A stretch of DNA of 64,000 bases from an uncultured Methylophilaceae bacterium (GTDB lineage Bacteria > Pseudomonadota > Gammaproteobacteria > Burkholderiales > Methylophilaceae), in assembly GCA_913009235.1 (NCBI GenBank), contig CAJVXS010000001.1, forward strand, positions 124,001-188,000, written 5' to 3'. Below the pieces are notes generated by a model that saw only the letters and a list, made by a program, of their open reading frames with translations, was not told the origin of the DNA and did no database searches. Position 1 is the stretch's first letter. Every line of letters starts with the position of its first letter. The translations under genes were made by a program, and so were the position numbers. This document shows, piece after piece, positions 1 to 64,000 of this stretch.

Positions 1-3000
1 CAAGCCATTCATCTTCCATAAGTTGGAAGTGTTAGGTTTAGCAACAACGATTAAAGCCGCTAAGAAAAAAGTGGAAGAAGAAGGGCCGGAAGTTTGGGAC
101 ATCTTGGAGGATGTGATTCGTGAACATCCAGTGATGCTAAACCGTGCGCCAACATTGCATAGGTTAGGTATTCAAGCATTTGAGCCGGTATTGATTGAAG
201 GTAAAGCGATTCAGCTTCATCCTTTAGTTTGTGCCGCGTTTAACGCCGACTTTGATGGTGACCAAATGGCTGTTCACGTTCCATTGAGCTTAGAAGCGCA
301 AATGGAAGCACGTACGCTGATGTTGGCTTCGAACAATGTGTTGTCGCCAGCGAATGGTGAACCAATTATTGTGCCTTCACAAGATATCGTGTTGGGCCTT
401 TACTATATGACGCGTGAGAAAGTCAGCGCGCGTGGTGAAGGTATGATCTTCAGTGATGTGAATGAAGTGGAGCGTGTTTACGATCAAGGCTTAATTGACT
501 TGCATGCAAAAGTAACCGTACGTATTAGAGAGTATGAGTTAGATGTTGCGGGCACCAAAACAGAGAAAGTGAACCGTTATGAAACGACGGTTGGCCGTGC
601 GCTACTTTCACAAATCTTACCGCCAGGTCTGCCGTTCACTAACATTACAACGGCGTTAAAGAAGAAAGAGATTTCTAGACTAATTAACGCGTCCTTCCGC
701 CAGGTAGGCATCCGCGAAACGGTTATTTTTGCTGATAAGTTGATGAGTACTGGTTATAAGTTCGCGACAAAAGCAGGTATTTCAATTTCAGTGAATGATA
801 TGTTGGTGCCACCTCAAAAAGAAGAGTTGATTAGTGCAGCTGATGCGGAGGTGCGTGAAATTCATGATCAATATGTTTCAGGTTTGGTGACCCAAGGTGA
901 GCGCTACAATAAAGTAGTGGATATCTGGGGCCGTACTGGCGACAAAGTTGCTGACGCGATGATGAAGCAGTTGAAAGAAGAAAAAGTCATTGGTGCTAAT
1001 GGTAAGCAAGCCAAAGATAAAAAAGGCAAGCCAGTGATGCAAGAATCGTTTAATGCGATTTACATGATGGCTGACTCTGGTGCGCGTGGTTCTGCAGCGC
1101 AGGTAAGACAGTTGTCTGGTATGCGTGGTTTGATGGCGAAACCAGATGGTTCGATTATTGAAACGCCAATTAAGGCTAACTTCAGGGAAGGCCTAAACGT
1201 GTTGCAGTACTTTATTTCTACTCACGGAGCACGTAAAGGTCTTGCTGATACGGCGCTTAAAACAGCTAACTCTGGTTACTTAACTCGACGTTTAGTTGAT
1301 GTTACACAAGATTTGGTTGTGACTGAATTAGATTGTGGTACAGAGTCAGGCTTAGTGACTAAAGCCTTGGTTAAAGGTGGTGAGATTGTTGAGCCATTAC
1401 ATGATCGCATCTTGGGCCGCACAGCAACACTAGATGTGATTCATCCAGAAACACAAAAAGTCATTTACCCAGCGGGTACATTGCTAGGTGAAGATGAAGT
1501 TGAAAATATTGATGCATTAGGTGTCGATGAAGTAAAAGTACGTACAGCATTGACCTGTGATACCCGTCACGGCATCTGTTCGACTTGTTATGGCCGTGAC
1601 TTAGGTCGTGGTAAATTAATCAGTATGGGTGAGGCTGTTGGTGTGATTGCGGCGCAATCTATCGGCGAGCCTGGTACTCAGTTAACTATGCGTACCTTCC
1701 ATATTGGTGGTGCGGTATCGCGTGCTGCGACGATTAGTCAAGTTGAATGTAAGTCTAACGGTACGTTAAGCTTCACCTCTACGATGCGTTATGTGACTAA
1801 TTTACGTGGTGAGAAAGTGGTGATTTCACGTAATGGTGAAGTGATTATTTCTGATGATGCGACTAAGCGTGAGCGTGAGCGTCATAAAGTACCTTACGGT
1901 GCAATACTGTCTATGAGCGATGGTAAAACCGTTAAAGCAGGTCAAGCATTAGCCTCTTGGGATCCACATACCCGTCCAATTATTATTGAGTACTCCGGCA
2001 AGGTGAAGTTCGAGAACGTTGAAGAGGGTGTGACCGTTGCTAAGCAAGTCGATGAAGTAACCGGCTTGTCTACATTGGTTGTGATTGACCCGAAACAACG
2101 TGTTGGTCAAACCAAAGGCTTGCGTCCGCAAATTAAATTGTTAGATGATAGCGGTGAAGAAGTGAAAGTGGCAGGTAGCAATATTTCTGTCAATATGACC
2201 TTCCAGTTAGGTTGTATTATCACGGTAAAAGATGGTCAAGATGTTGGTATGGGTGAAGTGATTGCTAGTATCCCGCAAGAGACATCTAAAAACCGTGATA
2301 TTACGGGTGGTTTGCCACGTGTTGCTGAGTTATTTGAGGCGCGCTCACCAAAAGATGCTGGCATGTTGGCTGAAGTGACAGGTAGTGTATCCTTTGGTAA
2401 GGATACTAAAGGTAAACAACGTTTAGTGATTACAGATGTTGATGGTGAGTCAAGTGAATTCTTGATTGCTAAAGATAAGCATGTAACTGTACATGATGGT
2501 CAAATTGTGACTAAAGGCGAAAGCATTGTTGATGGTCCAGCTGACCCGCAAGATATTCTACGTTTGCGTGGCCGTGAAGCATTGGCTCGTTATGTGATTG
2601 ATGAAGTGCAAGATGTGTATCGTTTGCAAGGCGTTAAAATTAACGATAAGCATATTGAAGTAATTGTACGTCAAATGTTGCGTCGTGTTCGCATTACAGA
2701 TGCAGGTGATACAAGCTTCATTCAAGGTGAGCAAGTTGAACGTGCAGATGTGCTAACTACGAATGAGAAGATTGTTGCTGAAGATAAGCGACCAGCAGTT
2801 TACGAGTATGTGTTGCTTGGTATTACGAAAGCATCGCTCTCTACAGACTCATTTATCTCTGCCGCATCATTCCAAGAGACAACACGTGTGTTAACTGAGG
2901 CAGCGATCTTGGGCAAACGTGATGAGCTACGCGGCCTCAAAGAGAACGTCATTGTAGGCCGTTTGATCCCTGCAGGTACGGGCTTGGCTTATCATGAAGC

Positions 3001-3133
3001 GCGTAAAAAGAAAGCAGCTGGTATCAGTACAGATGGATCTCCAGAATTGGCGGCAGCTGAAGAGTTATTTGCTAAGGATCCAGCACTAGAAGAAGTGGCT
3101 GTAGCGCCAGATATAGAAACGCCAGCAGAATAG
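1..3133 (+). CDS. rpoC: DNA-directed RNA polymerase subunit beta' (5' end outside window)
   Basis: Largest subunit of RNA polymerase, truncated by the window edge; the first complete codon is at position 2 and reads [20 protein letters not shown], inside the core domain. The catalytic magnesium motif NADFDGDQ is at about 242-265 with its three aspartates intact. Downstream come the bridge helix and trigger loop region (about 1160-1320, including [22 protein letters not shown]) and the C-terminal zinc ribbon cysteines (one near 1336, then [11 protein letters not shown] near 1557-1590). About 1043 of the usual roughly 1400 residues are present. It belongs to the rpoBC operon and is followed by a 189-base gap to rpsL. 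Confidence 0.98.
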
Positions 3134-3176
3134 TGTGAAGTTGTTTTTGTGTTGAAGGGTAAGGAGGTTGGTGTAA

Positions 3177-3209
3177 ATGCTAGTCATCTTTCACTTGACA
3201 CAAAGCTAG
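3177..3209 (+). other. Ten-codon mini-ORF with a very strong Shine-Dalgarno
   Basis: ATG at 3177 is preceded by TAAGGAGG (3160-3167) at good spacing and opens a ten-residue frame, MLVIFHLTQS, ending at 3209. It can only be translated from rpoC read-through RNA because it overlaps the -35 box of the rpsL promoter. It may be a chance ORF; the SD match is better than that of any gene nearby. Confidence 0.3.
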
Positions 3210-3223
3210 CTGAGCCATACAAT
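3195..3223 (+). promoter_or_regulatory. Sigma70-type promoter of the str operon
   Basis: TTGACA at 3195-3200 and TACAAT at 3218-3223 are separated by exactly 17 bases, one base away from the full consensus. It lies about 100 bases upstream of rpsL, in the rpoC-rpsL gap, where an operon promoter is expected. Predicted initiation is near 3230, giving a leader of about 90 bases. Confidence 0.75.
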
Positions 3224-3322
3224 GCTCAACTTTTCAGAATAGGCTGATTGTTCGCAATTATGTCTACTAATAGCAATAAGTATTTTAAATCGTAGTTTTA
3301 AAGAATATTAAAAGGGTGTGTA

Positions 3323-3703
3323 ATGCCAACCGTCAATCAGTTAATACGTAAGCCACGCGCTAAAGTGGTCGTAAAAAGTAAAGTGCCAGCTTTAGAAGCT
3401 TGCCCACAAAAGCGTGGTGTGTGTACACGTGTTTATACAACAACACCTAAGAAACCTAACTCTGCTTTACGTAAAGTAGCTAAGGTTCGCTTAACTAATG
3501 GCTATGAAGTGATTAGCTATATTGGTGGTGAAGGCCATAACTTGCAAGAGCATAGTGTTGTGTTGTTGCGTGGTGGCCGTGTAAAAGATTTGCCTGGTGT
3601 TCGTTACCATATGGTTCGCGGTAGCTTGGATACTGCGGGCGTTAAAGATCGTAAGCAAGCCCGTTCTAAGTACGGCGCTAAACGCCCTAAAGCAGGTAAA
3701 TAA
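3323..3703 (+). CDS. rpsL: 30S ribosomal protein S12
   Basis: S12 sits at the decoding centre of the small subunit. The 126-residue product has the conserved [17 protein letters not shown] and [13 protein letters not shown] blocks; the lysines whose replacement gives streptomycin resistance are the wild-type residues. Length is near the usual 124. The ATG follows AAAGGG. First gene of the str operon, 72 bases ahead of rpsG. Confidence 0.98.
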
Positions 3704-3775
3704 ACAATTAATAGCGGCTGAAATGCCTTGCTCGTGATATCGCTAGCAAAATTAACTTAATAGAATAGAGAAAAC

Positions 3776-4246
3776 ATGCCTAGACGTAGAGAAGTCCCCA
3801 AACGCAACATTCTTCCTGATCCAAAATTTGGAAGTGAAGAAGTGTCAAAATTCGTAAACGTATTGATGACTGGTGGTAAAAAATCAGTTGCTGAGCGTAT
3901 TTTGTACGGTGCTTTTGAGAAAATTACCGAAAAAAGCGGTAAAGAGGCTCTGGAAGTCTTTACAACAGCGTTAGTTAACTTGCGTCCAGTTGTTGAGGTT
4001 AAATCGCGTCGTGTTGGTGGCGCTAACTATCAAGTGCCTGTTGAGGTTCGTCCTAGCCGTCGTAGTGCGCTAGCAATGCGTTGGATGCGAGATGCAGCAC
4101 GTAAGCGTGGCGAGAAGTCTATGGGCTTGCGTTTAGCAGCTGAGCTGCTGGAGGCTTCTGAAGGTAGAGGCTCTGCAATGAAAAAACGTGAAGAAGTGCA
4201 TCGCATGGCTGAGGCTAATAAAGCATTCTCACATTTCAGGTTCTAG
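3776..4246 (+). CDS. rpsG: 30S ribosomal protein S7
   Basis: S7 nucleates assembly of the 30S head and contacts the E-site tRNA. The 156-residue protein has the typical PRRREVPKR start, [12 protein letters not shown] and the C-terminal [15 protein letters not shown]. In E. coli S7 autoregulates the str operon by binding the rpsL-rpsG gap; the corresponding gap here is 72 bases, but I see no clear match to that site. Confidence 0.98.
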
Positions 4247-4296
4247 TAATCGTTTAACAACTGCTCTTTAAAAGAATTTAAGTAAAGGTAATTATC

Positions 4297-6387
4297 GTGG
4301 CTCGCAAAACCCCTATTGAACGCTACCGTAACATTGGTATTTCTGCACACATTGATGCTGGTAAAACAACGACTACAGAACGTATCCTCTTCTACACGGG
4401 TGTAAACCATAAAATTGGTGAGGTGCATGACGGCGCCGCTACTATGGATTGGATGGAGCAAGAGCAAGAGCGCGGTATTACCATTACTTCTGCTGCTACC
4501 ACCTGTTTTTGGAAGGGTATGGCCAATCAGTTTGATCAGCATCGTATCAATATTATTGATACGCCAGGTCACGTTGACTTCACAATTGAAGTTGAGCGTT
4601 CAATGCGCGTACTTGATGGTGCTGTGATGGTTTATTGTGCTGTTGGTGGTGTTCAGCCGCAGTCTGAAACGGTTTGGCGTCAAGCAAATAAATATAAAGT
4701 GCCACGTTTGGCGTTCGTTAATAAAATGGACCGTGCTGGTGCTGATTTCTTTAATGTGTACGACCAAATGCGTTCACGTCTAAAAGCGAACCCGGTTCCT
4801 TTGCAGGTGCCAGTTGGTGCTGCTGAAACATTTACCGGCGTGATTGATTTGGTGAAGATGAAGGAAATTATTTGGGATGAAAAGTCTCAAGGGATGGAAT
4901 TTGAGTACGCTGACATTCGTGCTGAATTAAAAGCTGATAGCGAGAAATGGCGTTCGAATATGGTTGAAGCTGCTGCTGAGGCTAACGAAGAGTTGATGGA
5001 TCGTTATCTTGAAGAAGGTGGTTTGTCAGAAGAGGATATTTTGGAGGGTTTACGTTTGCGTACACTGGCTTCAGAAATCATTCCAATGATGTGTGGTTCA
5101 GCGTTTAAGAACAAAGGTGTTCAAGCGATGTTGGATAAAGTTGTTGAGCTAATGCCTGCACCAACGGATGTGCCTGACACACGTGCTGAGGATGACGATG
5201 GCGAAGAGTTTTTCTTGAAGCCTTCAGATGACGAAAAATTTGCTGCTATTGCATTTAAAATTATGACTGACCCGTTCGTTGGCCAGTTGATTTTCTTCCG
5301 TGTTTACTCCGGCATGCTTAAAGCGGGTGATAGTGTTTATAACCCGATTAAAGGCAAGAAAGAGCGTATTGGCCGTATTGTTGAAATGCATGCGGACTCA
5401 CGTGAGGCGCTTCAAGAAGTGCGTACAGGTGATATTGCGGCTGCTATTGGCCTTAAAGAGGCAACGACTGGTGATACGTTATGTGCGCTAGGTGAAGAAA
5501 TTATTCTTGAGCGTATGATTTTCCCTGAGCCTGTTATCCACGTTGCGGTTGAGCCGAAAACAAAAGTTGACCAAGAAAAAATGGGTATTGCGCTGAATCG
5601 TTTGGCGCAAGAAGACCCTTCATTCCGCGTTAAAACAGATCATGAAACTAATCAGACGATTATTTCAGGTATGGGCGAGCTTCACTTGGAGATTCTTGTT
5701 GATCGTATGCGTCGTGAGTTTAGTGTTGAGGCAAACATTGGTGCGCCACAAGTGGCTTACCGTGAAGCTTACAAAAAATCTGTTGAGGTTGAAGGTAAAT
5801 TTGTTAAGCAATCTGGTGGTAAAGGTCAGTTTGGTCATGTGTGGCTTAAAATGGAGCCAAATGAGCAAGGTAAAGGCTTTGAGTTCATCGATCAAATTAA
5901 AGGTGGTAGTGTGCCGCGTGAGTTTATTCCAGCAGTGGAAAAAGGTTTGCGTGAAACAATTCCTGCTGGTGTTTTGGCTGGCTTCCCAGTTGTTGATGCA
6001 AAAGTGACATTGTTTGATGGTTCTTACCATGATGTCGATTCGAATGAGAATGCATTTAAAATGGCTGCTTCAATGGCGTTTAAAGAAGGTATGCGTAAAG
6101 CTGACCCAATTATTCTTGAGCCGATGATGTCTGTTGAGATTGAAACGCCTGAAGATTACATGGGTGATGTGATGGGTGATTTGTCATCACGTCGCGGTAT
6201 TATTCAGGGCATGGAAGACAACTCAACGGGTAAAGTCATTCGTGCAGAAGTGCCGTTGGCTGAGATGTTTGGTTACTCAACGACCGTACGTTCGCTATCA
6301 CAGGGTCGCGCAACTTATAGTATGGAATTTAAGCACTATACAGAAGCGCCAAGAAACGTGGCTGAAGCCATTATGAATAAGAAATAA
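4297..6387 (+). CDS. fusA: Translation elongation factor G
   Basis: GTPase that drives mRNA-tRNA translocation. The 696-residue protein has the G1 motif AHIDAGKT at residues 17-24, DTPGH near 88 and NKMD near 142, followed by domains II to V with the domain [11 protein letters not shown] segment. The start is GTG (4297) after AGTAAAGG; no in-frame ATG lies nearby and the N-terminal sequence [15 protein letters not shown] matches the family. Lies between rpsG and tuf in the standard str order. Confidence 0.98.
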
Positions 6388-6423
6388 TTGAATTTTTATA
6401 TAGAACATTAAAGGAAGATAGTC

Positions 6424-7614
6424 ATGGCAAAAGGAAAGTTTGAACGGACCAAGCCGCACGTTAACGTGGGAACAATTGGTCACGTGGATCACGGTAAGAC
6501 AACATTAACAGCAGCTATTTCTACGGTATTGACTAAGAAATTCGGTGGCGATAAGCGTGATTTTGCTGAAATTGATTCGGCGCCAGAAGAAAAAGCACGT
6601 GGTATTACTATTAATACTTCACACGTTGAGTATGAGACAGAGACACGCCACTACGCACACGTTGACTGTCCAGGCCATGCTGATTATGTGAAAAACATGA
6701 TTACTGGTGCTGCACAAATGGACGGCGCTATTTTGGTTGTTTCAGCTGCTGATGGTCCTATGCCACAAACACGTGAGCACATCCTGCTTGGTCGCCAAGT
6801 TGGTGTTCCTTACATTATTGTATTCCTAAACAAAGCAGACATGGTTGACGACGCAGAGTTGTTAGAGCTTGTTGAAATGGAAGTGCGTGAGCTGTTAGAC
6901 AAATATGACTTCCCAGGTGATGACACACCAATCATTACGGGTTCAGCTAAGCTAGCGATTGAAGGCGATCAGTCTGAAATGGGCGAAGCATCAATCTTAC
7001 GATTGGCTGAAGCGCTAGATACATACATTCCATTGCCAGAGCGTGCGGTTGACGGTACATTCCTAATGCCTGTTGAGGACGTATTCTCAATCTCAGGTCG
7101 CGGTACTGTAGTAACAGGCCGTATTGAGCGTGGTATCGTAAACATTGGTGACGAGATCGAAATTGTTGGTATTAAAGCAACACAATCATCAACATGTACT
7201 GGTGTTGAGATGTTCCGTAAATTGTTAGACCAAGGTCAAGCAGGCGATAACGTTGGTGTATTGCTGCGTGGTACTAAGCGTGAAGATGTTGAACGTGGTC
7301 AAGTGCTTTCAAAAGCAGGTACAATCACACCACATACAAAATTCACAGCAGAGATTTATGTGTTGGGTAAAGACGAAGGTGGCCGTCATACACCATTCTT
7401 CCAAGGTTACCGTCCGCAGTTCTACTTCCGTACTACTGACGTAACTGGAGCTGTTGAGTTGCCGGCTGGTACAGAAATGGTAATGCCTGGTGATAACGTA
7501 TCAATCACTGTTGAGTTAATTGCGCCGATTGCGATGGAAGAAGGTTTGCGCTTCGCTATTCGTGAAGGTGGCCGTACTGTTGGTGCGGGTGTTGTGGCTA
7601 AGGTTATTGCTTAG
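6424..7614 (+). CDS. tuf: Translation elongation factor Tu
   Basis: Delivers aminoacyl-tRNA to the ribosome. The 396-residue protein carries GHVDHGKT at residues 19-26, DCPGH near 81 and NKAD near 136, and the domain II and III signatures through [10 protein letters not shown] at the end. The RBS is AAGGAAG ahead of the ATG. Many betaproteobacteria have a second tuf copy near secE-nusG; that locus is outside this window. Confidence 0.98.
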
Positions 7615-7632
7615 TTAGTAATTTAAATAAGG

Positions 7633-7652
7633 CGGCAGGCTTAAGTCTGCCG
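7633..7652 (+). other. Hairpin in the tuf-rpsJ gap (attenuator or weak terminator)
   Basis: CGGCAG (7633-7638) pairs with CTGCCG (7647-7652) around an eight-base loop that is itself partly palindromic (CTTAAG). Only an interrupted T-rich stretch follows, so complete termination is doubtful; it could attenuate str transcripts before the S10 block or protect the tuf 3' end. Confidence 0.5.
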
Positions 7653-7677
7653 TTTCGCTCTTTAATAAGGAAAAAAC

Positions 7678-7986
7678 ATGGCAGCTCAAAAAATTCGTAT
7701 TCGCTTGAAAGCATTTGACTATCGCTTAATTGATCAATCAGCACAAGAGATTGTAGAGACAGCAAAACGCACAGGTGCAGTTGTTAAAGGACCAGTTCCT
7801 TTGCCAACACGTAAAGAACGTTTCGATATCTTACGTTCACCACATGTTAATAAAACATCACGTGATCAGTTTGAAATTAGAACGCATCAGCGTTTAATGG
7901 ACATCGTTGAGCCAACTGATAAAACAGTTGATGCATTGATGAAGTTAGACCTGCCAGCAGGTGTTGATGTTGAAATTAAGCTGTAA
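7678..7986 (+). CDS. rpsJ: 30S ribosomal protein S10
   Basis: S10 (NusE) is a 30S head protein that also joins NusB in antitermination complexes. The 102-residue sequence has the [14 protein letters not shown] start, [22 protein letters not shown] and the RTHQRL block. RBS AAGGA precedes the ATG. First gene of the S10 block; a separate promoter lies between it and rplC. Confidence 0.98.
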
Positions 7987-7999
7987 TTTAGCTTAAGGG

Positions 8000-8028
8000 T
8001 TGTAATGATTCATAGAGCTCGGTATAAT
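8000..8028 (+). promoter_or_regulatory. Sigma70-like promoter between rpsJ and rplC
   Basis: TTGTAA at 8000-8005 and a perfect TATAAT at 8023-8028 are 17 bases apart. The box pair lies in the 109-base rpsJ-rplC gap, unusually long for this operon, so rplC to rpsQ may have their own promoter in addition to transcripts from upstream. Confidence 0.55.
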
Positions 8029-8095
8029 CCGCGTTCTTTCATAGAAGTCGGTCAATTGTAATCGGCTTTTTAAATTAAATAATAAGGAATAGATC

Positions 8096-8761
8096 ATGAG
8101 CTTAGGGCTTATTGGTCGCAAGGTGGGAATGACCCGCGTATTTACTGAGGATGGTATTAGCATCCCAGTAACTGTGCTTGAGGTTAAGCCTAATCGTGTG
8201 ACACAGATCAAGACAGTCGAAACAGATGGCTATACAGGCCTTCAGGTTGCTTTCGGCGAACGTCGTGCTAGCCGCATTACAAAGGCGCTTGTTGGGCATT
8301 ATGCCAAAGCAGGCGTTTCTGCGGGTTCAGGCATAAAAGAATTTACTGTTGACGCTGAAGCAGCTGCTAACCATGCAGTTGGTTCTGATATTACTGTAGC
8401 GTTGTTCGAGGCAGGTCAATTAGTTGACGTGACTGGACGCTCTATTGGTAAAGGTTTTGCTGGCGGTATTAAACGCCACCATTTTAAATCAGGTCGCGCA
8501 ACACATGGTAACTCTAAAGCACACAAGAAAATTGGTTCGCAAGGTATGGCGCAAGATCCAGGTCGAGTATTCCCTGGTAAGCGCATGGCTGGCCACTTGG
8601 GAGATGAAAATGTTACTACTCAAAATCTAGAGGTTGTGCGCGTAGATACCGAGCGCAACTTGTTGTTGATTAAAGGTGCTATTCCAGGATCTAAAGGCGG
8701 AGATGTCGTTGTGCGTCCAGCCGTTAAAGAAAAGGCTACCAAATCGCGAGGGGCTAAATAA
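8096..8761 (+). CDS. rplC: 50S ribosomal protein L3
   Basis: Early-assembly protein of the large subunit near the peptidyl transferase centre. The 221-residue protein starts [14 protein letters not shown] and has the conserved central loop [21 protein letters not shown] and [11 protein letters not shown]. It is slightly longer than the E. coli protein (209). RBS AAGGAA. Its stop codon shares a base with the rplD start (TAATG). Confidence 0.98.
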
Positions 8762-9387
8762 TGGAAATCAAATTAATCGATAATAAAGGCCAAGCTGCTA
8801 AAAAAGGCGTAAAAGTCTCTGAAACTGCTTTCGGCCGTGAATTTAACGAAGCGTTAGTACATCAAGTGGTTGTTGCCTATATGGCTAATGCGCGTACATC
8901 AACACGTGCGCAAAAAACACGTGGTACTGTCAGTCATTCCACGAGAAAACCTTACGGTCAAAAAGGAACGGGTAATGCACGTGCTGGTATGACGTCTAGC
9001 CCAATCTGGCGTGGAGGTGGTCGTGCATTCCCTGCTAGTCCTAAGGATAACTACACGCACAAAGTAAACCGTAAAGCCTACCGTGCTGGTATGCAAACGA
9101 TTCTTTCTGAGTTGGTTCGTCAAGAGCGCATCGCAGTGGTTGAAGACTTTACAGTCGACACACCAAAAACAAAAGAATTCGTAGCGAAAATCAAAGGTCT
9201 TGGTTATGCGGAGGGTGTTTTGCTGCTAACAGAAAATTTTGATGAAAATTTATATTTATCTTCACGTAACCTTACCAATGTAATGGTTGTGGAAGCGCAG
9301 CATGCTGACCCAGTTAGCTTGGTTCGTTTCAAGAAAGTGCTAGCAACAGCTGGCGCAGTGAAGAAGCTTGAGGAGATGCTAGCATGA
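8761..9387 (+). CDS. rplD: 50S ribosomal protein L4
   Basis: L4 lines the peptide exit tunnel. The 208-residue sequence has the tunnel-loop segment with [17 protein letters not shown] and [12 protein letters not shown]. In E. coli it also represses the S10 operon through the rpsJ leader; that regulation is not testable here. Starts on the rplC stop and overlaps the rplW start by four bases (ATGA), indicating translational coupling. Confidence 0.98.
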
Positions 9388-9695
9388 GCGCACTAATTCA
9401 CACTCAAGATCGTTTGTTTCAAGTAATTGTTGCACCTAAAGTAACTGAGAAGGCTACGTTCGTTGCTGATAAGCATGAGCAGATCGTTTTTGAAGTGCTA
9501 AAAAATGCAACCAAGGCCGAAATTAAAGCAGCAGTTGAACTGGTGTTTAAAGTTGAAGTTGAAAATGTTACTACGGCAAATGTATTAGGTAAAACTAAAC
9601 GTGCTGGCCGCACTTTGGGCAAGCGTAACGATTGGAAGAAAGCTTATGTAAGCTTGAAGCCTGGTCAAGAAATTAACTTCGCAGCTGGCGAATAA
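9384..9695 (+). CDS. rplW: 50S ribosomal protein L23
   Basis: L23 sits at the tunnel exit and is the docking site for trigger factor and SRP. The 103-residue protein shows [20 protein letters not shown] and the extended loop [21 protein letters not shown]. Its ATG overlaps the rplD stop; rplB follows after 11 bases with a GGAGAG RBS. Confidence 0.98.
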
Positions 9696-9706
9696 GGAGA
9701 GAAGAG

Positions 9707-10540
9707 ATGGCATTAGTTAAAGTCAAACCAACTTCCCCGGGTCGTCGTGGAGTTGTTAAGGTTGTTACATCTGGCTTACACAAAGGTAAGCCTTACGCAC
9801 CTTTGTTGGAGAGTCAAAGCAAGAATGCTGGACGCAATAACAATGGTCGTATTACAGTTCGTCACCAAGGCGGCGGACATAAGCAGCACTATCGTATTAT
9901 CGACTTCCGTCGCAATAAAGATGGTATTCCTGCAAAAGTAGAGCATCTTGAATATGATCCTAACCGTTCTGCACACATTGCATTACTTTGTTATGCAGAT
10001 GGTGAGCGTCGTTACATTATTGCACCAAAAGGTGTTGCTGCTGGTGATCAGTTGATCAGCGGTTCAGAAGCGCCAATTAAAGCAGGTAATGCATTGCCGT
10101 TACGTAATATTCCAGTTGGTAGTACGATTCATTGTATTGAGTTGCAGCCGGGTAAAGGTGCACAAGTTGCGCGTTCTGCTGGTACTTCAGTGCAATTGTT
10201 GGCCAGAGAAGGTATTTACGCTCAGCTACGCTTGCGCTCTGGCGAGGTTCGCCGTGTACATGTAGATTGTAAAGCAACAATGGGTGAGGTCGGTAACGGC
10301 GAGCATTCATTGCGTTCTATCGGTAAAGCGGGTGCGATGCGCTGGCGTGGTGTTCGTCCAACGGTTCGTGGTGTTGTGATGAACCCGGTGGATCACCCTC
10401 ACGGTGGTGGTGAAGGTCGTACTGCTGCTGGTATGAATCCAGTTAGTCCATGGGGTGTTCAAACCAAAGGTTTTCGCACTCGTAACAATAAACGTACGGA
10501 CAATATGCGCATTAGTCGTCGTCCGAGAGGCGTAAGGTAG
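9707..10540 (+). CDS. rplB: 50S ribosomal protein L2
   Basis: L2 is needed for subunit association and lies near the peptidyl transferase centre. The 277-residue protein has [32 protein letters not shown] and the C-terminal [14 protein letters not shown] block with the conserved histidine. Length matches the family (about 275). Followed five bases later by rpsS. Confidence 0.98.
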
Positions 10541-10545
10541 AAAAT

Positions 10546-10821
10546 ATGGCACGTTCAATTAAAAAAGGCCCATTCATTGATGGGCATCTAGCAAAAAAGA
10601 TAGAAGTTGCTGCTGCAAATCGTGATCGCAAGCCGATCAAGACTTGGTCACGTCGCTCTACAATCTTACCAGATTTTATTGGTTTAACGGTTGCTGTGCA
10701 TAACGGAAGAGTCCATGTGCCAGTACTCATCTCTGAAAACATGGTTGGTCACAAGCTTGGTGAATTTGCGCAAACGCGTACGTTTAGAGGCCATGCTGCT
10801 GACAGAAAAGCGAAGAAATAG
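10546..10821 (+). CDS. rpsS: 30S ribosomal protein S19
   Basis: Head protein of the 30S subunit, partner of S13. The 91-residue sequence begins [17 protein letters not shown] and contains [20 protein letters not shown] and [15 protein letters not shown], all family signatures. Sits in the invariant order rplB-rpsS-rplV. Confidence 0.98.
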
Positions 10822-10830
10822 GAGCCTATG

Positions 10831-11169
10831 ATGGAAGTTACAGCAATCTTAAGAGGTGTACACCTTTCTCCGCAAAAGGCGAGATTAGTCGCTGATATGG
10901 TTCGCGGTAAAAAGGTAGACCATGCATTAAATGTTTTAGCATTTACGCCAAAGAAAGGTGCGGAGTTGATTAAAAAAGTAGTTGAATCAGCTATTGCTAA
11001 TGCAGAACATAACAATGGTGCTGATATTGACGAGTTGAAGATTACTTCAATCTATGTTGATAAAGGCATTGTGTTGAAAAGAATTCGCGCTCGTGCCAAA
11101 GGTCGTGCTGGGCGTATCCTTAAACCAACCTGCCACATTCATGTGACAGTCGGCGATACAAAGGCATAG
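10831..11169 (+). CDS. rplV: 50S ribosomal protein L22
   Basis: L22 lines the exit tunnel; its hairpin loop contacts macrolides. I place the start at the second of two adjacent ATGs (10828 and 10831), because GGAG at 10821-10824 is better spaced for it and the N-terminus MEVTAILRG then fits the family; the product is 112 residues. [22 protein letters not shown] and the C-terminal [17 protein letters not shown] are diagnostic. One base separates its stop from rpsC. Confidence 0.96.
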
Positions 11170-11170
11170 T

Positions 11171-11896
11171 ATGGGACAAAAAATACATCCAACCGGTTTC
11201 CGTTTAGCCGTTACAAAAAACTGGCAGTCAAAATGGTATGCGAACTCTAAGCAGTTTCCTGAGATGCTGCAAAATGACATTAAAGTGCGTGACTTTTTAA
11301 CTAAGAAGTTAGTTAATGCGGCTGTTAGTAAAGTTGTGATTGAGCGCCCAGCTAAAAACGCCAAGATCACTATTCATAGTGCTCGTCCTGGTGTTGTTAT
11401 TGGTAAAAAAGGCGAAGACATCGAGGCTTTGCGTACAGCGCTGCAAGGTATGATGAATGTGCCTGTACATTTGAATATTGAAGAAGTTCGGAAGCCTGAG
11501 CTTGATGCTGCTTTGATTGCTCAAAGTATTGCGCAGCAGCTTGAGAAGCGTGTTATGTTCCGTCGTGCCATGAAGCGAGCACTGCAAAATGCAATGCGCC
11601 TTGGTGCGAAAGGGATTAAAATCATGAGTGCTGGTCGTTTGAACGGCATTGAGATTGCTCGTACAGAATGGTATCGCGAAGGTCGTGTGCCACTTCATAC
11701 ATTACGTGCGGATATTGATTACGGTGTGGCAGAGGCATTAACAACATACGGTATTATCGGTATTAAAGTATGGGTATTTAAAGGTGAGACTATTGCAGGT
11801 AATACGCAAGCCGGACAAAAGCCTGAAACAACTGACGCAGAACCAGAGAAAAAAGTAAGAAAGCCGAGGGTTAAAAAAGATGCTACAGCCGTCTAG
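11171..11896 (+). CDS. rpsC: 30S ribosomal protein S3
   Basis: S3 forms part of the mRNA entry channel. The 241-residue protein has the KH domain ([15 protein letters not shown]) and the C-terminal domain with [34 protein letters not shown] charged tail rich in lysine and glutamate follows. The last 17 bases overlap the start of rplP in another frame. Confidence 0.98.
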
Positions 11897-12296
11897 ACAG
11901 AAATTCCGTAAGATGCAAAAAGGCCGTAACAAAGGCATTGCAACGACGGGTAATAAAGTAAGTTTTGGTGATTTTGGATTAAAAGCGATAGGTCGTGGCC
12001 GTATTACGGCCCGCCAAATTGAAGCTGCACGTCGTGTAATGACGCGCCATATTAAACGTGGCGGACGTGTTTGGATTCGCATTTTCCCAGATCAGCCGAT
12101 TTCTAAAAAACCTGCTGAAGTGCGTATGGGTAAAGGTAAAGGTAGTGTTGAGTTTTACATCGCGCAAATTAAGCCAGGTAAAATGTTATACGAGATGGAC
12201 GGTGTAAGCGAAGAGCTTGCACGTGAAGCGTTTAGATTGGCAGCTGCTAAGCTGCCAATTGAAACGACATTCATGACTCGTCAGCTTGGTGGTTAA
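11880..12296 (+). CDS. rplP: 50S ribosomal protein L16
   Basis: L16 organises the A-site side of the large subunit. The 138-residue protein starts [19 protein letters not shown], the standard N-terminus, which fixes the start inside the rpsC 3' end (17-base overlap). [23 protein letters not shown] and [21 protein letters not shown] are conserved blocks. Confidence 0.98.
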
Positions 12297-12306
12297 GGAA
12301 AATATG

Positions 12307-12498
12307 ATGAAAGCTACTGATTTAAGAAGTAAGAATACGGATGAGCTTAATAAGGAGTTGATTGAATTGCGTCGCGCACAGTTTTCTTTGCGCATGCAGT
12401 CGGCAACTCAACAGCTTAACAAGCCGGATCAAATTTTAAAAACACGACGCAATATTGCGCGTATTAAGACTATGCTAGCTGAAAAAGCTAAAGCCTAA
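12307..12498 (+). CDS. rpmC: 50S ribosomal protein L29
   Basis: Small protein at the tunnel exit, next to L23. I choose ATG 12307 (63 residues, [18 protein letters not shown]): it is 7 bases after AAGGA and gives the family N-terminus. An adjacent in-frame ATG at 12304 is possible, and an in-frame GTG at 12286 would overlap rpl[18 protein letters not shown] and [14 protein letters not shown] are typical. Confidence 0.95.
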
Positions 12499-12509
12499 GA
12501 GGATTGATG

Positions 12510-12773
12510 ATGACAGATACACAAGCAAAAGTCGTTCGCTCATTAAGCGGTCGTGTCGTAAGCGACAAGATGGATAAAACAGTCAGTGTTTTAGTGGAGC
12601 GTAAAGTTAAGCACCCACTCATTGGCAAAGTGATGTCTAAGTCTAAGAAGCTTCATGCACACGATGAAAAAAATGAGTGTAATGAAGGCGACATCGTAAC
12701 CATTACTGAGGGCCGTCCACTATCTAAGCATAAAACTTGGATAGTAAGTGATATTACAAGAAAAGCTAAGTAA
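12510..12773 (+). CDS. rpsQ: 30S ribosomal protein S17
   Basis: OB-fold protein of the 30S body. The product of about 87 residues has [25 protein letters not shown] and the C-terminal [12 protein letters not shown]. Three consecutive potential starts occur (TTG 12504, ATG 12507, ATG 12510); the last fits the AGAGGA RBS spacing best. Last gene before the promoter-bearing gap that opens the spc block. Confidence 0.95.
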
Positions 12774-12792
12774 TTTTCTTGTTGTAGTAATT

Positions 12793-12825
12793 ATTTACAT
12801 TTCCTACTTGCTAGGTAATGTAAAT
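12793..12825 (+). other. Long inverted repeat overlapping the spc promoter -35 box
   Basis: ATTTACATT (12793-12801) is the exact inverse of AATGTAAAT (12817-12825). Inside it CCTA (12803-12806) pairs with TAGG (12812-12815) around a five-base loop, with one T-T mismatch between the two stems, so 13 base pairs can form. In DNA it could be an operator, since its centre covers the -35 box; in S10 read-through RNA it would be a hairpin. Function unknown. Confidence 0.6.
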
Positions 12826-12837
12826 GAAGTATATAAT
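12808..12837 (+). promoter_or_regulatory. Sigma70-like promoter of the spc block
   Basis: TTGCTA at 12808-12813 and a perfect TATAAT at 12832-12837 with an 18-base spacer. It lies in the 211-base gap before rplN, the position of the classical spc operon promoter in E. coli. Confidence 0.65.
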
Positions 12838-12859
12838 GTTGGACTTTTCGGCGCTCGTG

Positions 12860-12882
12860 CATTACTAGGTAGTCTGGTAATG
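12860..12882 (+). other. Leader hairpin of the spc block
   Basis: CATTACTAG (12860-12868) can pair with GTCTGGTAATG (bases 12874-12882 of it) to give nine pairs including one G-U, with a five-base loop. It begins about 16 bases after the expected transcription start, so it would lie near the 5' end of the rplN leader RNA. Possible role in mRNA stability or autogenous control; not matched to a known site. Confidence 0.5.
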
Positions 12883-12984
12883 GACATAAAGCAAGTGCCC
12901 CAATACTGACCGTGGTCAATAGGCCGAACCATTTTTTAGATGGCGGCTGTATTGTTAAATACGGATTAAGTTGGAGATTATTTC

Positions 12985-13353
12985 ATGATTCAAATGCAAT
13001 CTAGGTTAGAAGTGGCCGACAACACTGGTGCTCGTTCTGTAATGTGCATTAAGGTGTTGGGTGGCTCTAAGCGTCGCTACGCAAGCGTAGGTGATGTGAT
13101 AAAAGTTACGATCAAAGATGCGGCTCCTCGAGGACGCGTTAAAAAAGGCGAGGTATACGATGCTGTGGTAGTAAGAACAGCTAAAGGTGTGCGTCGTGCA
13201 GATGGTTCTCTTATTAAGTTTGATGGTAATGCAGCTGTACTGTTAACACCTAAGCTTGAGCCTATTGGAACTCGTATTTTTGGGCCAGTAACACGTGAAT
13301 TGCGCAGTGAGCGCTTCATGAAAATCGTTTCTTTAGCTCCTGAAGTACTTTAA
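12985..13353 (+). CDS. rplN: 50S ribosomal protein L14
   Basis: Intersubunit-bridge protein of the large subunit. The 122-residue sequence has [27 protein letters not shown] and the C-terminal [19 protein letters not shown]. First gene of the spc block, preceded by its own promoter and a TTGGAG RBS. Confidence 0.98.
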
Positions 13354-13375
13354 GAGCTAAGCGGAGAATATAGAT

Positions 13376-13693
13376 ATGAGTAAAATACTTCAAGGCGATC
13401 AAGTTATTGTCAATACAGGCAAGGATAAAGGCAAGCGTGGTGTTGTTTCACGTGTGCTGGATAATAACCTTGTTTTAGTTGAGGGTGTCAACGTCGCTAA
13501 AAAACACGAGAAACCAAACCCAATGAAGGGTATTGCTGGCGGCATCGTTCCCAAAGAAATGCCAATTCAAGTTTCTAACATTGCTTTATTTAATGCTGCA
13601 ACAGAAAAAGCAGATAAAGTGGCTTATAAAGTACTAAAAGACGGTCGCAAGATTCGTGTGTATAAGTCTAACGGCGAAGCTGTAGAAGCTTAA
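13376..13693 (+). CDS. rplX: 50S ribosomal protein L24
   Basis: Assembly initiator of the large subunit with an N-terminal KOW motif ([18 protein letters not shown]). The 105-residue protein also has [13 protein letters not shown] and [19 protein letters not shown]. Twenty-two bases after rplN with a GCGGAG RBS. Confidence 0.98.
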
Positions 13694-13709
13694 GTAGATA
13701 GGATAAATG

Positions 13710-14249
13710 ATGGCACGCTTAAAAGAATATTATAAAGATACAGTTGTTGCAGAGCTAACTAAGAGATTTGGTTACTCTTCTGTAATGGAAGTACCTAGAA
13801 TTGAAAAGATCACAATCAACATGGGTGTTGGTGAGGCTGTTGCAGATAAAAAAGTAATGGAACATGCAGTTGGCGATATGGAAAAGATTGCTGGTCAAAA
13901 AGCAATCGTGACTAAAGCCAAGAAATCTGTTGCTGCTTTTAAAATCCGTGATGATTACCCTGTGGGCTGTAAAGTAACTTTACGCCGTGAACGTATGTAT
14001 GAGTTCTTTGATCGTTTTGTTACTGTAGCTATTCCTCGTGAAAGAGATTTCCGTGGTCTTTCTGCAAAATCATTTGATGGCCGTGGTAACTACAACATGG
14101 GTATTAAAGAGCAAATTATTTTCCCTGAAATCGATTACGATAAAATCGATACGATTCGCGGAATGAATATTACGATTACTACAACAGCGAAAACTGACGA
14201 AGAAGCTAAAGCATTGCTTTCTGCGTTTAATTTTCCTTTTAGAGGTTAA
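13710..14249 (+). CDS. rplE: 50S ribosomal protein L5
   Basis: Binds 5S rRNA in the central protuberance. Start placed at the second of two adjacent ATGs (13707/13710), seven bases after the AGG of the RBS, giving the family start [13 protein letters not shown] and 179 residues. [18 protein letters not shown], the [10 protein letters not shown] region and the C-terminal [19 protein letters not shown] are diagnostic. Confidence 0.97.
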
Positions 14250-14252
14250 GAC

Positions 14253-14558
14253 ATGGCTAAAACATGTATGACAGAGCGCGAAGTTAAACGACGCGCTACA
14301 GTAAAAAAATTCGCTGCTAAACGCGCTGCGTTAACAGCAATTATTAACGATCAAAGCGTTAGTGTTGAAGAGCAGCGAGAAGCGCGCTTGAAATTACAGG
14401 CTTTACCACGTAATTCAAGCCCTGTGCGTTTACGTAATCGTTGTGCGCTTACTGGCCGTCCTCGTGGCGTGTTTAGTAAATTTGGAATTGGACGTAGTAA
14501 ATTGCGTGACTTGATGATGGCTGGCCAAGTGCCGGGCGTTACTAAGGCTAGCTGGTAG
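14253..14558 (+). CDS. rpsN: 30S ribosomal protein S14, zinc-free long form
   Basis: The 101-residue protein is the long S14 type without the CxxC zinc pairs; it has [23 protein letters not shown] and ends [15 protein letters not shown]. Only three bases separate it from rplE, so it is part of the same transcript. It sits between L5 and S8 as usual. Confidence 0.98.
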
Positions 14559-14573
14559 AAAAGGAACAGATCT

Positions 14574-14969
14574 ATGAGTATGAGTGATCCAATCGCCGAC
14601 ATGTTAACGCGTATTCGCAATGCGCAAAGCGTTAATAAAGTATCGGTTTCAATGCCAGCATCTAAAGTAAAAGGTGCTATTGCAAGTGTGCTTAAAGACG
14701 AAGGCTATATTGAAGATTTTTCAGTAAATGCTAACAATGGCAAGCCGTTGCTGAATGTTGAGCTTAAGTATTATGCTGGACGTCCAGTGATTGAAAAAAT
14801 TGAGCGTGTAAGTAAGCCTGGTTTACGTGTTTACAACAGCGGGCAAAATATACCTAAAGTAATGAATGGCCTTGGTGTGACAATAGTGTCTACATCTAAG
14901 GGTGTAATGACAGATCGTAAAGCCCAAGCCGCCGGTATCGGTGGTGAGCTTTTATGTGTAGTGGCTTAA
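14574..14969 (+). CDS. rpsH: 30S ribosomal protein S8
   Basis: Primary 16S-binding protein. The 131-residue product begins [18 protein letters not shown] and ends with the RRNA-binding C-terminal block around [22 protein letters not shown]. In E. coli S8 is the spc operon repressor, acting at the rplE start; I did not find a convincing mimic of its 16S site there. Confidence 0.98.
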
Positions 14970-14979
14970 GGAGAAGCAA

Positions 14980-15513
14980 ATGTCAAGAATTGCTAAAAGT
15001 CCAGTAGTCATTCCAGCTAAAGTAGAAGTTGATTTGACTGCTAACAGTATCAATATTAGTGGTCCTTTAGGTAAGATGAGTCAATCATTAACCAAAGGTG
15101 TAGAGCTAAAGCGCGAAGGTGAGACAATCACATTTTCTGCAACAAGTAATGAAACGCATGCGCGTGCAATGTCAGGAACGTTACGTTCTTTAGTTGCTAA
15201 TATGGTGCAGGGTGTTTCAGTTGGTTTTACCCGTAAATTGACTTTGGTTGGTGTTGGTTATAAAGCACAGGCGCAAGGCGCTATGCTGAACCTTGAATTG
15301 GGTTACTCACACCCGATTAATCATAAAATGCCTGAAGGTATTACGGTTAAAACGGCCACACCTACTGAAGTTGAAATTACGGGTGCGGATAAACAAGTTG
15401 TGGGCCAAGTGGCTGCACAAATTCGAGCTTACCGTGCTCCAGAGCCTTATAAAGGCAAGGGCGTTCGTTACTCTGATGAAGTTGTTCAGATTAAAGAATC
15501 TAAGAAAAAATAG
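14980..15513 (+). CDS. rplF: 50S ribosomal protein L6
   Basis: L6 lies near the sarcin-ricin loop. The 177-residue protein has two alpha/beta repeats, SRIAKSPVVIPAKVEV at the start and the C-terminal signature PEPYKGKGVRYSDEVVQIKE followed by a lysine tail. RBS AAGGAG ten bases after rpsH. Confidence 0.98.
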   Translation: MSRIAKSPVVIPAKVEVDLTANSINISGPLGKMSQSLTKGVELKREGETITFSATSNETHARAMSGTLRSLVANMVQGVSVGFTRKLTLVGVGYKAQAQGAMLNLELGYSHPINHKMPEGITVKTATPTEVEITGADKQVVGQVAAQIRAYRAPEPYKGKGVRYSDEVVQIKESKKK

Positions 15514-15541
15514 TAGTAATTTAGGAAAATAGGGCTAAAAC

Positions 15542-15895
15542 ATGACTACAGTAAATAATCGTTCGCGCCGTGCACGTAAAACCCGTGCCGTTATTGCCGG
15601 ACAATCTGTAACACGCTTGACTGTGCATCGTACTAATTTGCATATTTATGCGCAAATCATTGACGCTGCTGGTGAGAAGGTGTTGGCAAGTGCTTCTACA
15701 GTGGAAGCTGAAGTGCGTAAAGCTGTTAAAAACGGCAGTAACGTTGAAGCAGCTACCCTTGTGGGTAAGCGCATTGCAGAAAAAGCAAAAAAAGCAGGTG
15801 TTACTACAGTAGCCTTTGATCGCTCAGGTAACAAATATCATGGTCGTATTCAGGCGTTGGCAACAGCTGCGCGTGAAAATGGCCTGTCATTTTAA
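15542..15895 (+). CDS. rplR: 50S ribosomal protein L18
   Basis: 5S rRNA-binding protein of the central protuberance, 117 residues. It carries [54 protein letters not shown], the family signature at the C-terminus. Between rplF and rpsE as usual. Confidence 0.98.
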
Positions 15896-15911
15896 TAAGC
15901 GAGAATAGATT

Positions 15912-16424
15912 ATGGCTAAAGGTTTTGAGCAACAGTCACAGCAAACTGATGGTTTGCGTGAGAAGATGATTTCAGTTAATCGTGTCAGTAAAACGGTTAA
16001 AGGTGGTCGTATCATGAGTTTTGCTGCACTAAGTGTTGTTGGAGACGGCGATGGTGGTGTTGGTATGGGTAAAGGTAAAGCACGTGAAGTGCCTACCGCT
16101 GTACAAAAAGCAATGGATGAAGCGCGTCGTGAAATGGTTAAAGTAAGTTTGAATGATGGTACGTTGTATCACACAGTAATTGGTCGTTTTGGTGCTGCTA
16201 AAGTGCTTATCCAGCCCGCCCCTGAAGGTACGGGTATTATTGCTGGCGGTGCAATGCGTGCGATTTTTGAAGTGATGGGCGTTACGAATGTAACTGCAAA
16301 ATGCATCGGTTCAGCAAATCCATACAATGTTGTTCGTGCTACATTAAATGGTTTAGAAGCAATGAATACGCCTTCGGACGTCGCTGCTAAGCGTGGTAAA
16401 TCAGTTGAAGAGATTAGAGGCTAA
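15912..16424 (+). CDS. rpsE: 30S ribosomal protein S5
   Basis: Contributes to decoding fidelity and the mRNA entry channel. The 170-residue protein has the double-stranded RNA-binding N-terminal fold ([41 protein letters not shown]) and the C-terminal [16 protein letters not shown]. Four bases separate it from rpmD. Confidence 0.98.
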
Positions 16425-16428
16425 ATAA

Positions 16429-16629
16429 ATGGCTAAAACAAAAAAAGATACTGGCGCTACTGTCAAAGTTACTTTAACTAAAAGTGTTATCGGTAGGCTT
16501 GAGTCTCACCGTGCCACTGTTAAAGGTTTAGGCTTACGTCGTATGCATCAAACAGTTGAGTTGCAAGACACACCTGCAATCCGCGGCATGATCAATAAGA
16601 TCAACTATCTATTAAGGGTAGAAGGATAA
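16429..16629 (+). CDS. rpmD: 50S ribosomal protein L30
   Basis: Small peripheral large-subunit protein of 66 residues with [26 protein letters not shown] and the C-terminal [13 protein letters not shown]. Its stop overlaps the rplO start by one base (TAATG), suggesting coupling. Confidence 0.97.
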
Positions 16630-17066
16630 TGGAACTAAATACAATTAAGCCTGCTGAAGGCTCAAAAAAAGAATCTCGTCGCGTAGGACGTGGTATTGGC
16701 TCAGGCTTTGGTAAGACCGCCGGTCGTGGTCACAAAGGACAGCATTCTCGTTCAGGTGCAACACATCGTGTTGGCTTTGAAGGTGGTCAAATGCCTCTCC
16801 AACGTCGTTTACCAAAACGTGGCTTTAAGTCAATGACAAAAGCAGACACAGCACGCATCCGCACAAGTGAGCTAGTAGGCTTGGATGCTAAAGTGATTGA
16901 TTTGCTAGCATTGAAGGAAGCAAAAATTGTTTCTGGTCGTGTTAAAGTAGCAAAAGTATTTTTATCTGGTGAGTTAACTGAAAAAGTTCAAGTCCAAGGT
17001 TTGCTTTTGACTAAAGGTGCTCGTGCAGCGATTGAAGCTGCTGGCGGTAAAGTAGTAGAAGCTTAA
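16629..17066 (+). CDS. rplO: 50S ribosomal protein L15
   Basis: Late-assembly large-subunit protein. The 145-residue sequence starts [22 protein letters not shown] and has the glycine-rich [20 protein letters not shown] and [18 protein letters not shown] blocks. Directly precedes secY. Confidence 0.98.
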
Positions 17067-17076
17067 GAGAATGTAA

Positions 17077-18396
17077 TTGGCACAAGATAATCTACTGAAG
17101 TCTTTTGGAAAAATGAGCGAGCTTAAAAGCCGCTTATGGTTCGTGCTCGGTGCGCTAGTTGTGTTCCGCTTTGGATCACATGTTCCAGTGCCAGGTATTG
17201 ACCCAACTGTTTTGAAGCAATTATTTGATTCACAAAGCGGTGGCATATTGGGTATGTTCAATATGTTTTCTGGTGGATCACTTGAGCGTTTTGCTATATT
17301 TGCATTAGGTATCATGCCTTATATTTCTGCCTCTATTATTATGCAGTTATTAACGGTAGTTTCACCTAAGCTTGAACAGCTTAAAAAAGATGGTGAAGCT
17401 GGAAGACGTTTGATTACTAAGTACACGCGTTATGGCACGGTGTTGTTAGCAACATTCCAAGCACTCGGCATTGCGATTGCATTTGAAGGCCAGGCTGGCC
17501 TAGTGATTGACCCAGGTATGGCGTTTAGACTGATTACAGTAGTATCGCTAGTTGGCGGTACGATGTTCTTGATGTGGTTAGGTGAGCAGATTACTGAGCG
17601 AGGTATTGGTAATGGTATTTCTATTATCATTTTCGCAGGTATTGTTGCAGGATTGCCTAAAGCGATTGGTAGTACATTAGAGCTGGCGAGAACTGGTGCT
17701 TTCTCAATACCATTAGTTGTATTCTTGTTTGTGATGGTTGTTTTGGTCACTGCATTAGTTGTTTTCGTAGAGCGAGGTCAACGTAAAATTACGGTGAACT
17801 ATGCGAAACGGCAAGTAGGTAATAAGGTAATGGGCGGTCAAAGTACGCATTTGCCATTGAAGTTAAACATGGCCGGTGTGATTCCACCTATATTTGCCTC
17901 AAGCATTATTTTGTTTCCAGCTTCATTAGCGGGTTGGTTTGGCAGTAATGAAAGTATGTATTGGTTAAAAGATCTGTCTGGAGCAGTGTCGCCAGGACAG
18001 CCAATCTATATTTTATTATTTGCATCAGCAATTTTGTTCTTCTGTTTCTTCTATACGGCGTTGGTATTTAACCCTAAAGAAACAGCTGATAATCTGAAGA
18101 AAAGTGGTGCGTTCATCCCAGGCATTAGACCAGGACAGCAAACTGCTAAGTATATCGATACGATTATGGGTAGATTGACATTAATTGGGGCGATTTATAT
18201 TACATCGGTTTGTTTGTTGCCTGAGTTTTTAAGTTTGAAATTTAATACGCCGTTTTACTTTGGTGGTACTTCATTGTTGATTATTGTTGTCGTTACAATG
18301 GACTTTATGGCACAGGTGCAATCACACTTAATGTCACACCAATATGATGGCTTGTTGAAAAAAGCAAACTTTAAAGGCGGCGCAACTACTCGTTAG
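17077..18396 (+). CDS. secY: Protein translocase subunit SecY
   Basis: Channel subunit of the SecYEG translocon in the inner membrane. The 439-residue protein shows ten hydrophobic segments, the plug-region [15 protein letters not shown] and the cytoplasmic loop [18 protein letters not shown]. The start is TTG (17077) after AAGAGA; the ATG at 17071 is followed at once by a stop, and [19 protein letters not shown] is the expected N-terminus. Cotranscribed with rplO. Confidence 0.98.
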
Positions 18397-18418
18397 TTTG
18401 GGTCGTAGCAATATTAGG

Positions 18419-18437
18419 AAGTGGGTTTATCTCACTT
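18419..18437 (+). other. Hairpin in the secY-rpmJ gap
   Basis: AAGTGGG (18419-18425) pairs with the CTCACTT arm (18431-18437), seven pairs with one G-U and a five-base loop. No T run follows, so it is not a terminator. The gap is only 78 bases and contains no infA. Confidence 0.4.
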
Positions 18438-18474
18438 GAAGAAGTTAAAGATTAAATGTCTAAAGAGGTTAATT

Positions 18475-18588
18475 ATGAGAGTTCGTGCATCAGTTAAGAA
18501 ATTATGCCGTCATTGTAAAACAGTACGTCGTCGTGGTGTTTTGCGTGTTATTTGTACAGATCCACGTCATAAACAACGTCAAGGATAG
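18475..18588 (+). CDS. rpmJ: 50S ribosomal protein L36
   Basis: A 37-residue product, [20 protein letters not shown] followed by [17 protein letters not shown]. Cysteines 11, 14 and 27 and histidine 32 form the zinc ribbon, so this is the zinc-binding form. RBS AGAGG lies 8-9 bases upstream. It is the last gene of the spc block; the alpha-block promoter follows at once. Confidence 0.97.
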
Positions 18589-18611
18589 TATTTAATCTGG
18601 TCTTGTTTTGT

Positions 18612-18640
18612 TTGAAAAACAAAGTGCAAACTGTTAGAAT
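18612..18640 (+). promoter_or_regulatory. Sigma70-like promoter of the alpha block
   Basis: TTGAAA (18612-18617) and TAGAAT (18635-18640) with a 17-base spacer, in the 111-base gap between rpmJ and rpsM. A short hairpin GCTAT/ATAGC (18663-18677) lies in the predicted leader. It fits transcription of rpsM, rpsK, rpsD, rpoA and rplQ. Confidence 0.6.
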
Positions 18641-18699
18641 GCAAGGCTTTTTTTATTTGGTTGCTATAAATCATAGCGATTCATTTTGGAGTTAAGAGT

Positions 18700-19062
18700 A
18701 TGGCTCGTATTGCTGGGGTAAATGTCCCAAATCATAAACATACAGAAATCGCTTTAACAGCGATTTACGGTATTGGTAAGACTGCTGCAAAAAGCATTTG
18801 TGCTGCTGCGGGAGTTGTAACTACTGCGAAAGTTAAAGACCTAAACGACGATGAAGTTGAGAAGCTTCGTGCAGAAGTTGGTAAGTTCACTGTTGAAGGT
18901 GATTTGCGTCGTGAAGTATCAATGAATATTAAACGTTTGATGGACTTAGGCTGCTATCGCGGTGTACGTCATCGTCGTGGAATGCCGGTACGTGGACAGC
19001 GCACTAAAACAAATGCGCGTACGCGCAAAGGCCCAATCAAGCCAATTAAGCAATCTAAATAG
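18700..19062 (+). CDS. rpsM: 30S ribosomal protein S13
   Basis: Head protein that contacts the P-site tRNA and L5. The 120-residue product has [25 protein letters not shown] and the C-terminal [23 protein letters not shown]. First gene of the alpha block; RBS TTGGAG. Confidence 0.98.
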
Positions 19063-19107
19063 AACATAAATTTAGTTTTTAAAAATTATTTGTAAGGACA
19101 GTACAAC

Positions 19108-19497
19108 ATGGCAAAAGCTAATGTACGCGTGAAGAAGAGGGTTAAAAAGAATATTGCAGAGGGCGTAGCCCACGTGCATGCTTCATTTAACAATACGATT
19201 ATTACGATTACCGATCGTCAAGGCAATGCTTTATCATGGGCGACTTCTGGTGGACAAGGTTTTAAAGGTTCACGTAAGAGTACTCCTTTTGCTGCGCAGG
19301 TTGCTGCTGAAGTAGCTGGTAAATCAGCTCAAGAGAACGGTGTAAAGAATTTAGAAGTGCGCATTAAAGGTCCTGGCCCAGGTCGTGAATCTGCAGTGCG
19401 GGCACTTAATGCAGCTGGTTTTAAAATTACCAGCATTACTGATGTGACGCCTGTGCCGCATAATGGCTGTCGCCCACCTAAAAAACGTCGCATTTAA
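19108..19497 (+). CDS. rpsK: 30S ribosomal protein S11
   Basis: Platform protein near the E site. The 129-residue sequence has [36 protein letters not shown] and the C-terminal [20 protein letters not shown]. Lies between S13 and S4. Confidence 0.98.
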
Positions 19498-19523
19498 GCG
19501 AAAAAGATTACTGGAGAATTATC

Positions 19524-20153
19524 TTGGCTAGAAATTTAGACCCTAAATGCCGTCAGTGTCGTCGCGAAGGCGAAAAATTATTTTTAAAAGCTGAAAAATG
19601 CTTTACTGACAAATGTGCAATTGAAAAACGCAACTTCCCACCTGGTCAACATGGTCAAAGACGTGCATCACGTTTATCAGACTATGGTGTTCAGTTACGA
19701 GAGAAGCAAAAAGTACGTCGTATTTACGGTGTATTAGAGAAGCAATTCCGTAGCTACTACGCAGAAGCTGACCGTCGTAAAGGTGTTACTGGTGAGAACT
19801 TATTGCAATTGCTAGAGTGTCGTTTAGATAACGTTACTTACCGTATGGGTTTAGCTGGGTCGCGTACGGAAGCGCGTCAAGTGGTTAAGCATAATGCTAT
19901 TCTTGTTAATGGGAAACGTGTGAACATTCCTTCATACCAGGTACGAGCTGGTGATGTTGTTTCAGTTGCGGAAGCATCTAAGAAACAATTACGTATTAAA
20001 TCTGCACTTGAAGCAGCAGATGAACGTGGTTTCCCAGAGTGGTTAGAAGTTGATGTGAAAGCATTTACAGGCACATTTAAATCAGTACCTGTGCGTGATG
20101 ACTTACCTGCAACCATTAATGAATCATTGGTAGTTGAGCTGTACTCTAAGTAA
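19524..20153 (+). CDS. rpsD: 30S ribosomal protein S4
   Basis: Primary 16S-binding protein and, in E. coli, the translational repressor of the alpha operon. The 209-residue product has the N-terminal [18 protein letters not shown], with a CxxC, and the S4 RNA-binding domain ([35 protein letters not shown]). The start is TTG (19524) after TGGAG; no in-frame ATG is close, and the residues after it match the family start. Confidence 0.97.
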
Positions 20154-20201
20154 TTAATACTTAGGTACGGGATTTATTAACCAATTACGTCAAGGAATTT
20201 T

Positions 20202-21188
20202 ATGCAAAGTAATCCTACAGAATACTTAAAACCACGCGTAGTAAACGTGGAAGAAATAACACCATTAAGAGCGCGTGTTACTTTAGAACCAATGGAACGT
20301 GGTTTCGGCTTTACATTAGGTAATGCTATTCGCCGCGTATTGCTATCTTCAATTCCAGGTTTTGCAATTACTGAAGTTAAAATTGATGGTGTCGTGCATG
20401 AGTACTCAACTATTGAGGGTGTACAAGAAGATGTTGTTGATATTTTGTTAAACCTAAAAGGCGTAGCATTAAGACTTAATAGCAAATCAGACACAATATT
20501 AACATTGAGCAAATCTGGTGAAGGCGTTGTAACAGCTGCAGATTTTGACACGGGCCATGATGCTGAGATTGTTAATCCAGACCATGTGATTGCTCACTTA
20601 ACTAAAGGTGGAAAACTAGACCTTGAAGTTAAAGTTGAAATGGGTCGTGGTTATCAGCCAGTGCCTGCTAGAGTAAAAGTTAATCAAGAGGATCGTACGC
20701 TTGGTTTTATAATGATTGATGCTTCATTCAGTCCAATTAATAAAGTAAGTTATCAAGTAGAGAGCGCTCGTGTAGAGCAACGTACAGATTTAGATAAGCT
20801 TATTATTGATGTTGAAACAAATGGAATCGTTGATTCAGAACAAGCGATTCGTGATGCGGCAACTATTTTGATGGGACAGCTTTCTGTGTTTGCAAACCTT
20901 GAAGGCGCACCAACAGAAGAAGAGGAAGATGCTGCGCCACAAGTTGACCCAATACTATTGCGTCCAGTTGATGATTTAGAGTTAACAGTGCGTTCAGCCA
21001 ATTGTCTGAAAGCAGAAAATATTTTCTACATCGGTGATTTGATCCAGCGCTCTGAAACTGAGTTGTTAAAAGCGCCTAATTTAGGACGTAAATCATTGAA
21101 TGAGATTAAAGATGTACTAGCTTCAAAAGGCTTAATATTAGGCGTGAAGTTGGAAAATTGGCCACCAGTTGGTCTTGAAAGAGTTTAA
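20202..21188 (+). CDS. rpoA: DNA-directed RNA polymerase subunit alpha
   Basis: Assembly platform of RNA polymerase and target of activators. The 328-residue protein has the N-terminal domain ([22 protein letters not shown]) and a C-terminal domain after an acidic linker ([12 protein letters not shown]), with the UP-element-binding helices [14 protein letters not shown] and [13 protein letters not shown]. Follows rpsD by 48 bases. Confidence 0.98.
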
Positions 21189-21220
21189 GAGCTAAATTTT
21201 AAAAGTTTAAGGAAGTTACT

Positions 21221-21607
21221 ATGCGTCACGGTAATCAAAATAGAAAGTTAAATCGTACTAGCAGCCATCGCGCAGCTATGTTTCGTAACATGTCAGTATC
21301 ATTACTTCGTCATGAAGTAATTAGAACAACCTTGCCGAAAGCAAAAGAGTTGCGTAAATATGCTGAGCCTCTTATCACATTGGGAAAAGACGCAACATTG
21401 GCTAACCGCCGTCTTGCTTTTAACCGTTTACGTGACCGTGACATCGTTGTTAAGTTGTTTGGTGAATTAGGTCCTCGTTACCTGGAGCGCAAAGGCGGTT
21501 ATCTGCGTATTCTAAAATGCGGTTTCCGTAATGGGGATAATGCACCAATGGCATTTGTAGAGCTTGTTGATCGTCCAGAAGATGCTGAAGTTGTAGAAGC
21601 AGATTAA
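21221..21607 (+). CDS. rplQ: 50S ribosomal protein L17
   Basis: Tunnel-exit protein and last gene of the alpha block. The 128-residue sequence starts [24 protein letters not shown] and contains [14 protein letters not shown] and [32 protein letters not shown]. The transcript ends at a strong terminator 22 bases downstream. Confidence 0.98.
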
Positions 21608-21629
21608 GTGTTGGATGACACCACAAAGA

Positions 21630-21653
21630 AGCCAGCTTAATGCTGGCTTTTTT
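21630..21653 (+). terminator. Rho-independent terminator of the ribosomal superoperon
   Basis: AGCCAGC (21630-21636) and GCTGGCT (21642-21648) form a perfect seven-pair stem with a five-base loop, followed by a run of T to 21653. It separates rplQ from the convergent glutaredoxin-like gene, whose stop lies four bases further on. Confidence 0.88.
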
Positions 21654-21656
21654 GTT

Positions 21657-21905
21657 TTATAGATTTATAAATGCAGTTAGTTCATCTATCGTAAAAGGCC
21701 AGTCAAGCTCAGACCAACCAAGTTCTGATAAGTTGTCAGACTTCTGTAATACGGGAATGCGCTCACCATATGTCATTAGCAATTGATTATCATCCGTTAT
21801 CTCAACTAAGGTAAGTAGGTTAATGAGGTTCAGTTGAGTAACTAGATCAGCAGCTTGTTCACATAAGTGGCAATGTGAAGTGATAAATAATGTTAATTTA
21901 AGCAT
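21657..21905 (-). CDS. Glutaredoxin-family protein (DUF836-type)
   Basis: An 82-residue protein with a thioredoxin-like fold start, LTLFITSHCHLCEQA: a CxxC active-site-like pair at residues 12-15. The later TYGERIPVL fits the cis-proline strand (PVL) of the fold. These short proteins are thiol-redox candidates of unassigned substrate. Divergent from mgtE (72-base gap) and convergent with rplQ. Confidence 0.8.
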   Translation of the reverse strand: MLKLTLFITSHCHLCEQAADLVTQLNLINLLTLVEITDDNQLLMTYGERIPVLQKSDNLSELGWSELDWPFTIDELTAFINL

Positions 21906-21977
21906 TGTATTTTGTAAAAGTTAAAAAACCATCATAATAACGTTTGGTAGTATAAATGTTATAACACAAGGTGTTGC

Positions 21978-23414
21978 ATGTCAGAAACGCACGAAACAAA
22001 AGATAGTTTAAGCGAAACGCTAGAGCAGGTCGTCTCTTTATTAGAGAAGAACCAGTTAGTAGGGGGTCTTGTACAGAAGCAAGAGGTGTCTAAACACGAC
22101 CCAATAGAATCGCTTGCTCATCGACAAACCCAAATAGCGCTGGAAAATATACTTAATGTATTGCACCCTGCGGATGTTGCCCATATTTTAGAAGCCTTAC
22201 CACTAGATGAGCGCTTATATCTTTGGGACTTGGTTAAGGTTAATCGCGATGGCGATATCTTATTAGAAGTTTCAGATGCGGTTAGACAGACGTTAATCGC
22301 AGATATGGATAGCGAAGAATTGCTTGCCGCTGCTGAGCAGTTAGATACTGATGAACTTGCTGATTTAGCACCTGACTTACCAAAAGATGTCCTAGAAGAG
22401 TTAATGGATAGTCTTGATGCTCTTAACCGCGAACGCTTGCAATCTGCGCTCTCCTATCCGGAGGATACTGTTGGCGCATTAATGGACTTTGATATCGTCA
22501 CGATTCGTGAGGATGTTACGGTTGAAGTGGCATTGAGGTACCTTCGCAGATTAGAAGAGTTGCCTAATCATACCGATAAAATATTTGTTGTTGACCGTCA
22601 TGACAGGATTCAAGGGGTCTTGCCTTTATCTAATATGTTAGTGAATGGTTTGGATAGCACAATCAAAACTGTAATGGCTTCTGATACTGTATTGTTCTAC
22701 CCTGATGACGTGGCAGATGAAGCTGCTAAAGCTTTTGAACGTTACGACTTGGTTAGTGCCCCCGTTGTCGATAAGCAGAATAAACTGGTTGGTCGATTAA
22801 CAGTAGATGAAGTCATGGACTATATTCGTGAAGAGTCGGAAGCTGATAAGCTTTCAATGGCAGGTTTGCGAGAAGAAGAGGATTTCTTTTCTACTGTATG
22901 GGCATCAGTACAAAACCGTTGGGCATGGTTGGCGATTAACTTGGTTACAGCACTCGTCGCTTCACGGGTTATTGGCATCTTTGAGCATTCCATTGGGCAA
23001 ATTGTTGCTCTGGCTACATTAATGCCAATTGTAGCTGGTGTTGGCGGTAACTCTGGCAACCAAACAACAACGATGATTGTACGTGGTTTAGCCTTGGGCC
23101 AGATATCTAGTAGCAATATGCAGTCTCAGGTGATTAAAGAGCTGGGTGTGGCGCTGGTTAATGGTTTGATATGGGGCGGAGTATTGGGTGGTATTACTTA
23201 TGCGCTGTATGGTGACTATCGATTAAGCATGGTGATGACTGTAGCCATTACGCTTAATTTACTGTTAGCAGCATTGATGGGTGTGGTTATTCCATTGGTG
23301 ATGAATAGGTTCGGTAAAGATCCTGCAGTTGGCTCTAGTGTATTGATTACCGCAATGACAGACAGTGGTGGCTTCTTTATCTTTCTAGGATTGGCGACAA
23401 TATTCTTATTATAG
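21978..23414 (+). CDS. mgtE: Magnesium transporter MgtE
   Basis: Inner-membrane magnesium channel, 478 residues, close to the family's usual 450-480. The order is an N-terminal superhelical MgtE_N domain (about 60-160; HPADVAHILEALPLDERL), a CBS pair (about 165-290) that senses cytosolic magnesium, and five membrane segments (about 310-478) with the pore motif MPIVAGVGGNSGNQTTT. Its transcript probably ends at the shared terminator before rpmG. No obvious magnesium riboswitch is seen in the short upstream gap. Confidence 0.95.
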   Translation: MSETHETKDSLSETLEQVVSLLEKNQLVGGLVQKQEVSKHDPIESLAHRQTQIALENILNVLHPADVAHILEALPLDERLYLWDLVKVNRDGDILLEVSDAVRQTLIADMDSEELLAAAEQLDTDELADLAPDLPKDVLEELMDSLDALNRERLQSALSYPEDTVGALMDFDIVTIREDVTVEVALRYLRRLEELPNHTDKIFVVDRHDRIQGVLPLSNMLVNGLDSTIKTVMASDTVLFYPDDVADEAAKAFERYDLVSAPVVDKQNKLVGRLTVDEVMDYIREESEADKLSMAGLREEEDFFSTVWASVQNRWAWLAINLVTALVASRVIGIFEHSIGQIVALATLMPIVAGVGGNSGNQTTTMIVRGLALGQISSSNMQSQVIKELGVALVNGLIWGGVLGGITYALYGDYRLSMVMTVAITLNLLLAALMGVVIPLVMNRFGKDPAVGSSVLITAMTDSGGFFIFLGLATIFLL

Positions 23415-23444
23415 AAAGCTGATTTATGTACATTATGTAGACGT

Positions 23445-23471
23445 AAAAAAACCCGCTATGCGGGTTTTTTT
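23445..23471. terminator. Bidirectional terminator between mgtE and rpmG
   Basis: Seven A, then CCCGC, a three-base loop TAT, GCGGG and seven T: a symmetrical hairpin that gives a T run on either strand. It sits between the convergent genes mgtE (plus) and rpmG (minus). Confidence 0.88.
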
Positions 23472-23493
23472 AATAAATAAAATCAACAGTTAA

Positions 23494-23649
23494 TTACTTG
23501 ATTTTATTTTCTTTGTACATAACGTGCTTACGAACAACAGGGTCAAATTTTTTGATCTCCATTTTTTCTGGCATTGTACGTTTGTTTTTAGTTGTGGTGT
23601 AGAAATGACCTGTACCAGCACTTGACTCTAGTTTGATTTTTTCGCGCAT
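23494..23649 (-). CDS. rpmG: 50S ribosomal protein L33
   Basis: A 51-residue product starting [20 protein letters not shown], followed by [22 protein letters not shown]; it lacks cysteines, so it is the zinc-free form. RBS AAGGAG upstream of the ATG. Second gene of an rpmB-rpmG pair, 11 bases after rpmB. Confidence 0.96.
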
Positions 23650-23660
23650 TGTAATGCTCC

Positions 23661-23897
23661 TTAGATTTTTTCGCCAGCAGCGCGCATTTTTGCTAATACC
23701 ACGTCAATGCCATTTTTATCAATTGTGCGTAGTGCAGCGTTAGTAATACGCATGCTTACCCAGCGATTCTCGCTCTCAACCCAGAATTTACGGTTTTGCA
23801 AATTAGGTAAGAAACGACGTCTTGTTTTGTTATGTGCGTGAGAAACATTGTTACCCACCATTGGCTTTTTGCCTGTTACCTGACATACACGTGCCAT
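23661..23897 (-). CDS. rpmB: 50S ribosomal protein L28
   Basis: A 78-residue product, [20 protein letters not shown] then [20 protein letters not shown], the standard L28 sequence. I start it at 23897, after a GGAGATA RBS, rather than four codons upstream. Transcribed with rpmG from the promoter at 23939-23967. Confidence 0.96.
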
Positions 23898-23938
23898 GGT
23901 TATCTCCAAATACTATTGTCTATTTCAGAAAGACGGCA

Positions 23939-23967
23939 ATTATAGACAAAACGCTACACTTTTTCAA
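23939..23967 (-). promoter_or_regulatory. Sigma70-like promoter of rpmB-rpmG
   Basis: On the minus strand TTGAAA (23962-23967) and TATAAT (23939-23944) are 17 bases apart, about 40 bases upstream of rpmB and in the short gap after the dut stop codon. Confidence 0.7.
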
Positions 23968-24003
23968 CTTAAAATATCAGTTTATACTAAATAATTGTGT
24001 GTT

Positions 24004-24456
24004 TTAGTGTTTTCCGGTACTGCCGAAGCCACCTTCACCGCGTTCAGTCTCTGTAAATTCATCTACAATATGGAAATCTGCTTGGATAACAGGCACGATA
24101 ACCAGTTGAGCAATGCGCTCCATGGGGTTGAGGATGAAGCTTTCTTTACTACGATTCCAGCAAGAGACAAGAAGCTGCCCTTGATAGTCGGAGTCGATTA
24201 ATCCAACTAGATTGCCCAGCACAATGCCGTGCTTATGGCCTAAGCCTGAACGCGGTAAAATGAGAGCAGCATGGTAGGCATTATCAATATGTATGGCGAT
24301 TCCAGTAGGAATCATCACCGTATCACCAGCTTTGATGGTTTGCGTGTGCTCAATACATGCCCGCAAATCTAAACCAGCTGAACCTTTTGTCGCATAGCTA
24401 GGCATCATGCTGCGGATGCGAGCATCTAAAACTTTCAAATCGACATTAATAGACAT
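24004..24456 (-). CDS. dut: Deoxyuridine 5'-triphosphate nucleotidohydrolase
   Basis: Trimeric dUTPase, hydrolysing dUTP to dUMP and so keeping uracil out of DNA while feeding thymidylate synthesis. The 150-residue protein has the five motifs in order: [40 protein letters not shown] and the C-terminal [11 protein letters not shown]. The start at ATG 24456 ([13 protein letters not shown]) fits the usual length of about 150; its RBS is weak. Downstream of coaBC as in many proteobacteria, but separated here by a receptor gene remnant. Confidence 0.96.
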
Positions 24457-24542
24457 GGTAATTTCTTTTATTAAATTTAATGTGATATTAAACACTAAAT
24501 AGTGAGGAAACAAAATAGTAGTGAATTGGGTAAGAACAATAA

Positions 24543-24561
24543 AGTCAGCAATATGCTGGCT
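24543..24561 (-). terminator. Possible terminator after the TonB-receptor remnant
   Basis: On the minus strand AGCCAGC pairs with GCTGACT (seven pairs, one G-U) around ATATT, followed by TTATTGTTCTT. The T run is interrupted, so strength is uncertain. It overlaps the stop codon of the receptor remnant and lies upstream of dut, so it may be that gene's original terminator. Confidence 0.45.
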
Positions 24562-24761
24562 TAATTTATAAATGTGGGTAGAAAGTAAAACTTGTAATTA
24601 GCACTTAATCCTAATAAGTGGTTTCTATCCGGAGCAGGTTCAAAGAAGCGACCTCGGCTGTCGTTGATACGGACAGCGCTGATTAATTCTTTATTAAACA
24701 TAATCCTGTAGTCGGATGAATTCTTCTCTACGCTACAAATCTTTCTGTAGGCTGGAGGCGC
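24561..24761 (-). pseudogene. C-terminal remnant of a TonB-dependent outer-membrane receptor
   Basis: An open minus-strand frame of about 66 codons with no usable start upstream (a stop precedes it at 24762-24764). It contains MFNKELISAVRINDSRGRFF then [18 protein letters not shown]. NDxxGRFFEPAPxRN and a terminal SANYKF are the hallmark C-terminus of TonB-dependent siderophore or vitamin receptors. The expected stop after the terminal Phe is replaced by Tyr and the frame runs on eight more codons. The other 600 or more residues are missing. It fills most of the 370-base gap between coaBC and dut; the rest of the gap holds only the hairpin listed above. Confidence 0.75.
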
Positions 24762-24826
24762 TTAAATATGGCGCAATTATCATCATCATTTTCATTAAAT
24801 AACCATAGGCTACTAATGGGTCTTGA

Positions 24827-26002
24827 TTACAAGAGCTTGTGCATGTGTTCTAAGATTGACGTCGCAATGCTCACTTTTGAAGTGCGTTGCAATGGATGGT
24901 TTCCTTTGTCATCTATTAAAGTAACTTGATTGCTATCGCTTCCCATTGCTGAAGTGACCTCGTTTGCGACGATTAAAGGTAGTTTCTTATTGATGCGTTT
25001 TTGTGATGCATATTCAATGATGTTTTCACTTTCTGCAGCAAAGCCAACGCAAAAAGGCGGGCTAGGTAGATTGGCAACTTCCGCCAAAATATCTTTATTA
25101 CGTTTCAACTTTATTGTTAATGATTCAGCACTTTTTTTAATTTTTTGATTGGCGGTTTCATTCGGAGCGTAATCAGAAACAGCAGCAACGCTAATAAAAA
25201 TATCTTGATTGCTAATATTATCCATTACCGTGGTGTGCATTGTTTCTGTACTCGTGGCATGTTTAATATTGACGTTAATAGGAACTTGCAAATGACTAAC
25301 CCCACTAACTAAAGTCACCTCCGCACCCATGTCAGCAGCTACTTGAGCTAGTGCATAACCCATCTTGCCACTGCTTAAATTGGTGATGCCACGTACAGGG
25401 TCAACCATTTCTAAAGTAGCTCCAGCGGTGATTAACAATTTCTTGTTCGACAATATTTTTTTCGTGAAATGAGCCTTTACGTGTGCCAGCAATTCTGTTG
25501 CTTCTAGCATTCGGCCATCACCTATTTCACCACAAGCTTGCTCACCATTGCCTGGGCCTAGAATGCGGATGTTGTCAGCTTCTAATTGGTCAAAGTTCCG
25601 CTGTGTCGCCGGGTTTTCCCACATTTGTTTGTTCATGGCTGGCGCGACTAGTAGCGGGCAGTCCCGTGCTAAACATATAGTAGATAATAAATCATCCGCA
25701 CGACCATGTAATAATTTTGCAACAAACTCTGCAGTGCACGGTGCAATTAAAATGGCGTCAGCATTGCGACTTAATTCGATATGCGGCATGCCGCCACCAA
25801 TGTTTTCATCCCACATGCCAACAAAAACAGGGTTGCCAGACAGCGCTTGCATGGTCGTAGGCGTAATGAACTGGGTGGCAGATTCTGTCATTACCACTTG
25901 GACACCAATATCGGACTTGATTAGGAGCCGCACTAGCTCAGCCGCTTTATAAGCTGCAATACCGCCAGTAATGCCTACTACTAAGGATTTATTTTTTTGC
26001 AT
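24827..26002 (-). CDS. coaBC: Bifunctional phosphopantothenoylcysteine decarboxylase / phosphopantothenate-cysteine ligase
   Basis: Two consecutive steps of coenzyme A synthesis. The N-terminal flavoprotein domain (about 1-185) begins VVGITGGIAAYKAAELVRLL and has the substrate-binding clamp PAMNKQMWENP; the C-terminal CTP-dependent ligase domain (about 190-391) has TAGATLEMVDPVRGITNLSSGKMG and VAAVSDY. Length (391) is near the usual 400. dut lies downstream on the same strand; upstream is a divergent radC remnant, the same neighbour order as in E. coli. Confidence 0.96.
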   Translation of the reverse strand: MQKNKSLVVGITGGIAAYKAAELVRLLIKSDIGVQVVMTESATQFITPTTMQALSGNPVFVGMWDENIGGGMPHIELSRNADAILIAPCTAEFVAKLLHGRADDLLSTICLARDCPLLVAPAMNKQMWENPATQRNFDQLEADNIRILGPGNGEQACGEIGDGRMLEATELLAHVKAHFTKKILSNKKLLITAGATLEMVDPVRGITNLSSGKMGYALAQVAADMGAEVTLVSGVSHLQVPINVNIKHATSTETMHTTVMDNISNQDIFISVAAVSDYAPNETANQKIKKSAESLTIKLKRNKDILAEVANLPSPPFCVGFAAESENIIEYASQKRINKKLPLIVANEVTSAMGSDSNQVTLIDDKGNHPLQRTSKVSIATSILEHMHKLL

Positions 26003-26117
26003 AAGCTTTTAATCTAAGTTTTTATATATGAGCAAGCTGCATTTTTATGGGTATATGTTTTTATGGGCGTTTATGTAATGCTTACATTTTAATATGAAAT
26101 ACAGTTGAACGGCTTAA

Positions 26118-26426
26118 AACCATGTAGAAACTCTTAGAAATCAGTATTTTATTGCTTATATTGGCCGTTGTAATAAAACATGTGTTCTTAGAATGGTCAG
26201 ATTTAGACTGGCAAAAAACTTCTATGTTGCGCTTTATCCCATTAATGCCGCTTCTATGATATTTGCCCATAATCACCCTTCACGTGTTGTTAAGCAAAGC
26301 AGTGCTGATGAGATGATTACACAAGAGCTAAAGAAAGCGCTGGCATTGGTTGATGTGCGAGTGTTAGATTGCTTTATCGTGACGGGTAATGAAACACGGT
26401 CTTTTGTCGAGGCTGGTTTATTGTAA
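26118..26426 (+). pseudogene. radC: C-terminal remnant of radC (JAB-domain DNA repair protein)
   Basis: From ATG 26193 the frame gives a 77-residue peptide with [20 protein letters not shown] and [20 protein letters not shown], ending SFVEAGLL at a normal family terminus. The JAMM metal-binding signature HxH...SxxD is readable, but the usual HNHPSG is HNHPSR. The frame is open back to 26118 without recognisable RadC sequence, and the N-terminal helix-hairpin-helix part (150 residues or so) is absent. No RBS is evident. It lies divergent to coaBC, radC's ancestral position. Confidence 0.8.
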
Positions 26427-26508
26427 ATATTCAGTCTAGAATAGGTCAGATTTGGAGAGGCTTCTGTTTTGAAGCTGCATAAATAACTTGAGATTAGAAT
26501 GCAATAAT

Positions 26509-28563
26509 ATGATACAAAAAAAAATAAAAGTGATCGCTTGGTTTGCTGTTGCAATGCTAGGCGCTTATGCACTTTCTGGCATTGCACTCAACCGCGGCGA
26601 GAGCATTAATGCCATATGGATGGTCACTTCCGCTGTTTGTATTTATGCCATTGCGTATCGCTTTTACGCAGCTTGGATTGCCGCAAAAGTGCTTACGACT
26701 AACGAAACACGAGCGACGCCAGCTGAGCGTTTGGATAATGGTAGAGATTTTCTACCAACCAACAAATGGGTTGTGTTTGGACATCACTTTGCCGCTATTT
26801 CCGGCCCTGGCCCTTTAATTGGCCCAACGTTAGCTGCGCAGTTTGGTTATTTGCCGGGCACCTTATGGATATTAATCGGTGTCGTGTTGGGTGGCGCGGT
26901 ACAAGACATGGTGATCTTATTCTTTTCTACCCGCCGTAATGGCCGTAGTTTGGGGCAAATGGCACGTGATGAAATTGGTTCGATAGGTGGCACTGCTGCG
27001 TTAATCGGTACCTTTATGATCATGATTATTCTGATTGCGGTTTTGGGCCTGGTTGTTGTCAATGCTATGAAACACAGCCCTTGGGCAACGTCGACAATTG
27101 CCGCCACCATTCCGATTGCCATGGTTATTGGCCTTTATATGCGCCATATTCGCCCGGGGCGTGTGCTGGAAGCTACGGCTATTGGCGTCATCTTATTGCT
27201 GTTGTCGGTTGTAGGTGGTGGCTGGGTTGACCATAGTGCGAGCTTGCGGGTCTTATTCGACCACGATAGTTTGCCACTAGCATATGCGATTATTCTGTAT
27301 GGTTTTGCGGCAGCAGTGTTGCCAGTTTGGTTGTTATTAGCACCACGTGATTACCTGTCTACGTTTATGAAGCTAGGCACAATATTTTTATTAGCGATTG
27401 CCATTGTTGTTTTACGCCCCGAAATTCATATGCCAGCTGTTACTCAGTTCGTCGATGGAACTGGCCCCATATTTGGCGGTAAGGTGTTCCCCTTTGTTTT
27501 TATCACCATTGCTTGTGGTGCAGTGTCTGGCTTCCATGCCTTAATCGCCTCTGGCACCACACCAAAGCTAATTGCTAATGAACGTGATATTCGCATGATT
27601 GGTTATGGTGGTATGTTGCTAGAAAGCTTTGTTGCCATGATGGCGATGATTGCCGCGACAGTATTAGAGCCTGGAGTTTTCTTTGCGATTAACAGTCCCG
27701 CAGGCGTTATTGGTCAAACAGCTGTTGATGCGATTACAACCATTAATAGCTGGGGTTTTGCAGTAACGGTTGAGCAAATGGAGCAACTGGCAAAAGATAT
27801 GGGCGAGTCAAGTTTATTTGCACGCACAGGTGGCGCGCCCAGCTTGGCTGTCGGTATGGCGAGTATTCTTGCCAATGCCTTTGGTAAGAGTTTGTTAGCG
27901 CTTTGGTATCACTTTGCCATTATGTTTGAAGCCTTATTTATTCTCACTACACTGGATGCAGGTACGCGTGTAGGCCGCTTTATGTTGCAAGATATTTTAG
28001 GTAATTTTAATCAAAAGCTTGGCGAAACCTCTTATATGCCATCTGTGATTTTAACTAGTGCTTTGGTTGTCTCAGGCTGGGGCTACTTTTTATATATTGG
28101 TGTAATTGACCCGAATGGTGGCGTAAATATCTTGTGGCCACTTTTTGGTATTGCCAATCAAATGTTGGCGGCGATTGCACTGTGTGTCGCAACTAGTATT
28201 ATTGTGAAATCAGGCAAAGCGAGATACGCTTGGGTCACTGCGCTACCGCTCACATGGCTAGTCGTTATTACCAGCACTGCTGCCTATGAAAAGATCTTTA
28301 GTGATGATGTTCGTGTAGGCTTCTTTGCGGCTGCCAATCACCTGAGTGCGCAATTGTCATCAGGCGTATTAAGTGCTGAGAGGGCTGTGATTGCACCACG
28401 GTTGATATTCAATCAGCATTTAGATGCTTATCTCACGATGTTCTTTGTGTTCGTATTATGGGTTGTAGTGATTGATATGATTAATATTTCACGCCGCTAT
28501 TTGCAAGGGAAAAAAGTGCTGGCTTCTAGCGAAACACCATACGTGAAAACCGCATTAGAGTAG
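26509..28563 (+). CDS. cstA: CstA-family carbon starvation / pyruvate transporter
   Basis: A 684-residue inner-membrane permease with roughly 16 to 18 hydrophobic segments. FGHHFAAISGPGPLIGPTLAAQFGYLPG and the long CstA core with ISGxGPL-type motifs identify the family, which includes pyruvate/proton symporters and peptide-starvation transporters. Start at ATG 26509; an in-frame TTG at 26488 has no better RBS. The adjacent ybdD-type gene supports the assignment. Which substrate it takes up cannot be told from the sequence; CstA and BtsT cannot be separated with certainty here. Confidence 0.92.
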   Translation: MIQKKIKVIAWFAVAMLGAYALSGIALNRGESINAIWMVTSAVCIYAIAYRFYAAWIAAKVLTTNETRATPAERLDNGRDFLPTNKWVVFGHHFAAISGPGPLIGPTLAAQFGYLPGTLWILIGVVLGGAVQDMVILFFSTRRNGRSLGQMARDEIGSIGGTAALIGTFMIMIILIAVLGLVVVNAMKHSPWATSTIAATIPIAMVIGLYMRHIRPGRVLEATAIGVILLLLSVVGGGWVDHSASLRVLFDHDSLPLAYAIILYGFAAAVLPVWLLLAPRDYLSTFMKLGTIFLLAIAIVVLRPEIHMPAVTQFVDGTGPIFGGKVFPFVFITIACGAVSGFHALIASGTTPKLIANERDIRMIGYGGMLLESFVAMMAMIAATVLEPGVFFAINSPAGVIGQTAVDAITTINSWGFAVTVEQMEQLAKDMGESSLFARTGGAPSLAVGMASILANAFGKSLLALWYHFAIMFEALFILTTLDAGTRVGRFMLQDILGNFNQKLGETSYMPSVILTSALVVSGWGYFLYIGVIDPNGGVNILWPLFGIANQMLAAIALCVATSIIVKSGKARYAWVTALPLTWLVVITSTAAYEKIFSDDVRVGFFAAANHLSAQLSSGVLSAERAVIAPRLIFNQHLDAYLTMFFVFVLWVVVIDMINISRRYLQGKKVLASSETPYVKTALE

Positions 28564-28566
28564 TTG

Positions 28567-28758
28567 ATGTTTAAAAAGGTTAAATATATATGGCATATTA
28601 TTCGTCACCTTTCTGGCGACGATGCTTATGACCGGTACTTAACACATCATGCGCAATTTCATACGGCCATGGTTGATGCGCCAGAGCCGCTTTCACGAAA
28701 AGCTTTCTTTAAGCTGTGGCAAGACAGTAAATGGACTGGTGTTAATCGTTGCTGTTGA
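28567..28758 (+). CDS. ybdD: YbdD/YjiX-family small protein
   Basis: A 63-residue protein, MFKKVKYIWHIIRHLSGDDA then YDRYLTHH, matching the small cytoplasmic family almost always encoded next to CstA-type permeases. Ends with a CC pair. Starts six bases after the cstA stop, so the two are cotranscribed. It faces lgt tail to tail with a one-base gap. Confidence 0.88.
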   Translation: MFKKVKYIWHIIRHLSGDDAYDRYLTHHAQFHTAMVDAPEPLSRKAFFKLWQDSKWTGVNRCC

Positions 28759-28759
28759 G

Positions 28760-29548
28760 CTATTTCTCAAAGTGCTGCTGATAAGCCGCGCGCAGCATCC
28801 AAATCCCAATGAGCACCATTGGTAAACTTAACCACTGTCCCATGGATAAGCCTAGTTCTAATAGGCCCAAAAAGTCATCAGGTTGTCGTGTATACTCAAC
28901 TAAAAATCTAAAGCTACCATAGCTAATTAAAAACAGTGCGGAAATTGCGCCAGTTGGCCTTTGTTTATTGGAGAACCACCATAGTAGGATAAACAAAACG
29001 ACGCCTTCTAACGCAAATTCATAAAGCTGTGATGGGTGGCGAACAAACTTATCTGCCTGCGGGAAAATCATCCCAAAAGGACTGTCAGTCACACGGCCCC
29101 ACAACTCGCCATTAATAAAGTTACCCATACGCCCAGCGCCTAAACCAATTGGGACTAATGGCGCAACAAAATCCATAATTTTTAACCAAGGTTGCGGATA
29201 TCTTTTATTAAATAAAAACATCGCAACCAATACACCTAAGAAGCCACCATGAAAGCTCATACCACCTTGCCAAACGGCGAAGATTTCAAGTGGGTGCTGA
29301 ATAAAATAGCTGGCTTGGTAAAACACGACGTAACCTAATCGGCCACCTAAAATAACGCCCATTGCACCATAAAATAAAGCGTCATCAAGCATGGCATCAC
29401 TCCAGTTAAACCATGGTTTATGCTTAATTTGATACCTACCCAGTAATAAAAAGCCTAAAAAACCAGTTAAATACATAAGGCCATACCAGTGAATGCCAAG
29501 TGAACCTATATGGATGGCGACGGGATCAAACTGTGGATGAGTCAACAT
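28760..29548 (-). CDS. lgt: Prolipoprotein diacylglyceryl transferase
   Basis: Inner-membrane enzyme that transfers diacylglycerol from phosphatidylglycerol to the lipobox cysteine of prelipoproteins. The 262-residue protein has seven hydrophobic segments, the HWYGLMY motif, [20 protein letters not shown] and the Lgt signature [14 protein letters not shown]. Length is typical (about 260-290). The gene is monocistronic here and divergent from ilvD. Confidence 0.96.
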
Positions 29549-29702
29549 AAATGATAGTTTTAGTTAAGAGTTTATAAGAGGTGTATATTACTAGACAATG
29601 TAAGTTTGGCGTTAAAGAGTTTCATTAGGCTAAATTAAGGCATGCTGAATGGGCGAGTATCGTTTAAACTTATACTTTAGTTTAGTATGGTTGGATTTCA
29701 TT

Positions 29703-31556
29703 ATGCCTCAGTATCGCTCTAGAACCACCACACATGGCCGCAACATGGCTGGCGCGCGTGCTTTATGGCGCGCAACAGGCATGAAGGACGGTGACTTTGA
29801 TAAGCCTATTATCGCTATTTCGAACTCATTTACACAATTTGTCCCAGGCCATGTGCATTTAAAAGACATGGGTCAGTTAGTCGCGCGTCAAATTGAAAAG
29901 GCGGGTGGGGTGGGAAAAGAGTTTAACACTATTGCCGTCGACGATGGTATTGCGATGGGACATAGTGGCATGTTGTATAGCTTGCCTAGTCGTGATTTGA
30001 TTGCTGACAGTGTTGAATATATGGTGAATGCACATTGCGCTGATGCGCTAGTGTGTATTTCCAATTGTGACAAAATCACCCCGGGTATGCTTATGGCGGC
30101 GCTACGTTTAAACATCCCTGTCATCTTCGTTTCAGGTGGGCCAATGGAGGCTGGCAAGGTGAATTGGCAAGGCGATGTGATGAAGCTAGATTTGGTCGAT
30201 GCGATGGTTGCCGCAGCAGATAACACTGTGTCTGACGAAAAGTCTGAGGCTATTGAACGCTCAGCTTGTCCAACATGTGGGTCATGCTCAGGAATGTTCA
30301 CTGCCAATTCAATGAATTGCCTAACAGAGGCGCTAGGGTTAAGCCTGCCAGGCAATGGTTCAGCATTAGCCACGCATGGCGCACGTAAGGAATTGTTTTT
30401 AGAAGCTGGCCGCACAATTGTTGACTTGGCAAAACGCCATTATGAGCAAGATGATTACAGTGTCTTACCAAGAAATATTGCTAACATGAAAGCGTTTGAA
30501 AATGCGATGGCATTAGATGTGTCTATGGGCGGATCAACTAATACCGTTCTACATTTATTGGCAGCAGCGCATGAAGCTGAAATTGATTTTAAAATGTCAG
30601 ATATTGATAAAATCTCACGCAAAGTTCCTTGCTTAAGCAAAGTGGCGCCAGCGACTGCTAAGTATCATATGGAAGATGTGCATCGTGCAGGTGGTGTGAT
30701 GGGTATTCTAGGAGAGTTAGACCGTGCAGGATTGATTCATCGTGATACGCCAACAGTACATAGTGCAACAATGGGGGGTGCGCTTGATAAATGGGACATA
30801 CAAGTGACACAAGACGAAGAAGTGAAAAAATTCTACCGGGCTGCACCAGGTGGCATTAGAACAACGATTGCTTTCTCACAGAGCATGCTTTACCCAACCT
30901 TAGATGATGACCGTACTGACGGATGCATTCGTGATTTGGCGCATGCCTATTCACTGGATGGTGGGTTGGCTGTGCTGTACGGCAATATTGCATTAGATGG
31001 CTGTATTGTGAAAACGGCTGGTGTGGATGAAAGCATTTTGAAGTTCACAGGACGTGCTCGTATTTTCGAGTCACAAGATGCTTCAGTTGAAGCTATTCTT
31101 GCCGACAAGGTGGTAGCGGGGGATGTGGTGGTTATTCGTTATGAAGGGCCGCGAGGTGGGCCAGGTATGCAAGAAATGTTGTATCCAACCTCTTACCTGA
31201 AGTCTCAAGGACTCGGTAAAGAATGTGCTTTATTAACGGATGGACGCTTCTCGGGTGGTACATCTGGTTTAAGTATTGGGCATGCTTCACCTGAGGCGGC
31301 GGAAGGTGGTGCGATAGGGCTTGTAGAAGAGGGCGATACTATCGAAATTGACATCCCGAACCGCGCGATTGATTTAAAAATTAGTGATGCAGAATTGATA
31401 GAGCGACGCACCAAGATGGATGCAAAAGGAAAAAATGCATGGAAGCCGCTCGACCGAGACCGTCAGGTTTCACCCGCTTTGCGCGCTTATGCGGCGATGA
31501 GTACTAGTGCTGCCTTTGGTGCAGTGCGAGATGTTTCGAAAATTGAAAAAGGATAA
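29703..31556 (+). CDS. ilvD: Dihydroxy-acid dehydratase
   Basis: Fe-S dehydratase making the 2-keto acid precursors of valine, leucine and isoleucine. Cluster cysteines are in [11 protein letters not shown] and [20 protein letters not shown]; the C-terminal domain has [20 protein letters not shown]. The start at ATG 29703 ([20 protein letters not shown]) gives 617 residues, matching the E. coli enzyme (616); an upstream in-frame extension to 29649 is not family-like. The stop codon lies inside a tandem 26-base repeat. Confidence 0.96.
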
Positions 31557-31595
31557 GTATACATACAGATGAAAAAGGATAAGTATACATACAGA
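31545..31595 (+). repeat. Tandem duplication across the ilvD stop codon
   Basis: A 26-base unit (31545-31570) is followed at once by a second copy (31571-31595, 25 bases identical). The first copy includes the last codons and TAA of ilvD. The duplicate restores an AAAAAGGATAA stretch between ilvD and the mutarotase gene. The copies look recent because they are identical. Confidence 0.85.
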
Positions 31596-31602
31596 GGCAG
31601 CC

Positions 31603-32520
31603 ATGCTAGAAAATATGCCAGACACACAAAAGCGGCTTAAGTTACATGCACATGTTAACCAGGTCGAAGATGAGTCGGGCCTGCAATACTTAGAAATTGA
31701 CAATCCTATAACGACTGCTAAAATTGCTTTGCAAGGTGCGCATGTCATGGCTTGGCAGCCGAAGTCTTTGTCAAATCCTGTATTGTGGACATCTAGTAAT
31801 GCGCGTTTTGCTAAAGGTCGCTCTATCCGTGGTGGCGTGCCTATTTGTTGGCCTTGGTTTGGTAACCATCCAACCAATAATGTTTTTTGCCCGCATGGTT
31901 TTGCGCGCGTGATTCCATGGCGTGTGATGGATATTAATGCCACCCCAGAAGGTGCGACACGAATTGTTCTGTCCATGCAGGTAACTGATGAGGCTAGGCG
32001 ACAGCTGTCATACCCTTACGAGCTGAGCTTGAGCATTACCATCGGTAGCCGTTTGCGGACTGAGTTGGCTACGACTAATCTTGCAGAGCATCCATTTGTG
32101 ATTAGTGAGGCCTTGCATACTTATTTTAATGTGAGTGATATTGGTAATATTGAAATTACAGGTCTGCAAGACTATGTGTATGCGGATAAGCGTATTAAAT
32201 ATGAACGCAATATAGAGCATAACGCACTCACGTTTAATGGTGACGAGTATGATCGTGTGTATATTAACCATAGTAGTGATTGTGCCATTTATGATAAAGG
32301 CTATAATCGGATTATTCATGTATACAAATCAGGCAGTTTTACGACTGTAGTTTGGAGCCCGGGTGAAGAAAAAGTGGCGGATATGAGTGATATGGGCACA
32401 GGGGAGGAATGGCGTAAAACAATTTGTGTAGAGACCGCCAATGCATTGGATAATATGGTGGTCATTAACCCTGGTCGCAAGCACGTGTTAAGCGCTGAGT
32501 ATTCTGTTGAAATGATGTAA
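31603..32520 (+). CDS. Hexose-6-phosphate mutarotase (aldose 1-epimerase family, YeaD-type)
   Basis: A 305-residue galactose-mutarotase-fold protein that interconverts anomers of glucose-6-phosphate or a related sugar phosphate. RSIRGGVPICWPWFG, the catalytic-site segment ALHTYFNVSD and VVWSPGEEKVADMSDMG match the YeaD/YMR099c group. RBS AGAGG precedes ATG 31603; an alternative in-frame ATG is at 31615. Likely cotranscribed with ilvD (46-base gap occupied by the repeat). Confidence 0.88.
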   Translation: MLENMPDTQKRLKLHAHVNQVEDESGLQYLEIDNPITTAKIALQGAHVMAWQPKSLSNPVLWTSSNARFAKGRSIRGGVPICWPWFGNHPTNNVFCPHGFARVIPWRVMDINATPEGATRIVLSMQVTDEARRQLSYPYELSLSITIGSRLRTELATTNLAEHPFVISEALHTYFNVSDIGNIEITGLQDYVYADKRIKYERNIEHNALTFNGDEYDRVYINHSSDCAIYDKGYNRIIHVYKSGSFTTVVWSPGEEKVADMSDMGTGEEWRKTICVETANALDNMVVINPGRKHVLSAEYSVEMM

Positions 32521-32667
32521 TTGAAGAAATACAGTAATACGGGTCAACTTTTTAAGCGGGGTGGCATTACAATATCGATTGCGGCTGTAAACTGTTGAAG
32601 ATTTTTTAGTTTTAGGTGCTATAAGGTTGTTAGGTTGTCCGTTCGTCTAAAGTCTTAAGGAGACAAC

Positions 32668-32979
32668 ATGAAGGAATTTTTACTAACAGTATTAACAGTT
32701 GGTGCATTAATAATGGCAGAGCAAGCAACTGCAAATGAAGTGTTGGCAAAGAAAAGCGGATGTTTAGCTTGTCATGGTGTCGATAAGAAAGTCTTAGGCC
32801 CTAGCTTTAAAGATGTTGCTGCTAAATACAAAGGTGACAAATCTGCTCAAGGCAAGCTAGTTGCTAAAGTGAAAGCAGGTAGTAGCGGTGTTTGGGGTGC
32901 TATGTTAATGCCAGCTAACAGCCCACAAGTTAAAGACGGCGATATTAAATCGATTGTTAAGTGGGTTTTATCACTGTAA
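32668..32979 (+). CDS. Class I cytochrome c (c8/c551-like), periplasmic
   Basis: A 103-residue protein with a signal peptide (residues 1 to about 22, cleavage near ATA-NEV), haem-attachment motif CLACH at residues 32-36 and a probable methionine ligand at about residue 80 (AMLMPANSP). GPSFKDVAAKYKGD is typical of c551/c552-type electron carriers of betaproteobacteria. RBS AAGGAG. Stands alone with its own terminator. The redox partner is unknown. Confidence 0.9.
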   Translation: MKEFLLTVLTVGALIMAEQATANEVLAKKSGCLACHGVDKKVLGPSFKDVAAKYKGDKSAQGKLVAKVKAGSSGVWGAMLMPANSPQVKDGDIKSIVKWVLSL

Positions 32980-33002
32980 CTTAAGTGATATTGATTAAAA
33001 AT

Positions 33003-33022
33003 CCAGCGTTTCGCTGGCTTTT
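33003..33022. terminator. Hairpin terminator after the cytochrome c gene
   Basis: CCAGCG (33003-33008) and CGCTGG (33012-33017) form six pairs around TTT. Four T follow the last C on the plus strand and five T follow on the minus strand, so it may serve both the cytochrome gene and the convergent transporter operon. Confidence 0.65.
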
Positions 33023-33052
33023 GATGGGTGAAGCTTATTCAGTTCATGCCTA

Positions 33053-34405
33053 TTAACTGAATAGCAGAAATATGAATACTGAAACAATAGCAATTGGTGC
33101 GATGAAAGTATTCGTAAGCTGCCAGAGCTGATAAAAACTTGTTTTAAGATTGAGCTCTTGTTTAGAATGCTGCTTCTTCATCACGCAACCTGCAAAGATT
33201 GCCATTAGTAATCCACCGAGCGGCAGCATAATCGTGCTGGTAAGTTTATCTAATGTGTCGAATATACCTAAGCCGAATACCACTTTCACGTCTTGCCATA
33301 GATTAAATGAGAGTAGTACAGCGACACCAATGCTCCAGATTAAAATGCCTAGACCTGCCGCCGCTGGCTTGCGACTAATTTTGATGTTCTCAACAACCCA
33401 CGCAATGGTCGGTTCGACTAAAGATATAGCTGACGTGGCTGCCGCAAACGCCACTAAGATAAAGAACAATGTGCCAAAGAAGTTTCCCCAAGGCATATGA
33501 CCAAATGCGATTGGCAAGGTTTGGAAGATAAGGCCAGGGCCAGCACCAGGTTCCAGTTGGTTGGCAAATACCAGCGCGTAGATGGCTAGGCCTGCTAGCA
33601 AACCTAATAGGCTATCAGCGATTGCAATATAAATTGATGTGCGAGCGATAGAGGCATCACGCTGTAGGTATGAACCGTAAACCATGATTGACCCCATGCC
33701 GATGCTCAGTGAGAAGAAGGCATGGCCCAGCGCATTTAATGCTGCATTAGGCGTTATTTTTGAGAAATCAGGGCTAAACATAAAGGTAGCTGATGCAGCC
33801 ATATCTCCGACTGACATACTGTAGCCAAGCAGTAGTAATAAAATAGCAAACAATGCAGGAATTAGAAAGTTATTTGCCTTTTCTAAACCAGCAGTCACCC
33901 CCTTAGCTACAATACTCATGGTGATGACCATGAAAATGGTATGCCAAAAAAGCAAGGTGAATGGAGAGGCTAACAATGCATCAAAGTGAGCACTAGATTC
34001 AGCACCAGTGATATTGGTGAAGTTGCTTTGCGCCGCCTGGCTGATGTAGCTTAAGACCCACCCACCCACCACACTATAAAAACATAAAATCAGTACGCCG
34101 GTTAGCATACCCATCGTGCCAATATAGCGCCAAGCAGGCGCTGCGTTAGATTCTTTTGCTAAACTGAGCATCGCGTCCATTGGATTTTTTTGCATCCGTC
34201 TACCTAGCATGACCTCTGTCATGAGTAAGGGAATGCCAACCAATAGAATGCTGAGTATATACACCAAGACAAATGCGCTGCCACCATTAACGCCGATCAT
34301 ATAAGGCAATTTCCAAATATTACCTAGTCCGATGGCAGAGCCAGTCGTAGCCAATATAAATGTCCATCGATTTGCCCATGCACCGCGGTATGTCATGTTA
34401 TTCAT
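33053..34405 (-). CDS. Sodium-dependent transporter, NSS (SNF) family
   Basis: A 450-residue inner-membrane protein with about 12 membrane segments. The sodium/substrate site in TM1 is readable as ATTGSAIGLGNIWKLPYMIG and the second half has GSIMVYGSYLQ. Bacterial members carry neutral amino acids or related solutes with sodium. The start overlaps the 3' end of the upstream AGCS gene by eight bases, so the two are one transcription unit. Substrate not predictable. Confidence 0.92.
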   Translation of the reverse strand: MNNMTYRGAWANRWTFILATTGSAIGLGNIWKLPYMIGVNGGSAFVLVYILSILLVGIPLLMTEVMLGRRMQKNPMDAMLSLAKESNAAPAWRYIGTMGMLTGVLILCFYSVVGGWVLSYISQAAQSNFTNITGAESSAHFDALLASPFTLLFWHTIFMVITMSIVAKGVTAGLEKANNFLIPALFAILLLLLGYSMSVGDMAASATFMFSPDFSKITPNAALNALGHAFFSLSIGMGSIMVYGSYLQRDASIARTSIYIAIADSLLGLLAGLAIYALVFANQLEPGAGPGLIFQTLPIAFGHMPWGNFFGTLFFILVAFAAATSAISLVEPTIAWVVENIKISRKPAAAGLGILIWSIGVAVLLSFNLWQDVKVVFGLGIFDTLDKLTSTIMLPLGGLLMAIFAGCVMKKQHSKQELNLKTSFYQLWQLTNTFIAPIAIVSVFIFLLFS

Positions 34406-35846
34406 CTTGGCTATTTTTTCCGATTACTTTATTCACTGACTCATTCACCTCCTCGCACTCACCTTCAATGATGTCATCATTGGCGGGTTGTGAGTCTGCA
34501 TCGCGACCTAAGACTTCAATATTATCTGCCATAAAGTAACGGTCTGTTTCTTGTTTAATGATTTTAGAGAGTAATAGCAAACCAATCAAGTTGGGAATCG
34601 CCATTAATCCATTCATCAGATCAGAGAAGTTCCAGACAAAGCTCAAGCTATTCATTGCCCCAATCATGACGGCTACTGTGAACAGTATACGGAAAAATTT
34701 AATTGCGCTTCCTCCAAATAAGAACTCAATGGCTTTTTCACCATAATAACTCCAGCCGATTAAGGTCGAGAAAGCAAAAAATGCCGTTGCAATCGCGATA
34801 AAATAACGACCAGTGTTACCTAGTGTTTCTGCAACACTTGCGCTGGTGAGTTCTCCTGCACTGACCCCTTGTGTCCAGCTAGTTGCAGTTAAAATCACTA
34901 AAGCCGTCATTGTGCAAACGACTAGAGTGTCGATAAATGTTTGCGTCATGCTCACGAGTGCTTGTTTCACTGGGTCATTCGTACGCGCGGCGGCTGCTGC
35001 GATTGGCGCAGAACCTAAACCTGACTCATTTGAGAACACACCACGTGCAATGCCAAAGCGCATCGCCGCCGCAATGGTTGCACCGATAAAGCCACCACTA
35101 GCCGCTGACGGGTTGAAAGCATGGTAAAAGATTAAACCAAAAGCATGTGGAATTTCGCTGACATTGGCTGCCAATACCCACAAGCTACTGGCCACGTAAG
35201 TCGCAATCATCAATGGCACAACAAACGATGTGAACTTACCAATAGATTTAATACCACCTAGGATGACTAAGCCTGTTAGCATCGTTAATACTATGCCAGT
35301 AATATGTGTTGGAATTTGGAAAGTCTTTGCAAAGATTTCGGCCGTTGCATTGCCTTGTGTCATATTGCCAATACCAAAAGCAGCACAAATCGTGAAGATA
35401 GCAAATAGCGTTCCTAACCAAGGCAACCCAGCACCTTTACTCAGGTAATACATAGGCCCACCACGCATACCGTGATCACCTTTCTCACGATATTTTACCG
35501 CCAGTACTGCTTCGCTATATTTAGTCGCCATACCTACTAAGCCGGTGACCCACATCCAGAATACAGCACCAGGGCCGCCTAGTGTGATCGCAGTAGCAAC
35601 GCCAACTATATTGCCGATACCAACTGTAGCGGCTAATGCCGTCATCAATGCCGCGAACTGACTAATGTCACCTTCGTCATCTTTATCATTGCTGAAGATT
35701 AAGCGTATGGCATGTGGTAGCACTCTAAACTGTATGCCTTTGAGCAATATGGTGAGATATAAACCAGTGCCAACCAGCAATGTGAGCATGATTGGCCCCC
35801 ATACGATGCCTGACAACGTTGCGACGAGTTCTTCTACGGTTTGCAT
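34398..35846 (-). CDS. Sodium:alanine symporter family (AGCS) transporter
   Basis: A 482-residue permease with about 10 membrane segments. TVGIGNIVGVATAITLGGPGAVFWMW and the family signature GLGSAPIAAAAA are present, and the C-terminus ends in an acidic hydrophilic tail of about 45 residues. The start is ATG 35846 (MQTVEELVATLSG), 8 bases after GGGGG; fourteen further upstream codons are not family-like. Family members import alanine or glycine with sodium. Confidence 0.92.
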   Translation of the reverse strand: MQTVEELVATLSGIVWGPIMLTLLVGTGLYLTILLKGIQFRVLPHAIRLIFSNDKDDEGDISQFAALMTALAATVGIGNIVGVATAITLGGPGAVFWMWVTGLVGMATKYSEAVLAVKYREKGDHGMRGGPMYYLSKGAGLPWLGTLFAIFTICAAFGIGNMTQGNATAEIFAKTFQIPTHITGIVLTMLTGLVILGGIKSIGKFTSFVVPLMIATYVASSLWVLAANVSEIPHAFGLIFYHAFNPSAASGGFIGATIAAAMRFGIARGVFSNESGLGSAPIAAAAARTNDPVKQALVSMTQTFIDTLVVCTMTALVILTATSWTQGVSAGELTSASVAETLGNTGRYFIAIATAFFAFSTLIGWSYYGEKAIEFLFGGSAIKFFRILFTVAVMIGAMNSLSFVWNFSDLMNGLMAIPNLIGLLLLSKIIKQETDRYFMADNIEVLGRDADSQPANDDIIEGECEEVNESVNKVIGKNSQDE

Positions 35847-35931
35847 TGTGATTATCCCCCTTGAATCATGATCATAGCGAAAAACCATTGGTTTAAGCTA
35901 GGCTAGCTGCTTAGGCTAAATAATTGCAGTT

Positions 35932-37233
35932 CTAAGAGTTGAAGTGTTGAGCTAGTACGCTGATTATATACCCATGATCTAATACGCCAGCACTCTCACG
36001 AATGCTGTGCATGGCCCACACAGGGTTGCCGACATCAACGGTTGGCATGCCTAACTGCGCAGAAATCATTGGGCCGATGGTGCTGCCGCAACCTAGGTCT
36101 GTGCGGTGTGTGTATTCTTGGTAAGGCACTTTAGCTTGTTTACAAAGCTGGATAAAACGGGCGGCGGTATCAGCATTGGTGCTATAGCGTTGGTTAGCAT
36201 TGGTCTTAATCACTGGACCTTGGTTGACTGTTGCATGGTGTTCAGGCTCATAAGCGCTAGGGTGGTTGGGATGGTAAGCATGTGCCATATCTGCACTGAT
36301 AAAGAAGCTGTTAGCAAAGCCGCGTAATCGTTCTTCTTCGCTAGCTTTTTGGAAAGCGCAGACACGTTGGATGGTGTCGCTCATGAAGCTACCACCTGCA
36401 CCAGTTAAACTTTCACTACCAACTTCTTCGTGATCGAAGAAGGCGCAGATGCTGGTGGACTCTGGTTTCGTTGTCGTAAGCAGTGCTTGCAATGCTGCGT
36501 GGCAAGAGGCTAAGTTATCTAGTTGACTATCTGCGATAAAATCTTGGTTTTGCCCCCATAAACTGCCTTTTTGCGTATCGTAAATGGTTAAGTCCCAAGT
36601 CAGGATGTCGGCTGGATTAATATTTAGGTGGTCTGCAATTGTTTGGTCTAACTTTCTTTTTGCTTCAGTACTATCGGCTGCATAGCCAAAAATTAACGGT
36701 AATTGGGTTTGTTTATCGAGCAACAAACCTTTGCTATTCACGTCATGATTCATATGAATAGCAAGGTTGGGTAACCGTACGATAGACTCTGCAAAGTGGA
36801 GTAAGTGGGTAGTATAGCTGTCCGCATTTCGAACGTTGACACGGCCAGCAATGCTTAAATCACGATCTGTGAATGTAGCTAAAATAGGCCCGCCATAGAC
36901 TTCAACACCAAGTTGGGCGACGCCTTGTTTCGCATGTGCTGCTTTAGGTTTTAAGCGCAATCCAGGTGAGTCTGTGTGAGCGCCTACTATCCTAAATCCA
37001 GTTTCTGCTACTGGTTTTGACCCTAATGTGAAAGCAATAATCGATGCTCCATCACGGGTGACGTAATAGCGGCCATTTTTTTTCAGTCTCCATGGCTGGG
37101 CTTCAATCAACGGTTCAAAGCCATTGGCATCTAATTGCTTAATCGTGCTGTTAACCGCGTGCCATGGACTAGGGCTGGCATCAATGTAGTCGAGTAAGTT
37201 TTGTGCTTGTTTTCTGGCCGCTGCGATAGTCAT
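35932..37233 (-). CDS. apeB: M18-family aminopeptidase
   Basis: Cytosolic dizinc aminopeptidase that removes N-terminal residues, with an aspartyl-aminopeptidase-like fold. The 433-residue protein has the metal ligands in order: GAHTDSPGLRLKP, FDHEEVGSESL and ISADMAHAYHPNH, then VPYQEYTHRTDLGCGSTIGP near the C-terminus. Length is near the family's 420-430. Eight bases after hemF on the same strand. Confidence 0.93.
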   Translation of the reverse strand: MTIAAARKQAQNLLDYIDASPSPWHAVNSTIKQLDANGFEPLIEAQPWRLKKNGRYYVTRDGASIIAFTLGSKPVAETGFRIVGAHTDSPGLRLKPKAAHAKQGVAQLGVEVYGGPILATFTDRDLSIAGRVNVRNADSYTTHLLHFAESIVRLPNLAIHMNHDVNSKGLLLDKQTQLPLIFGYAADSTEAKRKLDQTIADHLNINPADILTWDLTIYDTQKGSLWGQNQDFIADSQLDNLASCHAALQALLTTTKPESTSICAFFDHEEVGSESLTGAGGSFMSDTIQRVCAFQKASEEERLRGFANSFFISADMAHAYHPNHPSAYEPEHHATVNQGPVIKTNANQRYSTNADTAARFIQLCKQAKVPYQEYTHRTDLGCGSTIGPMISAQLGMPTVDVGNPVWAMHSIRESAGVLDHGYIISVLAQHFNS

Positions 37234-37241
37234 AGGTCAAG

Positions 37242-38153
37242 TTAAATCCAGTTTTTATCGATTAAAAAGTCAGTATACAGTTTTGCCTCTGTACTACCAG
37301 TTTCTGGTTTCCAGTCATAGCGCCATTTCACAATCGGTGGCATGGAGAGTAGGATGGATTCAGTGCGGCCATTGGACTGCAAGCCAAATAATGTACCGCG
37401 ATCAAACACCAAATTAAACTCTACATATCGACCGCGACGGTAGGCTTGGAAGTCACGTTCACGCTCGCCATAAGAGGTGTCTTTGCGCCGTTGCACAATC
37501 GGCAAGTAAGCATGGGGGAGTGCATCACCCACTGCACGTAGCATGGCAAAGCTTTGTTCGAAACCAAGTTCGTTAAAGTCATCAAAAAATACGCCACCAA
37601 TACCACGTGGTTCTTGACGATGTTTTAAGTAAAAATATTCGTCACAGTCTTTTTTGAAGCGCGGATATAAATCGTCGCCAAATGGTGCTAATGCCTCTTT
37701 ATTAGTGCGGTGAAAGTGTGCACAATCTTCTTCAAATCCATAGTAAGGCGTTAAATCCATGCCGCCACCAAACCACCAAATATCTTGTTCAGTTTTGTTT
37801 GATGCTTTCGCAACAAAAAAACGGACATTCATATGAACGGTGGGAACTAAAGGGTTGCGTGGGTGAAAGACGAGCGATACGCCTATGGCTTCCCATGGTC
37901 GATCAGCTGCTTCAGGGTGGGCAACACTGGCTAAAGGCGGCAGTTTATTCCCTAAGACATGAGAAAATCCAATGCCAGCGCGTTCAAATACATTACCTTC
38001 TTCCAACATACAGGAATTGCCACCGCCACCCTCAGGGCGTTGCCAGCTATCATGTAAGAATGTTTTACCATCAACAAGCTCAACTGACTCAATGATGCGG
38101 GCTTGTAAACCTTGCAGGTAGCTGTAGACGGCTTCTGAATCAATAGTGCTCAT
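37242..38153 (-). CDS. hemF: Oxygen-dependent coproporphyrinogen III oxidase
   Basis: Oxidative decarboxylation of coproporphyrinogen III to protoporphyrinogen IX in haem synthesis, needing oxygen. The 303-residue protein has [41 protein letters not shown] and [21 protein letters not shown], the family signature. Its presence implies at least microaerobic growth. Six bases after purD. Confidence 0.97.
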
Positions 38154-38159
38154 ATGGTT

Positions 38160-39428
38160 TTAGCCTTTGACTGCGCGGTAACCGATATCAGTACGGTGTT
38201 GTGCACCATTGAACTCAATATTAGCTAGCATTTTGTAAGCTTGTTGTTGTGCAAACTTAACTGTTTCACCTAATGCGGTTACGCAGAGTACGCGGCCGCC
38301 ACTGGTGACTACCTTGCCATCTACCAGTTTAGTGCCCGCATGGAAAACATAGGCGTCTTCTAGTTGCTTATCTAGGCCAGTAATTTCATCGCCCAGCTTG
38401 GGTGTTGCAGGATAGTTAGCACTGGCCATCACGACGCCTAAAGCAAAGCGTCTATCCCATTCTGTTTGGGTCTGATCTAAGGTGCCATTCACAGCATGTA
38501 GTACTAACGTTAATAAATCAGACTTCAAACGCATAAAGATAGGCTGTGTTTCTGGGTCGCCCATGCGGCAGTTAAATTCCAATGTTTTGATTGAGCCGTC
38601 TGGGCTAATCATTAAGCCCGCGTATAAGAATCCCGTGAAAGGAATACCATCTTTCGCCATGCCTTTGATAGTCGGCGCAATGATTTCTCGCATCACTTTA
38701 GCGTGAATGTTTGGTGTGACGACTGGAGCAGGTGAATAAGCACCCATGCCACCCGTATTCGGACCTTGGTCGCCATCTAATAACCGTTTGTGATCTTGGC
38801 TAGTCGCTAGCGGTAAAATATTTTTACCGTCGGCCATAACCATAAAGCTGGCTTCTTCACCCGTTAAAAATTCTTCAATCACGACGCGCGCACCAGCGTC
38901 ACCAAACTTGTTATCACCTAACATCATGTCGATGGCGTCATGCGCTTCTTGATCAGTCATTGCGACGATGACGCCTTTGCCAGCGGCTAGGCCATCGGCT
39001 TTAATGACGATCGGCGCGCCTTGCTGGCCGATATAATCGTGTGCTGGTTGTACTTCAGAAAATGTTTCATAGGCAGCTGTTGGGATGTTATGACTGATCA
39101 TAAAAGCTTTAGAAAAATCTTTAGATGACTCTAGTTGTGCCGCTGCTTGCGTTGGGCCAAATATCTTCAGCCCGGCGGCTTGAAAGGCATCCACAACGCC
39201 TTCGCTAAGCGGTGCTTCTGGGCCAACAATGGTGACGGAGATGTTTTCATCTTTAGCAAATTGAACGAGTGCATCAATGTCAGTAATAGAGACATTCATC
39301 ATGTCAGGGTTCGCTGCAGTGCCGGCGTTGCCCGGTGCAACGTAGACACGGCTGACTTCTTTATTCTTTGTTATTTTCCAAGCTAGCGCATGCTCACGCC
39401 CACCAGAACCAATGACTAATACTTTCAT
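38160..39428 (-). CDS. purD: Phosphoribosylamine-glycine ligase
   Basis: Second step of purine synthesis, joining glycine to phosphoribosylamine. The 422-residue ATP-grasp enzyme has MKVLVIGSGGREHALAWK, VIKADGLAAGKGVIVA, DHKRLLDGDQGPNTGGMGAYSP and the metal site FNCRMGDPETQP. Lies 27 bases after purH. Confidence 0.97.
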   Translation of the reverse strand: MKVLVIGSGGREHALAWKITKNKEVSRVYVAPGNAGTAANPDMMNVSITDIDALVQFAKDENISVTIVGPEAPLSEGVVDAFQAAGLKIFGPTQAAAQLESSKDFSKAFMISHNIPTAAYETFSEVQPAHDYIGQQGAPIVIKADGLAAGKGVIVAMTDQEAHDAIDMMLGDNKFGDAGARVVIEEFLTGEEASFMVMADGKNILPLATSQDHKRLLDGDQGPNTGGMGAYSPAPVVTPNIHAKVMREIIAPTIKGMAKDGIPFTGFLYAGLMISPDGSIKTLEFNCRMGDPETQPIFMRLKSDLLTLVLHAVNGTLDQTQTEWDRRFALGVVMASANYPATPKLGDEITGLDKQLEDAYVFHAGTKLVDGKVVTSGGRVLCVTALGETVKFAQQQAYKMLANIEFNGAQHRTDIGYRAVKG

Positions 39429-39455
39429 ACTATCTATTTCCTTGATGGCCGTTGA

Positions 39456-41042
39456 TTAATGTCTAAAGTGGCGAATACCAGTCATGACCATGGCTAAGCC
39501 ACGTTCGTCGGCTGCTGCAATCACTTCGTCATCACGCATGCTGCCACCTGGTTGGATCACACAAATCGCACCGGCATCTGCTAGCACATCCACCCCATCA
39601 CGGAATGGAAAGAACGCATCTGATGCGACAACAGAACCTTGTAAGCTTAATCCAGCATGTTCTGCTTTAATTACTGCAATCTTCGTACTATCGACACGGC
39701 TCATTTGGCCAGCGCCTACACCGAGTGTCATGCCGTCACCACAGAAGACAATGGCGTTAGACTTGACGTATTTAGCGACATTCCATGCGAATAAACAATC
39801 TTGCATCTGTGCTGGTGTTGGTTGTTTCTTCGTAACGACTTTCAAATCATCCATTGTTAATTCATGAATGTCTGATGTTTGTATCAAGATTCCAGAACCA
39901 ACCCGTTTTGTATCATGTGAATTACGGCCCTGCTCCCAAGTCGACTTGCCCCCAGTTGGTAAAGCCGCTTTCAATATGCGAACATTCTTTTTCGCGCTGA
40001 AGATGGCCAGTGCTTCTTCGGTATATTCCGGAGCAATCATCACTTCTAAGAATTGCTGTGAAATGACCTCAGCAGCAGCCTTATCTACAGGCATGTTAAA
40101 AGCGATGATGCCGCCAAAAGCACTGGCGGCATCTGTTTTGAATGCTTTACTATAAGCATCTAATGCGGTATCTGCTAATGCAACACCACATGGGTTTGCA
40201 TGTTTCACAATCACACAGGCGTTGCTATCGAAAGCTTTCACGGCTTCCCAAGCTGAATCGGCATCAGCAATATTGTTATAGCTAAGTTCTTTGCCTTGTA
40301 ACTGCTCTGCCATGACCAAGGAGCCTGGTGCAGGGTTCTGATCTTGGTAGAAAGCAGCGCTTTGATGTGGGTTTTCCCCGTAGCGTAAATCTTGTACCTT
40401 GGTAAAGCGAGTATTCATTTGTGCAGGATAATCATTGTGAGTGCCGTCTTCATTAAAGCTAGAGAGGTAATCGCTAATTGCACCATCATAGCTGCTGACG
40501 CGGTTAAACGCCGCTACTGACAGTGAAAATGTTGTCTTTTCAGTAAGTTGGCTACTGTTCGCATTAAGCTCATCAATCACTGCGGCATATTGATTAGCAT
40601 TGGTCATTACTGCAACGTCTTTCCAGTTTTTCGCTGCAGAACGTAACATCGCTGGGCCACCAATATCAATATTCTCAATCGCATCTTCTAATTTACAATC
40701 AGGCTTCCCTACAGTTTCTTCGAATGGATATAGATTCACCACTAACATGTCGATATTTGGGATGTCTGATTCTTGCATGGTTTTGACATGCGCAGGCAAA
40801 TCACGACGACCCAATAAACCACCGTGCACTTTAGGGTGTAAAGTTTTTACACGGCCATCTAACATTTCAGGGAAGCCAGTGTAGTCACTGACTTCAATCA
40901 CCGGAATATCGTTCTCTCGGAATAGTTTGGCTGTGCCGCCAGTTGAAAGGATTTCGATGTCTAGTGCATGTAGACTTTGCGCCAATTCAACAATGCCTGT
41001 TTTGTCTGAAACGCTGATGAGTGCTCGTTTGATAGTTGCCAT
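39456..41042 (-). CDS. purH: Bifunctional AICAR formyltransferase / IMP cyclohydrolase
   Basis: Last two steps of IMP synthesis. The 528-residue protein has the N-terminal MGS-like cyclohydrolase domain (about 1-195; [32 protein letters not shown]) and the C-terminal formyltransferase ([35 protein letters not shown]). Downstream of fis by 116 bases, a common betaproteobacterial order. Confidence 0.97.
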
Positions 41043-41158
41043 AAGTTTACTTTAAATAATTTTACTAGAATGTTTAATGAATATGGTTGGCGAGTGTTAA
41101 GCATGGAGACTGTATAACTACTGTGCTTATTGTCGATAGATTGTTATTTGTCGAAGGT

Positions 41159-41383
41159 TTAATCTATATTATGTGCCGCCATTTTCTTACGTAAGGTATT
41201 GCGATTAATACCCAATATTTCCGCGGCTTTACTTTGGTTGCCGCCGACTTTGTTTAGAATGTATTCCAGCATGGGTTTTTCAACGCAGGCTAACACCATG
41301 CCGTAAATGGCATGAGGCTGTTCGCCTTCTAAGTTCGTGAAGTAACCTTCTAATGATTCTTTAATGCATTCGTCTAGTCTCAT
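41159..41383 (-). CDS. fis: DNA-binding protein Fis
   Basis: Nucleoid protein and transcription factor. The 74-residue product is near the length of betaproteobacterial Fis and carries the C-terminal helix-turn-helix NKVGGNQSKAAEILGINRNT. Its ATG overlaps the dusB stop, so dusB and fis are translationally coupled as in most proteobacteria. Confidence 0.95.
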   Translation of the reverse strand: MRLDECIKESLEGYFTNLEGEQPHAIYGMVLACVEKPMLEYILNKVGGNQSKAAEILGINRNTLRKKMAAHNID

Positions 41384-42414
41384 TATGCTGCTTTCGGTTC
41401 TTTGGTTTTCTTGGTGTCTGCTTCTTCGTAGACAAGACGCTCACTTCTTAATTGCAGCTCCGCGAAGAAATCACTAATGGATTGTAATTGTAGGTCTGTT
41501 GTTTGTAATGTATTCATATGGTGGCGGAAAGCAGCTGAGCCTACTAAACCCTTTGTATACCAAGAGATGTGTTTACGCGCGACGCGCATACCAGTTAATT
41601 CACCATAGAATGCATATAAATCGTGCAAATGCTCTAGCATTACGGTATGAATTTCTTCTACCGTTGGCGGTAACAGGTGGGTGCCTGTTACTAAGAAATG
41701 TTGTATTTCACGGAAAATCCAAGGTCGCCCTTGTGCAGCGCGTCCAATCATGACTGCGTCTGCACCCGTGTAATCTAAAACGTATTTTGCTTTTTCTGGG
41801 GTGGTAATGTCGCCGTTGGCAATTAGAGGGATATTGATGGCATCTTTAACAGCTGCAATCGTATCGTACTCAGCATCACCTTTATAAGCACAAGCACGCG
41901 TGCGGCCATGCATGGCGAGTGCTTGCACGCCAATATCTTCAGCCATTTTAGCAATTTGAATGGCATTGCGGTTATCTTTATCCCAGCCTGTGCGAATTTT
42001 AAGCGTAACAGGCACATCAACTGCACCAACCACTGCTTTCAAAATTTGTGAAACGAGCGGTTCGTCTTTTAGTAATGCTGAGCCTGCCATGACATTACAG
42101 ATTTTCTTGGCTGGGCAACCCATATTGATGTCAATGATTTGTGCGCCGTTATCTACATTATGTTTCGCGGCTTCGGCCATCATCGCTGGGTTTGCACCTG
42201 CAATTTGTACAGAAATAGGGTCAACTTCGCCTTCGTGGTTGGCACGTCGTCGTGTTTTTTCGCTGCCGTAAAGCAATGAGTTTGAAGTCACCATTTCAGA
42301 AACAGCTAGGCCAGCTCCCATTTTTTTACACAATTGACGGAAAGGTCTATCTGTGACGCCAGCCATAGGAGCGACGACCAAATTGTTTTTCAAAATGTGA
42401 TTGCCAATTTGCAT
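41383..42414 (-). CDS. dusB: tRNA-dihydrouridine synthase B
   Basis: FMN enzyme reducing uridine to dihydrouridine in the tRNA D-loop. The 343-residue protein has APMAGVTDRPFRQLC at the N-terminus, the catalytic-cysteine motif NMGCPAKKI, GSALL, KIRTGWD and HGRTRACAYKG. First gene of a minus-strand run with fis, purH, purD, hemF and apeB. Confidence 0.96.
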   Translation of the reverse strand: MQIGNHILKNNLVVAPMAGVTDRPFRQLCKKMGAGLAVSEMVTSNSLLYGSEKTRRRANHEGEVDPISVQIAGANPAMMAEAAKHNVDNGAQIIDINMGCPAKKICNVMAGSALLKDEPLVSQILKAVVGAVDVPVTLKIRTGWDKDNRNAIQIAKMAEDIGVQALAMHGRTRACAYKGDAEYDTIAAVKDAINIPLIANGDITTPEKAKYVLDYTGADAVMIGRAAQGRPWIFREIQHFLVTGTHLLPPTVEEIHTVMLEHLHDLYAFYGELTGMRVARKHISWYTKGLVGSAAFRHHMNTLQTTDLQLQSISDFFAELQLRSERLVYEEADTKKTKEPKAA

Positions 42415-42441
42415 GCGAAAAATATTGTAACGAAAGGTTGA

Positions 42442-42699
42442 CTATTTTATACGCAATTTGGCTTCTATGGAACCAAAACCGTGATGATTTATAGAGAATA
42501 TTTCTAGTGATGGAGTACGGTAGTTGTGTAGTGGAAAGTGACGAAGCTTTTTCATAAAAGAAAGCTGTTCTTCAATTTTAGTTTCTAACCAGACATCATC
42601 AGCATCTAAAAAAGTAATATAACGCCCCTTAGCTATTTTCAATGCTGTATTTCTAGCAACTGCTGATGCTACGCTTGAATATGCACTTAGTTTAACGCA
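42442..42699 (-). pseudogene. Internal fragment of a family 2 glycosyltransferase
   Basis: A frame of about 85 codons open from 42699 (stop just upstream) to 42442. It shows SSVASAVARNTALKIAKGRY and ITFLDADDVWLETKIEEQLS, the GT-A nucleotide-sugar site of GT2 enzymes (RNxAL, A-G-x-Y-I-x-F-L-D-A-D-D-x-W). Both the N-terminal strand and the C-terminal catalytic half are missing, and no RBS is present. Part of this region must also serve as the dusB upstream region. Confidence 0.7.
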
Positions 42700-42749
42700 T
42701 CATATCATTTAGATTTAAATGATGACTCTCGCTAGGAAACACAAACATT

Positions 42750-43520
42750 ATGTTGCTTGTTATTTCACCCGCTAAAAATTTAGACTTTGAAACACCTGCT
42801 GCCACGCAGGCTGCGAGTCAGCCACGCTATTTAGCACAATCTGAAGTATTAATTGAGAAATTGCAGGCATTCTCTATACAAGATATTGCAAGTTTGATGA
42901 AGCTCAGTGATAAGTTGGCTGGGCTAAATTTAAGCCGCTTTCAATCATGGTCTCCGCCGTTTAATGCGGATAATGCTAAGCAGGCTGTTTTAGCATTTAA
43001 TGGTGATGTTTATATGGGGCTTGATGCCAGCACGTTAGATGAAGCGGGTTTTGACTTTGCACAAAAGCACTTACGTATTTTGTCGGGTTTATATGGCGTA
43101 TTAAAACCGTTGGATTATATTCAACCTTACCGATTGGAAATGGGTACAAATTTAACGAATGCTAAAGGTGGAAATTTATATGATTTTTGGGGCGAGCAGC
43201 TCAAATCTTCATTAGAAGCAGAGTCTGCGCTAGTAGATAAAGTGCTCATTAATTTAGCATCTAATGAATATTTCAAAGCCGTCAAAGCCAAGCGGTTGGA
43301 CGCACGCATTATTACACCAGTATTTAAAGATGCTAAAAATGGCCAATATAAAATTATTAGCTTCTATGCTAAAAAAGCGCGTGGCTTAATGAGTCGTTAC
43401 ATCATTGACCACAAGATAGAGCAATCAGAGGAGATTAAAGCGTTTGATGTGGATGGCTATTATTTTAGTGAAGTGCAATCAACAGCTGATGATTGGGTAT
43501 TTTTGCGCGATCACGATTAA
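42750..43520 (+). CDS. yaaA: Peroxide stress protein YaaA (DUF328)
   Basis: A 256-residue protein starting [17 protein letters not shown], with [34 protein letters not shown] and the C-terminal [15 protein letters not shown], all family blocks. In E. coli it limits free iron during peroxide stress. Length matches (about 258). Its stop codon TAA and the polA stop occupy the same TTAA tetranucleotide. Confidence 0.95.
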
Positions 43521-46294
43521 TGCGCACCATCCCAATTATTACTAATCCCAACCTCAGCCAACAATGACACATCTAAAGTGGCCACACTCTGCATCAATTC
43601 AGGCAGCTTCTCTTCAACTAAGCCCAGCTCTCCATCAGGCACTTCCAACACTAGTTCATCATGTACTTGCATAATTAACTTAGTTTGCAATCCTTCACTA
43701 ATCAACCAGTTTTGCACTGCAATCATGGCGAGCTTAATCAAGTCAGCTGCAGTGCCTTGCATAGGCGCATTAATCGCAGCGCGTTCTGCACTTGCTCTAC
43801 GTGTGCCGTTTGAGCTGCTAATTTCTGGCACCCATAAGCGGCGGCCAAAGTAGGTTTCTACATATCCTTTTTCTTTCGCAAGCTCACGCGTGTCATCCAT
43901 ATATTGGCGGACGCCTGGGTAGCGAGCGAAGTAGCGTTCGATATAGCTTTGTGCGGCGCTGCGTTTGATGTTGAGATTTTGCGCTAGGCCGAAGGCGCTC
44001 ATGCCGTAAATTAAGCCGAAGTTAATGACCTTGGCAAAGCGGCGTTGTTCGCTTTTTACTTGATCTTTTTCTACACCAAATACTTCAGCGGCGGTGGCTT
44101 TATGAATATCTTCGTTATTGGCGAAGGCTGTGAGCATGCCTTCATCTTTGGATAGATGCGCCATGATGCGTAGCTCGATTTGCGAGTAATCGGCAGAAAC
44201 AATATGCGAGCCCTCAGTGGCAATAAACGCTTCACGGATACGGCGACCTTCTACAGTACGCACAGGGATGTTTTGCAAGTTAGGGTTTGAGCTGGCTAGT
44301 CTGCCAGTTATGGCCACGGCTTGGTTATAGCTAGTGTGGATACGGCCCGTGCCTAGGTTAATCATTTTTGGCAGCTTATCGGTATACGTCGATTTTAGCT
44401 TTGCCAAGCTGCGATACTCTAATAGTACTTTAGGTAGCGGGTGATCTAATGCAAGTTCTTGCAGCACATCTTCATTGGTGCTAGGTTTGCCTGATGGTGT
44501 TTTTCTTAGTGGTTTAATGCCTAGCTTGTCAAACAAGATTTCTTGTAGTTGCTTAGGTGAAGCTAGATTGAATTTCTGGTCAGCTAATTCGTAAGCTTTG
44601 TTCTCTAGTTCGATTAAGCGCATTCCAATTTCATTGCTTTGTTTATTGAGCATGTTTGCATCAATCAATACACCGTTGCGTTCGATGGTGTATAAAACTT
44701 CCATCGAAGGCATTTCAATTTCACTGTAGATGTAATTCAGTTTTTCATCTTTTTCTATATGCGGCAATAAAGTTTGGTGTAGTTGTAGCGTGATATCCGC
44801 ATCTTCTGCGGCATAGTCGCTAGCGGTTTCTACCGTGACTTCATTAAACGGTACTTGCTTGACGCCTTTGCCCGCGACATCCTCAAAAGAGATGGTCTCT
44901 AGGCCTAGGTGACGCATGGCAAGGTCATCCATATTATGCGTGCGATGACTTTCTAATACGTAAGATTGCAACATCGTATCGTGGGCGATGCCGTTGAGCA
45001 CGATGCCATGATTGGCCAATATGTGTTTATCGTACTTTAAGTTCTGCCCGACTTTTTTAATATCAGGATTTTCTAATATTGGTTTGAGTTTGGCTAAGGT
45101 TGCTTTGAAATCTAACTGTTCTGGGGCGTCAAAATAATCGTGCGTCAATGGTAGGTAAGCCGCTTCACCTGCTTGTACTGAGAGTGATAGGCCGACGATG
45201 GTTGAAACCAACGGATCTAAGCCTGTGGTTTCAGTATCAAAGCTGATGATGTCTGCATTGTTGATTTTCGCTAGCCATTTATCTAGTTGTGCTGGTGTAG
45301 TAATAGTCTTGAAGTTGCGATCGTTGTTGACTGATTCGGCAAAGATTTCATTAGCGCTGGCTTTCTTTTCTTTGGTGGCATTTGAAACGGGCCCTTTTGC
45401 AATGCCTGCTGGTACGACGCCATCGGCATCCATGTTTTCTAAATCACGCTTCCAGCTGTTTAACTCAAAACGGTCAAATAATTCGTGTAGTTTAGGTTTG
45501 TCTAATGGGCGGGGCGCAAGATCTGCTAAGTTATCTTGTCTGCCAATATCTACACGGATGGTAATCAGCTCTTTCGCTGTTGGGAGCCATTCGAGTGCGG
45601 CGCGTAAGTTCTCGCCGACTTTGCCTTTGATGTTGTCGGTATTCTTAATAATGCCATCTAGTGAGCCGTACTCTGTTAACCACTTTACAGCCGTTTTAGG
45701 ACCTACTTTTTCTACGCCTGGGACGTTGTCGACTTTGTCACCAATCAGCGTTAAGTAATCAATAATCAGCGCAGGCGGAATGCCGAATTTCTTTTCAACC
45801 CCAGCGGTATCGAGTACATCATCGACTCTTCTAAACGCATCTCGCATGGTGTTTACCACGGTAATGTGTTCATTCACAAGCTGGGAAATATCTTTATCAC
45901 CTGTAGAGATAATGGTTTTAATGCCTTCACTTTCTGCTTGCTTAGCTAGTGCACCAATCACATCGTCAGCTTCCACACCTTCAATCATAATCAGAGGCCA
46001 ACCTAATGCAGTAATCGCTTCATGCAATGGTGCTATTTGCGGGCGTAAGTCATCAGGCATAGCAGAGCGATTGGCTTTGTATTCGGGATACATGTCATCA
46101 CGGAAGGTTTTACCTTTGGCATCAAATACACAAGCGCAATAATCAGCCGGGTAATCTTTATGCAAACGGCGCAACATATTCAATACACCATGAATGGCAC
46201 CTGTCGGTTCATCGGCAAAGTTGCGCAAATCAGGCATGGCGTGGAATGCGCGGTATAAATATGAGGAGCCATCGACGAGTAAAAGGGTTTTCAT
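43517..46294 (-). CDS. polA: DNA polymerase I
   Basis: Repair and Okazaki-fragment polymerase, 925 residues. It has the 5'-3' exonuclease domain (about 1-290; [19 protein letters not shown]), a 3'-5' exonuclease domain that looks active ([36 protein letters not shown]) and the polymerase domain with motif [13 protein letters not shown], motif [15 protein letters not shown] and motif [11 protein letters not shown]. Divergent from the LOG-family gene and convergent with yaaA. Confidence 0.98.
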
Positions 46295-46423
46295 GTTAAT
46301 CCATTAATGTAAATCGCATGTTTGCAAGTTTGTTTATGTAGTATTTTCCCATATCTAGGCAGACTTTATGTAATATGATTAAAGCTCAGCTTAATTAGTG
46401 TTGATTAATCAGAAGGGTAAGGG

Positions 46424-47149
46424 ATGACAACAAACAAATTACCGCAAATGACGACGCCTGAAATATTGCATAGCGATAATGGAGGCAATGAATCTTGGCA
46501 TGCTTTTGAGGTTATGGCTGAATATGTGAGGGCAACAGAGAAGCTAAAAACAATCACGCCCGCGATTTCTATTTTCGGCAGTTCGCGCACTAAGCTGGAC
46601 CATGAGTATTATCAACTCACTGAGAAAATTGCTCGTTTATTATCAGATTCAGGTTTTACCGTTATTTCTGGTGGTGGCCCTGGCATTATGGAGGCCGCGA
46701 ATAAAGGCGCGCGTCCCGGCGTCGGCCCAAGTGTTGGTTTGAATATTGAGCTGCCATTTGAACAATCTGGGAATAGTTATCAAGATATTGGCATTACCTT
46801 TAAAACCTTCTTTTTGCGTAAGGTGATGTTTGTGAAGTACGCTTCGGCTTACGTGGTGATGCCCGGTGGTTTTGGCACCCTGGATGAGCTGATGGAAGTG
46901 ATTACTTTGGTACAAACTGGTAAAACACGAAGAATTCCGATTATTTTAGTCGGCTCTAAATTTTGGGGTGGCTTGTTGGATTGGCTAAGAAGCACATTGA
47001 TTGCAGAGGGCATGGCATCGCCAGATGATATGGATTTATTGCAAGTGATTGATGAGCCTGCAGAGGTCGTTGCCGCTATCTTTAAGTATTATGAATCCAA
47101 AGGCTTTGAACTGACGCCTGAAGAAAAGAAAAACCAGCTTTATTTGTGA
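46424..47149 (+). CDS. LOG-family Rossmann-fold protein (putative nucleotide phosphoribohydrolase)
   Basis: A 241-residue protein with the lysine-decarboxylase-like LOG fold. SGGGPGIMEAANKGA and the signature PGGFGTLDELMEVITL are intact. Related enzymes release ribose 5-phosphate from nucleoside monophosphates, including cytokinin ribotides; the substrate here is unknown. RBS GGGA lies before ATG 46424. It heads a plus-strand run with the DUF2782 gene, thrB and the membrane protein. Confidence 0.88.
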   Translation: MTTNKLPQMTTPEILHSDNGGNESWHAFEVMAEYVRATEKLKTITPAISIFGSSRTKLDHEYYQLTEKIARLLSDSGFTVISGGGPGIMEAANKGARPGVGPSVGLNIELPFEQSGNSYQDIGITFKTFFLRKVMFVKYASAYVVMPGGFGTLDELMEVITLVQTGKTRRIPIILVGSKFWGGLLDWLRSTLIAEGMASPDDMDLLQVIDEPAEVVAAIFKYYESKGFELTPEEKKNQLYL

Positions 47150-47217
47150 TGAATCAACGACGGTATCCGTGCTTTTTGTTAGAATGAAAGTTACTTTACT
47201 GTGGATAGGTGTGAGAG

Positions 47218-47568
47218 ATGAAAAAACAATCATTGTTAAGCTGGTTAGTAGGCAGCGCATTGCTTTGTTTAACGCCACAACTGCTTGCAGCAACACCCGT
47301 GGACGTTGAAATGCTAGAGCAGGTGGAACCGCCTGCAGTGATAAAGCAGGGTGAGCCTATAGAGGGTTCTCCTGATATTACCATACGTAAAAAAGGTAGC
47401 AAAACCATCCAAGAATTTCGCCTTAATGGTGAGCTATATATGATGAAAATTACGCCTGACCATGGTGTATCGTATTATTTATATAAAGAAGACCAACACA
47501 GTGACTGGGTAAATGTTGGCCCTAACCCACCGCTGGCAGTCCCTAAGTGGACATTGTTTAGATTTTAA
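47218..47568 (+). CDS. DUF2782 family secreted protein
   Basis: A 116-residue protein with a signal peptide (residues 1 to about 24, ending LLAA-TP) and the DUF2782 core ITIRKKGSKTIQEFRLNGEL, MMKITPDHGVSYYL and a terminal WTLFRF. It is expected in the periplasm. This small family typically sits between polA and thrB in betaproteobacteria. Function unknown. Confidence 0.88.
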   Translation: MKKQSLLSWLVGSALLCLTPQLLAATPVDVEMLEQVEPPAVIKQGEPIEGSPDITIRKKGSKTIQEFRLNGELYMMKITPDHGVSYYLYKEDQHSDWVNVGPNPPLAVPKWTLFRF

Positions 47569-47650
47569 TTTCAACGCATATTAAGAAGGGTTAAATTGAA
47601 TGAGTTTAGTCTTCCTACTAAGTATGTCTTTAATCATTAAGTAACGCTTT

Positions 47651-48583
47651 ATGTCGGTTTTCACTACACTCACACTTCCAGAAGTTCAAGATTTCTTGCA
47701 GGACTTTTCTATCGGAGAAGTGACTGAACTCAAAGGCATAGCCGCGGGTATTACCAATACCAATTACTTTGTGATTACCGAAACATGTCGTTATGTGCTG
47801 ACGATATTTGAAGCCAATACGATTGATGAGCTACCTTACTTTGTTGATTTGATGGCACACCTTGCTGAGCATAATATCCCTTGCCCAGAGCCGATTGCAG
47901 ATAAACACGGAGTGGCACTACAAGAGATTGAAGGTAAGCCAGCTTTATTGGTCAGCTGCTTGCAGGGGCGTGATGTGAGCGAACCCGATGCGGCACAATG
48001 TGCACAAGTTGGGCGGATGTTGGCACACATGCACCTTGCGGGTGATGCTTTTGGGCAACAATCTAATAATCAGCGTGATGCAGCATGGCGAAGCAATACA
48101 GCAGCACAAGTGATGGGTAAAGTGTCCGCCGATGAGCGAGTATTGTTGCAACAGGTGTTAGCTTTTCAAGATAACCTCGATTTAGACAGCTTGCCGAGGG
48201 GCGTGATTCATGGTGACTTGTTCCGTGATAATGTGCTATTTGATGGCGCAGCTTTGGGCGGCTTCATTGATTTCTACTATGCCTGCCATGATGTGCTTGC
48301 TTATGATGTGGCGATTGCGGTGAATGACTGGTGTTTGACTGAGTCAGGTGGCTTTGATGAGCCACGTTTAAACGCTTTTATGCAGTCATACATAGAAGTG
48401 CGTCCATTTAATGAGGGTGAAAAACAAGCTTGGCAGGGTTTGTTGTGTATCGCGGCTTTACGCTTTTGGTTGTCAAGGTTATATGATTTTCATTTTCCTG
48501 CTGAGGGTGAGCTGACACATGCTAAAGATCCTGATTACTTCAAAAATATTTTGCTAAAAAGAGCAACGCCTAGCGCGTTATAG
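47651..48583 (+). CDS. thrB: Homoserine kinase, type II
   Basis: Phosphorylates homoserine in threonine synthesis. The 310-residue protein belongs to the choline-kinase/aminoglycoside-phosphotransferase fold rather than the GHMP fold: GITNTNYFV (ATP loop), GVIHGDLFRDNVLFDG (catalytic loop) and GGFIDFYYACHDVLAYD (metal site). Length is near the family's 315. An 83-base gap separates it from the DUF2782 gene. Confidence 0.94.
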   Translation: MSVFTTLTLPEVQDFLQDFSIGEVTELKGIAAGITNTNYFVITETCRYVLTIFEANTIDELPYFVDLMAHLAEHNIPCPEPIADKHGVALQEIEGKPALLVSCLQGRDVSEPDAAQCAQVGRMLAHMHLAGDAFGQQSNNQRDAAWRSNTAAQVMGKVSADERVLLQQVLAFQDNLDLDSLPRGVIHGDLFRDNVLFDGAALGGFIDFYYACHDVLAYDVAIAVNDWCLTESGGFDEPRLNAFMQSYIEVRPFNEGEKQAWQGLLCIAALRFWLSRLYDFHFPAEGELTHAKDPDYFKNILLKRATPSAL

Positions 48584-48593
48584 AAAGTTAACG

Positions 48594-49388
48594 ATGGCTA
48601 TATCAGAATCACGTACAAAAACAGGCCTGAGCTGGGTCAGGGAAAGCATAGCTTTATTTAAACAAACGCCAAGACAATGGTTGCTGTTAGCCTTATCCTA
48701 TTTGGGTATATTCGTCTTCATTCCTTCTTTCCCCGGCCTGCAACTATTTTCATTTGTGACCATCTTGATTTGGCCGGTATTTATTGCGATTGCTATGCGG
48801 ATGTATCGTAATGCTGAAGTCCAAAAAGAAGAAAATCTATCAAGTGCCATGCAGTTTATACAACCAAAACTGCGACAGTTGTTGTTATTAGGTTTGGCTA
48901 GTTTGTTGTACTTCATGCTGGTCAGCATTATATTAAGCACAGATTTACAAGTGATTGCAGAATCCATGGAAAAGAAAGCGCAATTGACTGATCAGGAAGT
49001 GGTGCTTGCAATAGTCCAAACAGCGACACCTGTTCTGCTTAAGCTCATCTTATTGTTTATTCCGCTGATGGTGGCCGTCTGGTTTGCACCAATGTTAATC
49101 GCATTTAATGGTTATTCTGTAATGAAATCCATTAAATCAAGCATTGCGGGCTCACTACAGTATATGGTGGAAATGACGGCAGCATGGTTGTTGCTGACTG
49201 CCGGCATCATTTCTCTAATATTGAGTGCTAGCTTAATCGCAAGGCTATTTGCATTGATACAACCAGCCTTTGCACAATCATTAATGACCATGTTGATATT
49301 TGGTTGCCTTTTAGTGAATATCGCGCTCATGTTGGCTTTTCAGTATGTAAGCTATCGTGACATTTTTAGAGCGGCGCCTAACTCATAA
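48594..49388 (+). CDS. BPSS1780-type multi-pass membrane protein
   Basis: A 264-residue hydrophobic protein with about six membrane segments and the N-terminal block ALFKQTPRQWLLLALSYLG seen in the BPSS1780 family of betaproteobacteria. Its start is ten bases after thrB, so it is cotranscribed with it. No catalytic motif is visible and its role is unknown. Confidence 0.8.
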   Translation: MAISESRTKTGLSWVRESIALFKQTPRQWLLLALSYLGIFVFIPSFPGLQLFSFVTILIWPVFIAIAMRMYRNAEVQKEENLSSAMQFIQPKLRQLLLLGLASLLYFMLVSIILSTDLQVIAESMEKKAQLTDQEVVLAIVQTATPVLLKLILLFIPLMVAVWFAPMLIAFNGYSVMKSIKSSIAGSLQYMVEMTAAWLLLTAGIISLILSASLIARLFALIQPAFAQSLMTMLIFGCLLVNIALMLAFQYVSYRDIFRAAPNS

Positions 49389-49405
49389 GGTTTGGTTTTT
49401 AATAC

Positions 49406-51613
49406 TTAAATCGGCGTGAGTTTTGCAAACTCCAAGGCTAGCCATTTCAACCCTGCATTACCAAAATTGACCTGTACCCGCATATCATCTGCACTACCTT
49501 CATAGCTTACCACAACACCGTTACCAAACTTCTTATGATCGACACTTTGGCCAATCCTCCAAGGCATAGCATTCTTCTGTTCGCTACTTTTAGCATTGTT
49601 CATTCGATGTGGCAACTCATTGTAGTTAGGGCTTCCTGAGCGTTTCACTGGTTTGCTATTAAGACGTTTCAACAGTTCTTCAGGAATCTCATCTAAGAAG
49701 CGCGAAGGAATACCATAACGCACCTTGCCGTGTAACATGCGGCTTTGTGCGTGACTTAAGTATAGGCGTTGCCTTGCACGGGTTACAGCCACGTACATTA
49801 AGCGACGCTCTTCTTCTAAGCCATTACTTTCATACGTGCTTTGCTCATGCGGACATAAGCCTTCTTCCAAGCCGCTAATAAACACGGTTCTAAACTCTAA
49901 TCCTTTAGAGGCGTGCACGGTCATTAATTGTAACGCATCATGCCCGACATTCGCTTGATGTTCACCCGCTTCCAAGCTGGCATGGCTGAGAAATTGTGTC
50001 AGCAAATCTTGCTCAGTATCTCCATCGACATTATTGTGGTTACCAAGATCTTGATTACTGAACGCTACTGCTGCCGTGACTAATTCCTCCAAGTTTTCGA
50101 TGCGATCTTCTCCTTCTTTGGTGCTTTGGTAATAACTTTTCAAACCGGATAAGGTGGTAGCAATTTCAGCGACTTCTGATAGTGAAATCCCATAAGCTTG
50201 ATCTGTCATTTCACGCACTAAGGCAACAAAACCTTCGATTCCTTTTACACCTTTTTTACCATCACCAGCTCGATTAACGGCTGCCTGCCACAAGCTACAG
50301 TCAGCCGCACGCGCTTCTACTTGCAGTTGCTCTAATGTTCGTGCGCCAATGCCGCGGGTTGGGAAGTTAATCACGCGGAGTAGGGCAGTATCGTCATTTG
50401 CATTGGCGATTAAGCGCATATAAGCCAGTGAATGTTTAATTTCCGCCCGTTCAAAAAAGCGTAGGCCACCATACACACGGTAAGGCAGATTGGCTGAGAA
50501 CAGGACATGCTCAATTACTCGAGATTGTGCATTGCTACGATAGAGCATGGCAATATCGCCTAAACTGGTACCTTCAGCATGCAGAATTTTTATTTCATCG
50601 ACAATAAATTTCGCTTCATCGGTATCGTTATAGGCTTCATAAATACGGACTGGTTCGCCCTTGCCTGCTGAGGTCCATAGGTTTTTACCTAAGCGGTTTT
50701 GGTTGTGTGAAATAATGGCATTGGCAGCATCGAGGATATTGCTGTGTGAACGATAATTCTCTTCAAGTTTGACGATATTTTGCACATTAAAATCATTCTC
50801 AAAATCTTGCATATTATCAACACGTGCACCACGGAAACCATAAATAGATTGGTCATCATCACCTACTGCAAACATGCAGTTACTTGTATCTGCAAGTAGT
50901 TTTAACCACATGTATTGTAAACGGTTAGTATCTTGAAACTCATCGACTAAGATATATTGAAAGCGGGATTGGTAGTGTTCGCGAATATGCGCATCCCGTG
51001 CTAATAATTCATAGCAACGTAATAGTAATTCAGAAAAGTCTGCAACGCCTTCACGGTTACATTGATTATCATACTCTGCGTAAATCTCATTTAAGCGTTG
51101 TGAGTGTGCATCATGTGCATCGACTTTGTCCGCACGCAATCCCTCTTCTTTACAGTTGTTGATATAACCTTGCACTTGTTTCGGTGCAAACTTCTCATCA
51201 TCAATGTTCATCAGTTTAAGTAACCGTTTGATGCTAGATAGCTGGTCTGAATTATCTAAAATTTGGAAAGTGCTAGGCAAGCCAGCTTCGCGATGGTGGG
51301 CGCGTAATAAACGATTACACAGCCCATGAAACGTCCCCACCCACATGCCACGTGTATTGATTGGCATCATAGAAGTTAAGCGGGTTAACATTTCTTTTGC
51401 CGCTTTATTCGTAAATGTTACCGCCATCAAACCCATTGGTGAGACCTGCTCAGTTTGAATCAGCCAAGCAATACGGGTTGTCAGTACGCGCGTTTTACCA
51501 CTACCAGCGCCAGCTAAAATCAAAGATGATTGATGCGGTAATGTGACGGCCTCTAGCTGTTTGTTATTCAGTCCGGTAAGCAAAGAATTACTATCAGTAT
51601 TCGGAATACCCAT
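49406..51613 (-). CDS. uvrD: UvrD/Rep-family superfamily 1A DNA helicase
   Basis: 3'-5' helicase for repair and replication restart, 735 residues. Motifs in order: Walker A LILAGAGSGKTRVL, VTFTNKAAKEM, DEFQDTN (Walker B), VGDDDQSIYGFRGA, FPTRGIGARTL, LMTVHASKGLEF and YVAVTRARQRLYLSHA. A C-terminal Tudor-like domain (about 680-735; GQSVDHKKFGNGVVVSYEG) resembles the RNA polymerase contact of UvrD/PcrA. I start at ATG 51613 (MGIPNTDSNSLLTGLNNKQ); an in-frame extension to 51715 is not family-like. Could equally be called PcrA/Rep-like; uvrD is the best guess. Confidence 0.9.
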   Translation of the reverse strand: MGIPNTDSNSLLTGLNNKQLEAVTLPHQSSLILAGAGSGKTRVLTTRIAWLIQTEQVSPMGLMAVTFTNKAAKEMLTRLTSMMPINTRGMWVGTFHGLCNRLLRAHHREAGLPSTFQILDNSDQLSSIKRLLKLMNIDDEKFAPKQVQGYINNCKEEGLRADKVDAHDAHSQRLNEIYAEYDNQCNREGVADFSELLLRCYELLARDAHIREHYQSRFQYILVDEFQDTNRLQYMWLKLLADTSNCMFAVGDDDQSIYGFRGARVDNMQDFENDFNVQNIVKLEENYRSHSNILDAANAIISHNQNRLGKNLWTSAGKGEPVRIYEAYNDTDEAKFIVDEIKILHAEGTSLGDIAMLYRSNAQSRVIEHVLFSANLPYRVYGGLRFFERAEIKHSLAYMRLIANANDDTALLRVINFPTRGIGARTLEQLQVEARAADCSLWQAAVNRAGDGKKGVKGIEGFVALVREMTDQAYGISLSEVAEIATTLSGLKSYYQSTKEGEDRIENLEELVTAAVAFSNQDLGNHNNVDGDTEQDLLTQFLSHASLEAGEHQANVGHDALQLMTVHASKGLEFRTVFISGLEEGLCPHEQSTYESNGLEEERRLMYVAVTRARQRLYLSHAQSRMLHGKVRYGIPSRFLDEIPEELLKRLNSKPVKRSGSPNYNELPHRMNNAKSSEQKNAMPWRIGQSVDHKKFGNGVVVSYEGSADDMRVQVNFGNAGLKWLALEFAKLTPI

Positions 51614-51773
51614 CCGAGTATTATAACGTTTCAACTGACTTATTGCCTTACCAATTACCGAAGTTGGGAACACTCCTTGCGGGTGTGGCGCCTTAGGTCG
51701 GTTGATACAATTCATTACAAAAAAAGTGCAACATGCATGAACTTAAGTGCAATAGCATAGTCCTTAACTACAT

Positions 51774-51880
51774 GGTAACGAGACGGTAATTTTGTTACCT
51801 TTCCGTCTTTCCCCTACGGAAGCCTTCCCAAGAAGGCATTGTGCCCTGGCCGAGTCCTTTCGGTCAGGGCTTTTTTGCGC
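51774..51880 (+). ncRNA. Candidate small RNA with C-rich hairpin loops
   Basis: Three adjacent hairpins on the plus strand: TTCCGT/ACGGAA (51801-51821) with loop CTTTCCCCT; GCCTT/AAGGC (51822-51837) with loop CCCAAG; and CCCTGGCC/GGTCAGGG (51844-51869) followed by six T, a strong terminator. An inverted repeat GGTAAC/GTTACC (51774-51799) precedes them. No coding frame on either strand resembles a protein. The pyrimidine loops can pair with Shine-Dalgarno sequences. It stands between two minus-strand genes, so it would need its own promoter; I could not recognise one. Confidence 0.55.
51844..51876 (+). terminator. Rho-independent terminator of the candidate small RNA
   Basis: An eight-pair stem (CCCTGGCC with GGTCAGGG, one G-U; one further G-C pair inside) and T6 at 51871-51876. 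There is no plus-strand gene upstream for more than 2 kb, so it ends something other than an annotated gene. Confidence 0.8.
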
Positions 51881-52060
51881 TTTGATAAAAGAGAGTAGCA
51901 ATGCTACTTATTCTTTGCCCCACTTTAACAGTAACAGATGTCGCGCGGGAGGTGGAGCGAAGAGTAGCATCTGGACCCTGGACCTCTATATTCCAGGTAA
52001 TGCATACTCTTTAGCAGTGATATGGCACGTTACGATATGTAAGGTTGTATAGTGATGCAA
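51881..52060. other. Intergenic stretch with two small palindromes
   Basis: AGTAGC-AAT-GCTACT (51894-51908) and CCTGGA/TCCAGG (near 51977-51997) are perfect short inverted repeats without T runs. No coding frame or promoter is convincing. Together with the candidate small RNA it makes up the 447-base gap between the helicase gene and ung. Confidence 0.4.
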
Positions 52061-52762
52061 CTAAAGCTGCCAATGAATGGGCTGTTGACCATGTTGGGCT
52101 AAATGTTGATTAATTTGCGAGAATTGGTGGTTACCAAAAAATCCACGATAGGCAGATAATGGCGATGGATGCACTGACTGCAAGACCAAGTGCTTAGTGG
52201 TATTAATCGAAGCGCCTTTTTTCTGCGCATAACTTCCCCATAAGACAAACACTAGGTTTTTACGTTGTGTATTGAGTGCTGCAATCACTGCATCCGTAAA
52301 TACCTCCCAGCCACGCTTTTGGTGCGAGCCTACCCTGGCTTGTTCTACTGTTAATGTTGTATTGAGTAGCAACACGCCTTGTGCTGCCCAGGGCGACAAA
52401 TCACCACCACCACTCATGGTGATGCCAAGGTCTGATGCTATTTCCTTGAAAATATTCACTAATGATGGTGGTGGCTTAATGCCAGTAGGCACAGAGAAAC
52501 TTAATCCATGCGCTTGTCCATCGCCATGATAAGGGTCTTGCCCAATAATGACCACACGGACATCCTCAAAAGGTGTGTGATTGAAGGCATTGAAAATAAG
52601 TGAGTTAGGCGGGTAAATGACTTTGCCAGCAGATTTTTCTTGTTCTAGAAAGTCAGCCAGTGTTTGCATATATGGCTGATCAAACTCTTGGCCGATAGCG
52701 GCCTGCCAAGATGATTGTAGAGATCGGTGCAGAGGTGAGTTTAGTTTGGGTGTTGCTCGCAT
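52061..52762 (-). CDS. ung: Uracil-DNA glycosylase, family 1
   Basis: Removes uracil from DNA at the start of base excision repair. The 233-residue protein has the catalytic motif [20 protein letters not shown] with its water-activating Asp, [10 protein letters not shown] and the DNA-intercalation motif [11 protein letters not shown]. Its ATG is two bases from the stop of a short upstream ORF on the same strand. Functionally complements dut elsewhere in the window. Confidence 0.97.
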
Positions 52763-52763
52763 A

Positions 52764-52865
52764 TTAAGCTTTCTTTATAAAAGAATAGAAATCCAATAGC
52801 CCAACAGATAAAAAGCCTGCTAATGCAACAATCAGTAATATAACTAACGGCTTTTGGTCTTTCAT
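52764..52865 (-). CDS. Possible 33-residue single-pass membrane peptide upstream of ung
   Basis: The frame [20 protein letters not shown] then [13 protein letters not shown] encodes a charged N-terminus, one hydrophobic segment (about residues 7-25) and a basic C-terminus, the usual plan of small inner-membrane proteins. TAA, one base, then the ung ATG suggests coupling to ung. Against it, no good RBS lies before its ATG. Not recognised. Confidence 0.4.
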
Positions 52866-52895
52866 GTTTATACACATGTGAAGGAGATATAAATA

Positions 52896-52973
52896 ATGGG
52901 CGTATTTTTGCAACCCATTTGTTTGTTATTTTTAACGGTGAGACGGATCGCCCAACTCGACCCAGCAGTTTGA
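52896..52973 (+). CDS. Possible 25-residue peptide with strong RBS
   Basis: ATG 52896 follows AAGGAG (52881-52886) with nine bases between, and opens MGVFLQPICLLFLTVRRIAQ then LDPAV. The first half is hydrophobic. It ends one base before the convergent MOSC gene's stop. The RBS is the main support; length makes it uncertain. It could be a leader peptide, a small membrane peptide or chance. Confidence 0.35.
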   Translation: MGVFLQPICLLFLTVRRIAQLDPAV

Positions 52974-53639
52974 TTATATCAACATTTTTAATGAAAGTAG
53001 GCGGTTGCTATAAGCTTGCTGTAGTAACGGAGCTAAGCTTTCAATAGATAGTACCTTTTTTAATATCGCTGTGGGGTTGTTTAGCAGGTTTAAATCTAAC
53101 TTGTATAAAATCAGCGCCGTATGCACGCTAATGGCTTGCGGGTCGCGACTAATTATACTGATCGCATCTTCAGCCTTTACTTTGCCTTCGGTCAGCACGC
53201 GGCAGTAGAATCCACTGCGACCACTATGCAAAAACTGTTTAGTCATGGTTTTATCGCCGAGTTTGTGTGCCAATTTAAAACAAGGGATTCTCGGCATGGT
53301 TACTTGAAATGTAGCTTTACCCATTTTCAACACATCACCAATACACACGTTATCTTCACTCAATCCTGAGATAGTAAAGTTTTCACCAAATGTAGCAACA
53401 GATAAATCCTGCCGCGACAAGGAATTTTGCCAAAAAGCATAATGTTCGAATGGGTAGCAATACACCGCTTGGTGTGGGCCGCCATGCACTTTTTTATCTG
53501 CTTGGTTATCGCCATCCAGACCTAGGAACCTCGCCCAAGTGGCTTCTTGCACAGGTGCTTTGTAAATTCCGGTTAGCACCTCTTCTCCATTAATATTAAC
53601 CTCTTTAGGGGTGGCAACATTCACTGAAACTAGCTTCAT
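52974..53639 (-). CDS. MOSC-domain protein (YiiM-type)
   Basis: A 221-residue protein related to the molybdenum-cofactor-binding C-terminal domain of sulfurases. VHGGPHQAVYCYPFEHYAFW, ATFGENFTISGL and MPRIPCFKLA (candidate molybdenum-ligating cysteine) match YiiM, which acts on N-hydroxylated bases with a reductase partner. Length matches (about 224). No partner gene adjoins. Confidence 0.87.
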   Translation of the reverse strand: MKLVSVNVATPKEVNINGEEVLTGIYKAPVQEATWARFLGLDGDNQADKKVHGGPHQAVYCYPFEHYAFWQNSLSRQDLSVATFGENFTISGLSEDNVCIGDVLKMGKATFQVTMPRIPCFKLAHKLGDKTMTKQFLHSGRSGFYCRVLTEGKVKAEDAISIISRDPQAISVHTALILYKLDLNLLNNPTAILKKVLSIESLAPLLQQAYSNRLLSLKMLI

Positions 53640-53771
53640 TAGATTAACCTTGTCATGGAGGGTGTTAGCATAAAGCTGAAATGAGGGTAGTGCAAACCCA
53701 CAAGGAGATATTCATATTAATGGTGTGCTAAAACTGAATAAATAATCAAGTAGCACCGTAAAAGTAGCGCA

Positions 53772-53796
53772 CTAAAAAACCCACTGAAGCGGGTTT
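53772..53796 (-). terminator. Terminator downstream of the cupin gene
   Basis: On the minus strand AAACCC (53791-53796) and GGGTTT (53777-53782) form six pairs around an eight-base loop, and the T tract continues to 53774. It lies 64 bases after the cupin stop codon. Confidence 0.65.
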
Positions 53797-53859
53797 GTTT
53801 ACTTATGCTCCACCTAGGGGGATGAAGCGTGTAAGCCTATTGCTTTCTATCACGTCGCT

Positions 53860-54210
53860 TTATTTTACGATTGATTTAATGCGACTCGACATAATTTTTA
53901 AACTGCAAAAGAAGCATTTAGCAAAGTTGCCATCAATATGTTTAAAGCGTTTTTTCAGAGGTTTTTTGACTTCCCAAGTACCTTTGAAGCCATTCGGAAA
54001 TACAACTAAATCACCTGCTTTAAATGTCGTGGCAGGGCTGCCATCTTCAGGTATCATGACGCACTCACCTGCTTCAATCAATGCAGTTTCTGTAGTGATG
54101 AATTCCCATGGGAAAGTTGACATTTCTTTTTCCCATATTGGCCAATATGCAGTGCCTAAGTCTTTTAGAACAACTGCGCTTGGATTGCTGGTAACGGTAA
54201 TTGCTTTCAT
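53860..54210 (-). CDS. Cupin-domain protein (ureidoglycine aminohydrolase-like cupin_3)
   Basis: A 116-residue protein with the short cupin_3 fold: TALIEAGECVMIPEDG, FKAGDLVVFPNGFKGTWEV. Most relatives end soon after a WEV..P.KK segment; here about 25 further residues follow (DGNFAKCFFCSLKIMSSRI), possibly read-through after loss of the original stop. Substrate unknown; the classical histidine metal motifs are mostly absent, as usual in this subfamily. Confidence 0.75.
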   Translation of the reverse strand: MKAITVTSNPSAVVLKDLGTAYWPIWEKEMSTFPWEFITTETALIEAGECVMIPEDGSPATTFKAGDLVVFPNGFKGTWEVKKPLKKRFKHIDGNFAKCFFCSLKIMSSRIKSIVK

Positions 54211-54393
54211 GTTAAATCCTATTAGTTAGTGTAATGCCCAGAATCGGAATCATTAGGAGTGCACCCATAGTAAATTATTGCGGCTAATTTTCCTAGCTTT
54301 TATAGGTTGGTATATTAAGCCTGGTTGATTTTACATCCCCGATTGTTTATTGTTGCAGCCTTCATCTATTGCCTGGCTAACTGAGATTTTTAC

Positions 54394-55377
54394 ATGACTA
54401 ATACCGCACTCCCACAGTGGCCAAAAACCTACCCTGAAACGCATGCACGCGGATCACTCAAGCTACATAATGCGGACTTCCGTGTCACAGAGCTGCCCTT
54501 GGCCTTACCATCAGGGGAGGGTGAACATATTTGGGTGCAGGTTAGAAAAATCGGTGCAAATACAACCTTTGTTGCGCAACGCATTGCTGAGTATGCTGGT
54601 GTGAAAGAAAACGATGTTGGCTACGCAGGTTTGAAAGACCGTTATGCGGTAACTGAGCAGTGGTTCAGTATCTACCTTCCAAAAGGTGAAGCACCTGACA
54701 TGCTGCAATTAAAGCATGATGAGTTCACCGTGTTATCACAAAGTCGCCATGTGAAAAAGTTGCGCCGAGGTGATTTATTGGGTAACAATTTCGAGATTAT
54801 CTTGCGGAATGTGGAAGGCGATAAAGCGCTGATTGAAGCTAACTTATTGCAAATTCAACAGCATGGCGTGCCTAACTATTTTGGTCCTCAGAGATTTGGG
54901 CGCGATGGAGGTAATGTGGAACAAGGCCGCTTGATGGTATCTCGAGAAATTCGTGTACGCAACCCAAAAATGAAAGGCATTTATTTGTCTGCAGTCCGTT
55001 CTTTTGTCTTTAATGAAATTCTGGCAGAGCGTATTAATAGTGAGTTATGGAGCAAAATACTCGAAGGTGATGTGTTGGATGATGAGGGTCTGCCAACAGG
55101 TGCGCTATGGGGCCGTGGGCGTGTTGTGACCGCTGATGCGGCTGGTGATTTAGAGAGCGCCATTGCCAAACAACATGCGTCCTTGTGTGAAGGCATGGAG
55201 CATGCAGGCCTTTCGCAAGATCGTCGGACGTTGGCAGCCATCCCAAAGGACATGACATGGCAATGGTTAGACGAATCGCAATTGCAGCTCACATTTTCAT
55301 TAGCAGCTGGTTATTATGCAACTTCAGTGATGCGAGAGGTATTGGATGTGGTAGAGCCGGATAGGTATAAGTCATAG
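54394..55377 (+). CDS. truD: tRNA pseudouridine(13) synthase TruD
   Basis: Isomerises U13 of tRNA-Glu to pseudouridine. The 327-residue protein has the catalytic-Asp segment ENDVGYAGLKDRYAVTEQWFS and GVPNYFGPQRFGRDGGNV, both TruD signatures, and an inserted central domain. Length is slightly short of the E. coli protein (349). No RBS is evident before ATG 54394. Confidence 0.95.
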   Translation: MTNTALPQWPKTYPETHARGSLKLHNADFRVTELPLALPSGEGEHIWVQVRKIGANTTFVAQRIAEYAGVKENDVGYAGLKDRYAVTEQWFSIYLPKGEAPDMLQLKHDEFTVLSQSRHVKKLRRGDLLGNNFEIILRNVEGDKALIEANLLQIQQHGVPNYFGPQRFGRDGGNVEQGRLMVSREIRVRNPKMKGIYLSAVRSFVFNEILAERINSELWSKILEGDVLDDEGLPTGALWGRGRVVTADAAGDLESAIAKQHASLCEGMEHAGLSQDRRTLAAIPKDMTWQWLDESQLQLTFSLAAGYYATSVMREVLDVVEPDRYKS

Positions 55378-55625
55378 GTAAGTAGTTTCATTCAGAAGAA
55401 ACTATTAAAGCAAGAAGATTGTTTTATAACCAAATTGAAAAGGTGATAGCTATTAAGGATGTTTTGCTAGCTCATTGTATTTTTGGTGTCAAAGTTGTGG
55501 CATACATTTGATTTGCTGTTAAGTTGCTCGATCATTCTTAGGAATGATATTAAGCGCGACTACCTCGTGATTCTGAGCCTATAACATAGAGTTGAGTAGG
55601 CTTACATAGCTAGCACCTGCAATTG

Positions 55626-56162
55626 CTATCTGCATCGAAAATGAGACCCTATAGCATCCTTTTCGGAAACTTTTACATTCCCCTCTATTGGCCAATTAAT
55701 ATCAATACTTTTATCATCCCAAACAATGCATTGTTCATGCTCTATGGAGTAATAATTAGTCGCCTTATACAAAATCTCAGCAGTCTCAGATAGTGTCAAA
55801 AAACCATGTGCAAATCCTTCTGGAACCCACAACTGTTTTTTATTTTCAGCTGATAGCTTCTCACCCACCCACTTGCCGAATGTTCGCGAATTTTCCCTAA
55901 CATCAACTGCAACATCAAATACTTCTCCTTGGGTAACACGCACAAGCTTGCCTTGTGCTTTTGGTGGCAATTGATAATGCAATCCTCTCAACACGCCTTT
56001 GGATGATTTGGAATGGTTGTCTTGTACAAAGTTAACGCTATATCCGACCGCTTCTACAAATTCTTTATGCTTGAAACTCTCAAAGAAAAATCCTCTATCA
56101 TCAGTAAACACCGTTGGCTCAAACAAAATTACTTCAGGTATGGCTAGTTGTGTTGCTTTCAT
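55626..56162 (-). CDS. rfbC: dTDP-4-dehydrorhamnose 3,5-epimerase
   Basis: Third enzyme of dTDP-L-rhamnose synthesis for surface polysaccharide. The 178-residue cupin-fold protein has FFFESFKHKEF, FVQDNHSKSSKGVLRGLHYQ with the catalytic His, and WVPEGFAHGFLTLSE. It overlaps rfbD by four bases (ATGA). Last gene of the rfbB-rfbD-rfbC unit. Confidence 0.96.
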   Translation of the reverse strand: MKATQLAIPEVILFEPTVFTDDRGFFFESFKHKEFVEAVGYSVNFVQDNHSKSSKGVLRGLHYQLPPKAQGKLVRVTQGEVFDVAVDVRENSRTFGKWVGEKLSAENKKQLWVPEGFAHGFLTLSETAEILYKATNYYSIEHEQCIVWDDKSIDINWPIEGNVKVSEKDAIGSHFRCR

Positions 56163-57052
56163 ATCTGGTCTCCATAAGTTTGATTGAGAAAGCGATCAAC
56201 ATGAACTTGCCACATAGGCATAAAAACACCAAATGTCTGACTAATCTTAGTTGTGTTCAATAGTGAGTTTTTGGGTCGTTTTGCTGGTGTTGGATACTGC
56301 GATGTAACTATAGGACTTAATTCAGCAGAACAATTAGACAGGCCATCCACAATGACTTCCCCTTTTTTGCATAAATACTCTGAAAATCCATACCAACTTG
56401 TATTGCCATTAGGTGCAAGATGATAAATGCCTGATAAATCTGTATCCCTTTCAAGTGCCTGCATCAAACAAATAGAAGTGACATCAGCAATTAGCTCAGC
56501 ACACGTTGGCACCCCCATCTGATCATTAACAACACTTACCTCATCTTTCTCTTGAAGTAACCTGATCATAGTTTTAGCAAAATTATTGCCATGTGACCCA
56601 TATACCCAGCTAGTTCTAAATATTAGGTGCTTACACCCGCTGTTCGTAATTAGTTCCTCACCTCTGCACTTTGTGCTTCCATATACATTGATCGCATTTG
56701 TTGGGTCAGATTCAACATAAGCACCTAGCTTTTCACCATTAAAGACATAATCTGTTGAATAGTGTATTAACCATGCATCTAAATCCTTGGCCTCATGTGC
56801 CATAAGACCAACTGCATCTGCATTGACAAGTTCTGCCTTGTTCTTGTCAGACTCTGCTTGATCTACCGCAGTATAAGCTGCCGCATTAACAATGATATTA
56901 GGCTGGTAATCTTGTATTAAAGAACGAAGACCTTGTAGGTCTTCGAGATTAGCCTGTGCTCTTGTACATGACTTTAGCTCGCCCAAAACAAGAAGTGTTC
57001 GTTGTAGTTCATTTCCAATTTGTCCATTAGCACCTAAAAGCAATATCTTCAT
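56159..57052 (-). CDS. rfbD: dTDP-4-dehydrorhamnose reductase
   Basis: NAD(P)H-dependent short-chain reductase making dTDP-L-rhamnose. The 297-residue protein has LLLGANGQIGNELQ (nucleotide binding), NAAAYTAVDQAESD, STDYVFNGEK with the YxxxK catalytic pair in NVYGSTKCRGEE, and FRTSWVYGSHGNNFAKTM. Overlaps rfbB and rfbC by four bases each. Confidence 0.96.
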   Translation of the reverse strand: MKILLLGANGQIGNELQRTLLVLGELKSCTRAQANLEDLQGLRSLIQDYQPNIIVNAAAYTAVDQAESDKNKAELVNADAVGLMAHEAKDLDAWLIHYSTDYVFNGEKLGAYVESDPTNAINVYGSTKCRGEELITNSGCKHLIFRTSWVYGSHGNNFAKTMIRLLQEKDEVSVVNDQMGVPTCAELIADVTSICLMQALERDTDLSGIYHLAPNGNTSWYGFSEYLCKKGEVIVDGLSNCSAELSPIVTSQYPTPAKRPKNSLLNTTKISQTFGVFMPMWQVHVDRFLNQTYGDQI

Positions 57053-58107
57053 ACGTACTGCGCCTTAATCCAATTTTGATACTCGCCACTCACTACATTG
57101 GCTACCCAGTCTTGGTTGTCTAAATACCATTTAAGCGTCTCTTGGATGCCTTTTTCAAAAGTGTATTCTGGCGACCAATCAAGCTCACTTTTAATCTTCG
57201 TCGCATCAATTGCATAACGCTGATCGTGGCCCTCACGATCTTTCACAAAGGTGATTTGTTTTGCGTATGACTTCCCATCTTTCCTTTGGCGAGTTTTGTC
57301 TAGCATCTCACACAACGTGTTAACAATGTAGATATTGGTTTTTTCATTAAGGCCGCCAATATTGTATATTTCACCAACAGCCCCTTTGTCTAATACGCGA
57401 CGAATAGCGCTACAATGATCACTGACATGAAGCCAATCTCGGATCTGCAGACCGTTGCCATAAATTGGCAAATCTTTGCCTGCTAAAGCATTATAAATAA
57501 CTAGAGGAATAAGTTTTTCTGGGAATTGATATGGGCCATAATTATTAGAGCAATTAGTGGTTAACACTGGCATGCCATAAGTATGGTGATAAGCTCTAAC
57601 TAGGTGGTCTGATGATGCCTTGGATGCCGAATAAGGGCTATTAGGGGCATATTGATGATCTTCTGCAAACCCAGGGGCATCTGAATCAAGTGAGCCGTAT
57701 ACTTCATCAGTAGAAACGTGCAAGAAGCGAAACTCATCTTTTTTATTCTGATCTAAATTGCTCCAATACGATCTTGTAGATTCGAGCAATCTGAATGTGC
57801 CAACAATATTAGTTTGAATAAATTCTTCCGGACCGTGAATAGAGCGATCAACATGTGACTCTGCAGCAAGGTTAACAACTGCCCTTGGCTGATACTCCGA
57901 AAGGAGTCGATCAATAAATTTAATATTGCCAATATCACCTTGAACAAATATATGATTAGGATTTGAATTAAGCGCCTCTAAATTATGCAAATTACCTGCA
58001 TAAGTAAGCTTGTCAAGATTAATGATTACCTCATCACTCTGTGATAACCAATCAATCACAAAGTTACTGCCAATAAATCCCGCACCCCCCGTTACTATAA
58101 TTGCCAT
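57049..58107 (-). CDS. rfbB: dTDP-glucose 4,6-dehydratase
   Basis: Forms dTDP-4-keto-6-deoxyglucose from dTDP-glucose. The 352-residue extended SDR protein has VTGGAGFIGSNFVIDWL, NLAAESHVDRSIHGPEEF, HVSTDEVYGSL, the catalytic YSASKASSDHLVRAY and NNYGPYQFPEKLIPL. First gene of the unit. The thymidylyltransferase gene rfbA, normally in the same operon, is not here. Confidence 0.97.
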   Translation of the reverse strand: MAIIVTGGAGFIGSNFVIDWLSQSDEVIINLDKLTYAGNLHNLEALNSNPNHIFVQGDIGNIKFIDRLLSEYQPRAVVNLAAESHVDRSIHGPEEFIQTNIVGTFRLLESTRSYWSNLDQNKKDEFRFLHVSTDEVYGSLDSDAPGFAEDHQYAPNSPYSASKASSDHLVRAYHHTYGMPVLTTNCSNNYGPYQFPEKLIPLVIYNALAGKDLPIYGNGLQIRDWLHVSDHCSAIRRVLDKGAVGEIYNIGGLNEKTNIYIVNTLCEMLDKTRQRKDGKSYAKQITFVKDREGHDQRYAIDATKIKSELDWSPEYTFEKGIQETLKWYLDNQDWVANVVSGEYQNWIKAQYV

Positions 58108-58429
58108 AATTTTTCCTAAATTTCGTTAAAATATAGTGGTAACAAACCTATTTTTCTAAACATTATTTTCCTATAAATACTAGGCATTCCGAATACGGAT
58201 TAAGGTGAGGAGCAATCACTGATCCCAAGTCGACGATAACTTGTTTAGGGTAGTGCCGTCTATTAATTTATGCAAGGCGCTAGACAAAATAAAATCCGGG
58301 GAGATAACCTTCCCGATGAGAGTAGCTGGATATATGAGAAGTCGGATGAAATGCAACACAAGCCAAAAAAGGCAATAAAAAAGCCCGTAAGTACTAGACC
58401 TACGAGCTTTTCTGAGGCTGAGACGATGC
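58108..58429. other. 322-base gap between groEL and rfbB
   Basis: Holds the rfbB upstream region (A+T-rich, with AGGA ahead of the ATG) and the groEL terminator. Short open frames of 30 to 60 codons occur on both strands, but none has an RBS plus recognisable sequence. I see no tRNA or mobile-element end. Confidence 0.4.
58376..58408 (-). terminator. Terminator of the groES-groEL operon
   Basis: On the minus strand AGCTCGTAGGT (58398-58408) pairs with ACTTACGGGCT (58382-58392), eleven pairs including two G-U, loop of five, then a T run to 58376. It starts 21 bases after the groEL stop. Confidence 0.88.
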
Positions 58430-60094
<1,665 letters not shown>

Positions 60095-60138
60095 TCATTA
60101 CTTCAATTATTTGATTTGATCAGTTTTCTTATTTGTAA

Positions 60139-60426
60139 CTATTCAATGATTGCAAGGATGTCATCTTCAGTCATTACAAGTAGCTCTTCTCCGTCTACTT
60201 TAACTGATGTGCCACCGTAGCTTTTAAATAACACTTTGTCGCCAACTTTGACGTCTAATGCGATACTGTTGCCGTTGTCATCTTTTTTACCAGTACCCAC
60301 TGCTTGGATAACACCTTCAGCTGGTTTCTCAGTTGCCGAGTCTGGAATAACAATGCCTGATAGCGTTGTACGTTCTTCTTCTTTACGTTTCACAACAACA
60401 CGGTCGTGTAATGGACGAATTTTCAT
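60139..60426 (-). CDS. groES: Co-chaperonin GroES
   Basis: Heptameric lid of GroEL. Started at ATG 60426 ([18 protein letters not shown]) after GGAGAAA, giving 95 residues, the family length; ten further upstream codons are not family-like. The mobile loop with [13 protein letters not shown] and [20 protein letters not shown] is present. First gene of groESL. Confidence 0.97.
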
Positions 60427-60488
60427 TAGATTTCTCCTTGGATTATGCTTAAACATAGCATATGTTTATTAATAAGGGATTGCGTGAG

Positions 60489-60518
60489 ATTTTAGCACTC
60501 TCGTTGTTAGATTGCTAA
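60489..60518 (-). promoter_or_regulatory. groES promoter overlapping a CIRCE operator
   Basis: TTAGCACTC (60492-60500), nine bases, then GATTGCTAA (60510-60518): the HrcA-binding CIRCE inverted repeat with one mismatch in the second arm (consensus GAGTGCTAA). On the minus strand TTAGCA and TAAAAT with an 18-base spacer overlap it, so bound HrcA would block initiation. No sigma32-type box was seen. Confidence 0.85.
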
Positions 60519-60578
60519 TTTGGGGCAAATGCTGACATTTCAAGAGGTAATATAAAATAGTTTTAGGGATGTGAGGCA

Positions 60579-61123
60579 TTGGCGGAAGAAAATACATTAG
60601 TAGAAAAAGCATCTGAGCTGGGGATTTAGCAATTGAATCTAAGCTGCGACAAGCTGTAAGATAGGTTGTTGTTTCGACCCGATTTAAGTGACGATGCTGA
60701 AATTGCAATATGGTTCACCTATCGGCTCTCAAAGGGGCTTATGGACCTAGCTGAATGGCGAGGCGCATTTACCTGAGTCTAGGGCCTTTTGCTCTCGATG
60801 AGGCAGCGGATGCTGTGGAACAATTTTAGCAAGAGGTGAAGGCAATGAAGGTGTTATCAACATTGGACTTTGTAACCGAATATACGCCGCGTGAATCATT
60901 GCAAGAAGTTGGTGCTTTGTTGGCGATTAGTAATATGTTGCAGTTAGCGAAGAAAGAAGTAGGCTGGAGAATGGATGAAGCGGTTTCTGTGATGATGGGC
61001 CCGTCAGAAGTGCCAAAGGTCTTACATTGGAGGGTGCTGCATTCAGTGTTTAAGCTATATTGGATGAGGGCTGTATTGATGGGCTATAGGAAGTTAGGTA
61101 ATGCTAATGTTAAGAGTAAGTAA
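60579..61123 (+). pseudogene. Decayed gene of unknown family
   Basis: A chain of protein-like segments broken by stops and a frameshift. Frame from 60579: AEENTLVEKASELG, stop, LNLSCDKL, stop, then SDDAEIAIWFTYRLSKGLMD with LAEWRGAFT, two stops. After a frame change GPFALDEAADAVEQF, stop, then QEVKAMKVLSTLDFVTEYTP running to 61123 (the last 95 codons are open from GTG 60836). The segments keep natural-looking composition. I do not recognise the family. It fills most of the 823-base groES-bioA gap. Confidence 0.55.
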
Positions 61124-61249
61124 ACCTGGTTGCCATAGGGACGAATAAAAGCAAAAATTTGGTTATTAACATGCGTGAGTAAGCTTAAGAATTCTACTTG
61201 TTATAGCATACATCCGTTATGGAGACGAAAAACACGTACAATTTAACAC

Positions 61250-62566
61250 ATGAGTAATCAAGTGAAAAATAAAGACCTATTAAATAGAAGTTTGCAGGCG
61301 GTATGGCATCCTTGCACGCAGATGAAGCAGCATGAGCATTTGCCGCTAGTGCCGATGCAGAGTGGTGATGGCGTGTGGCTAAAAGATGCAGATGGAAAGC
61401 GTTATCTTGATGCGGTGAGTTCTTGGTGGGTTAATATTTTCGGACATAATAACCCGTGTATTAAAGATGCGATTAAGCAACAGCTCGACACCTTGGAGCA
61501 TGTAATGTTGGCGGGGTTTACACATGAGCCTGTGGTGGAGTTGTCAGAAATTCTTGCGGAGTTAACAGGTCTAGGTCATGCCTTTTATGCCAGCGATGGT
61601 GCTAGTGCTACTGAGATTGCCTTGAAAATGAGTTTTCATTACTGGCGCAATACTGACAAACCTGAAAAAAAACAATTCATAAGCTTGCAAAATAGTTATC
61701 ACGGTGAAACGCTAGGTGCATTAGGGGTGACCGATGTGGCTATTTTTAAAGATACGTATGCTGCGTTATTAACGCAGTCAGCACAAATGCCTAGCCCAGA
61801 CTTTCGATTTTCTGAAAATGGCGAAAGTGCTGAAGACTTTGCGTTGCGTTGTGCGCAATCTTTAGAAGATTATGTGGCGGAACATCATCATGAGCTGGCT
61901 GCTTTTATTATTGAGCCATTGGTGCAATGTGCGGCGGGTATGGGGATGTATAGTCCTGTTTATCTCAAGCGGGCACGTGAGATTTGTAACCAATACGATG
62001 TGCATTTAATTGCCGATGAAATTGCAGTGGGCTTTGGGCGAGCAGGGACGATGTTTGCTTGCGAGCAGGCAGGTATTAGGCCTGATTTTATTTGTTTGTC
62101 TAAAGGGATTACTGGTGGTTATTTGCCACTATCGACCGTGCTGATGACGGATGATGTTTACGCTGCGTTCTACGATGATAGTACGACCAAAGCATTTTTA
62201 CACAGCCATAGCTACACAGGAAATCCGCTGGCATGTAGTGCGGCATTGGCGACCTTAGCGATATTTGAGGTGGATGATGTAGTTAACAAAAATAAACAAA
62301 CAGCCGCGACTATTAACGATAAAATGAAAGTGCTGACTGATTTACCAATTAAGCATTTACGCAGCCAAGGGATGATGTTTGCATTTGATGTGAAGACAGA
62401 GAGTGCAGCCTTTGCTAATACTTTTTACCAGCAGTCGCTTGAACATGGTTTGCTGGTGCGTCCAATCGGCAACACCATTTATTTTATGCCGCCTTATGTG
62501 ATTAATGAAGCTGAAATTGATTTCTTGGTGCAAACAACAAAGTTATCAATAGAAGCCTCTTTATGA
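61250..62566 (+). CDS. bioA: Adenosylmethionine-8-amino-7-oxononanoate aminotransferase
   Basis: PLP enzyme that uses S-adenosylmethionine as amino donor to make 7,8-diaminopelargonate in biotin synthesis. The 438-residue protein has the BioA-type WHPCTQMKQHE start, YLDAVSSWWVNIFGHNNP, LIADEIAVGFGRAGTMFACEQAG and the PLP lysine in ICLSKGITGGYLPLS. Overlaps the next gene by four bases (ATGA). No other bio genes are in the window. Confidence 0.95.
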   Translation: MSNQVKNKDLLNRSLQAVWHPCTQMKQHEHLPLVPMQSGDGVWLKDADGKRYLDAVSSWWVNIFGHNNPCIKDAIKQQLDTLEHVMLAGFTHEPVVELSEILAELTGLGHAFYASDGASATEIALKMSFHYWRNTDKPEKKQFISLQNSYHGETLGALGVTDVAIFKDTYAALLTQSAQMPSPDFRFSENGESAEDFALRCAQSLEDYVAEHHHELAAFIIEPLVQCAAGMGMYSPVYLKRAREICNQYDVHLIADEIAVGFGRAGTMFACEQAGIRPDFICLSKGITGGYLPLSTVLMTDDVYAAFYDDSTTKAFLHSHSYTGNPLACSAALATLAIFEVDDVVNKNKQTAATINDKMKVLTDLPIKHLRSQGMMFAFDVKTESAAFANTFYQQSLEHGLLVRPIGNTIYFMPPYVINEAEIDFLVQTTKLSIEASL

Positions 62567-63969
62567 AAAAATTACTTATCTCTTTCTGCTTAACCTTAGC
62601 CAGTAATTTTGCGCAAGCAGCACTACCAGAATCGGTTGCAGTCGCGCTCAAAGAAGCAGGGATTCCTGAGTCTGGCACAGCGGTTTATGTGCAGCCTGTT
62701 GGTGGTCGTCACTCTCAGTTAAGTCTCAATGCGAACAAGCCGATGAATCCGGCCTCGGTGATGAAACTAGTGACAACTTATGCGGCTTTGGATTTATTGA
62801 AGCCGACGTTTCGATGGAAGACTGAGGTGTATCGTGATGCCGTGATGGAAGGTGGCATATTGCATGGCAATTTAATTATTAAGGGCTATGGTGACCCTAG
62901 CTTTAAAGCGGATGAATTTAGGCGTTTATTAGGGAGTTTGCGTCAACAAGGATTGAAAAAGATTACCGGCGATTTGATTATCGATAAAAGCTATTTCGCC
63001 ACTAGTACTGGTCATCATAAAGTCTTTGATAGTGAAAAATGGCGCTCTTATAACGCTTTGCCTAGTGCCTTTCTAGTCAATGGTCGTCACACCAGTTTTA
63101 AATTTACGGTGCATGAGGGTAAAGTGAATATTTTGCAAGAAGTTGAACTGCCTGAAGTTCAAATTGTAAACAATATGACGCTAGCCAAAAATGGTTGTGG
63201 CAGTTGGCGTAACCGTCTTACTTATGATGTGAATGCCTCTAAAACTAAGGCAACGGTTACTTTTGGCGGTAAATTTTCTTCACGATGTGGTAAGCGGTAT
63301 TTAGAGTTGAGTTTGTTTGATGATGAGCATTACGCTTACTTCATGTTTAGAAGCCTTTGGCGACAATTAGGCGGTGTTTTTAATGGTAAGCTGAGAAGTC
63401 AAACTAAAATGCCATTGCAAGCGGTTAAATTAGTAGTGCAAGGTTCTCAACCTTTGGCCAATATTGTGCGTGATACGAATAAGTGGAGTAATAATGTGAT
63501 GGCGAGACAAATCTTGCTCACAGTTGCGGCCAATTATCATAATAAACCAGCCAGTGAAGTGCGCGGGATGTTAGCCGTGAAATTATGGATGGCCAATAAC
63601 GGGCGTAATGCCGATAATTGGGTCATCGAAAATGGTTCTGGATTGTCACGTACTGAGCGCGTGACAGCGAAAGGCTTGGGGGAAATGTTGTTGGATGCTT
63701 ATGATGGCCCGTTGATGTCAGAGTTAATGTCTTCATTGCCGGTACTATCTTTAGATGGGACGTTGAGCAGGCGCCTAAGAAAAAAAGCAGTGAGTGGTAG
63801 GGCTCATATAAAAACAGGCTCAATTAAAGGCGTTAGAGCCATCGCTGGTTATGTATTAGATGCAAAAAATAGACGCAATGTGGTGGTGATGATTGTGAAT
63901 CACGCCAAAGCTTCGTCAAGTAGAAAAGCACAGGATGCGTTGATTGAGTGGGTTTATAATCGACCTTAA
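62563..63969 (+). CDS. dacB: D-alanyl-D-alanine carboxypeptidase/endopeptidase (PBP4, family S13)
   Basis: Periplasmic peptidoglycan enzyme trimming or cutting peptide cross-links. The 468-residue protein has a signal peptide (1 to about 19, ending AQA-ALPES) and the three penicillin-binding motifs: SVMK in MNPASVMKLVTTYAALDLL, SNN in NKWSNNVMARQIL and KTG in GRAHIKTGSIKGVRAIAGY. Length is typical (about 470). Its start overlaps the bioA stop. Confidence 0.95.
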   Translation: MKKLLISFCLTLASNFAQAALPESVAVALKEAGIPESGTAVYVQPVGGRHSQLSLNANKPMNPASVMKLVTTYAALDLLKPTFRWKTEVYRDAVMEGGILHGNLIIKGYGDPSFKADEFRRLLGSLRQQGLKKITGDLIIDKSYFATSTGHHKVFDSEKWRSYNALPSAFLVNGRHTSFKFTVHEGKVNILQEVELPEVQIVNNMTLAKNGCGSWRNRLTYDVNASKTKATVTFGGKFSSRCGKRYLELSLFDDEHYAYFMFRSLWRQLGGVFNGKLRSQTKMPLQAVKLVVQGSQPLANIVRDTNKWSNNVMARQILLTVAANYHNKPASEVRGMLAVKLWMANNGRNADNWVIENGSGLSRTERVTAKGLGEMLLDAYDGPLMSELMSSLPVLSLDGTLSRRLRKKAVSGRAHIKTGSIKGVRAIAGYVLDAKNRRNVVVMIVNHAKASSSRKAQDALIEWVYNRP

Positions 63970-64000
63970 TGCATAAGGGTTTTCGAACTAAATGCAATTT

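Follow-up and report, generated by a model that had tools for sequence, protein, structure and literature searches.

The closest described relative of the RNA analysed here is the Rfam family RF02837 (anti-hemB), whose name implies a location beside or antisense to hemB. The literature search on RF02837 found no paper on the family, and the accessible portions of the publications consulted hold only table entries and single passages on the Burkholderia member, in which no function was found. This member, ncS04 of B. cenocepacia, is a 105-nt RNA with a mapped 3′ end that was co-purified with Hfq (accessible portions of PMC4603805 and PMC5688073); none of the seven conditions given in Table 2 of PMC5688073 changed it significantly. 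Anti-hemB appears as a table entry in the accessible portion of PMC3521395. The RNA is not named in the accessible portion of PMC9549215, and the terms sought are absent from PMC10987360. The "anti-HemB" of PMC6515984 is an antibody, not the RNA.

Two other sRNAs are relevant. sX13 (RF02232) acts as a repressor by way of its C-rich loops and of G-rich motifs present at ribosome-binding sites; it is reported to be Hfq-independent, to be always found downstream of polA and, by sequence comparison, to be exclusive to Xanthomonadaceae (PMC3771888, excerpts). ErsA (Pseudomon-1, RF01719) is strictly dependent on sigma22, i.e. AlgU, the functional homologue of sigmaE (PMC7565897 and PMC5819304, excerpts), and represses translation of the porin gene oprD with Hfq (PMC7264166, excerpts). 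The betaproteobacterial sRNAs of family RF02278 (ncS27; S17 of Bordetella) are similar to the RNA described here in that they carry CU-rich stretches complementary to ribosome-binding sites; S17 follows the same loop logic in this separate group (PMC11722255, excerpts).

Gene structure and flanking genes

The window is the whole stretch of DNA analysed, 64 kb from an uncultured Methylophilaceae bacterium. A candidate sRNA gene of about 105 nt was found on its plus strand (51770–51876) between uvrD (49406–51715, minus strand) and ung (52061–52762, minus strand). The start (51770–51772) is predicted from promoter geometry and the end is the T run. The product of uvrD is a UvrD/PcrA-type helicase matching TIGR01075 (1000 bits, cut-off 1144) and PRK11773 (959 bits, cut-off 965).

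Four hairpins are formed on folding. Hairpin 1 (GGTAACGAGA...TTTTGTTACC, 51774–51799) has 10 bp. Hairpin 2 (51801–51821) has the loop CTTTCCCCT, and CCTCCC stands at the same spot in homologues. Hairpin 3 (GCCTTC-CCAA-GAAGGC, 51822–51837) directly abuts hairpin 2. The intrinsic terminator (51843–51876) consists of a 12-bp stem (51843–51870), whose loop is TCCT as against CCCC in most relatives, and of T6 (51871–51876). The minimum free energy is −48.2 kcal/mol versus −27.2 (sd 3.7) in 200 dinucleotide shuffles (z −5.6, no shuffle as low). A consensus scan found 5 terminator-like sites in 51000–53000 (2.1 expected), and the site at 51843–51876 has the most pairs. The R1 model matches 51772–51877 with 98.7 bits, the window copy itself being part of that model.

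An earlier sequence-only reading of 51774–51880, whose letters agree with the window, had proposed two abutting short hairpins and a strong plus-strand terminator with T6, without any plus-strand gene for more than 2 kb upstream. The fold confirms both hairpins (51801–51821 and 51822–51837), the terminator is recovered by scan and fold alike, and the nearest upstream plus-strand ORF of at least 60 aa ends at 49388. The loop CCCAAG that it assigned to the second hairpin includes the C-G closing pair, and the fold gives CCAA. Its starting point, 51774, is the first base of a hairpin, but this 5′ hairpin (51774–51799) had been missed, as had the sigmaE-type promoter upstream. The regulatory RNA of about 80–110 nt that it suggested agrees with a plus-strand RNA of about 105 nt with C-rich loops; the possible lineage-specificity attached to it does not hold (see below). 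The C-rich loop of the window copy is an unusual derived form, which was not visible to that reading.

An 86-aa ORF (51792–52052) overlapping the RNA is taken to be a mechanical ORF, since the loops and spacers of homologues vary in length without keeping to multiples of three. Judged by the sequence evidence, the locus appears to be a real, conserved sRNA gene.

Relation to RF02837

No Rfam family reaches its cut-off anywhere in the 64-kb window. When 201 bases were scanned with greater sensitivity, RF02837 was the one family to match significantly, at 51800–51878 (31.4 bits, E 6.3e-6; cut-off 49.5 bits). SdsR, Spot 42, atoC and the remaining Rfam matches to the window copy are weak (all E 0.15 or worse). 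The RF02837 score of the copy is 22.7 bits in the whole-genome search, and the order-wide search at E up to 1e-4 gives no RF02837 match in the window's own genome. The match covers model positions 1–81 of 81, with the same order of parts (hairpin, hairpin, terminator hairpin and U run), and the length of ncS04, 105 nt, is about equal to that of the window copy. The first model hairpin has the consensus CUCCUCCCU, with a CCTCCC loop, whereas the window copy has CTTTCCCCT, and the copy lies between uvrD and ung, not at hemB. Because its score is below the cut-off and its loop differs, the window copy is not classed as a full RF02837 member.

The RNA was found by blastn in five same-genus genomes at E 6.8e-6 or better. 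The orthologs at the same locus score 64.9 (G002), 55.7 (G005), 54.5 (G003) and 50.4 bits (G004), and one is below the RF02837 cut-off (G001, 48.1 bits). Since four of the five exceed it, the locus is assigned to RF02837 and the window copy is considered a diverged ortholog. All six genomes of the genus carry one copy each, according to a model built from eight Methylophilaceae sequences, these six included.

RF02837 was found in 106 of 150 genomes of the family at E up to 0.01 and above the cut-off in 88 (controls: 5/14 and 0). Five weak matches in genera g13 and g15 (20–25 bits) are on contigs other than that of uvrD and are probably due to chance, which makes 88 the more reliable figure. 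Across the order, 281 of 399 genomes match at E up to 1e-4 and 244 exceed the cut-off (controls: 1/14 and 0). The RNA is therefore not lineage-specific, as had been suggested as possible. Nor is it undescribed: its alignment with RF02837 spans the entire model, and ncS04 has a mapped transcript of 105 nt (PMC5688073 and PMC4603805, accessible portions). Plain DNA similarity has a shorter reach. Among 61 genomes searched by blastn at E up to 1, matches were found in 37; outside the genus none is credible, all being short stretches at E 0.02 or worse.

RF02278 was rejected as an identity. It is a separate family (double-hairpin or "toxic" sRNA), to which the window copy scores 16.2 bits (E 0.45, cut-off 50 bits). 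No RF02278 match was found in the window's genome, which is incomplete, at E up to 0.001, nor in the genus; a single one of 25 Methylophilaceae genomes gave a match, with a score under the cut-off.

Conservation of structure, location and loops

Covariation was measured on 43 aligned homologues, eight of which had built the model; the alignment is fitted to the model, so the structure is favoured in this test. Standard pairs occupy 95.0% of the pair cells. Double-sided changes are found in 26 of 34 pairs and in 216 cells (55.7 in shuffles), and the covariation score is 0.374 (0.144 in shuffles, 0.027–0.063 in slid controls); no shuffle out of 500 is as high on any measure. Double-sided changes affect 11/11 modelled pairs of hairpin 1, 4/8 of hairpin 2, 4/5 of hairpin 3 and 7/10 of the terminator. 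Compensatory changes, which the sequence-only reading had proposed to look for in relatives, are thus present in all four helices.

The synteny it had also proposed to check is observed as well: uvrD adjoins the RNA in 36/36 Methylophilaceae loci (35 distinct places, L048 repeating L004). It also lies beside the RNA in 6 further loci, two of which (L111, L125) repeat L046 and L045. ung was matched in only 2/36 of the Methylophilaceae loci. One sRNA locus of the family shows full identity with Methylovorus mays along 3,089 bases, which identifies the family as Methylophilaceae.

All 29 Methylophilaceae RNAs that were folded (29 of the 36 loci, near-duplicates omitted) form four hairpins. CCTCCC is found in the hairpin 2 loop of 28 of them, the window copy being the exception with CTTTCCCCT, and CCCC in the terminator loop of 27, the window copy having TCCT. 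The closing pair of hairpin 2 is T-A in the window copy versus C-G in genus relatives, and the stem is intact. Loop conservation in L091–L210 follows from the way they were chosen, these loci being among the matches listed from a pattern scan that demanded a CCTCCC loop.

A putative sigmaE-type promoter

Upstream of the sRNA, the sequence has the appearance of a sigmaE (RpoE)-type promoter. Its −35 element, TGAACTT, is at 51738–51744 (plus strand) and its −10 element, GTCCTTA, at 51760–51766 (plus strand), 15 nt past GAACTT, with GTC at 51760–51762. The consensus of E. coli sigmaE is GGAACTT-N15/16-GTCTAA. The arrangement ATGAACTT-N15-GTC is found upstream of 6/6 genus copies, with a constant spacing of 15 nt. 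The RF02837 model does not cover this stretch.

Two forms of the motif, which was chosen after seeing sequences, were counted in the 125 nt upstream: strict, GA?AAC[TC]-N16-18-TC[ACT]NA, and loose, GA?AAC[TC]-N15-19-TC[ACT]. The window copy is outside the count; of the two forms, it has just the loose one. After rows with an identical upstream stretch had been removed, 158 of 167 remained, and 19 loci were left out of the strict count (6 without T run, 6 without stem, 4 with upstream cut, 2 with N and 1 without core; the latter is L005, whose promoter was read separately). The strict motif is present in 88/158 loci: 3/4 genus loci, 25/26 further non-redundant Methylophilaceae loci (0.20 expected from shuffles) and 25/29 other loci of the order (0.28 expected), L031–L060 and L061–L090 being the best-scoring of their searches and not a random draw. 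The remaining loci are named records, grouped by hand from their titles. The motif occurs in 6/6 Oxalobacteraceae-like records, 8/11 of Burkholderia, Paraburkholderia and Pandoraea (3/11 lack it), 3/7 Gallionellaceae/Nitrosomonadaceae-like records and 18/48 others, a group that includes L171–L210 and holds Comamonadaceae-looking and possibly false records. It was found in 0/27 Comamonadaceae-like records, though the RNA is present; sigmaE control is therefore not universal. The loose motif is present in 4/4 genus, 26/26 family, 27/29 order and 48/99 named-set loci. Random 125-nt windows of the same loci contain the strict form in 0.5–1.6% and the loose form in 3.0–4.9% of cases.

The gene of the sigma factor, rpoE (TIGR02939), was found in 40/41 genomes, the window's own included, where it is preceded by TGAACTAATCACAGTTTAACTGTGTCT. 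The strict sRNA motif is found upstream of rpoE in only 4/30 loci. A form ending in [GA]TC[TA], chosen after reading rpoE upstream sequences, fits 30/36 rpoE loci (0.59 expected in shuffles) and 42/59 sRNA loci among L002–L090 (0.48 expected in shuffles); the window copy does not fit it. The sRNA and rpoE promoters therefore resemble each other without being identical.

Reduced forms in streamlined relatives

In genus g15, whose genomes are 1.0–1.4 Mb, 8/10 genomes retain, beside uvrD, GAACT-N-TCA, one hairpin with a CCTCC loop and a terminator; the RNA is absent from the other two. The reduced sRNA is about 70 nt long (L321–L323, L328–L332), and its terminator is shared with a facing gene that is groEL-like by its repeat tail (read by eye). 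The Methylophilaceae model was run on three of the reduced loci and detected none of them; the inference of their descent is therefore based on location and components. The promoter, the anti-Shine-Dalgarno loop and the terminator are, by their retention in g15, the parts kept longest, and it is in this respect that the streamlined versions are instructive. In g13, the RNA is absent beside uvrD in 8/8 loci, one of them viewed over only about 310 nt, although the g13 genome G017 keeps rpoE. G025 has a diverged full copy (36.4 bits) that the family search missed; in G016 no uvrD was found.

Relatives across the class

In the class, which we take to be the Gammaproteobacteria of GTDB, RF02837 matches 105 of 274 genomes at E up to 1e-4, 13 above the cut-off (controls: 1/14 and 0). 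From the upper part of this list, 40 places in 40 genomes of 34 families, none of the same order, were picked by hand. Within 150 nt upstream, the loose motif is present in 37/40 (2.3 expected) and the strict motif in 27/40 (0.33 expected). Both forms were in use before this set was gathered, which makes it the cleanest test, and the promoter is independent evidence at class level since RF02837 does not cover that stretch. The Methylophilaceae model finds 40/40 of these loci at E 0.0035 or better, the loci having been preselected with a related model; its sole match at E up to 1 in 24 unrelated loci has 13.4 bits (E 0.14).

Twenty class-level loci were compared with Rfam. RF02837 matches 20/20, 8 of them above its cut-off. 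Below the respective cut-offs, sX13 matches 6 (best 37.9 bits, E 1.1e-4), ar14 matches 5 and ErsA matches 3 (best 30.3 bits, E 0.005). The same comparison also yields low-scoring hits to families that are unrelated (Streptomyces Scr3202, GcvB, Atu_C7), and the links to sX13, ErsA and ar14 are accordingly suggestive and not proof. The sX13 and ErsA models do not match the window copy (51700–51900) at E up to 5, nor, with E limited to 0.05, any of 12 loci from the family and the order, so that any homology rests on intermediates. The ar14 model, an alphaproteobacterial one, matches L365, L374, L360, L350 and L346 with at most 40.5 bits, below its cut-off, which hints that the family may reach the alphaproteobacteria.

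Neighbours were examined in 16 class-level loci with 2-kb flanks, the largest upstream ORF being scanned in 13. polA lies upstream on the same strand, within about 300 nt, in 7/13, and YihA/YsxC is downstream of one further locus. This is also the constant location reported for sX13, whereas the window copy is between uvrD and ung. ErsA too lies downstream of polA. The window RNA is like sX13 in having C-rich loops, those of sX13 repressing G-rich ribosome-binding sites. ErsA has a sigmaE-class promoter; the window copy has TGAACTT-N15-GTC at 51738–51762, a loose form recognized by sequence only. The window RNA may work like ErsA and sX13 and may be their distant homologue.

Proposed function and alternative explanations

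The locus probably encodes a trans-acting sRNA of the anti-hemB lineage with an RpoE/sigmaE-type ECF promoter, whose C-rich loops would block Shine-Dalgarno sites, probably with Hfq. Envelope stress would free sigmaE, and the sRNA would accumulate from its promoter and end at the intrinsic terminator. The C-rich hairpin loops would then pair with G-rich Shine-Dalgarno sites, probably with Hfq, and translation of a set of mRNAs would be blocked, probably those of envelope and transport proteins, as with ErsA in Pseudomonas and sX13 in Xanthomonas. The common loop, UCCUCCC, which we take to resemble the anti-Shine-Dalgarno sequence of 16S rRNA, can by its complementarity pair with GGGAGGA. The T6 tail fits an Hfq-dependent trans-acting sRNA, binding itself being predicted.

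What is new here is above all the sigmaE-type promoter, and further the breadth of the distribution, the reduced forms and the altered loop; the family itself is already known. Its name, anti-hemB, is misleading. No sigmaE-dependent sRNA of betaproteobacteria was found in literature listings, and to our knowledge none is established; the sigmaE link would give RF02837 a testable role in many betaproteobacteria.

Preferential pairing with porin mRNAs was also considered. Binding of the CCUCCC loop is stronger at 28 porin starts than at 869 control ORF starts (mean −8.7 versus −7.1 kcal/mol, p 0.002), but the Shine-Dalgarno strength of porin starts is also higher (p 7e-5); the test is therefore confounded and proves nothing.

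An unlikely alternative is a housekeeping or growth-phase sRNA of the anti-hemB lineage, in which GAACTT-N15-GTC would be conserved for some other purpose, such as a different ECF factor or a repressor site, and RpoE would not read it. The Comamonadaceae-like records without the motif (0/27), the unchanged level of ncS04 in all seven conditions (PMC5688073, accessible portion) and the rarity of the strict sRNA motif upstream of rpoE (4/30) are what would be expected from such an RNA, and other ECF factors exist, given a second, sub-cut-off TIGR02939 match in G022 and G041. Against this, a single form fits 42/59 sRNA and 30/36 rpoE loci, as sigmaE autoregulation would require, the 15-nt spacing is constant in the genus and the loose motif is found at 37/40 class-level loci. 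That the feature is no separate sRNA but a cis element belonging to uvrD, or a terminator that happens to serve read-through from elsewhere, is very improbable: the constant adjacency of uvrD in Methylophilaceae (36/36) would suit it, but the sRNA is divergent from uvrD, on the opposite strand, has its own promoter motif and is preceded by no plus-strand ORF of at least 60 aa for 2.3 kb, and outside Methylophilaceae the neighbours differ, polA being upstream in 7/13 class-level loci scanned.

The altered loop bears on a further explanation. With CCUCCC lost, the window copy may be drifting, and the gene could be a relic decaying in the window's species after loss of function. Hairpin 2 no longer has its CCUCCC, nor the terminator loop its CCCC, which 28/29 and 27/29 of the folded RNAs keep, and the RNA is absent beside uvrD from 8/8 g13 loci and from 2/10 g15 genomes. 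Yet the four stems, T6 and GAACTT-N15-GTC are all intact, both bases that close the changed hairpin differ from those of relatives and still pair, and the new loop is still C-rich, so that decay is given only a small probability. The window copy is interpreted here as an RNA that functions and whose loop has been retuned (UUUCCCCU), which implies shifted targets. With the change of the main loop from CCUCCC to CUUUCCCCU and a terminator loop without CCCC, the targets are expected to have moved away from GGGAGG-type sites towards those of AGGGG type. The window copy would in this way be a natural loop-swap experiment.

A wider scenario is advanced tentatively, at somewhat less than even confidence as a whole. 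Anti-hemB, sX13 and ErsA would be one ancient, class-wide, sigmaE-controlled sRNA family that blocks Shine-Dalgarno sites by C-rich loops and corresponds to MicA and RybB of enterobacteria. The place downstream of polA may be the ancestral one, and in betaproteobacteria the gene would have moved from there to uvrD or hemB. sigmaE control would have been lost in Comamonadaceae, the RNA pared down in streamlined methylotrophs and the pairing loop retuned in the window's species. If the link to ErsA and sX13 is true, three separately named RNAs become one family. No paper linking anti-hemB to sigmaE or ErsA was found in the literature listings examined.

Additional sequence features

A block, ACAATTCATTACAAAAAA, lies at 51707–51725, immediately before the promoter. 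Most of it is conserved in the genus copies, and a similar block is found in L056 and L058. It may belong to the uvrD promoter, or serve as an UP element or as the site of a regulator. Two other TGAACT-type motif matches are present in the window, at 30628 (inside a long gene) and at 21684 (inside an 82-aa ORF); neither is in front of a transcript. L099–L101, L103 and L158 (Variovorax, Ramlibacter, Caenimonas) keep the core of the sRNA but have, by eye, a sigma70-looking TTGAAAC...GTTAAATT in place of the motif. A palindrome, GGTATATCATACC, possibly a repressor site, is found in the promoter region of L102, L135, L140, L148, L150 and L154 (Paraburkholderia, Pandoraea). Two tandem copies of the sRNA are present in L136 (Nitrosospira briensis), and G796:C3:217579-218301 and G705:C33:13148-13886 contain four sRNA matches each.
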